IMG/VR virus record: IMGVR_UViG_3300020187_002787
Location: 1-34,912 of that record
DNA length: 34,912 nt
Strand: one strand, 5' to 3'
From: a virus
The notes beneath the pieces were generated by a model. That model saw only the letters and a program-made list of their open reading frames with translations. It ran no database searches and was not told the origin of the DNA. Of this stretch, positions 1 through 34,912 are shown piece after piece. A program made the translations under genes and the position numbers. Within the stretch, counting starts at the first letter, position 1; each line of letters starts with the position of its first letter.

Positions 1-117
1 AACAAAGAAGGTACAGCAGCTATTTTAATAAATGAACATCAATATAAAGCAAATTTCCGAATCGACAAGGAAATAAATACAATGTCGTTAATCCAACAAA
101 TATTAAATAATAAATAA
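1..117 (+). CDS. Clamp-loader large subunit (gp44-like), C-terminal end only
   Basis: The window opens inside a reading frame that runs from base 1 to the TAA at 115-117, leaving 38 residues. The tail contains HQYKANF followed by DKEINTM. This resembles, from memory, the helical C-terminus of T4-like gp44 clamp-loader ATPases, where a QYK..F..D.EIN pattern recurs. The complete gp62-type subunit lies two genes downstream, which fits the gp44-gp62 order of T4-like phages. The AAA+ domain lies outside the window, so the call rests on a short similarity and on context. Confidence 0.5.
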   Translation, partial: NKEGTAAILINEHQYKANFRIDKEINTMSLIQQILNNK

Positions 118-119
118 TT

Positions 120-365
120 ATGCAACAACCAGAGGCACAAATGCCACCTATTGACTTGAAAAACACCACTGAAGTAAAAAATTTTGATGGTGGGAGTGTA
201 TTCCAACAAGGAGTAATTTTACGTAAGGTATCTAAATTTGTAACCGGATCAGAAGAAGATGCATTACTTCCAATCCCAATTTTTTATGATCCTTCTACTA
301 AAAAAATCTTAAAAGATTCAGTTCCAAGAGATTTAAGAAAGGAATTAGAAGACGAACTTTGCTAA
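120..365 (+). CDS. Conserved small phage protein between the clamp-loader genes
   Basis: This is an 81-residue protein whose ATG follows the preceding stop by two bases and whose stop abuts the ATG of the gp62-like gene. The first 10 or so residues are Pro/Gln/Met-rich. The rest is mixed beta/charged and ends in an acidic helix (RDLRKELEDELC). There is no signal peptide or membrane segment. Sitting between the two clamp-loader subunits in a gapless run, it is probably co-expressed with the replisome genes, but I do not recognise a family and no function can be read from the sequence. Confidence 0.75.
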   Translation: MQQPEAQMPPIDLKNTTEVKNFDGGSVFQQGVILRKVSKFVTGSEEDALLPIPIFYDPSTKKILKDSVPRDLRKELEDELC

Positions 366-779
366 ATGAAAAACATCTTTGATTGGTTAAAAGCAATTAA
401 TAACACCAAACCCCCAGTTGAGTCTTTTACAGATAAAGACTGGGAGGTTTGGAATAGTTATATGATACATAGGTTTTTATCTATGAATCCTGATTATTTA
501 GAAATTGTAAACTATGTTCAAGACTTTCCTCCACAGGAAAAAAGAATGATTTACAATATATATAGGGAATTTATTCCTAAAAATAATAAATGGAGTAAAT
601 ATGTTAAATCCAAAGTAAAACAACCTAATAAAGATTTAACAACCCACATTAAAGAACACTATCAATGTTCAAGTAAAGAAGCAGAAGAATATATAAATAT
701 ATTGGATACCCCAGAAATTAATCGTATATTAACCAACAGAGGATTAAATAAAAAAGAAATAAAACCGTTATTAAAATGA
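366..779 (+). CDS. Clamp-loader small subunit, gp62-like
   Basis: This 137-residue protein is the likely small subunit of the phage sliding-clamp loader. With the gp44 ATPase it opens the gp45 ring and places it on primed DNA. The features used are an N-terminal FDWLKAIN segment, the HRFLSMNPDYL block near residue 35, a basic FIPKNNKWSKYVK stretch, and a C-terminal region with HYQCSSKEAEEYINIL. These match the pattern of short gp62 homologues in T4-like marine phages (MxRFLSMN, then basic IPK, then YxxSxxEAxxxL). T4 gp62 itself is longer (about 187 residues). Its 3' end overlaps the next gene by four bases (ATGA). Confidence 0.75.
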   Translation: MKNIFDWLKAINNTKPPVESFTDKDWEVWNSYMIHRFLSMNPDYLEIVNYVQDFPPQEKRMIYNIYREFIPKNNKWSKYVKSKVKQPNKDLTTHIKEHYQCSSKEAEEYINILDTPEINRILTNRGLNKKEIKPLLK

Positions 780-1006
780 CAAAAGAATTATATACTATGT
801 TAAAAACATCTGCTGAAGCAGATAAGGCTAAAGCATTATTATCACTTGAATTATTAGGTAATAAAGCAGTAGGAATTGGAGACCACTCTACAGAAGATTT
901 TTATAAAAACGCTGAAGAAGCACTTATAAATCTAGTTGATGCTGACGATAGACTTGCAGTATTAAACATATACTTCTCAGACAGTAAAGAACAAATCAAT
1001 GGGTGA
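776..1006 (+). CDS. Conserved small T4-like phage protein of unknown function
   Basis: A 76-residue acidic, helical protein that overlaps gp62 by four bases (ATGA) and the next gene by eight. Its central block GIGDHSTEDFYKNAEEAL followed by DADDRLAVL resembles small conserved proteins found near replication genes in T4-like marine phages, where a GIGxH motif recurs. No enzymatic motif is visible. The overlaps suggest translational coupling to the clamp-loader genes. Confidence 0.75.
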   Translation: MTKELYTMLKTSAEADKAKALLSLELLGNKAVGIGDHSTEDFYKNAEEALINLVDADDRLAVLNIYFSDSKEQING

Positions 1007-1490
1007 TACAATCAAAAAATACATAGAGAGTTTAGAAAATAAAATTAATCCCGGGGGACATTTTAGTGCTAATGCCCTTCAATTAGAAAAAGTTATGAGT
1101 AGTAGAGAAATTAGTGACGCTAAAAGTGGAAAAATAACACCAAATTTAAATTCAACCCCTGTAGAAATATTCGAACATGAATATCCAGAATTATCTAATG
1201 AATTTAAAACCATACAAAAAGAAATGTACGAAATGTTTGCTCGTAAACACATGGATTATGGTTTAAATAATATTACTTTAGGTGGAGATATCGTTAATAA
1301 TAGCGATGATAAACAGTTCTCACTAACGGGGTTATGTATTAGATTAACTGATAAGATATCACGTTTAAAAAACTTATTAATTAATGGTAGATCATTTGTT
1401 GAAGGTGAAGGTATGCAAGATACATTTATTGATATTGCCAATTATGGGATAATAGGTCTTTTAGTAGGTCGAAATAAATGGAAAAAATAG
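999..1490 (+). CDS. DUF1599-type (nucleotide-modification associated) protein
   Basis: A 163-residue protein. The C-terminal two thirds carries the DUF1599 signature: MYEMFARKHMDYG near residue 80, GLCIRLTDKISRLKNLL near 112-128, and DTFIDIANYGIIGLL near 142-156. Members of this family occur in phages beside nucleotide metabolism or DNA-modification genes and are thought to act on nucleotides or modified bases, but no reaction is settled. The all-helical layout with acidic residues recalls MazG/dUTPase-like folds, which is an inference. It overlaps the previous gene by eight bases, and its stop is one base before the next start. Confidence 0.7.
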   Translation: MGDTIKKYIESLENKINPGGHFSANALQLEKVMSSREISDAKSGKITPNLNSTPVEIFEHEYPELSNEFKTIQKEMYEMFARKHMDYGLNNITLGGDIVNNSDDKQFSLTGLCIRLTDKISRLKNLLINGRSFVEGEGMQDTFIDIANYGIIGLLVGRNKWKK

Positions 1491-1491
1491 T

Positions 1492-2466
1492 TTGGCGAAG
1501 AAATTACCTAAAATAGTAAAGGAAATAAGGAATAATCCACCCTCACCTGTTAATTATGCATATCAAAAGAATATATCTTATTCCCAGATGTCTATATTCA
1601 GAGGGTGTCCCCATCGTTGGAAACTACAATATAAAGATAAAATTAAACGATTTACATCTTCTATTCATACTGTATTTGGAACGGCTATCCATGAAGCTAT
1701 GCAACATTATTTAGATGTAGCATATGAAAAATCATTTGCTGCTGCCGATAGGGAAATAGACATACAGGAATATTTTCAAGAAGCTTATATAGGTGAATAC
1801 CAAAAACAATACAAATCAAATAACTCAGAACATTTCTCGGATGCGATTGAAATGAGAGAATTTTTCGAGGATGGAGTTGCCATCTTAGAATGGTTTAAGA
1901 AAAAACGTAGTAGATATTTTAGTAAGAAAGGTACTTATTTAGTTGGTTGTGAAATACCCATTGTAATAGCACCAAATAAAATGTTAAATAACGTGTTATA
2001 CATGGGGTATCTTGATGTTGTCACATACCATGAAGCAACAGAGACATTTAAGATAATTGACATTAAAACCAGTACTAGCGGGTGGAATGATTACGCTAAA
2101 AAAGATGAAAATAAACAATTCCAACTCTTACTTTATAAACAATACTTCTCAGAACAATATGGGATACCCTTAGATAAAATTGAAATTGAATTTTTCATTC
2201 TTAAAAGAAAAGTATTAGACCCAGATGATGAAAAACTTATGTCTCCATACCAAGCTTATAGAGTACAACAATTTACACCCCCTAGTGGGAAAATTAAATT
2301 AGGTAGAGCTAAAACAGCTATTAATGATTTTATCAATGAATGTTTTAATTCAAGTGGTAAAATAAAAGAAGCAAATTACCCCAAATCCCCTTCTAAATGG
2401 AATTGTAATTTTTGCCCTTATAATAAAGATAAAGAATTGTGTGGTGCTGGTGAACATTTTTCATAG
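1492..2466 (+). CDS. PD-(D/E)XK nuclease, RecB/Cas4-like, probable Fe-S protein
   Basis: This 324-residue protein is a probable single-strand or end-processing exonuclease. RecB-like motifs appear in order: YSQMSIFRGCPHRW with Cys39, GTAIHEAM with His67, the acidic residue of YLDVV at Asp175, the DIK triad at Asp190-Lys192, and QFQLLLYK near 209-216. Near the C-terminus CNFC and a further Cys (ELCG) give a C-x2-C-x8-C group which, with Cys39, could hold a 4Fe-4S cluster as in AddB and Cas4. The start is TTG at 1492, one base after the upstream stop. No in-frame ATG lies upstream of the conserved region in this spacing. Likely role: recombination or replication-end processing. Confidence 0.85.
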   Translation: MAKKLPKIVKEIRNNPPSPVNYAYQKNISYSQMSIFRGCPHRWKLQYKDKIKRFTSSIHTVFGTAIHEAMQHYLDVAYEKSFAAADREIDIQEYFQEAYIGEYQKQYKSNNSEHFSDAIEMREFFEDGVAILEWFKKKRSRYFSKKGTYLVGCEIPIVIAPNKMLNNVLYMGYLDVVTYHEATETFKIIDIKTSTSGWNDYAKKDENKQFQLLLYKQYFSEQYGIPLDKIEIEFFILKRKVLDPDDEKLMSPYQAYRVQQFTPPSGKIKLGRAKTAINDFINECFNSSGKIKEANYPKSPSKWNCNFCPYNKDKELCGAGEHFS

Positions 2467-2478
2467 ATTCACACATAC

Positions 2479-2494
2479 GTATATATAATAAAAT
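2479..2494 (+). promoter_or_regulatory. Candidate AT-rich (late-type) promoter element
   Basis: In the 50-base gap after the nuclease gene, GTATATATAATAAAAT resembles ATATTTATAACAAAAT at 18747 and ATATTTATAATAAAAT at 33499, each just upstream of a gene. The shared core is TATAA(T/C)AAAA. It is loosely like the T4 late promoter TATAAATA. In such AT-rich DNA chance matches are expected, so this is tentative. Confidence 0.3.
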
Positions 2495-2516
2495 AATGTT
2501 TTAATAAATAAAGACT

Positions 2517-2714
2517 ATGGCCAATAAAGACATGACACTTACTAGTGTAAAAATCAAAAGTGATTTATTTGAGAATTTTAAAATTGAATGTGTAAAACGT
2601 AAGTTTTCATTCCAAAAACTTGCTGATAGAGCTATCTATCTATACCTTACAAATGAAGACTTTCGAAAACAAATTACTAATCAAATTAATCTTGAAATAA
2701 AAGATGATGAATAA
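2517..2714 (+). CDS. Ribbon-helix-helix-like small DNA-binding protein
   Basis: A 65-residue protein. Residues 6-16 (MTLTSVKIKSD) form a candidate beta ribbon, followed by helix FENFKIECVKRK, a turn and helix SFQKLADRAIYLYL, which is the usual RHH/Arc-MetJ layout. It is likely a dimeric DNA-binding regulator. It stands at the head of the glycan island, its coding end overlaps the first glycosyltransferase start by 11 bases, and a candidate AT-rich promoter lies just upstream, so it may control that operon. That role is inferred from position. Confidence 0.65.
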   Translation: MANKDMTLTSVKIKSDLFENFKIECVKRKFSFQKLADRAIYLYLTNEDFRKQITNQINLEIKDDE

Positions 2715-4146
2715 AAATTTTGAATATTTACCTAAAGAACAAAGGAAAAAAATATTATTAATTTGTGATGATATTAGAGTCCATTCTGGAGTTGCTACAG
2801 TAGCCAAAGAGATAGTACTTCATACTTCACATCATTTTAATTGGGTTCAAATGGCAGGAGCCATTAAACATCCTGATCAGGGTAAAAGAATAGATTTATC
2901 TAAGAGTATTGATGAGCAATTCAAAATAAAAGACTCCTCAGTAACATTATACCCTCAAAATGGGTATGGAACTCCAGAATCAGTAAGACAAATAATAGAT
3001 ATAGAAAAACCAGATGCTATAATGTTATTTACTGATCCTAGATATTTTATTTGGTTGTTTAATATGGAGAATGAAATCCGTAGAAAAATACCTATTACTT
3101 ACTTAAATATTTGGGATGATTATCCTGCCCCTATGTACAATCAACCTTACTATGAAGCTTGTGATTTATTAATGGGTATTTCTAAACAAACAGTTAATAT
3201 TAATAAATTAGTATTAGGAGACAAAGGTAAAAATAAAATCTTTAAATATATCCCTCATGGATTAAACTCAGATATTTTTTTCCCAATAAACCCTAAGGAT
3301 CCAGAATTTAAAAACTTCAAAAAGTTAATTTTTCAAGATAGAACCCCAGAGTTTGTTCTCTTTTTCAATTCTAGAAATATTAGAAGAAAACAAATTCCTG
3401 ATACTTTATTAGCATTTAGATCCTTTTTAGATTCTCTTCCAAAAGAAAAAGCTAAAAATTGTTTTATAATATTACACACAGAATTAATTACAGAAGCTGG
3501 TACAGATTTAAAAGCTGTAAAAGAATACCTATTTAATGAAAATTATAAAGAAAATGTTATATTTTCTACATCAAAATTAACTCAACCACAACTTAATTAT
3601 TTGTATAACATAGCAGATGCACAGATATTACTTACATCAAATGAAGGTTGGGGGTTATCCATAACAGAAGCATTACTTTCAGGTACACCCATTATTGCTA
3701 ATGTAACAGGGGGTATGCAAGATCAAATGAGATTCGAAGACAATAAAGGAGAGTGGTATACACCAGATGCTGATATTCCTTCTAATCATAAAAAAACATT
3801 TGATAAACATGGAGAATGGGCTTTTCCAGTATATCCCTCTAATAGATCAATCCAAGGATCACCTATGACACCTTATATTTTTGATGATAGATGTAAATGG
3901 GAAGATGCTTGTGACCAAATTAAAAAAATCTATAATCTACCTAAAGAAGAAAGACAAGCTTTAGGTTTAAAAGGTAGAGAATGGGCTATGTCAAAAGAAG
4001 CTGGGTTTACAATCAAACACCAAGCTGATAGAGTTATAGAAGCCTTTAATGATTTGTTTAGTAGTTGGAAACCACGAGATACATATGAAGTTGTCAATGC
4101 AAATGAATATAAAGGTAAATTTTTAAATCATAAAATAGAATACTAA
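2704..4146 (+). CDS. GT4-type glycosyltransferase (GT-B fold)
   Basis: A 480-residue retaining GT-B glycosyltransferase. The N-terminal domain begins with KILLICDDIRVHSGVATVA, an acceptor-side Rossmann start with a Gly loop. The C-terminal donor domain has NSRNIRRKQ near 222-230 and the EX7E motif E314-GWGLSIT-E322 followed by GTPIIANVTGG. Cytosolic, with no signal peptide. It is the first of fourteen abutting or overlapping genes and uses either of two tandem ATG codons (2704 or 2707) inside the end of the RHH gene. The sugar donor and acceptor cannot be told from sequence. Confidence 0.85.
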   Translation: MMNKNFEYLPKEQRKKILLICDDIRVHSGVATVAKEIVLHTSHHFNWVQMAGAIKHPDQGKRIDLSKSIDEQFKIKDSSVTLYPQNGYGTPESVRQIIDIEKPDAIMLFTDPRYFIWLFNMENEIRRKIPITYLNIWDDYPAPMYNQPYYEACDLLMGISKQTVNINKLVLGDKGKNKIFKYIPHGLNSDIFFPINPKDPEFKNFKKLIFQDRTPEFVLFFNSRNIRRKQIPDTLLAFRSFLDSLPKEKAKNCFIILHTELITEAGTDLKAVKEYLFNENYKENVIFSTSKLTQPQLNYLYNIADAQILLTSNEGWGLSITEALLSGTPIIANVTGGMQDQMRFEDNKGEWYTPDADIPSNHKKTFDKHGEWAFPVYPSNRSIQGSPMTPYIFDDRCKWEDACDQIKKIYNLPKEERQALGLKGREWAMSKEAGFTIKHQADRVIEAFNDLFSSWKPRDTYEVVNANEYKGKFLNHKIEY

Positions 4147-5468
4147 TGAGTAAACCAAGATTTGTAATATCATCCCCATTTGACACCTATAGTGGGTATG
4201 GAAGTCGATCCCGAGATATAATTAAAGCTATAATTGAATTAGATAAATATGAAGTCCAACTTTTGCCACAAAGATGGGGATCAACAGCATGGGGTTTTTG
4301 TAAAGAAAACCCGGAATGGGAATTCTTAATAAAACATATAGCAACCCCAGAATGGAATAAAACAAAACCTGATATTTGGATGCAAATAACTATCCCAAAT
4401 GAATTCCAACCTGTAGGAAAATATAATATAGGATGTACAGCAGGAATTGAGTCTACTGCTTGTAAAGCAGAATGGGTCGAAGGTTTAAATAGAATGGATA
4501 TGAATTGGGTTTCTTCAAAACATTCTAAAAAAGTTTTTGAAAGTATGAGATATGAAAGAAAAAACAACCAAACAGGTCAAACAGTTGGTATGGTTCAGCT
4601 TCAAAAACCGATGCATGTTATATTTGAAGGTGTTAATTTAGATATATATAAACCTTTAAAACAAAAAAGTTTAATTAATTTAGATAATGTAAAAGAAAAT
4701 TTCAACTATTTATTTGTAGGACATTGGATGGGTGGTGAAATAGGCCATGATAGAAAAAATGTGGGGTTAATGGTTAAGGCTTTTTATGAAACCTTTAAAA
4801 ATAAAAAGCAAAAACCTGGATTAATAATGAAAACTTCTGTAGGGGTAGAATCTCATATAAGTAAAGATACAATACTAAAAAGAATTAAAGATATTAGAGA
4901 AAGTGTTAATTCTGATGATTTACCAAATATATATCTTATTAATGGGTCTTTTAGTGATGAAGATATAAATGGTTTATATAACAATTCAAAAGTAAAAGCT
5001 ATGGTATCCTTAACTAAGGGGGAAGGATATGGTAGACCCTTACTTGAATTTAGTTTAACAGGAAAACCTATTATAGCAACCAATTTCTCCGGACATACTG
5101 ACTTTTTACATAGAAATTTCACTACTTTACTTCCTGGAGAATTAGAAAATGTCCATAAGAGTGCGGCTAATGATTGGCTAATCCCAGAATCTCAGTGGTT
5201 TAAAGTAAGTACCCCTCATGTAGGTCAATCGTTTACTGATGTTTTTAAAAAGTATTCTGTTTTTAAAACAAAAGCAAAACAACAACTAAAATATTCTAAA
5301 TCCAATTTTAGTTATAAGAAAATGAAGGAATTGGTTGGTAATGTTTTAAATTCAAATATTCCTGATTTCCCAAAACAAGTATCTTTAAGTTTGCCTACAT
5401 TAAAGAAAACTTCACCAAAGGTAGAATTACCTAAATTAACTTTACCAAAACTTACAAAAACAAAATAA
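4146..5468 (+). CDS. GT4-type glycosyltransferase with Lys/Pro/Leu tail
   Basis: A 440-residue GT-B enzyme coupled to the previous one by a TAATG overlap. The N-terminus has SSPFDTYSGYGSRSRD, as in many GT4 proteins. The donor domain has the EX7E motif E293-GYGRPLL-E301, then GKPIIATNFSGHTDF. The last 30 or so residues form a low-complexity tail of repeated (S/E)LPxL(K/T)K units ending LPKLTKTK, which lies outside the catalytic fold and may be a linker or docking peptide. Two tandem GT4 enzymes suggest sequential sugar additions. Confidence 0.85.
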   Translation: MSKPRFVISSPFDTYSGYGSRSRDIIKAIIELDKYEVQLLPQRWGSTAWGFCKENPEWEFLIKHIATPEWNKTKPDIWMQITIPNEFQPVGKYNIGCTAGIESTACKAEWVEGLNRMDMNWVSSKHSKKVFESMRYERKNNQTGQTVGMVQLQKPMHVIFEGVNLDIYKPLKQKSLINLDNVKENFNYLFVGHWMGGEIGHDRKNVGLMVKAFYETFKNKKQKPGLIMKTSVGVESHISKDTILKRIKDIRESVNSDDLPNIYLINGSFSDEDINGLYNNSKVKAMVSLTKGEGYGRPLLEFSLTGKPIIATNFSGHTDFLHRNFTTLLPGELENVHKSAANDWLIPESQWFKVSTPHVGQSFTDVFKKYSVFKTKAKQQLKYSKSNFSYKKMKELVGNVLNSNIPDFPKQVSLSLPTLKKTSPKVELPKLTLPKLTKTK

Positions 5469-5469
5469 T

Positions 5470-5913
5470 ATGAATTTTGATGAATTAATACAATGTACAA
5501 GATGTGGGTCTGATGCCTGTTATAGACAAGAAGTGACTAAAGATATTACACTAGAAATGTGTTATGGGTGTGGGTTTATATCTAATTCTTTATTAAAACC
5601 AGGTAGTAAATTTCTTAAGGAACAAATGGAAGTTTTACCTGAACTTTACAAATCTCTATTAGATGAAGAAGAAGAAACGGGAAAAATATGGATGCCTTCA
5701 ACTATTAATGTAGAAGAAAAAGGAATGGTATTTGCCGATGGTAATTCTCGAAACAATTGGAAATGGGGGGCAGTTAAAGCTGTTCCCGTATCTCCTGAGG
5801 AATCAGAAAAATACCAAAACAAGAAATTCAGACCAGATATGTCTACAATAAAACATTTTATAGAACGTGATTTTATTGGAGCACTTTCATATATTGGGGT
5901 ATTACCAGAATAG
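5470..5913 (+). CDS. Zinc-ribbon phage protein of unknown function
   Basis: A 147-residue protein with an N-terminal zinc ribbon: C-x2-C (CTRCG, residues 9-12) and a second C-x2-C in MCYGCGF near residues 31-34. The remainder is acidic with EEEETGKIW and WKWGAVKAVPV segments and no enzyme motif. It lies two bases after a glycosyltransferase and six bases before another, so it is co-transcribed with the glycan genes although its content suggests a nucleic-acid or protein-binding role. Confidence 0.75.
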   Translation: MNFDELIQCTRCGSDACYRQEVTKDITLEMCYGCGFISNSLLKPGSKFLKEQMEVLPELYKSLLDEEEETGKIWMPSTINVEEKGMVFADGNSRNNWKWGAVKAVPVSPEESEKYQNKKFRPDMSTIKHFIERDFIGALSYIGVLPE

Positions 5914-5919
5914 AACAAT

Positions 5920-6543
5920 ATGAAAATAAGTTATGCTATAACAGTATGTAATGAGTTTATTGAAATACAAAAACTCCTTTCAGTACTATTGGTTAATAAG
6001 AGAGAACAGGATGAAATTGTAGTTTTGTTTGATAAACAATCCGGAACTTCTGAAGTTTGGGCTTATTTAATTAAGCTAAAAAATGAAGAACGTATTAAAT
6101 TAACTCGTAAATCTTTTAATAATCATTTTGCTGATTGGAAAAACTACTTAACTAGTCTCTGTATAGGTGAATTTATATTTCAAATAGATGCTGATGAAAT
6201 ACCACATCAATCACTTTTAGAACATCTACCTGAAATACTAAAAGGGAACCCTAACAACGAAGTTTACCTGGTTCCTAGAGTAAATACAGTTGAAGGTCTA
6301 ACTCAAGAACATACTACTAAGTGGAGATGGAATATTGACGATGAAGGAAGAGTCAACTGGCCTGATTACCAATGGCGTATTTGGAAAAATAAACCAGATA
6401 TAAAATGGGTTAATAAAGTTCATGAAAGATTAGAAGGGTTTAGAACTTACGCAACACTACCAGCTTATCATGATTTTGCTCTTATGCATCCTAAAACGAT
6501 AGAAAGACAAGAAAAACAGAATAAATATTACGATACTTTATGA
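5920..6543 (+). CDS. GT2-type glycosyltransferase (GT-A fold)
   Basis: A 207-residue protein starting MKISYAITVCNE, the usual first strand of GT2 enzymes, with the metal-binding DxD-like motif in FIFQIDADEIP (residues 84-94). Later WRIWKN and VNKVHERLEG resemble the SunS/GT2 group of small transferases. It is close to the minimal GT-A size. No membrane segment. It overlaps the HAD gene by four bases (ATGA). It probably adds a single sugar to a cytosolic or lipid-linked acceptor. Confidence 0.75.
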   Translation: MKISYAITVCNEFIEIQKLLSVLLVNKREQDEIVVLFDKQSGTSEVWAYLIKLKNEERIKLTRKSFNNHFADWKNYLTSLCIGEFIFQIDADEIPHQSLLEHLPEILKGNPNNEVYLVPRVNTVEGLTQEHTTKWRWNIDDEGRVNWPDYQWRIWKNKPDIKWVNKVHERLEGFRTYATLPAYHDFALMHPKTIERQEKQNKYYDTL

Positions 6544-6842
6544 ATGTATATGTAGATATTGATGATACCATTTGTGATTATGAGTATGGTTGTGATAAAA
6601 TGAAATATAATTTAGCTAGACCTATTCAAATCAATATAAATAAAATAAACAAATTATATTTAGAAGGAAATACGATTACATATTATACTGCTAGAGGGTC
6701 ACTAACTGGGATTGATTGGTATGAAATTACTAAGAATCAAATAGAAGAATGGGGTTGTAAATACCATCATTTAAGTGTAGGAGAAAAACCCCCATATGAC
6801 TTATTAATTTGTGATAAAACAAAAAGAATTGAAGAAATATGA
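6540..6842 (+). CDS. Minimal HAD-superfamily phosphatase-like protein
   Basis: A 100-residue protein with HAD motif I DIDDT (Asp6, Asp8, Asp9), motif II threonine in YYTARG (Thr50), Lys83 in GEKPPYD, and the acidic motif near ICDKT (Asp92). There is no large cap domain, so it is a stripped-down HAD fold similar to the small hydrolase-like proteins found in bacterial capsule loci. In this setting it may remove phosphate from a sugar-phosphate intermediate, such as a nonulosonate phosphate, but the substrate is inferred only. It is flanked by ATGA overlaps on both sides. Confidence 0.7.
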   Translation: MNVYVDIDDTICDYEYGCDKMKYNLARPIQININKINKLYLEGNTITYYTARGSLTGIDWYEITKNQIEEWGCKYHHLSVGEKPPYDLLICDKTKRIEEI

Positions 6843-7540
6843 AAGAACAAATAATAGATAACTTAAATAAGGTAGGAATATGTGTAATAGAAGACTATTT
6901 TACACCCGAATTTTGTGATCAGGCAGTAAAAGATATAGAAGATGGTTTAATAAAATTCAAATCTAAAATTCAATCTGAGTCTAAAGAAGGAACTTCTGGG
7001 GATAAGAGATTATTTAAAATGGAGAATCATTATGACACAGCAAAAACTTTTGCTAATGATTCTTTATTATTAGAAATAGGAAGTGAATATTATGGTTATC
7101 CTTTAATTAGTCATTTTGTTTTAGGAGGCAAAGTTCAGTCTCAATCCAACCAAATAATTAATAGTGGAGGTGGATGGCATCGAGATAATAGAATGAAACA
7201 AATAAAAACTATTGTGTATCTATCAGATGTTGAAGATAAAGATGGTCCCTATTTATTTCTTCCTTCATCTGATCAATTTGATTTATCTACTAGAGATGGG
7301 ATAGGTAAAGCTACAAGATATGAAGATAAAGTTATAGAAGATTTTTGTAGTAATAACAATTTAGAACCCTTTAAAGTAACAGGTAAAAAAGGAACAGTAA
7401 TATTTACTGATACTTCTTATATTCATAGAGGAGCTAATATACAAGATGGTACACGCTACACATATACTAATTATTATTTTGAAAACCATCCCCAAAGAAT
7501 AGCTATTAGCAAAAATGATTGGGGTAAAAACTATATATAA
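6839..7540 (+). CDS. Phytanoyl-CoA dioxygenase (PhyH) family oxygenase
   Basis: A 233-residue Fe(II)/2-oxoglutarate oxygenase. The facial triad is visible as His114-x-Asp116 (WHRDN) and His196 (YIHRGAN), with Arg206 as the likely 2-oxoglutarate-binding base. GPYLFLPSS before residue 145 is the usual PhyH strand. PhyH-type proteins in glycan loci hydroxylate sugars or other small molecules; the substrate here is unknown. It overlaps the HAD gene by four bases and the next gene as TAATG. Confidence 0.85.
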   Translation: MKEQIIDNLNKVGICVIEDYFTPEFCDQAVKDIEDGLIKFKSKIQSESKEGTSGDKRLFKMENHYDTAKTFANDSLLLEIGSEYYGYPLISHFVLGGKVQSQSNQIINSGGGWHRDNRMKQIKTIVYLSDVEDKDGPYLFLPSSDQFDLSTRDGIGKATRYEDKVIEDFCSNNNLEPFKVTGKKGTVIFTDTSYIHRGANIQDGTRYTYTNYYFENHPQRIAISKNDWGKNYI

Positions 7541-8592
7541 TGGCTCATATATTTAAAAAACCAACAGAGGATAATAAAGGGATTATTGTATTTACCCATA
7601 AAGAATGGCCTTGGTTATTAAAAAATGCACAACAAACTCTAATTGATTTAAAACAATATTTTTATCTAGGATGGAATCAAGGTATATATTTTGGTAATAT
7701 TCCCAATATGCCTAACATTGTAGACTTTACATTTGCAAACCCCTCAGTTTTAGATTTTCCAGATAATGGTAACACTTTAAAAATTGAGTTAATGGATAGA
7801 AATTTCTTAACTGATGATTACAAAGATCTAGGGTTAAAAGATAAATTTTATGATATTATATGTGTTAGTAGAGCAGTTAAATGGAAGAATGTTCCCTCCT
7901 TACTACAGGGGTTAAGAAAATTATATGATGAAGGTAAGTATTATAAAACTTTAATAGTAATCCCTAAGGCAGAAAATGAAACAGTTGAACATTTTGATAC
8001 TGATATTGTAAAAAAATATGAAGAAATGTTTAATTATGAAGAAAGAAAAAACATAACTTTATTAAGAATATCTAGTGAATTAGGTTTTTTAGGGATTTCA
8101 CCTCAAACTATAAATTGGTTTTATAATAATTCTAAAGTATTATACATTGGATCAAAATCAGAAGGTGGGTGTAGAGTAACACATGAAGCTTTACTCTGTG
8201 GGTGTAATATAGTATATTATAAAAACCATCAAGGGCCTATGGTAGATTATTTGACAAAAGAAAATAGTACACCTTTTAATGATTATAATTCAGTAAATCT
8301 GGCATTAGAAGAAGCAATTAAATCTTATGAATATAATCCAACAAGAAAAGATAAATATGAAAAATTATTAAGTGAAAGATATGCCGAAGAAAAATTAGTC
8401 CCTCATTTTAAAAAATTATATTCTAAAAATGGCTATAAATTTGATGGGAAATTAATTAATTGTGATAATTTATCAAATAGACTCCCAGCTCACTATTTAG
8501 ATGTCCCTTGGAATCACCCAACAGAACCAACAGCAGATATAAAATCCAATGAACAGTTAGTAAATTTTATAACACATATAAATAATGGATAA
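7540..8592 (+). CDS. GT-B glycosyltransferase
   Basis: A 350-residue protein. The donor half carries CVSRAVKWKNVPSLLQGL near 108-125 (a GT4 switch-like segment) and the EX7E motif E208-GGCRVTH-E216, followed by CGCNIVYYKN. The N-terminal half is short and lacks the usual Gly-rich loop, so the acceptor domain is reduced. No membrane anchor. It begins in a TAATG overlap with the oxygenase and ends eight bases inside the methyltransferase gene. Confidence 0.75.
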   Translation: MAHIFKKPTEDNKGIIVFTHKEWPWLLKNAQQTLIDLKQYFYLGWNQGIYFGNIPNMPNIVDFTFANPSVLDFPDNGNTLKIELMDRNFLTDDYKDLGLKDKFYDIICVSRAVKWKNVPSLLQGLRKLYDEGKYYKTLIVIPKAENETVEHFDTDIVKKYEEMFNYEERKNITLLRISSELGFLGISPQTINWFYNNSKVLYIGSKSEGGCRVTHEALLCGCNIVYYKNHQGPMVDYLTKENSTPFNDYNSVNLALEEAIKSYEYNPTRKDKYEKLLSERYAEEKLVPHFKKLYSKNGYKFDGKLINCDNLSNRLPAHYLDVPWNHPTEPTADIKSNEQLVNFITHINNG

Positions 8593-9175
8593 AGTAGAAA
8601 TAGAAAAAGCAAAATATGAAGAAGTCCATTCTAGAACTTTTGGTTATGGTTTAGGATTAAGGCAAGTAAATGATTTAAAAAACGAATCATATGACTTTTC
8701 AAAACGTTTTAATGAAATTATTAAACAATCTGATACTTGTTTAGATATAGCTTGTGGAGGTGGAACTATCATGGATTATGTAGATTATTTAGGTTGTACC
8801 CCTACAGGTATAGATATAAGTGAAAGCGCAATTAAAAAAGTGGATAAATCCTATACTACTAAAGTAGGAAGTTGCCACCAACTACCATTTAAAGATAATC
8901 AATTTGATTTAGTTTACTTTTTAGATGGGATGGAACACATTCCCCTTGAAATTGAAAGCGAAGCTATCCATGAATCATTTAGAGTATCTAAAAATTTTGT
9001 ATGTCATGCTATTGCTTTAGAAAGTAGTATACACTTTGGGGAGGAATTACATTGTAATTTAAAAGACCCTGAAGAATGGAGAGAAATTATAAATAAAATA
9101 TCAAATAAACTAGGATGGAACGAAGAAATGTATTATCTTAGAAATAATACAGTACACTTAATATACAAAAGATGA
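8585..9175 (+). CDS. Class I SAM-dependent methyltransferase
   Basis: A 196-residue methyltransferase. Motif I is CLDIACGGG (residues 52-60), the acidic residue of strand 2 is in GIDIS (Asp77), and the later FDLVYFLDGMEHIP is the Methyltransf_11-type motif. FRVSKNFV follows as the conserved helix-strand. It probably O- or N-methylates a sugar or nucleotide-sugar made by the surrounding genes; the substrate is inferred from neighbourhood. It overlaps the NeuB gene by four bases. Confidence 0.8.
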   Translation: MDKVEIEKAKYEEVHSRTFGYGLGLRQVNDLKNESYDFSKRFNEIIKQSDTCLDIACGGGTIMDYVDYLGCTPTGIDISESAIKKVDKSYTTKVGSCHQLPFKDNQFDLVYFLDGMEHIPLEIESEAIHESFRVSKNFVCHAIALESSIHFGEELHCNLKDPEEWREIINKISNKLGWNEEMYYLRNNTVHLIYKR

Positions 9176-9984
9176 AAGTAAAGATAATAGGAGAAATAGG
9201 AATAAATCATAATGGTGATTTAAATTTGTGTAAAAAAATTATAGATGCTGCAGTTCTATCGGGGTGTGATTATGTTAAATTCCAAAAACGTAACCCTGAT
9301 GTTTGTGTTCCTGAAGAACAGAAATCTAAACCAAAATCTACCCCTTGGGGAGATATGACTTATTTAGACTATAAATATAAAGTAGAATTTAATAAAGAAG
9401 AGTACGATGAAATAGATCGCTACTGTAAAGAAAAAGGTATTGGATGGTTTGCTTCTGTATGGGATAAAGATTCAGTAGACTTTATGTCTCAATACAATAA
9501 TATTTCAAAAATACCCTCTGCCTTAATCACTAATAAGGAGTTAGTAAAATATGCTAGAAGTAAATTTGATTATTTAATTATATCAACAGGTATGTCTACT
9601 GAGGAAGAAATTGAGAAAGCAATAGAATATAGCAACCCCGATGTAATAATGCATACTAACTCAACATATCCCTCTCCTATTGAAGAATTAAATTTAGAGT
9701 ATATTCATTGGTTAAAAAAACATGGTAAAGAAGTAGGATATAGTGGTCATGAATATGGTTTAGTAACTACATTTGCAACTATTCCTATGGGTGTTACATG
9801 GATTGAACGCCATATTACTTTAGATAGAACAATGTGGGGATCAGATCAAGTGGCATCCGTAGAACCTGCTGGTCTTATTAAATTAGTAAAAGGGATAAGA
9901 GATATAGAAAAATCACTTGGAGGAAATTCACAAAGACAATTACTAAAAAGTGAATTAAGTAAAAGAAAATCACTAAGGGGTTAA
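9172..9984 (+). CDS. NeuB-like nonulosonic (sialic) acid synthase, lacking the C-terminal SAF domain
   Basis: A 270-residue synthase expected to condense phosphoenolpyruvate with an N-acyl hexosamine to give a sialic-acid-type nine-carbon sugar. The TIM-barrel signatures are GEIGINHNGD (residues 7-16), DYVKFQKR (33-40), STGMST (138-143), HTNSTYPSP (161-169), GYSGHEYG (189-196) and IERHITLDR with GSDQVAS (211-229). Typical NeuB proteins are about 340-350 residues with a C-terminal antifreeze-like SAF domain that closes the dimer active site. Here the chain ends soon after the barrel. In the late motif, DQ replaces the more usual DH. It is followed directly by the NeuA gene (TAATG). Confidence 0.85.
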   Translation: MKVKIIGEIGINHNGDLNLCKKIIDAAVLSGCDYVKFQKRNPDVCVPEEQKSKPKSTPWGDMTYLDYKYKVEFNKEEYDEIDRYCKEKGIGWFASVWDKDSVDFMSQYNNISKIPSALITNKELVKYARSKFDYLIISTGMSTEEEIEKAIEYSNPDVIMHTNSTYPSPIEELNLEYIHWLKKHGKEVGYSGHEYGLVTTFATIPMGVTWIERHITLDRTMWGSDQVASVEPAGLIKLVKGIRDIEKSLGGNSQRQLLKSELSKRKSLRG

Positions 9985-10619
9985 TGGTAGCAATTGTTCC
10001 AATTCGTTCTGGGTCTAAAGGTATACCTAATAAAAATATAAAATTATTAAATGGTAAGCCTCTAGTTTGGTGGGTATTAAATTCCTTACAAAATTCTAAT
10101 GTATACAAGATAATTGTAGCAACTGATATTGAATATGTAGATTTAATTTTATCATTCAACTTAAGCAAAGTAGAAGTATACCAAAGAGATTCTAATAATT
10201 CAAAAGATAAATCCTCAACTGAAGATGTATTAATAGAAGTTATAAAAAACCTACAATTGAATGAGGATGTAATGTTAGTCCAGGCAACCTCTCCTTTAAC
10301 TAGTTATAAAGATTTTAATGGGGCTATTGAATTTTATACAGGTTATGATAGTGTTTTATCTGTTGTTAAACAAAAGAGATTTATTTGGGATAGTAAAGGA
10401 AATTCCTTAAATTATAACTATAATAATAGACCTAGAAGACAAGATTGGGGTGGGTACCTAGTTGAAAACGGAGCATTTTACATAAATCACAGTTCTGATA
10501 TACTTGAAAATAAAAATAGGTTAAGTGGAAACATAGGATGTTATGAAATGGATGAAAAAACATATTATGAAATAGACTCTTTAGATGATTGGAAAATAAT
10601 AGAAAATTTAAATAAATGA
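9984..10619 (+). CDS. NeuA-like CMP-nonulosonate (CMP-sialic acid) synthetase
   Basis: A 211-residue nucleotidyltransferase expected to couple CTP with the NeuB product. It starts AIVPIRSGSKGIPNKN, the pyrophosphorylase loop with Arg8 and Lys12. VQATSPL (99-105), RRQDWGG (151-157), ENGAFYI (161-167) and EIDSLDDW (196-203) match successive NeuA motifs. The length is near the core NeuA domain, with no appended esterase domain. Position is decisive: NeuB immediately upstream and a GT29-like sialyltransferase overlapping by four bases downstream. Confidence 0.85.
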   Translation: MVAIVPIRSGSKGIPNKNIKLLNGKPLVWWVLNSLQNSNVYKIIVATDIEYVDLILSFNLSKVEVYQRDSNNSKDKSSTEDVLIEVIKNLQLNEDVMLVQATSPLTSYKDFNGAIEFYTGYDSVLSVVKQKRFIWDSKGNSLNYNYNNRPRRQDWGGYLVENGAFYINHSSDILENKNRLSGNIGCYEMDEKTYYEIDSLDDWKIIENLNK

Positions 10620-11284
10620 AAGTAAAAATTAATAATCAAGAACATAATTTAGTTTTAAATTATAACCCCTCTCTTTTATTAGATCTTAAAGATAAAAAAA
10701 TAGCAGTTGTAGGTAGTAGTGGGATATTATTAGATAAAGAATATGGGGAAGAAATTGATAAACATGATTATATAGTACGATTTAATGTAGCTAGAGTTAA
10801 AGGTTTTGAAAAAAATGTAGGTTCTAGAACGGACATTAGATTTTTTAATGGTCATGCTTTCGCTGGAACCTCTGACCCTCAAAGATTTAAAAAAAACGAT
10901 CCTAATTATGTTTCTAATCTTAATGATGAATTACTAATAGTAAAATCGTGGAACGAAAGAGAAATGATGATGGGGATGATAAAAAATACCCCACAAAATA
11001 AAGTTTTATTTGTTAATCCACCCTTTACACAATATTGTAATTCATTAGTAAAAGATACAGAAGCCACTTGTGGTTTAGTTGGAATATCTTTTTTAAACTT
11101 ATTTACAACCAATATATCATGTTATGGTTTTACTCATTACCAAGAAGATAGATCTAGAATTCATTATTGGGAAGAAGTAGGAGATGCGGATAATTGGAAG
11201 TTAGGCCAAAGTCATTCTTTTAATCATGAAGAACAAGTATTTAAAGAATATGAAAAATTGGGTTTAATTAAAATGTATAAATAA
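10616..11284 (+). CDS. GT29-type (eukaryotic-like) sialyltransferase
   Basis: A 222-residue protein with the sialylmotifs of CAZy family GT29. A motif-L-like block runs over residues 27-78: KIAVVGSSGILL, YGEEIDKHDYIVRFN (43-57) and NVGSRTDIRFFN (67-78), equal in pattern to the vertebrate VVGNSG...G..ID.HD.V.R.N...G...DVG..T. A motif-S-like block is TCGLVGISFLNLF (151-163) followed by CYGF, and a motif-VS-like HYWE lies at 183-186. It is shorter than animal enzymes because the membrane anchor and stem are absent. Together with NeuB and NeuA this forms a make-activate-transfer cassette. Confidence 0.8.
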   Translation: MKVKINNQEHNLVLNYNPSLLLDLKDKKIAVVGSSGILLDKEYGEEIDKHDYIVRFNVARVKGFEKNVGSRTDIRFFNGHAFAGTSDPQRFKKNDPNYVSNLNDELLIVKSWNEREMMMGMIKNTPQNKVLFVNPPFTQYCNSLVKDTEATCGLVGISFLNLFTTNISCYGFTHYQEDRSRIHYWEEVGDADNWKLGQSHSFNHEEQVFKEYEKLGLIKMYK

Positions 11285-11946
11285 TGAAATTAACTATATC
11301 AATAGATGATGTAAACCCTAAAAAAAATTGGCGTATTTTAGGTGAAAAAACCGAGGGTTGGATGAGGGATTTACATGAAACCTATGGGGTTAAATATAAT
11401 TTATTTATCCCTTCAAATCATCATAATAATGCCCCTATATCCCAAAACAAAGAATGGGTTAAAGAATTAGAAGAAACAGGAATGTTTGAACTATCCGCCC
11501 ATGGTCATTATCATAATACAAGTGATAAAAATAAGTTTGGGGAAATGGAATTTGTTGATATGAATGAACAACAATGTGTTGAAAGAATTAAATTAATGAT
11601 GGGAGAATGGGAAAAGGTAGAATACAAACCCAAAGGGTGGAGAAACCCAGGATGGTTATGTCAACCTTACTGTGTTCAACATTTATCTAAGGAATTTGAA
11701 TGGGCTGCTTTACATTACGAACATAATCAAAATTTTAAATGGGATCTAAAAATGATATTTGGTGCAGATGGAATTCATGAAGTTGATATTAAATCACATG
11801 ATGATAATATAATGTTTCAATCCCATATATATGGATCTTGGAATAAAAATGAATGGACCCAATCTAACTATGAGCAACTTAAGTTAAGTTTAGATTATTT
11901 ATTTAATAATCTTCCAATAACACCTTCAACAATATCCGAATTATGA
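11284..11946 (+). CDS. Polysaccharide deacetylase-like (CE4/NodB) protein
   Basis: A 220-residue hydrolase fold. Motif 1 is SIDDV (Asp8, Asp9), motif 2 is the H-x3-H of SAHGHYH (His73 and His77), and motif 3 is WRNPGW near 121-126. This is the metal-dependent NodB arrangement, which removes N- or O-acetyl groups from sugars. It has no signal peptide, so it would act in the cytosol on a precursor rather than on finished wall polymer. Its start overlaps the sialyltransferase stop (TAATG), hinting at a linked step. Confidence 0.75.
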   Translation: MKLTISIDDVNPKKNWRILGEKTEGWMRDLHETYGVKYNLFIPSNHHNNAPISQNKEWVKELEETGMFELSAHGHYHNTSDKNKFGEMEFVDMNEQQCVERIKLMMGEWEKVEYKPKGWRNPGWLCQPYCVQHLSKEFEWAALHYEHNQNFKWDLKMIFGADGIHEVDIKSHDDNIMFQSHIYGSWNKNEWTQSNYEQLKLSLDYLFNNLPITPSTISEL

Positions 11947-12842
11947 AAATAGCATTTTTTACAGAAATGGGTTTTAATGGTAAAATTCCAAGAAATCATA
12001 ATAATATGAGAACAGAATTTGCTTGGATGGTTGCTTTAAATGCTGATCATTATAATTTAAACCAAACCCCAAAAGAAGAATATGATTTAGGTATAGTAAT
12101 TACCCCTAAAAATACCCCCGATAATGTTGAAATTTCGAATATTAAACGTTTTTGTGATAAAGTAGGTATAATGCAAGAAGGACCATTTTGGTACTTCCAA
12201 GATTATGATTTATCTAAACAAATAACCTATTTTAATAATCTGATGGCTGCTGATATAATATTTGCCCATAATCAGGTTGATGTTGAATATTTTAAAGGTT
12301 TAACTAATCATAATAATATAAAATTATTACCTTCTTTAATGATTGAAGATCCTATTAAAAATATAACACCTTTAAGTAAACGTTCTGGAGTTATGGTAGG
12401 TGGAAATTTTAAAAGTTGGTATGGTGGTTTTGATTCCTTTATGTTAGCTAGTAGTATAACAAATGAAATATATTCACCCCAAATGGGTAGAAGAAGTGAT
12501 GGTGAAGAACAATTAGGTATAACTCAACTCCCATATCTAGAATGGAATGAATGGATATCAGAACTTAGTAAAAGAAAAATTGGGGTACATATGATGAGAA
12601 CCCATGCTGCTGGTACATTTGCTTTAAATTGTTCTTATTTAGGTATACCTTGTATAGGATATAAAGGGTTAGATACTCAAAGAATACTACACCCTGAATT
12701 AAGTGTAAATGATGGGGATTTAGAAACAGCAAGAAAATTATTAAACAGGTTGGATACGGACAAAGAATTTTATACATTATGTTCAAATATCACCCTAAAA
12801 AATTATAAAGAATTTTATCACGAATCAAAATTTAAAATATGA
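11943..12842 (+). CDS. Putative GT-B-like glycosyltransferase
   Basis: A 299-residue protein with a Rossmann-like start (MKIAFFTEMGFNGKIPRNHNN) and a late segment GVHMMRTHAAGTFALNCSYLG followed by IPCIGYKGLDTQ, which resembles the donor-side helix and strand of GT-B enzymes. There is no clear EX7E motif. GVMVGGNFKSWYGG near residue 150 looks like the start of a second Rossmann domain. Family assignment is inferred from fold-like features and its place between a deacetylase and a GT2 enzyme, with four-base overlaps on each side. Confidence 0.6.
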   Translation: MKIAFFTEMGFNGKIPRNHNNMRTEFAWMVALNADHYNLNQTPKEEYDLGIVITPKNTPDNVEISNIKRFCDKVGIMQEGPFWYFQDYDLSKQITYFNNLMAADIIFAHNQVDVEYFKGLTNHNNIKLLPSLMIEDPIKNITPLSKRSGVMVGGNFKSWYGGFDSFMLASSITNEIYSPQMGRRSDGEEQLGITQLPYLEWNEWISELSKRKIGVHMMRTHAAGTFALNCSYLGIPCIGYKGLDTQRILHPELSVNDGDLETARKLLNRLDTDKEFYTLCSNITLKNYKEFYHESKFKI

Positions 12843-14020
12843 AAATATCATTAATCCAACCAGGAAGAAATAATCTTAAATACTTAAAATGGTCTTATGA
12901 TTCTATTCGTAAAAATCAAGGAGAACATGAAGTAGAAATTTGTGTTGCTGATGACGCCTCAACAGATGGAACTTGGGATTGGTGTTTAGAAATGATGGAT
13001 AAAGATCCCTTATTTAAAGCTCATCGCAATGAAGGTCCAGATAGATTAGGACATACCATATTATATGATACATTAATAAATGACGTTGCTACAAAGGACA
13101 TAGCAATGATTTACCATGCTGATATGTATTTATGTCCTAATGCGTTAACTTCAATTGAAAAACACATTAAACCAGGTACAATTGTATCTTTAACTCGAAT
13201 TGAACCCCCTTTACATCCTCAAGGACCTGAAAAAGTTTTATGGAATGGTGGAGTTGAACCTGAAGAATTTAAGGAGCAAGATTTATTAGACAAGTTAAAA
13301 GAATTTACTGATGTAGATAAAATAACAGGTGGTATATTTGCACCTTGGGCTTTTTATAGAAAAGACTTTCAAGAAATAGGAGGACATGACCCATTATATG
13401 CTCCCCAATCAAAAGAAGATTCTGATATATTCAATAGATTTCAGTTAAATGGTATTAAGTTTATCCAAACATGGGAAGGATTTGTTTATCATATGACTTG
13501 TAGAGGTAGTAGACGTAATGTATTAGATAAAGCTAAAAACATATATGAAGACAGCCCAGAATGGTTAGCACAAAACCAAAGATCAACCCGTAATTTTATA
13601 CGTAAATGGGGTCATTTTGTAATGCATGATCCTACCTTAATACCTATTGTTCCACCTAAATACAGTGTGGGAATAATAATTACTAATTGTAATGCCCAAT
13701 TATTAGAATTATTAGAACCCTGGGCAGAAAATGTTTATATAGGTAATTATAATTTATTATCAATTCCTTATTTTGAAAAGGAAAAAAATAATACAACTTA
13801 TGATTTAAGTAAAAGGGTTTTACCTTATGATAATGAAAAAAATAATGAAATATTAGTTGAAGTAGACCCGATATCATTTAACCAAGAAGACTTTACTAAC
13901 ATACAACGTTTCTCTCAAATTATACAACATAACGGGGAAACAGGTAGTTTTGAACTTGGTAATTTAAAAATTAATATAATTCAAATGAATGAATACCAAA
14001 ACTCTTTAATTAATTTATGA
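12839..14020 (+). CDS. GT2 glycosyltransferase with extra C-terminal domain
   Basis: A 393-residue protein. Residues 1-230 or so form a GT-A domain with LIQPGRNNLKYLKWSYDSI, the nucleotide-binding VADDASTDGTWDW near 37-49, and a DxD-like HADM near residue 97; GGIFAPWAFYRKDF is the acceptor-side segment. The last 120 or so residues (from SVGIIITNCNAQ) form a separate Asn-rich domain without a motif I recognise. Soluble, with no membrane spans. It overlaps both neighbours by four bases. Confidence 0.8.
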   Translation: MKISLIQPGRNNLKYLKWSYDSIRKNQGEHEVEICVADDASTDGTWDWCLEMMDKDPLFKAHRNEGPDRLGHTILYDTLINDVATKDIAMIYHADMYLCPNALTSIEKHIKPGTIVSLTRIEPPLHPQGPEKVLWNGGVEPEEFKEQDLLDKLKEFTDVDKITGGIFAPWAFYRKDFQEIGGHDPLYAPQSKEDSDIFNRFQLNGIKFIQTWEGFVYHMTCRGSRRNVLDKAKNIYEDSPEWLAQNQRSTRNFIRKWGHFVMHDPTLIPIVPPKYSVGIIITNCNAQLLELLEPWAENVYIGNYNLLSIPYFEKEKNNTTYDLSKRVLPYDNEKNNEILVEVDPISFNQEDFTNIQRFSQIIQHNGETGSFELGNLKINIIQMNEYQNSLINL

Positions 14021-14835
14021 TAGGAATTATAGGACAGGGATTTGTAGGTAATGCAATTTATCAAAAGTTTAAAAATTATTTCGAAGTAAAAACTTACGAT
14101 ATAATAGAAGATAAAAGTAATTCTACAAAAATTAAGACCATGAGTCAAGATATAGTGTTTGTTTGTTTACCTACTCCTATGAATAGAAGAGGTAGATGTG
14201 ATACTAGTTTAATTGAATCCACAGTAAAAGAAATTTTCACAACCTTTAAATGTAAAACTGTGGTTATTAAATCTACAGTACCACCTGGAACTACAGCAAA
14301 AATAAATTCATTATATCCTAATATGGATGTAGTATTTAACCCTGAATTTTTAACTGAAGCAAATGCTGTAGAAGATTTTAATAATCAAAATAGAGTAATT
14401 TTAGGAGGACCTAGAAATTCTACTACTAAATTAAAAACTATATATAGAAAAATATTTCCTGATATTGATATTATAAAAACTGGATCTACTCATGCTGAGA
14501 TGGTAAAATATCTTACAAATACTTTTCTAGCTACTAAGGTGGCATTTGCTAATGAAATGTATCAAATATGTGAGGGATTAAAACTAGATTATGATAAAGT
14601 AATTGAATATTCAACTTTTGATAAAAGATTAGGAAAATCACATTGGGCAGTACCTGGACCTGATGGTGATTTTGGTTATGGTGGTCATTGCTTCCCCAAA
14701 GACCTTTCGGCAATGTTACGTTTAGCGGATGATTTAGAAACGGTAGATAATGTTTTAAATGCAGTACAATCAACAAATGATTTAGTTAGAAAAAACCGAG
14801 ATTGGGAAAAAATGAAAGGAAGAGCTATAGTTTGA
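14017..14835 (+). CDS. UDP-sugar 6-dehydrogenase-like protein (short)
   Basis: A 272-residue NAD-dependent dehydrogenase of the UDP-glucose/GDP-mannose/UDP-ManNAc family, expected to oxidise a nucleotide sugar to its uronic acid. The NAD-binding loop is GIIGQGFVG (3-11), VFVCLPTPM lies at 47-55, KSTVPPGTT at 85-93, FNPEFLTEA near 107-115, the catalytic-lysine helix EMVKYLTN at 161-168, and the active-site cysteine is Cys225 in GGHCFPKD. Full-length family members are about 400 residues. The C-terminal UDP-binding domain is missing. It closes the glycan operon. Confidence 0.8.
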   Translation: MIGIIGQGFVGNAIYQKFKNYFEVKTYDIIEDKSNSTKIKTMSQDIVFVCLPTPMNRRGRCDTSLIESTVKEIFTTFKCKTVVIKSTVPPGTTAKINSLYPNMDVVFNPEFLTEANAVEDFNNQNRVILGGPRNSTTKLKTIYRKIFPDIDIIKTGSTHAEMVKYLTNTFLATKVAFANEMYQICEGLKLDYDKVIEYSTFDKRLGKSHWAVPGPDGDFGYGGHCFPKDLSAMLRLADDLETVDNVLNAVQSTNDLVRKNRDWEKMKGRAIV

Positions 14836-14860
14836 TATGTATACCATAAAATTATAAAAA

Positions 14861-15118
14861 ATGACTATGAAAATGATTCCATGCCCCCAATGTGGTGAAG
14901 ATTTCCCAGAATTAAGAAAAACTAAATACGGATATAACTTTTGTGTTAATTGTTCAGAAGTAGGTGCTAAAAGAGGAGTTCCTATGACCTTTGGTACTGG
15001 AGACCATACTTGGACCGAAACTTTAATATTAAATGAAAAAGATTATTTAAAACACATCAATCCAGAAGGCAACCCAGAACTTACTTTTGGTATTGAAACT
15101 GAAAGTAAAAAGAAATAA
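14861..15118 (+). CDS. Small zinc-ribbon protein (DksA-like zinc finger)
   Basis: An 85-residue protein with two knuckles, C8-PQ-C11 and C28-VN-C31, separated by 16 residues (pattern CPxCG...YGYNFCVNC), like the DksA/TraR-type zinc finger, but without the long coiled coil. The C-terminal half (GTGDHTWTETLILNEKDYL) is of unknown type. ATG codons occur at residues 1 and 3; the first is given. It lies 25 bases after the dehydrogenase gene and its stop abuts the next ATG. Confidence 0.7.
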   Translation: MTMKMIPCPQCGEDFPELRKTKYGYNFCVNCSEVGAKRGVPMTFGTGDHTWTETLILNEKDYLKHINPEGNPELTFGIETESKKK

Positions 15119-15733
15119 ATGCCTCAAGCAAAACCCTTATCTAAAGAACAAATCGTAGCTGCCCAAGCCAAAACAAAATCTAACATGGCTGCAGCTAGAT
15201 ATCTTCATGTGTCATATCAACACTATAAGAAATGGGCTAAGCTATATAAATTGTTTGATGGACATAAAAATCAAAGTGGTAAGGGCATTCCTAAATTTTT
15301 AAAAGGACCTAAAAAAATGCCTCATATGTTAGAAATAATTGAGGGTAGAATAGCTGCATCTTCATTTGATCCAAACAAACTTAAATATGCTTTAATAGAA
15401 CAAGGATATTTATCAGAGGAATGTGCTGTTTGTAAATTTAAAGAACGTAGAGTACTTGATTATAAAATGCCTTTATTATTACACTTTCAAGATGGTAATA
15501 GTAATAACTACAGTTTAGAAAATGTTCAGTTATTATGTTACAATCACTATTTTTTAAATGTAGGAGATGTTTTTAATGTCAAAGATGTAAAACAGATAGA
15601 ATCTAAACAAGAACATTTTGGTACAAGCGAAAAGGTAGAATGGGAAGTAGATGATTACCATCTCCAACGTTTAAAAGAATTAGGTTTAGATGGTGATGAT
15701 GATGATACTAATCAATATATAAGCAGAATCTAA
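15119..15733 (+). CDS. HNH-type protein with N-terminal helix-turn-helix
   Basis: A 204-residue protein. Residues 10-45 (QIVAAQAKTKSNMAAARYLH, then YQHYKKWAKLY) look like a DNA-binding helix-turn-helix that recruits the protein to a site. The HNH region has a zinc knuckle (C102-x2-C105), LLLHFQDGN (His122, Asp125), an Asn region and LLCYNHYF (Cys140, His143), in the order of the HNH fold. It may be a homing-type endonuclease or a packaging-linked nuclease. It is gapless with the upstream gene and overlaps the next as TAATG. Confidence 0.75.
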   Translation: MPQAKPLSKEQIVAAQAKTKSNMAAARYLHVSYQHYKKWAKLYKLFDGHKNQSGKGIPKFLKGPKKMPHMLEIIEGRIAASSFDPNKLKYALIEQGYLSEECAVCKFKERRVLDYKMPLLLHFQDGNSNNYSLENVQLLCYNHYFLNVGDVFNVKDVKQIESKQEHFGTSEKVEWEVDDYHLQRLKELGLDGDDDDTNQYISRI

Positions 15734-15888
15734 TGAAACATAAAAAACATAATAGGATAGTTAAGGATTATAACAAACAAAAATCTAAACATCTAGAAAA
15801 ACTTGCATCAAAAACCTTGGCTAACGACGAAAAGTTTCGTAAATTACATGATAAGAAAATCAAAGGTGATTTTTTAAAAAATTTTTAA
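15733..15888 (+). CDS. Small basic protein, 51 residues
   Basis: This short frame starts in a TAATG overlap with the HNH gene and ends two bases before the next ATG. The product is strongly basic (many Lys and His; opening MKHKKHNRIV) and would be helical. The perfect fit between two genes supports it as real. No family is recognised; a nucleic-acid-binding role would fit the charge but is a guess. Confidence 0.6.
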   Translation: MKHKKHNRIVKDYNKQKSKHLEKLASKTLANDEKFRKLHDKKIKGDFLKNF

Positions 15889-15890
15889 TT

Positions 15891-16196
15891 ATGAAATTCG
15901 AACATACAATGGTTTTTGAAACCACAAATGATTTAGAAGAAATTTTTACTTATGGTAACCAAGAATTATCTACTTTAATAGTAGATGTTGCCCTAAAAAA
16001 TTTAAAAACATCTATAAACGAAATACCAGTAGTTTCTATAGGAACAAAAGATGATGATACCTTATATGATATTATGATTGAACGTCCTGATATTATAGAA
16101 ACACTAGAGCAAAATTTAGAATCTATGGAAAGGTATGAGGATTATGAAAGATGTGCCAAAATTATTAGTGCTATAGATTATCTTAAATCTAAATAG
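15891..16196 (+). CDS. Unknown protein with UVR-like C-terminal helix
   Basis: A 101-residue acidic protein. The C-terminal segment MERYEDYERCAKIISAIDYL resembles the UvrB/UvrC-type UVR motif (ExEDYExAAxLRDxI), a helical hairpin that mediates protein contacts. The rest has no motif. It lies one base ahead of the lysozyme-like gene. I do not assign a function. Confidence 0.65.
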   Translation: MKFEHTMVFETTNDLEEIFTYGNQELSTLIVDVALKNLKTSINEIPVVSIGTKDDDTLYDIMIERPDIIETLEQNLESMERYEDYERCAKIISAIDYLKSK

Positions 16197-16197
16197 T

Positions 16198-16779
16198 ATG
16201 AAAACCTTTCTTAAAATTGGAGTATTAGTATTATCAATTTCTTTATTAGCATTTAAAACTTATAGAGCTAAAATTATAAACCCAATAGTTAAATTACCCG
16301 TTAAAGGTATAGATAGTATTGAAATTATACCTTTAGAGGTACCCAATATTGAATTAAAAACTAATTCACATAGTGATTTTTTAAACGCAATTGGATTTAA
16401 AGAATCAGGTAATAGATATGATATCGTAAATCGCTTTGGATATATGGGTAAATATCAATTTGGTAAAAGAACACTTAGGGGTTTAGGGTTTAAAATGAGT
16501 CGAGAAGAATTTCTTAATTCACCTAAGATACAAGAGGAAGCAATGTATAAGTTACTTCAAACTAATAAAAGGTATCTTAAAAAGTATATAGACAAATATG
16601 AAGGTGAAATAGTACATGGAGTATTAGTTACTGAATCAGGACTATTAGCTGCTGCCCACTTAGGGGGTGCAGGAAGTGTTAAGAAATGGTTTAGAACTGG
16701 TAAGGTAAGAAAAGATGGTAATGGGGTAAAAATAACTACATACATGGAACGGTTTTCTGGTTATGATTTATATTTATGA
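16198..16779 (+). CDS. Membrane-anchored lysozyme/lytic transglycosylase-like endolysin
   Basis: A 193-residue protein. Residues 4-20 form a hydrophobic N-terminal segment (FLKIGVLVLSISLLAF) that is a signal peptide or signal anchor, with no clear cleavage site. The catalytic domain starts near residue 58: FKESGNRYDIVN with Glu69 as the likely acid, GYMGKYQFG (81-89), and GLLAAAHLGGAGSV in the C-terminal half, the pattern of lysozyme-fold peptidoglycan hydrolases. A signal-anchor-release type lysis enzyme is likely. It overlaps the next small gene by four bases. Confidence 0.8.
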   Translation: MKTFLKIGVLVLSISLLAFKTYRAKIINPIVKLPVKGIDSIEIIPLEVPNIELKTNSHSDFLNAIGFKESGNRYDIVNRFGYMGKYQFGKRTLRGLGFKMSREEFLNSPKIQEEAMYKLLQTNKRYLKKYIDKYEGEIVHGVLVTESGLLAAAHLGGAGSVKKWFRTGKVRKDGNGVKITTYMERFSGYDLYL

Positions 16780-16940
16780 TTAAAGGTATGAATATAAGAA
16801 CAATAGACTTATTTAATAGTTTAACAGATGAAGATTTTTTAGCTATACACGAAGCAGGTCAATTAAAAAGATTATGTATAGCCCTTAGTTTAGACCTAAG
16901 TGCAGATAAGGATAAACAAGATAAAACATACGCCGCTTAA
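16776..16940 (+). CDS. Small protein, 54 residues, after the endolysin
   Basis: This frame starts in an ATGA overlap with the endolysin stop and runs to TAA at 16938-16940. A second in-frame ATG at 16788 is preceded by TTAAAGGT, resembling the AAAGGTTATG start context used elsewhere in the window, so the true start may be 16788. The product is soluble and acidic (DLFNSLTDEDF, LSADKDKQDK), with no family match. Its place beside the endolysin does not prove a lysis role. Confidence 0.6.
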   Translation: MIKGMNIRTIDLFNSLTDEDFLAIHEAGQLKRLCIALSLDLSADKDKQDKTYAA

Positions 16941-16941
16941 T

Positions 16942-16972
16942 TAGGAATCCACAATAATATTTCGTATATTCA
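16942..16972 (+). promoter_or_regulatory. Promoter, TTCGTATATTCAC family
   Basis: TTCGTATATTCACGT at 16961-16975 is identical over its whole length to the copies at 17462 and 20043. At the expected upstream position is TAGGAATCC (16942), a variant of the TTGGTTACC upstream half seen in stronger copies; the gap from TAG to TATATTCA is 20 bases. The ATG of the SWIM gene follows 15 bases later through AAAATAAAGGTTATG. Confidence 0.7.
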
Positions 16973-16989
16973 CGTATAAAATAAAGGTT

Positions 16990-17436
16990 ATGCTATACGA
17001 ATTTTCAAATCTCAACAAACACGGTAATATTAGATCAAGAATAGTATCTTGGCCTAAAGGCAAAGCATTTGGAATCAATCCAAATGGTTTTGGTAGTTTT
17101 ATTGCTGTAAAAGTATTCAAATATGAATATAAACATGAACTCAACCCACCAAGTTTATTAAATATAGGTGGTAAAAGATATATTGTTCCTACTTGGCAAG
17201 AAGTATTACCTGAAACTGAATTAAGTGATATTAATTGGATTAAGCCTAAACCTAAAGTTAGACAAGAACCAATAATTGAAATATCAACTAGTAGTAGTGA
17301 CCCAAATAAAACGTATAAAACGGTATATTACCCAGAATCAGGTAAATTCCATTGTAATTGTCCAGGTAGATGGAGAGCGTTTGATGGTAAATGTAAACAC
17401 ATAAAAGCATTAGAAAAAAAAATAAAAGTAAGTTGA
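16990..17436 (+). CDS. SWIM zinc-finger protein
   Basis: A 148-residue protein whose C-terminal third carries a SWIM finger: CNCPGRWRAFDGKCKH, that is C-x-C-x(n)-C-x-H, near residues 121-136. SWIM domains bind DNA or proteins and occur in phages as well as MutS-linked and helicase-linked proteins. The N-terminal part (SFIAVKVFKYEYKHE; YIVPTWQEVLPE) is of unknown type. It is the first gene after a promoter and uses the AATAAAGGTTATG start context. Confidence 0.7.
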   Translation: MLYEFSNLNKHGNIRSRIVSWPKGKAFGINPNGFGSFIAVKVFKYEYKHELNPPSLLNIGGKRYIVPTWQEVLPETELSDINWIKPKPKVRQEPIIEISTSSSDPNKTYKTVYYPESGKFHCNCPGRWRAFDGKCKHIKALEKKIKVS

Positions 17437-17461
17437 AAAAGTGCGAGGAAGTAGGATATTT

Positions 17462-17476
17462 TTCGTATATTCACGT
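17462..17476 (+). promoter_or_regulatory. Promoter core, TTCGTATATTCACGT
   Basis: The 15-base core is identical to the copies at 16961 and 20043. The upstream TTG-type element is degenerate here (GTGCGAGGAAGTAGG). Downstream, CACGTGTTCGAATGGTTCGAGC nearly matches the leader at 20053, followed by AAATAAAGGTTATATG and the gene at 17521. Confidence 0.65.
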
Positions 17477-17520
17477 GTTCGAATGGTTCGAGCGATTAAT
17501 TAATTAAAAATAAAGGTTAT

Positions 17521-17760
17521 ATGTTTATTCAAGTACAAAATCAAAAATTAAAAAGAAACAATCAATTTAGAGTTCAAACAATGCCTGCTGGTATTAAAGA
17601 AATTAAATCCAGAGGTTGGAATGTTAATGACTGTAAATTTAAAGAAATTAGAGATGAATTAGTTAAAAATAACTATAATATCTTAGATGGTAGAAATAAT
17701 ACCAGGGGAAAACAATTCAAAAATAGAGCTAATAAAACTCATAGAGTAGTTTCACTATAA
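17521..17760 (+). CDS. Basic small protein of unknown function
   Basis: A 79-residue, strongly basic, Asn-rich protein (QNQKLKRNNQFRV; RNNTRGKQFKNRANKTH). It has its own promoter and the AAAGGTTATATG start context, so it may be well expressed and may be the first gene of a unit reaching to 19984. No family is recognised. The charge would suit nucleic-acid binding, which is a guess. Confidence 0.7.
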   Translation: MFIQVQNQKLKRNNQFRVQTMPAGIKEIKSRGWNVNDCKFKEIRDELVKNNYNILDGRNNTRGKQFKNRANKTHRVVSL

Positions 17761-17772
17761 ATTTAAAAAAAT

Positions 17773-18324
17773 ATGTTATACGAAAGTTTTAAAAATGATA
17801 TTGCAAGCGGTGCATTAAAAATGTTTAAACCAAATGACTTAGCATCAATGGCGGGTTATATTTCTCAATATAGGTTAAATGAATATTTATTATGGGATTA
17901 TGTTAATGCTGATGGTTATGATTTTGAATGTACTAGAGAACAACTATTAAAATTAAATCTTGATTTAAAACCATATTTAAAAGATATTAATTTAGTTGAA
18001 GGTAAGAGCAAAGCCCCTGAATTAGTTAACTCTAAAGTTTTAGCATTTAACCCAGAAAATAAAAGAGGTAAATTTAATTTTCTATCAATTCATGTTATTA
18101 GTTCTTCTAATTATGAGGATAAATTATCTATAATTCCACATGATGTATTTTTTAAGGAAATAATTGATACTAAGGATTCAGGTTTAACACTTGAATTTGA
18201 ACCACCCACCAAATTGATTTTTGGGAATGATTATGGTTATAAACATGAAAAAACTAAATTTACTAAATTATTTGAAAAGTGGGAAATTAAAAATTTTAAA
18301 AATATAATCTTAGAACAACAGTAA
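17773..18324 (+). CDS. Unknown 183-residue phage protein
   Basis: A soluble mixed alpha/beta protein (DLASMAGYISQYRLNEYLLW; KRGKFNFLSIHVI; GNDYGYKHEKTKF) without recognised motifs. It follows the basic small protein by 12 bases and is one base ahead of the next gene, so it belongs to the same unit. No signal peptide, transmembrane helix or metal cluster is seen. Confidence 0.7.
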   Translation: MLYESFKNDIASGALKMFKPNDLASMAGYISQYRLNEYLLWDYVNADGYDFECTREQLLKLNLDLKPYLKDINLVEGKSKAPELVNSKVLAFNPENKRGKFNFLSIHVISSSNYEDKLSIIPHDVFFKEIIDTKDSGLTLEFEPPTKLIFGNDYGYKHEKTKFTKLFEKWEIKNFKNIILEQQ

Positions 18325-18325
18325 T

Positions 18326-18739
18326 ATGAGTAGAGGAAGACCAAAAGAACAAGAAGCAATTCCATGGCAAAAATACACTCAAGAATTTCTTGAGGTACCA
18401 ACTAAACCTGAATTAGGTAGTAGATCAGTTTGGCATTATGATAGAAGTAAATTTGCAAATGGACCTTGGAAAGTAGAAAATTGGGAAGTTAAAGGAACCA
18501 AACAAGCAAAACCTCAAATTGACCAACGTTTATATTCTAAAGGTATGTGTACAGTAGTAGTATTTAAAACATCAAATCGTTCAAATGCTAAAACTAAAAT
18601 GAAGGTGATTAATAAAAATATTGATTATGTTCTATCAGCTAAAAAAATACCAGGTATACCTGATATTGCTGAGTGGCTTGAAGTAGGAGTTGGTAATTCA
18701 TTTATTAAAAAATATAAGCAAAAATATAATTTAGCTTAG
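18326..18739 (+). CDS. Unknown 137-residue phage protein
   Basis: A basic protein with Trp-rich patches (SVWHYDRSKFANGPWKVENWEV) and a C-terminal helical segment (GNSFIKKYKQKYNLA). The N-terminal MSRGRPKEQE resembles a short AT-hook-like RGRP tract, which could touch DNA minor grooves. It is otherwise unrecognised. A 40-base gap with a candidate AT-rich promoter follows. Confidence 0.65.
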   Translation: MSRGRPKEQEAIPWQKYTQEFLEVPTKPELGSRSVWHYDRSKFANGPWKVENWEVKGTKQAKPQIDQRLYSKGMCTVVVFKTSNRSNAKTKMKVINKNIDYVLSAKKIPGIPDIAEWLEVGVGNSFIKKYKQKYNLA

Positions 18740-18746
18740 TTTTTAC

Positions 18747-18762
18747 ATATTTATAACAAAAT
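18747..18762 (+). promoter_or_regulatory. Candidate AT-rich (late-type) promoter element
   Basis: ATATTTATAACAAAAT differs at one base from ATATTTATAATAAAAT at 33499, which precedes a probable virion protein. It lies 20 bases ahead of the ATG at 18782 in one of the few real gaps of this region. It may be a middle or late promoter, but AT richness makes chance matches likely. Confidence 0.35.
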
Positions 18763-18781
18763 ATTAATCAATAAATTTATT

Positions 18782-19066
18782 ATGTTAAAAATTATAGGTC
18801 TTATAGTAGTAATTCTAGTAATCGGAGCTGCCGTTTATTATTTCGGTTTTTATAAAAAAGGAAAAATAAATGACCGTGATGGTGATTTTATTCCTGATGA
18901 AATTGAAGATGCAGTTGAAGATGTAAAAGAAGTAGTTAAAGAAACTAAGCGTAGAGCTAAAGCAGTAAAAAAAGAACTTAAAGATGTAGTTGATCAAGTA
19001 GGTGATGTAGTTGATGCTGCAAAAGGAAAAAAACGTAGAGGTAGAAAACCAAAAGCAAAAAAATAA
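18782..19066 (+). CDS. Membrane-anchored protein with Ca-binding-like loop and AT-hook-like tail
   Basis: A 94-residue protein in three parts. Residues 3-23 form one transmembrane helix (LKIIGLIVVILVIGAAVYYF). Residues 31-41 read DRDGDFIPDEI, a match to the Asp-rich calcium loops of thrombospondin type-3-like repeats (DxDGDxIPDExE). Residues 43-80 are a heptad-like charged helix rich in Val, Lys and Asp, and the tail KGKKRRGRKPKAKK contains an AT-hook-like RGRKP. It lies three bases ahead of a large acidic protein. It could tether DNA or a virion component at the membrane; this is inference only. Confidence 0.7.
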   Translation: MLKIIGLIVVILVIGAAVYYFGFYKKGKINDRDGDFIPDEIEDAVEDVKEVVKETKRRAKAVKKELKDVVDQVGDVVDAAKGKKRRGRKPKAKK

Positions 19067-19069
19067 AAC

Positions 19070-19984
19070 ATGAGTAAATATAATTTAACAGACATTTTAG
19101 AACAATATAGAATTGGATCAGGCTTTACTACAGATTTTGACTATGAAGGAATGTTAAAAGCAGGATTAGAAACAGGAGTTGATACTGATATTAAGATTTT
19201 AAAAGCAATATTTGAAGATTTTACTGATGTAAATTATCATAGAGAAGCAGAACATTTATCTTATGCTATTGATGCATTAGAAGAAGGTGCCATAAAAGAA
19301 GCAAGTATGTTTTTTGGGGATTTCCATGCTGCAATTAAAGCAACTATGGAACAATTTGGGATGGATATTGAACCAACGTTAGGTAAATTTATGGCTTCTA
19401 AAATGGAAGAAGGTGAAGAAGCAGTTGATTTAGCAATTGAAGCATCTCAAGAAAAAGCAGGTATTAAAGAAGCAAGAACATATGCTTCTGTTGATAGAGA
19501 AGTAGCTGAACGTATTGAAGGTATGCTTAACATATCTATGAAAGCGAAATTTTTAGATGCTTGGGAAGATTTATTCTATGATTTAGTTGAAGAAGATCCA
19601 TTCTACGTTGATGATGTAATTGCTCATTTAAGTAATGAAATGGGAAAACGAATAGATGGTAATCAAATAGCAGGTGATAGATTAGCTGGTATAGATGATT
19701 TAGAACAAGAAGAATTTACAGCTATTGATGAAGAAGATTCAGTTGAAGAAGGATATGAAGAAACAAAAGGTAAAGCACTTTATCCTATCCTTAAAGCAGG
19801 CGCTAACGCAACTGGTGATGAAATTGAAATGTATGTAAAATCATTAGCTAAAGATATTGAGTTAAATGGTAAAGAACAATATAAAGATTTCACACCAGAT
19901 GATTATGTTGAAGATTTTAAAAATTATATTGCTGATAAAGGATTACAAGAACACTTCGGTCGTTTCATGAAAGATTATCAATAA
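19070..19984 (+). CDS. Acidic helical 304-residue phage protein
   Basis: A soluble, strongly acidic, helix-rich protein. It opens LTDILEQYRIGSGFTTDFD. Further segments include EEGAIKEASMFFGDFHAAI near residues 70-90, a central EEGEEAVDLAIEA stretch, DDLEQEEFTAIDEED, and a C-terminal FTPDDYVEDFKNYIADKG. Size, acidity and regular helices are reminiscent of phage scaffolding or internal proteins, but no family is recognised. It ends 28 bases before a strong terminator, so it is the last gene of its unit. Confidence 0.7.
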   Translation: MSKYNLTDILEQYRIGSGFTTDFDYEGMLKAGLETGVDTDIKILKAIFEDFTDVNYHREAEHLSYAIDALEEGAIKEASMFFGDFHAAIKATMEQFGMDIEPTLGKFMASKMEEGEEAVDLAIEASQEKAGIKEARTYASVDREVAERIEGMLNISMKAKFLDAWEDLFYDLVEEDPFYVDDVIAHLSNEMGKRIDGNQIAGDRLAGIDDLEQEEFTAIDEEDSVEEGYEETKGKALYPILKAGANATGDEIEMYVKSLAKDIELNGKEQYKDFTPDDYVEDFKNYIADKGLQEHFGRFMKDYQ

Positions 19985-20012
19985 GATAAATTCAAAATAA
20001 ATTAAAGATAAG

Positions 20013-20044
20013 CGCGGTAACATTTGGTTACCGCGTTTTTTTTT
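20013..20044 (+). terminator. Rho-independent terminator
   Basis: A perfect nine-base-pair stem, CGCGGTAAC (20013-20021) and GTTACCGCG (20027-20035), with a five-base loop ATTTG, is followed by nine T residues at 20036-20044. It would end the unit that includes the acidic protein. Its loop and 3' arm also form the upstream half of the next promoter. Confidence 0.92.
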
Positions 20045-20056
20045 CGTATATTCACG
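20024..20056 (+). promoter_or_regulatory. Promoter overlapping the terminator
   Basis: TTGGTTACC at 20024-20032 and TATATTCA at 20047-20054 are separated by 20 bases counted from TTG, as in the copies at 25504, 30117, 30332 and 34776. The TTG lies in the hairpin loop and the TTACC in the stem of the terminator, so the same bases end one transcript and start the next. The start codon context AATAAAGGTTAT follows. Confidence 0.8.
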
Positions 20057-20099
20057 TGTTCGAATGGTTCGGGCAATTAAAAATAATAAAGGTTATATT

Positions 20100-20399
20100 A
20101 TGAAAACATTTAGAAACTTAAAATTTAGACCACAAAAATTTGACAAAAAATGTATAGGAGCTAGTTTAGAACTATCCCCAGGCGTTATCCTTTCTGTAGT
20201 AGCAGGTCCAGGATTATACAGTTCTCCAGGTGGTGTTTCACTTGATAGAGAAGTTTGGGATGATTTCCCTGATTCAAATGAATTTTCATCATTTGAAGTT
20301 GCTATTATAAATGAAAATTTACCTGATAAAGAACAAGAATGGGATGTTAAAGGATGGCAATCAAGAGAAGATATTAATGCATTATTATCAAATCACTAA
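20100..20399 (+). CDS. Unknown 99-residue protein, first gene of a promoter unit
   Basis: MKTFRNLKFRPQKF opens this protein, which contains LELSPGVILSVVAGPGLYSSPGG followed by VSLDREVWDDFP and an acidic C-terminus (DKEQEWDVKGWQSREDINALL). I chose the ATG at 20100 because AATAAAGGTTATATT directly precedes it. An in-frame ATG at 20064 would add MVRAIKNNKGYI and starts within the shared leader. No family is recognised. Confidence 0.7.
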   Translation: MKTFRNLKFRPQKFDKKCIGASLELSPGVILSVVAGPGLYSSPGGVSLDREVWDDFPDSNEFSSFEVAIINENLPDKEQEWDVKGWQSREDINALLSNH

Positions 20400-20402
20400 G
20401 TT

Positions 20403-20642
20403 ATGAGTAGAGAAAACAAAAGATATGTAGTACAAATGGAAATGTACGTTTATGCTGATAATGATTATATGGCTAAGAAAAGAGCTAATGACTTAAGATT
20501 GTCAATAGATAATAGAAGACATTCTCAAGATGTAACTGTTAAAGAAATAGGTGAGCAACCATTTGCAAGTTTTGATTACCGTAAATTAGATGATCCAACA
20601 TTTACACCTAAAGATTTGTCTAACGAACCATTACCATTTTAA
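20403..20642 (+). CDS. Unknown 79-residue protein
   Basis: A charged protein with KRYVVQMEMYVYADNDYMAKK at the N-terminus, a strand-turn-helix layout and an acidic/proline tail (DDPTFTPKDLSNEPLPF). It follows the previous gene by three bases and is followed by the next ATG one base after its stop. No motif is recognised. Confidence 0.7.
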   Translation: MSRENKRYVVQMEMYVYADNDYMAKKRANDLRLSIDNRRHSQDVTVKEIGEQPFASFDYRKLDDPTFTPKDLSNEPLPF

Positions 20643-20643
20643 T

Positions 20644-20784
20644 ATGATAAAACAAGGAGATAGAATTCGAATTTACGATGATAAAGTTAAAGTGGTATTT
20701 GGTTTTCATAAAAACGGTAATCCACTGATTAAAAATGGGGATACTTTATGTCAAGTACCTTTAGATAAATGTAGAAAATATTAA
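20644..20784 (+). CDS. Small protein, 46 residues, SH3/KOW-like
   Basis: MIKQGDRIRIYDDKVKVVFG opens a very small beta protein with a KOW/SH3-like opening (GDRIRIYDD). An upstream in-frame ATG at 20590 lies deep in the preceding gene and would duplicate coding in another frame, so the start at 20644, one base after the preceding stop, is preferred. Function unknown; small ssDNA- or RNA-binding beta barrels look like this, but that is a guess. Confidence 0.6.
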   Translation: MIKQGDRIRIYDDKVKVVFGFHKNGNPLIKNGDTLCQVPLDKCRKY

Positions 20785-20798
20785 TAATTATAATAAAT

Positions 20799-21029
20799 AT
20801 GAAAAAAATAGAAAGACAAGTTTTACACCATTGTTTTGATAAGGCAAAAGAATTTCGTACATTAGGTGAAAATAATAAAGCTAGAGACTATTTAGATATG
20901 GGTATAGGATTTTGTGCCTCTAAAAAAGAAGGTGGGATGAATGGAGAAGATTTAATTGAAGGAGTTAAAATTAACCTTTGGTTAGAACGTTTTTGGATGA
21001 AATTAGAAAATTGGAATTTAATGTTATAA
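20799..21029 (+). CDS. Unknown 76-residue helical protein
   Basis: Helical throughout: KKIERQVLHHCFDKAKEF, then NNKARDYLDMGIGFC, with a Trp-rich C-terminus (LWLERFWMKLENWNLML). The first half resembles a TPR-like helical hairpin. The gap before it holds TTATAATAAAT (20788-20798), like the candidate AT-rich promoter core. It is one base ahead of the next gene. Confidence 0.65.
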   Translation: MKKIERQVLHHCFDKAKEFRTLGENNKARDYLDMGIGFCASKKEGGMNGEDLIEGVKINLWLERFWMKLENWNLML

Positions 21030-21030
21030 T

Positions 21031-21234
21031 ATGGGAAAAAATAAACCAGATTTAGAAGGAAATAAGTGGTGGGAAATCTCATTAGGGTGGAAATGGCCTC
21101 ATGAGGGATTTACAATTGGCTATGATTTAATCGAACCAATAGAAGAGGATGAATTTAAATATTTAAGTTTTAACTTATATTTAGGTCCATTATCAATTCT
21201 TATTAATTGGGGAAAACATAGTTGGAATGAGTAA
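21031..21234 (+). CDS. Unknown Trp-rich 67-residue protein
   Basis: A short beta-rich protein (WWEISLGWKWPHEGFTIGYD; YLSFNLYLGPLSILINWG) with many aromatic residues and no Cys. The final hydrophobic stretch is too short and mixed to be a sure membrane span. It overlaps the next small gene by eight bases. Function unknown. Confidence 0.65.
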   Translation: MGKNKPDLEGNKWWEISLGWKWPHEGFTIGYDLIEPIEEDEFKYLSFNLYLGPLSILINWGKHSWNE

Positions 21235-21379
21235 AATAGAAGATTTAGTATATAGTGCACATGAACATGGACAACGTACTCAGTTGTTAGAACAGGTATC
21301 AATAATTAGAAAAGAAAATCCATATAAACAATTAGTGGATGTATATGAAGAAGCATATTCAAAAGTAATGAATACATAA
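21227..21379 (+). CDS. Small protein, 50 residues
   Basis: The frame starts at an ATG inside the end of the preceding gene and stops two bases before the KdsB-like gene. The product is helical (IEDLVYSAHEHGQRTQLLEQ; KQLVDVYEEAYSKV) and looks like a genuine amphipathic protein with balanced charge. The tight fit between neighbours supports it. No family is recognised. Confidence 0.6.
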   Translation: MSKIEDLVYSAHEHGQRTQLLEQVSIIRKENPYKQLVDVYEEAYSKVMNT

Positions 21380-21381
21380 AT

Positions 21382-22011
21382 ATGAAAATTGCAATCACCA
21401 TTCCAGCTAGATTAAATAGCAGTAGATTAAAAGAAAAAATGCTATTAGAATTTGATGGGAAGCCCCTAATTAAAAATGTATTTGATAAAGCATCTAAGTT
21501 TGGATTTGATACTTTTGTTTTAACTGATAGTGAAAAAATTGCCAAACATATTCCTAAAGAAAATGTTATAATAACAGGTGAAGAAGAAAATGGCACAGCT
21601 AGAATTTGTAGTCAGAAAAAGAAATTTTTTGGTTATGATTATATCCTCAATATACAGGGGGATATGTTAGACATAACATACGAAACAATATTACCTATAA
21701 TTAAAACTATGGGTGATCATAGGAATATTATTACAGCATATACAAAGGGATATGACCCAAATGGAGTTAAAATTATCCATCAAGGTGGTTTTGCTTGTTG
21801 GTTTACTAGAAAAGATATAGGGTATGGTGATTCACATTTAGGAGTATATGCTTACCCTAGTGTATTTTTAGATAGATACCTACCACTTAGTGAAAATTAT
21901 CCTGATGAAAATTTAGAACAAAACCGGATTTTAGGCTCCCATTTTAGAATAATGGCTGTAGAGGTAAAATACGAAGGTAAGGAGATTAATACTAAAAATG
22001 ATATCAAATGA
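21382..22011 (+). CDS. KdsB-like CMP-Kdo synthetase (3-deoxy-manno-octulosonate cytidylyltransferase)
   Basis: A 209-residue nucleotidyltransferase. Motifs in order are IPARLNSSRL (7-16), FDGKPLIKNVFDKA (24-37), EENGTARI (68-75), LNIQGDM (89-95), HLGVYAYP (152-159) and DENLEQNRIL (175-184). These are the KdsB motifs (PARLxSxRLPxKxL, SGTDR, NVQGD, HxGIYAY, ExLEQLR). Typical KdsB is about 245 residues, so this copy is slightly compact, and NGTARI replaces the usual SGTDR. It should activate Kdo or a Kdo-like acid with CTP. It overlaps a membrane protein by four bases. Confidence 0.8.
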   Translation: MKIAITIPARLNSSRLKEKMLLEFDGKPLIKNVFDKASKFGFDTFVLTDSEKIAKHIPKENVIITGEEENGTARICSQKKKFFGYDYILNIQGDMLDITYETILPIIKTMGDHRNIITAYTKGYDPNGVKIIHQGGFACWFTRKDIGYGDSHLGVYAYPSVFLDRYLPLSENYPDENLEQNRILGSHFRIMAVEVKYEGKEINTKNDIK

Positions 22012-22358
22012 AATTAGATCACTTTTTAATAGGTATAAGTTGGTTTATTATAGCTCATATAGCAGTATTTTTCCAACTCAATGGTCAATTCAAATGGGAT
22101 TGGTTTAAAAATAATGAAATCATAGTTGCAGCCGCAGGGATAATAATATCTTTTTTTTACATTTGGGGAACAAAATATACTGTAAGTGGATTTGATGGAT
22201 TATTATGGCCTGCTAGGTTTGTCGGGTTTGGGGTTGGAATGATAATATATGCTCTGGGAGTTAGCTATTTCTTTAAAGAAGGAATAACAACTAAAACCTT
22301 TGTTAGTTTGTTAATATGCTTTATATTGATAAGCATACAAGTATTATGGAAAAATTAA
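22008..22358 (+). CDS. Four-helix integral membrane protein
   Basis: A 116-residue hydrophobic protein with about four membrane segments: near residues 5-24, 39-56, 68-88 and 95-112. Connecting loops carry DWFKNNE and GTKYTVSGFDG. The pattern and the short WGTKYT region resemble small bacterial membrane proteins of unknown function. Overlap with the KdsB-like gene (ATGA) suggests a shared job in envelope or glycan metabolism, but nothing in the sequence proves it. Confidence 0.75.
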   Translation: MKLDHFLIGISWFIIAHIAVFFQLNGQFKWDWFKNNEIIVAAAGIIISFFYIWGTKYTVSGFDGLLWPARFVGFGVGMIIYALGVSYFFKEGITTKTFVSLLICFILISIQVLWKN

Positions 22359-22364
22359 AATTAT

Positions 22365-22988
22365 ATGTTTAAACTAATAAATGGAATATACTATTCAGAA
22401 CATGATTTAGATTTGGATCATGAAAGAATATTACAAGAGGTTATTGACTCTAGAACTAAACCTGAAGAGGGTTCTCATTATAGTAGACCACATCAAAATG
22501 ATGTAAAAGATATGCATCATACATTTTATGAAGATACTAATTTACATGATAAAACATATTTAACTATGAAAAATTCTGTTAGTAAGATAGTTGAAGATAT
22601 TTTTGGTGCTAATAGAATGGAAACAGAAGAAATATGGGGTCACATTATCCCCCCAGAAGAACAAACAATGATTCATGATCATGGGGATCTGTTTAATGAT
22701 GCCTTAGGTTTATCTTGGGTTTATTACCCTCACGCACCTAAAAATGCTGGTAATTTATGTTTTATGACTAATTCTGGAACAAATAATTTCATTTATCAAA
22801 CCCAACAAAAAAAGGGTAAATTATTTTTATTTTCAAACTATGTAATGCACTTCACCCCTAGAAATGCTAGTAAAATAGATAGAGTATCTGTAAGCGGTAA
22901 TTTTTTAGCAACTAATTTCTTAAAAAACGAATTGCTACAAGATTACGAATACAAAAATCCTTTTTGGTTATACCATGGTAAAAAATAA
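22365..22988 (+). CDS. 2-oxoglutarate/Fe(II)-dependent oxygenase
   Basis: A 207-residue oxygenase. The metal triad is likely His106-x-Asp108 (IHDHGD) with His162 (YVMHFTPRN), and Arg173 in RVSVSGNF would bind 2-oxoglutarate. GLSWVYYPHAPKNAGNL is the usual strand pair of the putative-2OG-oxygenase group seen in marine phages. The substrate is unknown; protein or nucleotide-sugar hydroxylation are options. The next gene starts 14 bases before its stop. Confidence 0.8.
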   Translation: MFKLINGIYYSEHDLDLDHERILQEVIDSRTKPEEGSHYSRPHQNDVKDMHHTFYEDTNLHDKTYLTMKNSVSKIVEDIFGANRMETEEIWGHIIPPEEQTMIHDHGDLFNDALGLSWVYYPHAPKNAGNLCFMTNSGTNNFIYQTQQKKGKLFLFSNYVMHFTPRNASKIDRVSVSGNFLATNFLKNELLQDYEYKNPFWLYHGKK

Positions 22989-23211
22989 GGATATTGATAG
23001 GATTATAGAAATGGCTTGGGAAGATAGAACACCCTTTGAAGCTATAGAATATCAATTTGGGTTAAAAGAAAATGATGTTAGAAAAATAATGAGAATTAAC
23101 TTAAAAGAATCTTCATTTAAATTATGGAGAGAACGTGTTAAAGGTAGAAAAACAAAACATTCAAAATTAAGTAATACAAATAATAGATTTAAAAGCAAAA
23201 ACCAAAAGTAA
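22975..23211 (+). CDS. DUF2805/TIGR03643 family protein
   Basis: A 78-residue basic protein. DRIIEMAWEDRTPFEAIEYQ and FGLKENDVRKIMR form a helix-turn-helix-like unit, followed by the family signature SSFKLWRERVKGRKTKH. This family is common in marine bacteria including Bacteroidetes, and its function is not known to me. The extra tail (KLSNTNNRFKSKNQK) is basic and disordered. DNA binding is likely from the HTH-like fold. It overlaps the oxygenase gene by 14 bases. Confidence 0.8.
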   Translation: MVKNKDIDRIIEMAWEDRTPFEAIEYQFGLKENDVRKIMRINLKESSFKLWRERVKGRKTKHSKLSNTNNRFKSKNQK

Positions 23212-23216
23212 AAATT

Positions 23217-23561
23217 ATGAAAGCAGGTAAAATTTGGGGTAAAACAGAAATGGTACATAAAAATGGTGTATTAGAATTCCATAGAATTGAATATAACGCA
23301 GGATATAAATGTTCAGAACATGAACATAAATTTAAATGGAATGGTTTCTTTGTGGAATCTGGGAAAATGATTGTTCGTGTATGGCAAGATGATCAGGGAT
23401 TGGTAGATGAAACAATATTAGAAGCAGGTGATTTTACTATGGTTAAACCAGGTAAGTTTCATCAATTTGAAGGGTTAGAAGATGGGGTAGCATTTGAATT
23501 ATATTGGGCTGAATTTAACCATGATGATATTAATCGTAGATCATCAGGAGAAAAATCATAA
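23217..23561 (+). CDS. Cupin-fold protein
   Basis: A 114-residue single cupin barrel. Cupin motif 1 is CSEHEHKFKWNGFFVESGKM (residues 32-51) with histidine metal ligands, and motif 2 is PGKFHQFEG (77-85). The opening GKIWGKTEMVHKNGVLEFHRI is a conserved pattern of phage and bacterial cupins. Possible roles are sugar isomerase/epimerase or metal-bound small-molecule binding; the neighbourhood of sugar genes and two oxygenases favours a metabolite-modifying role. Confidence 0.75.
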   Translation: MKAGKIWGKTEMVHKNGVLEFHRIEYNAGYKCSEHEHKFKWNGFFVESGKMIVRVWQDDQGLVDETILEAGDFTMVKPGKFHQFEGLEDGVAFELYWAEFNHDDINRRSSGEKS

Positions 23562-23564
23562 TTT

Positions 23565-24104
23565 ATGGAAAATTATATTATAAATGGTAGAATAGATGTA
23601 GGCTTATGTGATTTAATTATAGAAAATTACGAAGACAATTTTAATAAGCATTCCCATTACGATAAAACAAGGGGGTATCATAGGATAAGTAACCGACAAA
23701 TGAATCCTCTTTTAATGAAACAGTATATTAAGGAATTAATTACTATGGAAGGAAGATATAGAGATACATTCCCCCATATTAATCAAGGTACTAAATGGGG
23801 TATAACATCTCCATTTAACATACAAAAGTATGACCCAGGAGAAGCTTATAATCCAATTCATATTGAATGTGGAGGTCCTAGAAAAGACAAGATGGTTAGA
23901 ATATTAGCTTTTACTACTTATTTAAATTCTATTGAAACCGGAGGGGAAACTGAATTTATTAACCAAAATATAAAAGTTCACCCTATAAAAGGAAATACTA
24001 TTCTTTGGCCTGCAGGTTGGACTCACCCACATAGAGGAATACCCGCCCCCAATGAAACAAAATATATAGTAACTGGGTGGTTTAGTTACCATCACAGATG
24101 TTAA
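23565..24104 (+). CDS. Prolyl-4-hydroxylase-like 2-oxoglutarate oxygenase with HxE ligand pair
   Basis: A 179-residue protein with a P4H-type core: NIQKYDPGEAYNPIHIE (86-101), an acidic ETGGETEF strand (124-131), GNTILWPAGWTHPHRG (143-158) and TKYIVTGWFSY. The proximal Fe ligands would be His99 and Glu101 where most family members have His-x-Asp. The distal His is His154 or His156, and Lys166 would bind 2-oxoglutarate. It is three bases after the cupin gene. It may hydroxylate a protein or peptide; the target is unknown. Confidence 0.7.
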   Translation: MENYIINGRIDVGLCDLIIENYEDNFNKHSHYDKTRGYHRISNRQMNPLLMKQYIKELITMEGRYRDTFPHINQGTKWGITSPFNIQKYDPGEAYNPIHIECGGPRKDKMVRILAFTTYLNSIETGGETEFINQNIKVHPIKGNTILWPAGWTHPHRGIPAPNETKYIVTGWFSYHHRC

Positions 24105-24114
24105 TATAAATAAT

Positions 24115-24393
24115 ATGTATATGAAACGATATAAAATTTGGTGGAGATCTATACTCAAACAAATGGTTAGAGATAAAAGATTATCCCCAGCTGAAAGATT
24201 AGGAACTAGAGTTGGCTATATGGGAGTAGGATTCTTAATAGCAGGACAGTGGACTTTATCCCCACCCTTATATGTTTTAGGGTTTGGGTGTGTGTTAATA
24301 CAAGTAGCAATTAGAAGACAATGGAATCTAGTTGCATTGCAATTAAATGGCTTAATAGCTTGGACAATTCATTTTATAAAATCAATATTATGA
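24115..24393 (+). CDS. Small membrane protein
   Basis: A 92-residue protein with a basic N-terminus and membrane-like segments near residues 33-52 and 52-66, and a third hydrophobic helix near the C-terminus (LVALQLNGLIAWTIHF). ATG codons occur at 24115 and 24121; either may be used. TATAAATA at 24105-24112, identical to the T4 late promoter consensus, lies too close to the start to be a normal promoter. Function unknown. Confidence 0.65.
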   Translation: MYMKRYKIWWRSILKQMVRDKRLSPAERLGTRVGYMGVGFLIAGQWTLSPPLYVLGFGCVLIQVAIRRQWNLVALQLNGLIAWTIHFIKSIL

Positions 24394-24530
24394 CAAAATC
24401 AGAAAAAATCAAAGAAATCACCAGTAAAATCCTTGAATTAAAAAAATTAGGAAATAAGGTTGATACTAAAAAAGCAATCCAAAACTTACAAAGAGAAATG
24501 GATGAATTAACTTATAAAAATGGGTTTTAA
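24390..24530 (+). CDS. Small coiled-coil protein, 46 residues
   Basis: Starting at ATG 24390 (an ATGA-type overlap with the previous stop), the product is a single amphipathic helix rich in Lys, Glu, Ile and Leu (EKIKEITSKILELKKLG; AIQNLQREMDEL) with heptad spacing. A longer frame from 24321 lies in the wrong frame of the membrane gene and is rejected. It overlaps the cytidylyltransferase start by 11 bases. Function unknown. Confidence 0.55.
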   Translation: MTKSEKIKEITSKILELKKLGNKVDTKKAIQNLQREMDELTYKNGF

Positions 24531-24945
24531 AAAAGGTGTTATAGCAGGTAATTTTGATGTATACCATCCCGGGTATGTTCAAATGTTAAAAGAAGCAAAA
24601 GGTAAATGTGATTGTCTTATTATATTACTTCATACTGATCCTTCAATTGAAAGAAAGGATAAAATAAAACCCATATTATCCCCTGATGAACGTAAAGAAA
24701 TGTTATTAAGTATTAGATATGTTGATGATGTAGTTCGATATACCTATGAAGAACAATTGTATGATTTGCTTAGAATGGGGGAATTTGATGTTAGGTTTTT
24801 AGGTGATGATTATATAGATAAACCATTTACCGGAGATACCTTAGATATTAAAATAGAATATCTAAATAGAAGCCATGGGTGGTCAACAACTAAATATAAA
24901 AATTTAATATATGAATCTGTATTCGAATATAATACGCAACGGTGA
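24520..24945 (+). CDS. Cytidylyltransferase-like (TagD/RfaE-type) protein
   Basis: A 141-residue nucleotidyltransferase. VIAGNFDVYHPGYVQML (7-23) is the glycerol-3-phosphate cytidylyltransferase HxGH site, but the second His is replaced by Tyr (HPGY). RYVDDVVRY (66-74), FLGDDY (93-98) and NRSHGWSTTK (116-125), corresponding to the R-x-x-x-x-STT motif, are all present. It should attach a nucleotide to a polyol or sugar phosphate, perhaps making an activated glycan precursor; the Tyr substitution lowers certainty about activity. Confidence 0.75.
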   Translation: MGFKKGVIAGNFDVYHPGYVQMLKEAKGKCDCLIILLHTDPSIERKDKIKPILSPDERKEMLLSIRYVDDVVRYTYEEQLYDLLRMGEFDVRFLGDDYIDKPFTGDTLDIKIEYLNRSHGWSTTKYKNLIYESVFEYNTQR

Positions 24946-25120
24946 TAAAGCATATAAAGTTTTAAATATCATACCAATACATAATTTTTTAAATTCTGAT
25001 AACACTGTAAATAAACAAATATTAGGATTATATGTAGATGAAAAAAATGGGGATCATGTATTAAAACAGGATAATAATTTTTTAATATGTGAAACCATTG
25101 AAGAAGCACAAATTATATAA
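24911..25120 (+). CDS. Small unknown protein, overlapping start
   Basis: A 69-residue product whose first ATG lies 35 bases inside the cytidylyltransferase gene. The body (KAYKVLNIIPIHNF; KQILGLYVDEKNGDHVL; ICETIEEAQII) is beta-rich with an acidic tail. The long overlap makes the exact start uncertain; a non-ATG start closer to 24945 is possible. It ends one base ahead of the metallopeptidase start at 25122. Confidence 0.55.
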   Translation: MNLYSNIIRNGDKAYKVLNIIPIHNFLNSDNTVNKQILGLYVDEKNGDHVLKQDNNFLICETIEEAQII

Positions 25121-25121
25121 C

Positions 25122-25499
25122 ATGGAAAAAGAACAAATATTACAAATAGCAAATAAGGCATACCCTAAAATTAGGGCTCATTATGGTCTGGGTAAAAAAG
25201 AATACCCACCAATTGAAGTATATAGAAACATATTTGCTAGGTTAAGTGGAGAACCAGATATGGAAGGAGATGACCCCGCAGAAGCTGAATTTGATCGTAA
25301 AACAAATAAGTTATTTATATACTCAGATTTTAATGATAGTGTTGAAGATGTAATTAGAGGAGTTATCCATGAATACATACATTACTTACAATCAGGGTCT
25401 TGGATGAAAAGATATTATAGTATGGGTTACACATATGGTAATCACCCATATGAAGTTGACGCTAAAAAAGCTGAAGAGAATTGGAAGATGTTTGCTTAA
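25122..25499 (+). CDS. HExxH zinc metallopeptidase-like protein
   Basis: A 125-residue protein with the HEYIH zinc site (His83, Glu84, His87) in VIHEYIHYLQS and a likely third ligand in HPYEVDAKK (Glu111), the minimal gluzincin arrangement. I chose ATG 25122 over the upstream in-frame ATG at 25089 because the latter lies inside the previous gene and 25122 follows its stop directly. No signal peptide, so it would act in the cytosol or virion, for example in protein maturation. The target is unknown. Confidence 0.75.
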   Translation: MEKEQILQIANKAYPKIRAHYGLGKKEYPPIEVYRNIFARLSGEPDMEGDDPAEAEFDRKTNKLFIYSDFNDSVEDVIRGVIHEYIHYLQSGSWMKRYYSMGYTYGNHPYEVDAKKAEENWKMFA

Positions 25500-25503
25500 A
25501 AAT

Positions 25504-25536
25504 TTGGTTACCCGGGATAGGGTTCGTATATTTACC
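25504..25536 (+). promoter_or_regulatory. Promoter, TTGG-TACCCGGGATA-TTCGTATATTTACC family
   Basis: TTGGTTACCCGGGATAGGG (25504-25522) and TATATTTACC (25527-25536) are separated by 20 bases from TTG to TATA. The same parts recur at 20024, 30117, 30332, 34776 and on the minus strand at 33406. The leader (CCATGTTGATGCAGTTAAGT...) is nearly the same as at 30363 and ends AATAAAGGTTATG at the gene start. Confidence 0.85.
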
Positions 25537-25577
25537 ATGTTGATGCAGTTAAGTATCACATTAAAACAATAAAGGTT

Positions 25578-26324
25578 ATGTTAAATACAGAAACAATGCA
25601 ATTAGATTTATTTCACGGAAAGGTACTAACAGTAGAACAACAAGAAGAAGTTAATAGATTTATCAAAAGACAAGCTGAAAGAGCAGTTGATAGTCAAAAT
25701 GATGTTAATAGAAAAATGTTATTACTTGATGAAGCAGGTTTTGTCCAAGGTAGAGATTATGATAGCAATTTTGAAATTCACGAAGTTACTACAGAAAGAG
25801 AGTTTGGTTATTCATATAATAATACAAATTATGAACATGAAGTTACTTATATGAATGCTGTAGGTGGTGTTTATCTTAAAGTTAATACTATTAAAGAGGG
25901 TGAAATTAAAACATATAAGGCTTCAGTTAATAGAGAAGGTAATAAATTAATGTGTACTAGTATTACTTCACAATATAGATATTACAAGCCAAGTTCATTA
26001 TATGTTAAACTTTACGAGTATAATGAGAGTAAAATAAATGAGCTTATAAATTATAATAAGCAAAAAATTGCTTTAAACACTATAGTTGCTAAATACCAGA
26101 AATTATATCCTAAAGCTGAGGTTACAATTGGTTCTGATTATTATAGAGGATCTTATAGTAATTTTCCAACAGTAATAGTTAAGTTTGAATCAGGTAGTTC
26201 AGTTACTTTTACTTTAGGTTATAGTAATGAAATGGATCAAGAGCGTTTTCATAAAAAATACGATGCTCAAACAGAAAAAATAGAAGATTTATTAAATAGA
26301 TTTAATAATCAAAAAGCTAAATAA
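25578..26324 (+). CDS. Unknown 248-residue protein, first gene of a promoter unit
   Basis: A helical N-terminal region (QEEVNRFIKRQAERAVDSQ; MLLLDEAGFVQGRDYD) is followed by a beta-rich centre with Tyr-rich strands, and a C-terminal IEDLLNRFNNQKAK helix. The start follows AATAAAGGTTATG. It overlaps the next small gene as TAATG. No family is recognised; it is soluble and has no Cys cluster. Confidence 0.75.
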   Translation: MLNTETMQLDLFHGKVLTVEQQEEVNRFIKRQAERAVDSQNDVNRKMLLLDEAGFVQGRDYDSNFEIHEVTTEREFGYSYNNTNYEHEVTYMNAVGGVYLKVNTIKEGEIKTYKASVNREGNKLMCTSITSQYRYYKPSSLYVKLYEYNESKINELINYNKQKIALNTIVAKYQKLYPKAEVTIGSDYYRGSYSNFPTVIVKFESGSSVTFTLGYSNEMDQERFHKKYDAQTEKIEDLLNRFNNQKAK

Positions 26325-26449
26325 TGAAAAATCAAGGTAGATCAAAACAACAAGTAGAAAATAACTATAAAATTCTAGAATGGACAGTATATGCTTTTAT
26401 AGGATTTGTAGTAATAGTATCAATTAGTAAAGCATTAAATTTATGGTAA
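26324..26449 (+). CDS. Small single-span membrane protein, 41 residues
   Basis: MKNQGRSKQQVENNYKILEW is followed by one hydrophobic helix (VYAFIGFVVIVSIS) and a short LNLW tail. It starts in a TAATG overlap with the preceding gene and ends seven bases inside the next one (ATGGTAA). A basic N-terminus with one membrane span fits a tiny phage membrane protein. Function unknown. Confidence 0.6.
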   Translation: MKNQGRSKQQVENNYKILEWTVYAFIGFVVIVSISKALNLW

Positions 26450-26916
26450 GGTATAGAAATAGATATGGTGATGAATATACGTTTACTAAACAAGAGGACG
26501 GAACTATACTATGGGAAGGTAACTTTGAGCATATTAGAGTAGGCTTTCCAAACGTTTATAAGAAAGCATATCAACAATTCCGCAAAGATGGAGGTGAATT
26601 AAATCAATATGACTTTGAAGAGAAGGTACATGAGCAGTTATATGATGAAGAGGGTAATTGGATTAAAGCAGGACCCATAACAGAGAAATACAGTTCACTG
26701 GTATTCTCAGATCATGATAATATTAACATGGTTGATCCTTCTGGAGGACCTTATATTAAAGCGCATAGTGACTTAGGTACATTTGGTAAGGAGTTAAAAG
26801 GACTCTGTGTTAGAAGCTTTGTATGGGATAAAGAGAAGAAAGCATATGAGATACAGACTTATGGAGAGTTTGATCATTTAGCAGATAGTAAACGCATAGG
26901 AGGACTATCAGTATAA
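26443..26916 (+). CDS. Unknown 157-residue protein
   Basis: A soluble, charged protein with Tyr- and Trp-rich strands (YRNRYGDEYTFTKQEDGTI; LWEGNFEHIRVGF), a Gly-Pro region (DPSGGPYIKAHSDLG) and ELKGLCVRSFVWDKEKK. The codon choice (more GAG, AGG, GGA) looks a little GC-richer than neighbours, possibly a later arrival. No recognised domain. A repeated leader-like sequence follows it. Confidence 0.65.
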   Translation: MVRYRNRYGDEYTFTKQEDGTILWEGNFEHIRVGFPNVYKKAYQQFRKDGGELNQYDFEEKVHEQLYDEEGNWIKAGPITEKYSSLVFSDHDNINMVDPSGGPYIKAHSDLGTFGKELKGLCVRSFVWDKEKKAYEIQTYGEFDHLADSKRIGGLSV

Positions 26917-26940
26917 CCTTTAACACAAAAGAGAGATGAG
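26915..26940 (+). repeat. First copy of AACCTTTAAxACAAAAGAGA leader repeat
   Basis: AACCTTTAACACAAAAGAGAGATGAG matches 24 of 26 bases with 27121-27146 (AACCTTTAAAACAAAAGAGAAATGAG). Each copy ends in an ATGAG that starts the next small gene. This copy lies in the gap before the gene at 26936. Confidence 0.7.
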
Positions 26941-27145
26941 TAAAGATAAAGTACACAATATGGCTTCTTGTATGTTATCTATATTAGATAGTCTAAAGCT
27001 ATATGATAACGATAGTTTAGTGCTAGATGATGAAACACTATCTCAGATGATGTTTAGGAAGATGGAAGCCTATAATATAGATTTGAATGAGGAGTTAGGA
27101 TTTACTCACTTAAAACCAGAAACCTTTAAAACAAAAGAGAAATGA
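26936..27145 (+). CDS. Unknown 69-residue acidic protein
   Basis: A small soluble protein (VHNMASCMLSILDSLKLYDN; LDDETLSQMMFRKMEAY) that looks helical and acidic with no metal motif. Its last codons lie in the second copy of the AACCTTTAA leader repeat, so the start region of the next gene is also its 3' end (ATGAG overlapping TGA). Function unknown. Confidence 0.6.
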   Translation: MSKDKVHNMASCMLSILDSLKLYDNDSLVLDDETLSQMMFRKMEAYNIDLNEELGFTHLKPETFKTKEK

Positions 27146-27146
27146 G
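27121..27146 (+). repeat. Second copy of AACCTTTAAxACAAAAGAGA leader repeat
   Basis: AACCTTTAAAACAAAAGAGAAATGAG is the partner of 26915-26940 with two differences. Here it also codes for the last residues of the preceding protein (TFKTKEK), showing that the leader is reused as coding sequence, or that a short block was duplicated. Confidence 0.7.
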
Positions 27147-27216
27147 AGAGATAGTAATAATCACTTTGCTTGTAAGTGTGATGTTTATGTACCTCACTAA
27201 TAAAGAAAAGAAATGA
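27142..27216 (+). CDS. Tiny membrane peptide, 24 residues
   Basis: The frame reads MREIVIITLLVSVMFMYLTN and then EKKE-like basic residues, a single hydrophobic helix with a charged tail. It starts in an ATGA overlap with the previous stop and ends in an ATGA overlap with the GT25 gene. The perfect fit supports a real gene, but a 24-residue product cannot be assigned a role. Confidence 0.45.
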   Translation: MREIVIITLLVSVMFMYLTNKEKK

Positions 27217-27926
27217 AAGAAAAACTAAATAAAATGAAAACATATATAATTCACCTTAGTCAAAATGACTTTTCTGTAAAGATGGCAAATGAAGCAATAG
27301 AATCTTTAAAAAAGTTTAATATAGAATACGAATTGGTTGATGGGGTAGTAGGTAATAAAGGTATAGAAATATTATCATCTCAACATAATGTATTCCCTTC
27401 ATCTCACATTTCAAAAACCCATTGGTCAGATGGTACTATAGGATGTTTAGCTAGCCATTACTTACTTTGGAATAAATGCTCAAAACAAGATGAACCATTT
27501 CTAATATTAGAACAAGATGCTATATTAGTTAAAGATCCTAGAGAATTACTCCCCGAAATTAAAAAGGTATGTCACTTAGATGCTTATTTACCGTTTGAAA
27601 ATCAAAATAATAAGACAACTCATTTTGAAGAATATAATCAAGCAGTAGAAAAATACAAACCTGGGGTTAGTAAGCACCCTAAAAACCAATTTTACGGTAA
27701 AAATAAATTAATGGGTGGTGGATGTTTTAGAGGATGTTATGGTTACATAATGACACCTTCAGGAGCTAAAGATATATTAGATTTTGTTTCTAACTATGGC
27801 GCCTTCCCTTCAGATGGTTGTATTAACTTTAGAGCAACAAACATTGAAAGGGCTAATAGCACATATGTAAGATTAAACCCCTTTTTTCAATCATTAAAAT
27901 TACAAAAACAATACTCACTTAGATAA
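27213..27926 (+). CDS. GT25-type glycosyltransferase
   Basis: A 237-residue protein of the LPS glycosyltransferase family 25 (LgtF/collagen-galactosyltransferase-like). It carries YIIHLSQNDFSVKMANEAI, then GTIGCLASHYLLW (74-86) and the acidic metal site LILEQD (residues 98-102; the usual EDD is EQD here), with a late GGGCFRGCYGYIMTPSGAK. ATG codons at 27213 and 27234 (MKTYII) both fit, and the second matches family starts better. It overlaps the tiny membrane gene by four bases. It may glycosylate a lipid or protein acceptor. Confidence 0.75.
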   Translation: MKEKLNKMKTYIIHLSQNDFSVKMANEAIESLKKFNIEYELVDGVVGNKGIEILSSQHNVFPSSHISKTHWSDGTIGCLASHYLLWNKCSKQDEPFLILEQDAILVKDPRELLPEIKKVCHLDAYLPFENQNNKTTHFEEYNQAVEKYKPGVSKHPKNQFYGKNKLMGGGCFRGCYGYIMTPSGAKDILDFVSNYGAFPSDGCINFRATNIERANSTYVRLNPFFQSLKLQKQYSLR

Positions 27927-27934
27927 AAACTTAA

Positions 27935-28102
27935 ATGAAAGTAAAAACAAACAAATGGTATACTGTTAAAGTAACTCCCATAGATGAAGTAAGAGAACCC
28001 TATAAATTTTTAATTGAAACCTCTAATATTAATTCTACTATGGAAAAATATACTACGGATAAAGAGGGAGAAATAATATCACTATGGGAAATAGTAAGAT
28101 AA
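27935..28102 (+). CDS. Small protein, 55 residues
   Basis: ATG at 27935 opens MKVKTNKWYTVKVTPIDEV, followed by a short beta/helix domain (KFLIETSNINSTM) and an acidic end. It stops 19 bases inside the following gene, which is a longer overlap than usual here, so one of the two starts may be misplaced. No family is recognised. Confidence 0.5.
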   Translation: MKVKTNKWYTVKVTPIDEVREPYKFLIETSNINSTMEKYTTDKEGEIISLWEIVR

Positions 28103-28302
28103 AATCATCACCTTGTACTTCACATGATGTGGAAGAAGAATATGTGTTTGAGTATGGTGGTAAACGATACGAATGTATAGGCGAGAATAGAGAATTTGAT
28201 ATTAGACAATTTAAATTCGCAATACAGGATAAACAATGGGTGACAATAAAGAATAGAATAACAAACCAATTAATGTGGGGTCCAAATATAAGAGAAATAT
28301 GA
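28084..28302 (+). CDS. Unknown 72-residue protein
   Basis: An acidic, aromatic-rich protein (HDVEEEYVFEYGGKRYECIG) with a basic C-terminal half (KNRITNQLMWGPNIREI). It has Cys residues but no clear metal knuckle. It overlaps the preceding small gene by 19 bases. A 43-base gap with a degenerate promoter follows. Confidence 0.55.
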   Translation: MGNSKIKSSPCTSHDVEEEYVFEYGGKRYECIGENREFDIRQFKFAIQDKQWVTIKNRITNQLMWGPNIREI

Positions 28303-28310
28303 TATAAAAC

Positions 28311-28342
28311 TAGGATACTACAACCAAAATTCATATATTAAC
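28311..28342 (+). promoter_or_regulatory. Weak variant of the TTCGTATATT promoter family
   Basis: TTCATATATTAAC at 28330-28342 resembles TTCGTATATTCAC, and TAGGATACT at 28311 lies at the upstream position with 20 bases between TAG and TATATTAA, as for TAGGAATCC at 16942. The ATG of the next gene is only three bases downstream, so a leaderless transcript would result. Tentative. Confidence 0.4.
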
Positions 28343-28345
28343 ATA

Positions 28346-28681
28346 ATGAATAATAACAAACAAACAAAATATTGTAGTTGGTGTGCTAAAACAACCCAAA
28401 ATGAACAAACACAATTACCAGAAACACCTATATTAGAATATATTGAAGAAAGGATAAATGAACATGGCCGTAATAGAATATGGGGTAAATATGCAGATTG
28501 GAGTACGTTAGATTTAGATAGTGATTTTGAAGCAGAACTATTAGTATATGATGAACTAATGAATACCATAAGTCTAAAAACGGTATGTAAACAATGTATA
28601 GAAGAAGACGATATATTATGGGAAAAATATTATGGTAATGGTGAGGTTGATTTTTGGGATGATGTAGATTTTCATAAATAA
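28346..28681 (+). CDS. Acidic zinc-knuckle-like protein
   Basis: A 111-residue protein with C-x2-C in YCSWCAK (residues 9-12) and a second pair in VCKQC near residues 80-83, so a split zinc ribbon is possible. Between them is an acidic, Glu-rich region (LDLDSDFEAELLVYDELM), and the C-terminus is Trp/Asp-rich (GEVDFWDDVDFHK). It heads a run of micro-genes. Function unknown. Confidence 0.6.
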   Translation: MNNNKQTKYCSWCAKTTQNEQTQLPETPILEYIEERINEHGRNRIWGKYADWSTLDLDSDFEAELLVYDELMNTISLKTVCKQCIEEDDILWEKYYGNGEVDFWDDVDFHK

Positions 28682-28695
28682 ATAAATATAAAAAT

Positions 28696-28821
28696 ATGAG
28701 TAGTAAATTTTTTAGTAATAAGAACGATAATAAGATTAATAATAAATCTAAATCTAAAATAAAACCACAACGTACTTCTGTTAAGAATAATGGAGTCAAA
28801 AAGGCCGGTAGAGGTAAATAG
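28696..28821 (+). CDS. Small basic protein, 41 residues
   Basis: MSSKFFSNKNDNKINN is followed by a Lys/Ser/Thr tract and a GVKKAGRGK tail. The product is highly basic and low in complexity. The ATG follows a short AT-rich gap (AAATATAAAAAT). No homologue is recognised; a nucleic-acid-binding or packaged peptide would fit its charge but is unproved. Confidence 0.5.
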   Translation: MSSKFFSNKNDNKINNKSKSKIKPQRTSVKNNGVKKAGRGK

Positions 28822-28822
28822 C

Positions 28823-28900
28823 ATGGATGATGAGTTGTTAGAACAAGGCATAGATGATTTTATATCATATTCAACAGGTAGTGGAGCAGTAGAAGATTAG
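28823..28900 (+). CDS. Tiny acidic peptide, 25 residues
   Basis: MDDELLEQGIDDFISYSTGS, then GAVED, is a short acidic peptide. It fits exactly between its neighbours (start one base after the previous stop, stop two bases before the next ATG), but the length limits certainty that it is translated. Confidence 0.4.
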   Translation: MDDELLEQGIDDFISYSTGSGAVED

Positions 28901-28902
28901 TT

Positions 28903-29043
28903 ATGAGAAAAAAAAGAGAATATAGAGGTTGTGAATGGAATAGTCCAATCTATAGACAAATAGTAGCAGAAAAGAATGCTAAACAAAATAATACGATCAT
29001 AAACGAATATAAAACAAAAAGAGGCAAACGAAGCTCTTTATAA
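28903..29043 (+). CDS. Small basic protein, 46 residues
   Basis: MRKKREYRGCEWNSPIYRQI and a Lys/Arg/Asn-rich tail (KAKQNNT-like, ending RGKRSSL) make a short, very basic protein. No family is recognised. It lies in the micro-gene run and is followed by a 33-base gap containing ATACGTATATACATTT. Confidence 0.5.
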   Translation: MRKKREYRGCEWNSPIYRQIVAEKNAKQNNTIINEYKTKRGKRSSL

Positions 29044-29076
29044 CACACCATAACAATCTAATACGTATATACATTT

Positions 29077-29250
29077 ATGAGTACATTAAAATTACATAAA
29101 TTTAAAATTACACCTTATAGTGAAAATGATTTACCATATATCGTTTCTATTAATACTTGTAATCCGGAGTTAACAATGGAGGCATATCAAAGAAATAGGA
29201 AACCGCTACAATGGGAGGTAATTGAGATATGTGAATCCAGAATAAAATAA
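29077..29250 (+). CDS. Small protein, 57 residues
   Basis: MSTLKLHKFKITPYSENDLP opens a compact alpha/beta protein with VSINTCNPELTMEAYQRNRK and an EVIEICESR end. The start lies in ATACGTATATACATTTATG, which may be a degenerate promoter. No homologue is recognised; it resembles small phage internal genes in size and composition. Confidence 0.5.
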   Translation: MSTLKLHKFKITPYSENDLPYIVSINTCNPELTMEAYQRNRKPLQWEVIEICESRIK

Positions 29251-29252
29251 CG

Positions 29253-29393
29253 ATGGGTAAACTAATTGTATGTCAGTCGACGATAGATTATTTAATGTCG
29301 AGTAACCAACCAAACAAACTGAATGTATTGATGAGTGGTGATTGGGATAAATGTGAGATGGATACTGGAATAATATATTATAAACAAAAATAA
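29253..29393 (+). CDS. Small protein, 46 residues
   Basis: MGKLIVCQSTIDYLMSSNQP is followed by NKLNVLMSGDWDKCEMDTG. It is soluble with two Cys but no cluster pattern. The frame starts two bases after the previous stop. No family is recognised. Confidence 0.5.
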   Translation: MGKLIVCQSTIDYLMSSNQPNKLNVLMSGDWDKCEMDTGIIYYKQK

Positions 29394-29405
29394 AACGTAA
29401 GTAAC

Positions 29406-29564
29406 ATGAGTAAAAACAGTGCAAAGCAGCGTGTAGCGCAATTAACGGAGTGGATGAAAACATTGAAATCAAAACGTAGTAAACCGGTTAAACGAGGTAA
29501 TACACAACCTAGGTTCGTCGATTATGATGTTAAAATTAAAAATGGGTCAAATGGGAGACGATAA
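29406..29564 (+). CDS. Small basic protein, 52 residues
   Basis: MSKNSAKQRVAQLTEWMKTL is a helical region, followed by a Lys/Arg-rich tract (KSKRSKPVKRGN) and a short VDYDVKIKNG strand. Strongly basic, so nucleic-acid binding is plausible. Its end overlaps the next gene by 23 bases. Confidence 0.5.
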   Translation: MSKNSAKQRVAQLTEWMKTLKSKRSKPVKRGNTQPRFVDYDVKIKNGSNGRR

Positions 29565-29697
29565 TAAACAATTGGGTAAACAAGTAGCTGGATTATTTGG
29601 TGATGTGTTATTTGGTTTGATTGTTGGTGTGGTAGGTCTGTTTATATTTGGAGCCGTGGTTAGTATAATCTGGGATGTGGTAAATAAAATATTATAG
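29542..29697 (+). CDS. Small membrane protein, 51 residues
   Basis: MGQMGDDNKQLGKQVAGLFG leads into one strong hydrophobic helix (VLFGLIVGVVGLFIFGAVVS) and ends IIWDVVNKIL. A Gly-rich single-span (or hairpin) membrane protein of this size could be a holin-like or small regulatory protein, but nothing in the sequence decides it. It overlaps the basic protein by 23 bases. Confidence 0.55.
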   Translation: MGQMGDDNKQLGKQVAGLFGDVLFGLIVGVVGLFIFGAVVSIIWDVVNKIL

Positions 29698-29698
29698 T

Positions 29699-29809
29699 AT
29701 GAAACGTAATTATACAAAGTTGATAGCGTGGATCATTATTATATTGATTACTTACACGATATGGTTTAAGATGGTGCCTGGTGCAATTGAGTACGTTAAA
29801 ACTTGGTAA
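29699..29809 (+). CDS. Tiny membrane protein, 36 residues
   Basis: MKRNYTKLIAWIIIILITYT followed by IWFKMVPGAIEY and VKTW: a basic N-terminus, one hydrophobic helix and a short tail, i.e. a one-span membrane peptide. It starts one base after the preceding stop. It is paired with another small membrane protein. No function assigned. Confidence 0.5.
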   Translation: MKRNYTKLIAWIIIILITYTIWFKMVPGAIEYVKTW

Positions 29810-30116
29810 ACATATAACCAACCATATACAAAGTGTGGAATACAAATATGTGGATGTATTTATATTAGTATATTTCCATGTAGTGGGTGACAAACAGTGG
29901 GTGTGTTATGTGGGATAGAAGTGAGGTGGTATTAACCCATTCACATAGGCAACCACGCCTTCTCGACCTACCTTAAAGTATATACGTCGAATTGCAGTAT
30001 CCACAATTGGCACACGTGTAGATCTTTCTTATTCACAATAACCTGCATGTAAAAATGAGCATGTGACAATTCCAAACGGTGTTCACGACTGTTCACAACG
30101 ACGATTGCGATTAAAT
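29810..30116 (+). other. Gene-poor gap ahead of a promoter
   Basis: No convincing gene is seen on either strand. The stretch is richer in G and C than the genes. It has GT-rich sequence near 29890-29930, a palindromic ACACGTGT near 30013-30020, and the tandem repeat at 30080-30099, and it leads into the promoter at 30117. It could hold operator sites or an RNA, but no clear fold was identified by eye. Confidence 0.5.
30080..30099 (+). repeat. Tandem 10-base repeat upstream of a promoter
   Basis: TGTTCACGAC (30080-30089) is followed at once by TGTTCACAAC (30090-30099), nine of ten bases identical. The pair lies 17 bases upstream of the TTG of the promoter at 30117, so it could be an operator for a dimeric regulator. 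Confidence 0.55.
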
Positions 30117-30149
30117 TTGGATACGTGGGATAGGGTTCGTATATTTACA
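30117..30149 (+). promoter_or_regulatory. Promoter, TTCGTATATTTAC family
   Basis: TTGGATACGTGGGATAGGG (30117-30135) and TATATTTA (30140-30147), 20 bases from TTG to TATA. GGGATAGGGTTCGTATATTTAC is identical to the copy at 25504. The leader is short and ends AAATTAAGGTTATG at 30166. Confidence 0.8.
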
Positions 30150-30165
30150 GGGTAAAATTAAGGTT

Positions 30166-30330
30166 ATGAAACAATATACATTAAAGGTTGACAACGGAGA
30201 TAACATTGAAAACATATGGTCGGGTAATGACATAAATGAGGCTCACCACTACGAATCCATTGGTATTAAACATTGGGGCAAGGACAATGTCTGGATATGT
30301 GATAACATTCAGGAAGTAATGTGTGGTTAA
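30166..30330 (+). CDS. Small protein, 54 residues
   Basis: MKQYTLKVDNGDNIENIWSG opens this frame, with an acidic/aromatic body (AHHYESIGIKHWG; DNVWICDNIQ) and an EVMCG end. Its own promoter and the AAGGTTATG start context support it. Shortly after its stop another promoter begins (30332), so it is probably monocistronic. Function unknown. Confidence 0.65.
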   Translation: MKQYTLKVDNGDNIENIWSGNDINEAHHYESIGIKHWGKDNVWICDNIQEVMCG

Positions 30331-30331
30331 T

Positions 30332-30364
30332 TTGGCTACCCAGGAGATATTTCGTATATTTACC
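30332..30364 (+). promoter_or_regulatory. Promoter, TTGGCTACCCAGGAGA-TTCGTATATTTACC
   Basis: TTGGCTACCCAGGAGATA (30332 on) and TATATTTACC (30355-30364) are 20 bases apart from TTG. The leader CCATGTTGATGCAGTTAAGC is almost identical to that at 25535. It ends AAATAAAGGTTATG at 30404. Confidence 0.85.
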
Positions 30365-30403
30365 ATGTTGATGCAGTTAAGCATTACGGTTAAAATAAAG
30401 GTT

Positions 30404-30556
30404 ATGTTCACAGCAGTAGAAAAAAGTAATGAAGATTATATGGGTTTTACTTGGTTTGAAGTATTTAAAAATGGAAAACCAACAGGTAATTCGTTTAATG
30501 CCCTAAATAAAGAGCATGCTATTAGAATGTATAAGCAATTTAAACAAATAAAATAA
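30404..30556 (+). CDS. Small protein, 50 residues
   Basis: MFTAVEKSNEDYMGFTWFEV and GNSFNALNKEHAIRMYKQF, a short beta-then-helix protein. I chose the start at 30404, which follows AAATAAAGGTTATG. In-frame ATG codons at 30365 and 30371 in the leader would add up to 13 residues (MLMQLSITVKIKV), and the long frame from 30323 runs through the promoter and is rejected. It is followed by another AAATAAAGGTTATG and the next gene. Confidence 0.65.
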   Translation: MFTAVEKSNEDYMGFTWFEVFKNGKPTGNSFNALNKEHAIRMYKQFKQIK

Positions 30557-30561
30557 AGGTT

Positions 30562-30849
30562 ATGTATACAGTTCCAAATGAAATAAGTAAGTCAATGATC
30601 GATGAGTTAGATCAATACATTGGTAAAACATTTAGTGATAATTTTAGCAACACGGGTAGTAGCCTGTGTTTGAGAATAGATAAGGACAACAATAAGGTAT
30701 ATTACCAGGAGGTATATAGTGAATATTCCAATTTCACCGGTAAAAATCGTTACGGTAATCCTCGCACCGACGAACTTCATCATCCAACACCTGGATTAAA
30801 TACAATGTCGCTCCGCCAATTTTATGGTTGCGCCATTGGTTGGATATAA
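30562..30849 (+). CDS. Unknown 95-residue protein
   Basis: A soluble protein with SKSMIDELDQYIGKTFSDNF, KVYYQEVYSEY and a Gly/Pro/His-rich region (DELHHPTPGLNTMSLRQFYG). The start has AAATAAAGGTTATG but no promoter directly ahead, showing that this start context travels separately from the promoter. It is the last plus-strand gene before the convergent gap. No family is recognised. Confidence 0.65.
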   Translation: MYTVPNEISKSMIDELDQYIGKTFSDNFSNTGSSLCLRIDKDNNKVYYQEVYSEYSNFTGKNRYGNPRTDELHHPTPGLNTMSLRQFYGCAIGWI

Positions 30850-31077
30850 TTAATTAATTTTTATTGTTTTTGTGATTGTAGTATGTGGGTACCCCATTGG
30901 GGGGTGCCCCGTACTTATGTACTGCGTTGGGCATACCACCATACCGGCGCCGTATACTGTATATAATACCACGCGCGTTAATATCCATATAGCGTGTATA
31001 CGTGAAGAAAAGGGTGTAGGACAACAAATAAAGCTCGTACGATCTTCTACCCCCGATTAATATATACAAATATATAA
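30850..31077 (+). other. GC-rich, palindrome-dense convergent gap, possible structured RNA
   Basis: The stretch is visibly richer in G and C than the rest of the window and dense in short palindromes: GGTACC, CCCCATTGGGG, GTAC-TTAT-GTAC, GGCGCC, GTATAC, ACGCGCGT and CGTACG. It lies after the plus-strand unit and before its terminator. CCCCATTGGGGG also occurs in the terminator at 31081. The short frames here (for example 30872-31060) look like chance. A folded RNA is possible but no class is recognised. Confidence 0.4.
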
Positions 31078-31102
31078 GGACCCCCATTGGGGGCCCTTTT
31101 TT
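31078..31102 (+). terminator. Rho-independent terminator
   Basis: GGACCCCCATTGGGGGCCC forms a hairpin with five C-G pairs around ATT and further G-C pairs beyond one mismatch, followed by TTTTTT at 31097-31102. It would end the plus-strand unit, and the reverse strand is moderately U-rich too, so it may also stop the opposing transcript. Confidence 0.8.
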
Positions 31103-31182
31103 CCATTTAACGCCAAATTTTTAAAAACAGTAAAATGGCAACTCTTCTTTCTTCAAAACTTTTTGACGTTAGGAAAATATAT

Positions 31183-31944
31183 CTATAAATTGTAGAAACT
31201 TCTAATTTCACATTCTGTAAGCGATCCATTAGACATACCTATATCATCTAAATTACCATTGAAGTGATACCAATTACCATTCCCCATCCATGTTTCCCCA
31301 ATAGTGAAATGACTTGGTAGTGTGTTTAATGTAATATTTGTTTGGGTTAGGTTTACTAATATGGAATTGACGTAAAATTTAATAACCCCATCATCATAAC
31401 TAAGAGCTACATGGGACCATTCATCATATTCCAGTGTATATCCACTATAGAAACTCTCTTCTTCCATTTGAAAATGAATTTCTCCATTATTCAATATTTG
31501 GAATCTAAAAATACTATTTAAATCATCACCATCCCATCTACTTATGATAGTACTTGGTCTTTCTTCATATGGGGAAGGTTTTATTTGAGGTTTAACCCAA
31601 GCTAATAATGTAAAAGAATTAACATCCATAATACTGTCATATGGTGTTATTAATATATCATCCCTTTCTCCCCATGATGGGTTATCAGTTATATCAAATT
31701 TGTAAGAAGAATTAATAGAATCATGTCTATCATAATCTAATTCAGCTTCATACACGGTTGCGTGTAAATCATTTCCACTTTCATCATTGGAATTGTTATT
31801 GAATGGATACCATACAATTAAGTCACTACTAATACTCGGGGTTTCTTCTAATATAGCTATTTCCTCTTCTAAAGATGTCATCTCCAAATATGGGTCTTCA
31901 CATCCTAGTAAGAATATAGCTAATAAAAATAACATTTTTTTCAT
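31183..31944 (-). CDS. LamG/concanavalin-like lipoprotein
   Basis: A 253-residue protein with a type II signal peptide: KKMLFLLAIFLLGC, Cys15 as the lipidation site followed by EDP. The mature chain has an acidic linker and then a LamG/concanavalin A-like domain: LIVWYPFNNNSNDESGNDL (43-61), a SFTLLAWVKPQ strand, DEWSHVALSYDDGVIKFYVN, and NGNLDDIGMSN. The layout is the usual Bacteroidetes LamG lipoprotein. It would be exported to the outer membrane, where it may bind a glycan. It is the last gene of the minus-strand operon. Possible roles: superinfection exclusion or host-surface alteration, inferred only. Confidence 0.8.
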   Translation of the reverse strand: MKKMLFLLAIFLLGCEDPYLEMTSLEEEIAILEETPSISSDLIVWYPFNNNSNDESGNDLHATVYEAELDYDRHDSINSSYKFDITDNPSWGERDDILITPYDSIMDVNSFTLLAWVKPQIKPSPYEERPSTIISRWDGDDLNSIFRFQILNNGEIHFQMEEESFYSGYTLEYDEWSHVALSYDDGVIKFYVNSILVNLTQTNITLNTLPSHFTIGETWMGNGNWYHFNGNLDDIGMSNGSLTECEIRSFYNL

Positions 31945-31947
31945 AAT

Positions 31948-32940
31948 CTATAAATTTAATATTTGTTTTAATCTTCTTATAGTAGAGGCCTTATCATAAC
32001 ATAACCAATCTCTTACATACCACACTAAGAATTTTCTACTTAATTCTTTATTGAACCAACTTAAATCATTTTTGTATCTATTTAAATCTACAATTTGTCG
32101 TAGTTCTTTACATACCCATCTATACTCAGGACACCCAAAGGTAATCATAGGAACATCATACATCATACATTCTATACCAGCAGTACTATTTTCTATTATT
32201 GCTAATTTAGTTTTAGGTAAAATAGTATGTAAGTCCATCATACCAGATATAACAGTATGACCTAATGCTTCCCATCTTAATATTTTAGCATGTATTGATT
32301 TTAAATAATCCCCTTTTGATCTGTCTATTAAAAATGGGTGTAATTTAATAACAATATGGTCCTTACTATCTAATCTATCTATAATCCTATCTATATCTAC
32401 CATATGATTTTGAAAAGAAAAATGACACACCGAAGTATCACCAGGCATTTGCCCTACTATTAATATATGGTTATCAGGAATATTACTATTTTCTTCAAAT
32501 TCATATACATCATCCCATTTATGTAGTTTATTTTCTTTAATTTTAGATATTTCATTATCCCAATATTCCTTATAATCAGTGTTCTCAAATTGAGGCTTAT
32601 CATAAGCAATAGTAACTCTAGAACTATAACCCAACACATCTATTGAATGATGTTTATTGGTAGGTCCAGTGGGTTTGATGAAAATAACAGATTCGGATTG
32701 GGTAAATCCCTTCTCTTCAATATCTTCAGGATATGTGTGGTTAAAAACATAAAGATCTTTAACATTATCAATAATACCAACTTCCCCTAATTTTTCTTTA
32801 TCCTTTATTTTTAAGTATGGACTAATTCTAATTTTATAACCTAATTCTTTTAATGAAACAATAAGATTATTATATATAATAGCCCAATTTCCGTTTAGAT
32901 TTTGATATTTATATCCTATTAGATTTGCTATTTTACCCAT
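31948..32940 (-). CDS. KpsC/KpsS-like capsule glycosyltransferase
   Basis: A 330-residue protein with the Capsule_synth-type core. IVIKLHPFLIDRS (196-208) contains the conserved KxHP, and AIIENSTAGIECMMYDVP (247-264) followed by MITFGCPEYRW is the donor-site helix and strand seen in the Kdo transferases KpsC and KpsS. These add beta-Kdo from CMP-Kdo to a lipid in capsule assembly. A KdsB-like CMP-Kdo synthetase is encoded at 21382, so donor and transferase may be a pair. Soluble. It lies between the coiled-coil gene and the lipoprotein gene. Confidence 0.65.
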   Translation of the reverse strand: MGKIANLIGYKYQNLNGNWAIIYNNLIVSLKELGYKIRISPYLKIKDKEKLGEVGIIDNVKDLYVFNHTYPEDIEEKGFTQSESVIFIKPTGPTNKHHSIDVLGYSSRVTIAYDKPQFENTDYKEYWDNEISKIKENKLHKWDDVYEFEENSNIPDNHILIVGQMPGDTSVCHFSFQNHMVDIDRIIDRLDSKDHIVIKLHPFLIDRSKGDYLKSIHAKILRWEALGHTVISGMMDLHTILPKTKLAIIENSTAGIECMMYDVPMITFGCPEYRWVCKELRQIVDLNRYKNDLSWFNKELSRKFLVWYVRDWLCYDKASTIRRLKQILNL

Positions 32941-32942
32941 TT

Positions 32943-33350
32943 TTAATAATTGCTTGTCATGTTTGGATTTTGTGCCAATGTCTTTACATTATTTCTAATT
33001 TGTTGGATTTGTGTAAACGCATCCGTAACATTTTTATTGAACACTTTTGCATTTTCCGCAATTTTCCTATTATTCGATTCCGCTAATAAAATCCCATCGC
33101 GTAACTTACCATTAATTTCAGACAAACTTTCATACTGATCTTTCTCCATATTCGACTGAATATCCATTACCAGATCTTCTAAAGTCTTTAAATCATCACT
33201 TAAATCCCCATACCTAATAGAGGAGATATTTGATTGTGATTGATGTCTCGCCAGTAATTCCGTATGTGAAGATTTTACCGAACGTAATAACCTAACCCCA
33301 TATAGTACTCCTACCGATAGTACTCCACCTATAAAATATAATAATTCCAT
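32943..33350 (-). CDS. Membrane-anchored coiled-coil protein
   Basis: A 135-residue protein with one N-terminal transmembrane helix (ELLYFIGGVLSVGVLYGV) and a long soluble helix with heptad-like repeats (DDLKTLEDLVMDIQSNMEK; GILLAESNNRKIAENAKVF; DAFTQIQQIRNNVKTL). The layout resembles inner-membrane spanin or lysis-inhibition-type proteins, but no partner outer-membrane spanin is obvious, although the lipoprotein in the operon could be one. Its ATG lies 26 bases after the promoter core. It overlaps no neighbour. Confidence 0.65.
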   Translation of the reverse strand: MELLYFIGGVLSVGVLYGVRLLRSVKSSHTELLARHQSQSNISSIRYGDLSDDLKTLEDLVMDIQSNMEKDQYESLSEINGKLRDGILLAESNNRKIAENAKVFNKNVTDAFTQIQQIRNNVKTLAQNPNMTSNY

Positions 33351-33375
33351 ATTTAATCCATTTTTTTATTTGTAT

Positions 33376-33406
33376 CGAATATACGAACCCCAATCGCGGA
33401 AACCAC
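33376..33406 (-). promoter_or_regulatory. Promoter, minus-strand member of the TTCGTATATT family
   Basis: Read on the minus strand, GTGGTTTCCGCGATTGGGG then TTCG and TATATTCG appear, with 20 bases between GTG and TATA. GTGGTTTCCGCG matches TTGGTTACCGCG at 20024 with two changes, and GGGGTTCGTATATTCG matches the core. It is correctly placed to drive the three minus-strand genes. Confidence 0.8.
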
Positions 33407-33498
33407 ATTATCTTATAAAGTATATTTAAGTAGGGTAGTATATACGTATTTATGGATGTGAATATGTGTAAGAGAGAAGGTCGTTTCCATCCTTTTTT

Positions 33499-33515
33499 AT
33501 ATTTATAATAAAATT
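33499..33515 (+). promoter_or_regulatory. Candidate late promoter of the virion-protein gene
   Basis: ATATTTATAATAAAATT ends five bases ahead of the ATG at 33520 and differs from 18747-18762 at one base in 16. A preceding T-rich stretch (CCTTTTTTAT) adds to an AT-rich upstream region. It fits a T4-style late promoter in position but not exactly in sequence. Confidence 0.4.
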
Positions 33516-33519
33516 AAAA

Positions 33520-33864
33520 ATGGCGTCATATACAAAATCACAACTTAGAGAAGGAACACCAACTGAAGTTATTTCTGGGAATAAAACTTTTACTCTTACA
33601 AATAATTCTACGGGTAGTATTTATTTTACTATTGAAACTGTTGCTGATAATACTGGTTCCTTTAGTAATAAACCTACAAATGCTATTGGTGTTTATGATC
33701 AATTTGTATCTATAGATGAAAATTCTTTAGTTACTTCTTCTTATATCGCTTCTGTTGTAGTACCTGAAGGGCAAAGTTCATTTAGATTTAATCCTACTGT
33801 TAATGTGGCTGAAAGTAGTTCTTTGTTAAGGGGAACTGGTGAGATTTCTTTAGTAATAACATAA
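33520..33864 (+). CDS. Probable beta-rich virion (structural) protein
   Basis: A 114-residue protein rich in Ser, Thr, Asn and Val, with alternating strands (NKTFTLTNNSTGSIYFTIET; SSYIASVVVPEGQSSF; GTGEISLVIT) and no charged patches, Cys or membrane segment. This composition is typical of small capsid-decoration or tail-associated proteins. Codon use is richer in U-ending codons than its neighbours, as for a highly expressed gene. It is directly followed by a GT25 enzyme. It could be the acceptor of that enzyme; this is inference. Confidence 0.6.
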   Translation: MASYTKSQLREGTPTEVISGNKTFTLTNNSTGSIYFTIETVADNTGSFSNKPTNAIGVYDQFVSIDENSLVTSSYIASVVVPEGQSSFRFNPTVNVAESSSLLRGTGEISLVIT

Positions 33865-33875
33865 AATAAAATAAA

Positions 33876-34763
33876 ATGGTTTTAGGAGCAGATAGTGCTT
33901 ATGTCATTAATTTAGAGAGACATAAATTTAGAAAAAAGAGAATTGATCATTTGATTAATAAACTTCAATTAAAAAACATAGAATACGTTCAAGGTATTGA
34001 TAAATTTAATAAAGCCCGAGAGGGTTTTAGTTTTGCTAAAGAAAATTTAGCTGAAAATTTTTGGGATCCTAATGGGTGGTTAAGTTTAGGAATTCTATGT
34101 TGTGCTCTATCACATCGAAAAGCTTGGAAAAAGTTTTTAGATTCTGGGGATGAAGTAGGATTATTTTTAGAAGATGATGTTAAAAATACTTCATATATAC
34201 ATAAATTAGACTTTACTCAAATCAGAAAAGAACTAGATGATAATAAAGATTGGGGGGTAACAATATATGGTAGATATAAAAAAGATATTATTAGAGGAGA
34301 TCAAGTTTCAAACCATTTTTATAACTCACTTAACATTAACAACCAATACTCAGGACATGCTTATTTATTAAATAAAAAAAGTGCGTTATGGTTTTATGAG
34401 AATACTAAGAAAATCCAATATGCCGCTGATATATGTTTAGAATTTTCTCCTTTCAATATTATTACTTTAGATAAATCAATATTTGTACAAAGGCATATTG
34501 AATTTGGTTTTATAGAAAAGGAAAAAAGAGCTAAATATACACATATACAGGAATTTAGTCATACCACTATATCCGAATGTTGGGGGCCTGAATATAATAA
34601 TATGTGGGAATTTGATAAGATTAGAGTATCAAAACATATCCCCGCTATATCTGCAATAGAAAAAATTAAGGATATGAGAGGTAGAAAAATAAAAGGAAAA
34701 GAAATTAGAGTTGGCGATACTAACCGTTTATTTGGGAAAGTTTATAGAAAAAATAAAAAATAA
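33876..34763 (+). CDS. GT25-type glycosyltransferase
   Basis: A 295-residue enzyme with the family-25 pattern: SAYVINLERHKFRKKRID (7-24), ILCCALSHRKAW (73-84) and the metal site GLFLEDDV with Glu99, Asp100 and Asp101. Unlike the copy at 27213, the EDD is intact here. SGHAYLLNKKSALWF near residue 160 is the late family motif. The tail is very basic (MRGRKIKGKEIRV ... KVYRKNKK). It lies 11 bases after the probable virion protein and may glycosylate it. Confidence 0.75.
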   Translation: MVLGADSAYVINLERHKFRKKRIDHLINKLQLKNIEYVQGIDKFNKAREGFSFAKENLAENFWDPNGWLSLGILCCALSHRKAWKKFLDSGDEVGLFLEDDVKNTSYIHKLDFTQIRKELDDNKDWGVTIYGRYKKDIIRGDQVSNHFYNSLNINNQYSGHAYLLNKKSALWFYENTKKIQYAADICLEFSPFNIITLDKSIFVQRHIEFGFIEKEKRAKYTHIQEFSHTTISECWGPEYNNMWEFDKIRVSKHIPAISAIEKIKDMRGRKIKGKEIRVGDTNRLFGKVYRKNKK

Positions 34764-34775
34764 TACACAGGAAGC

Positions 34776-34806
34776 TTGGCTACCCGGGATATCATTCGTA
34801 TATTCA
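34776..34806 (+). promoter_or_regulatory. Promoter, TTGGCTACCCGGGATA-TTCGTATATTCACC
   Basis: TTGGCTACCCGGGATATCA (34776 on) and TATATTCACC starting at 34799, 20 bases from TTG. It combines the upstream half of 25504 with the core of 20043. Its leader CCATGTTGTGATAATGAAGTTAC starts like that at 25535, then diverges, and ends AAATAAAGGTTATG at 34847. Confidence 0.85.
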
Positions 34807-34846
34807 CCATGTTGTGATAATGAAGTTACAGCGCTAAATAAAGGTT

Positions 34847-34912
34847 ATGTCAAATTTAATAGTAGTAAAAAGAAAAGGTTTTCAAATGTTGCATGAATTA
34901 GAAGGTATGGAT
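34847..34912 (+). CDS. Start of a gene cut by the window edge
   Basis: The frame MSNLIVVKRKGFQMLHELEG then MD is open to the last base (22 codons, no stop). The start follows the TTCGTATATTCACC promoter and AAATAAAGGTTATG, exactly as for the other promoter-unit heads. Too little is present to assign a function. Confidence 0.7.
   Translation, partial: MSNLIVVKRKGFQMLHELEGMD

Follow-up and report, generated by a model that had tools for sequence, protein, structure and literature searches.

A glycan island on a T4-like marine phage carries a putative make-activate-transfer cassette for a nonulosonic acid with a GT29-family enzyme

The locus and its phage context

The window, by which we mean the whole stretch of DNA analyzed, is a linear IMG/VR virus record of 34.9 kb. 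It is a piece of a T4-like marine phage genome and encodes a clamp-loader subunit, an exonuclease, and a virion-structural-like gene. Because the exonuclease shares 44% identity with that of Flavobacterium phages and no obvious Shine-Dalgarno sequences were seen by eye at the gene starts, we suspect that the host belongs to the Bacteroidota.

Twelve open reading frames (ORFs) in the window overlap end to end and form what we refer to here as the glycan island (Table 1). The original prediction had described three overlapping genes, in the order NeuB-NeuA-GT29, as a cassette bounded by positions 9172 and 11284. The gene coordinates and order are exact, the ORFs overlap by 1 or 4 bases, and Pfam profiles place each product in the expected family. 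The limits of the cassette proved too narrow, however, as the island spans at least positions 5920 to 14835.

Table 1. Features of the glycan island in the window
Feature	Coordinates	Strand	Evidence and remarks
Family 2 glycosyltransferase	5920..6543	+	PF00535 3.4e-9; upstream end of run; 4-base overlap with next ORF
Mini-HAD phosphatase, 100 aa	6540..6842	+	Phage mini-HAD HMM 2e-30
PhyH-like Fe/2-oxoglutarate dioxygenase	6839..7540	+	PF05721 1.7e-5; synteny in L013
GT-B type glycosyltransferase	7540..8592	+	PF00534 9.8e-9; synteny in L013
SAM-dependent methyltransferase	8585..9175	+	PF08241 3.2e-13; synteny in L013
NeuB-family nonulosonic acid synthase, 270 aa, TIM barrel without SAF	9172..9984	+	PF03102 1.2e-64
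NeuA-type CMP-nonulosonate synthetase, 211 aa, RPRRQDW motif	9984..10619	+	PF02348 (CTP_transf_3) 7e-22
GT29-family sialyltransferase-like enzyme, 222 aa	10616..11284	+	PF00777 (Glyco_transf_29) 1.5e-29
DUF2334 polysaccharide-deacetylase-like protein	11284..11946	+	PF10096 7e-10; synteny in L013
Island protein of unknown family	11943..12842	+	No Pfam match over cut-off; relative in L089
Family 2 glycosyltransferase	12839..14020	+	PF00535 5.1e-9
Shortened UDP-sugar dehydrogenase-like protein, 272 aa	14017..14835	+	TIGR03026 4.9e-60, profile positions 69-296 of 413 only

All seven island genes compared between the window and the viral contig L013 gave dN/dS values of 0.15 to 0.40 (0.17 for NeuB and 0.29 for GT29), and these seven genes are under purifying selection. 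Shortened dehydrogenase-like proteins such as the one that ends the island recur elsewhere (L046:7138-7995 and L053:11891-12736; 272 to 287 aa across the three) and match only positions ~66 to 298 of the 413-position profile, without the C-terminal domain. A second glycan-related cluster lies toward the end of the window. It includes a minus-strand gene at 31183-33350 for a laminin-G-like lectin domain protein with virion-structural PHROG matches, which adjoins a capsule-synthesis-like protein, and a GT25 glycosyltransferase at 33876-34763.

The GT29 enzyme and its relatives

The product of the GT29 ORF matches PF00777 with 103.6 bits (cut-off, 23) over profile positions 55 to 267 of 272. A phmmer search of PDB sequences found ST3Gal1 (8e-12), followed by ST8Sia3, ST6GalNAc2, and ST6Gal1. 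The AlphaFold2 model (pLDDT 81.5, pTM 0.84) gave 30 Foldseek matches in the PDB at E<1e-3, all of them animal GT29s with TM-scores of 0.58 to 0.68 by query length, and the next match had an E value of 0.024. The motifs quoted in the original prediction are present and are kept in close homologues. Across 14 phage proteins with identities as low as 24%, no variation was seen at G44, I47, D51, R55, N57, or G69 (motif L), at G153 (motif S), at H183-Y184 (motif III), or at H200 and E205 (motif VS), so that the catalytic-site histidines are kept; in motif S, the window protein has TCG where ST3Gal1 has STG. Thus, profile significance, predicted fold, and conserved motifs all bear out the family assignment, and on these comparisons the product of 10616-11284 is confirmed as a real GT29 protein.

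The phage enzyme shares PF00777, the key residues of motifs L, S, III, and VS, and the predicted fold with ST3Gal1, ST8Sia3, ST6GalNAc2, and ST6Gal1, yet differs from animal GT29s in several respects. It is only about 220 aa long, has no visible N-terminal anchor (the N terminus is not hydrophobic by eye), lacks the motif-L cysteine of the aligned animal proteins, is about 20 to 23% identical to the solved animal structures, and is encoded on a phage along with its donor pathway.

The original prediction described this motif set as best known from eukaryotes, but the family is not exclusively eukaryotic. Bacterial GT29s, mainly alphaproteobacterial and without a transmembrane domain or the conserved disulphide cysteines, were reported in 2018 by Petit et al. 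(PMC5811610), so that the presence of the family in prokaryotes is common ground. In the viral structure library BFVD, the model matched GT29s of giant viruses, herpesviruses, and a poxvirus, as well as one phage protein. The latter, A0A6J5NLG3 (492 aa), is already annotated as "Glycosyl transferase family 29 [uncultured Caudovirales phage]"; it shares the phage GT29 domain (structural match, E 1.9e-9) and is known as a GT29 from database annotation only.

Among the genomes sampled, 8 of the 398 from Pseudomonadota and none of the 395 from Bacteroidota had a PF00777 match over the cut-off. The bacterial GT29s were weak matches (E 1e-5 to 2e-13), and most lack HYWE. Phage proteins fall into two groups: class I, which keeps HYWE/HYY, and class II (often ~186 aa and in pairs), which lacks HYWE. 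Class I proteins score mostly between 1e-24 and 1e-35 on PF00777 (1.8e-16 for the one in L020) and, by this profile measure, match animal GT29 far better than the sampled bacterial GT29s do. The best bacterial match found (2.1e-13) is a C-terminal GT29 domain at L217:793-2118, in a 1.4-Mb genome of the same class as G731. Class II GT29-like genes of about 170 to 190 aa, in tandem or multiple copies and without NeuB, were seen in L021, L023, and L025 to L031; several lie on large phage contigs of up to 218 kb.

A tree built after five long-branch rows were dropped separated phage class I and animal GT29s from bacterial and phage class II proteins with support of 100/99.9. The same split fell to 55/75 once further bacterial proteins and a third, incomplete animal row were included, and because support drops with wider sampling, we claim no branching order for animal versus phage GT29s. 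A grouping of bacteria with animals alone was disfavored (AU test, p 0.017, with rows picked after the trees were seen). Descent from alphaproteobacterial GT29s was proposed in 2018 (PMC5811610). In a contrasting reading, which strikes us as improbable, no known prokaryote-associated proteins are closer to animal sialyltransferases than the phage class I GT29s, and the gene moved between early eukaryotes and phages (or the hosts of these phages) instead of descending from the alphaproteobacterial GT29s alone.

NeuB, its partners, and recurrence in other phages

The NeuB domain was found in all 16 aligned phage and bacterial members of the window protein's subfamily and the SAF domain in none, for which reason we do not file the window protein as a canonical Neu5Ac synthase. 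Its TIM barrel stops at residue 270, where NeuA immediately begins, which leaves no room for a hidden SAF domain downstream. K36, K113, H193, and H214, which we take to be metal/PEP residues in view of an alignment, are invariant in the 16 members. Against TIGR03569, the window NeuB scores 206.9 bits (cut-off, 399.65). The subfamily is common, with 58 viral loci, and the window query gave at least 562 bacterial matches, not all of which are necessarily SAF-less.

The 80 closest bacterial loci are mostly from Streptomyces, where 34 of 41 genomes have exactly one NeuB-family gene. The Streptomyces wall polymer is a Kdn-containing teichulosonic acid (PMC11481543, PMC7831098), to which genes SCO4873 to SCO4882 have been tied (PMC13011467). 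In the three bacteria tested (L106, L109, and L164), the SAF-less NeuB follows a NeuA-HAD phosphatase fusion. Taken together, this neighbor, the sole Streptomyces NeuB, and the Kdn wall polymer make a mannose-6-phosphate or mannose route without NeuC likely, and our best guess is that the NeuB product is Kdn, perhaps through the 9-phosphate. Loss of the SAF domain does not in itself prove the Kdn assignment of the NeuB substrate. In Bacteroides thetaiotaomicron and Prymnesium parvum, a Kdn pathway consists of a Kdn-9-P synthase, an HAD phosphatase, and a CMP-Kdn synthetase and needs no NeuC (PMC6200933). These are the same three kinds of steps as proposed for the island; the passages considered mention no accompanying transferase, and the phosphatase relationship is distant.

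NeuB-family genes also occur in other arrangements. Two or three different ones lie on single phage contigs (L067, L069, L076, L077, and L078), some with SAF or cupin/lyxose-isomerase-like tails, and a SAF-less NeuB at L056:8001-9521 is fused to an FkbM methyltransferase domain.

The best solved relatives of the window synthetase are PpNeuA (2e-34) and the CMP-Neu5Ac synthetase 1qwj (4e-31), with KdsB at ~2e-5; by sequence comparison, it is closer to NeuA/CMAS than to KdsB. The mini-HAD, four genes upstream of NeuB, has the motif residues D6xD8xT10, T50, K83, and D92, with catalytic residues invariant in 18 members, and its model has a pLDDT of 88.9.

The original prediction called for a gene-neighbor search for NeuB-NeuA-GT29 in viral metagenomes. 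In the viral records compared here, the whole order is present in L013 and all three families in phage LR756508.1. Record L002 is near-identical to the window. L013 shares the seven-gene order PhyH-GT-MT-NeuB-NeuA-GT29-DUF2334, with proteins 55 to 79% identical to those of the window (GT29, 65%; NeuB, 75%; NeuA, about 59 to 60%). LR756508.1 (484 kb) carries five GT29 genes, NeuA, and a NeuB that is 56% identical. NeuB and/or NeuA accompany GT29 in L014 to L018, L044, and LR756508.1. Among the eight class I GT29 records other than the query's own (L013 to L020), four have NeuB and six have NeuB or NeuA, and no NeuB was found in class II or unplaced GT29 records of the GT29 scan. Profile searches for GT29 relatives found none in genome contigs or plasmids and LR756508.1 as the sole match in the phage GenBank set; PHROGs has no family for GT29 or NeuA and a weak unnamed family for NeuB. 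Most phage contigs with a SAF-less NeuB lack a canonical GT29, so the two are not an obligate pair.

To quantify gene neighborhoods, we compared 46 distinct phage loci carrying a SAF-less NeuB with 1000 shuffles. The mini-HAD lies within three genes of NeuB in 24 loci (shuffle mean, 10; maximum, 18) and directly beside it in 15 (mean, 3.5; maximum, 9). NeuA is within three genes in 24 loci (mean, 11.3; maximum, 21), as is a sialyltransferase-like transferase in 21 (mean, 10.5; maximum, 19). These counts are inflated by related loci, because the shuffle preserves per-locus gene counts and not phylogeny. The transferases near NeuB comprise GT29, a remote GT29-like "GKGPS" group, and a "GGGPS" group, all of which we infer to be nonulosonate transferases. 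Members of the last give weak matches to MptE-like proteins and to CST-I (in two cases, the CST-I match exceeds the cut-off) and are possibly a new phage nonulosonate transferase family. Often, "GGGPS" proteins are encoded directly downstream of the SAF-less NeuB (L062:8828-9604, L075:8828-9616, L066:5720-6502, and relatives).

A proposed pathway and its alternatives

The proposal of a phage-borne make-activate-transfer cassette with a GT29 draws support from the family assignments, the predicted fold, the order and recurrence of the genes, and the selection acting on them. We consider it probable that the core of this T4-like phage island makes a nonulosonic acid, likely of Kdn type, activates it with CMP, and transfers it by GT29, altering a surface glycan. 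The SAF-less NeuB would condense PEP with mannose-6-phosphate, mannose, or a related hexose, the choice of substrate following from the comparisons above, to give a nonulosonate that is probably Kdn or Kdn-9-phosphate. If a phosphate is present, an HAD phosphatase, either that of the island's 6540 gene or one of the host, might remove it. NeuA, by its family, would then convert the nonulosonate to CMP-nonulosonate, and GT29, by family and predicted fold, would transfer it in the host cytoplasm to a candidate acceptor glycan. The other glycosyltransferases of the island may build this acceptor, and its methyltransferase, deacetylase, and dioxygenase may tailor it. The product would most likely mask or alter a surface glycan of the virion or of the infected host's envelope.

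The same cassette could instead serve an N-acylated sialic acid of the Neu5Ac, Leg, or Pse type, if the host, or a NeuC encoded outside the window, provided the ManNAc-type precursor, and we regard this as rather unlikely. The original prediction held that a host precursor is needed since NeuC is not seen; the window indeed has no NeuC, but a SAF-less NeuB may bypass it. Because the window is an incomplete, 35-kb fragment, NeuC could lie elsewhere, and the best NCBIfam subfamilies, NeuB_NnaB for NeuB and PseF for NeuA, also point to an N-acylated sugar, although both matches fall well below cut-off. Of 37 phage records that carry NeuB or a class I GT29, 8 have Epimerase_2 (NeuC family) genes, which lie near NeuB in some related phages. 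However, all five epimerases that were classified, from other NeuB phage contigs, resemble WecB rather than NeuC and would yield UDP-ManNAc instead of free ManNAc, and the whole 484-kb LR756508.1 has no Epimerase_2 match. The absence of SAF also argues against an N-acylated sugar, as the SAF arginine of Neisseria NeuB contacts the N-acetyl group. Whether CMP-Kdo might be the GT29 donor is a separate matter; the GT29 transferases proposed for plant RG-II use this sugar nucleotide. A plant GT29 is reported as a putative RG-II glycosyltransferase (PMC11288761), and the window synthetase has weak KdsB matches. Kdo is nevertheless disfavored, and we hold it to be very unlikely, given that the synthase is of the NeuB family, the synthetase is far nearer NeuA/CMAS than KdsB, and NeuB or NeuA is found in phages with a class I GT29.

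The closest solved structure to the mini-HAD is AfhF of phage HY126, a D-arabinose 1,5-diphosphate phosphatase (E 4e-6, 35% identity), which presumably acts in a phage DNA-hypermodification pathway, as against E 0.02 for Kdn-9-P phosphatases. If the mini-HAD serves DNA hypermodification and not nonulosonate synthesis, the cassette shrinks to NeuB-NeuA-GT29, a reading that has a fair hearing here even if we lean away from it in view of how often, above the shuffles, the gene lies beside or near NeuB. With AfhF as its nearest solved structure, we do not take the mini-HAD to be a certain Kdn-9-P phosphatase and regard a nonulosonate-9-phosphate phosphatase as possible. A heptose-1-phosphate adenylyltransferase-like protein at 24520-24945 (PHROG 7878, 7.7e-33) could, with the AfhF-like HAD, hint at a second sugar-nucleotide route. 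Sporadic spread among phages would fit passive or decaying captured genes without a role, but the frames are intact, the dN/dS values are low, the gene order is conserved in L013 despite protein divergence, and the combination of genes recurs in distant phages, making such decay scarcely credible.

Both GT29 in bacteria (PMC5811610) and phage modification of nonulosonates are already known. Phage-encoded nonulosonate modification enzymes in Acinetobacter likewise alter host-surface nonulosonic acids (PMC12053666, PMC6586298); those enzymes modify a host-made sugar, whereas here the phage itself carries the genes for all three steps, namely, synthesis, activation, and transfer. Our search, which covered an open-access library, found no paper on a phage GT29 or on a phage make-activate-transfer cassette with a GT29.

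If our proposal is correct, a bacterial virus makes and attaches its own sialic-acid-type sugar by means of the enzyme family that animals use. The count of 46 distinct loci for this NeuB subfamily in viruses suggests that decoration with nonulosonates is a strategy to which phages turn repeatedly. The phages also provide small GT29 enzymes, of about 220 aa and with no visible anchor, that are amenable to work in E. coli, and these GT29s bear on the question of the origin of animal sialylation.
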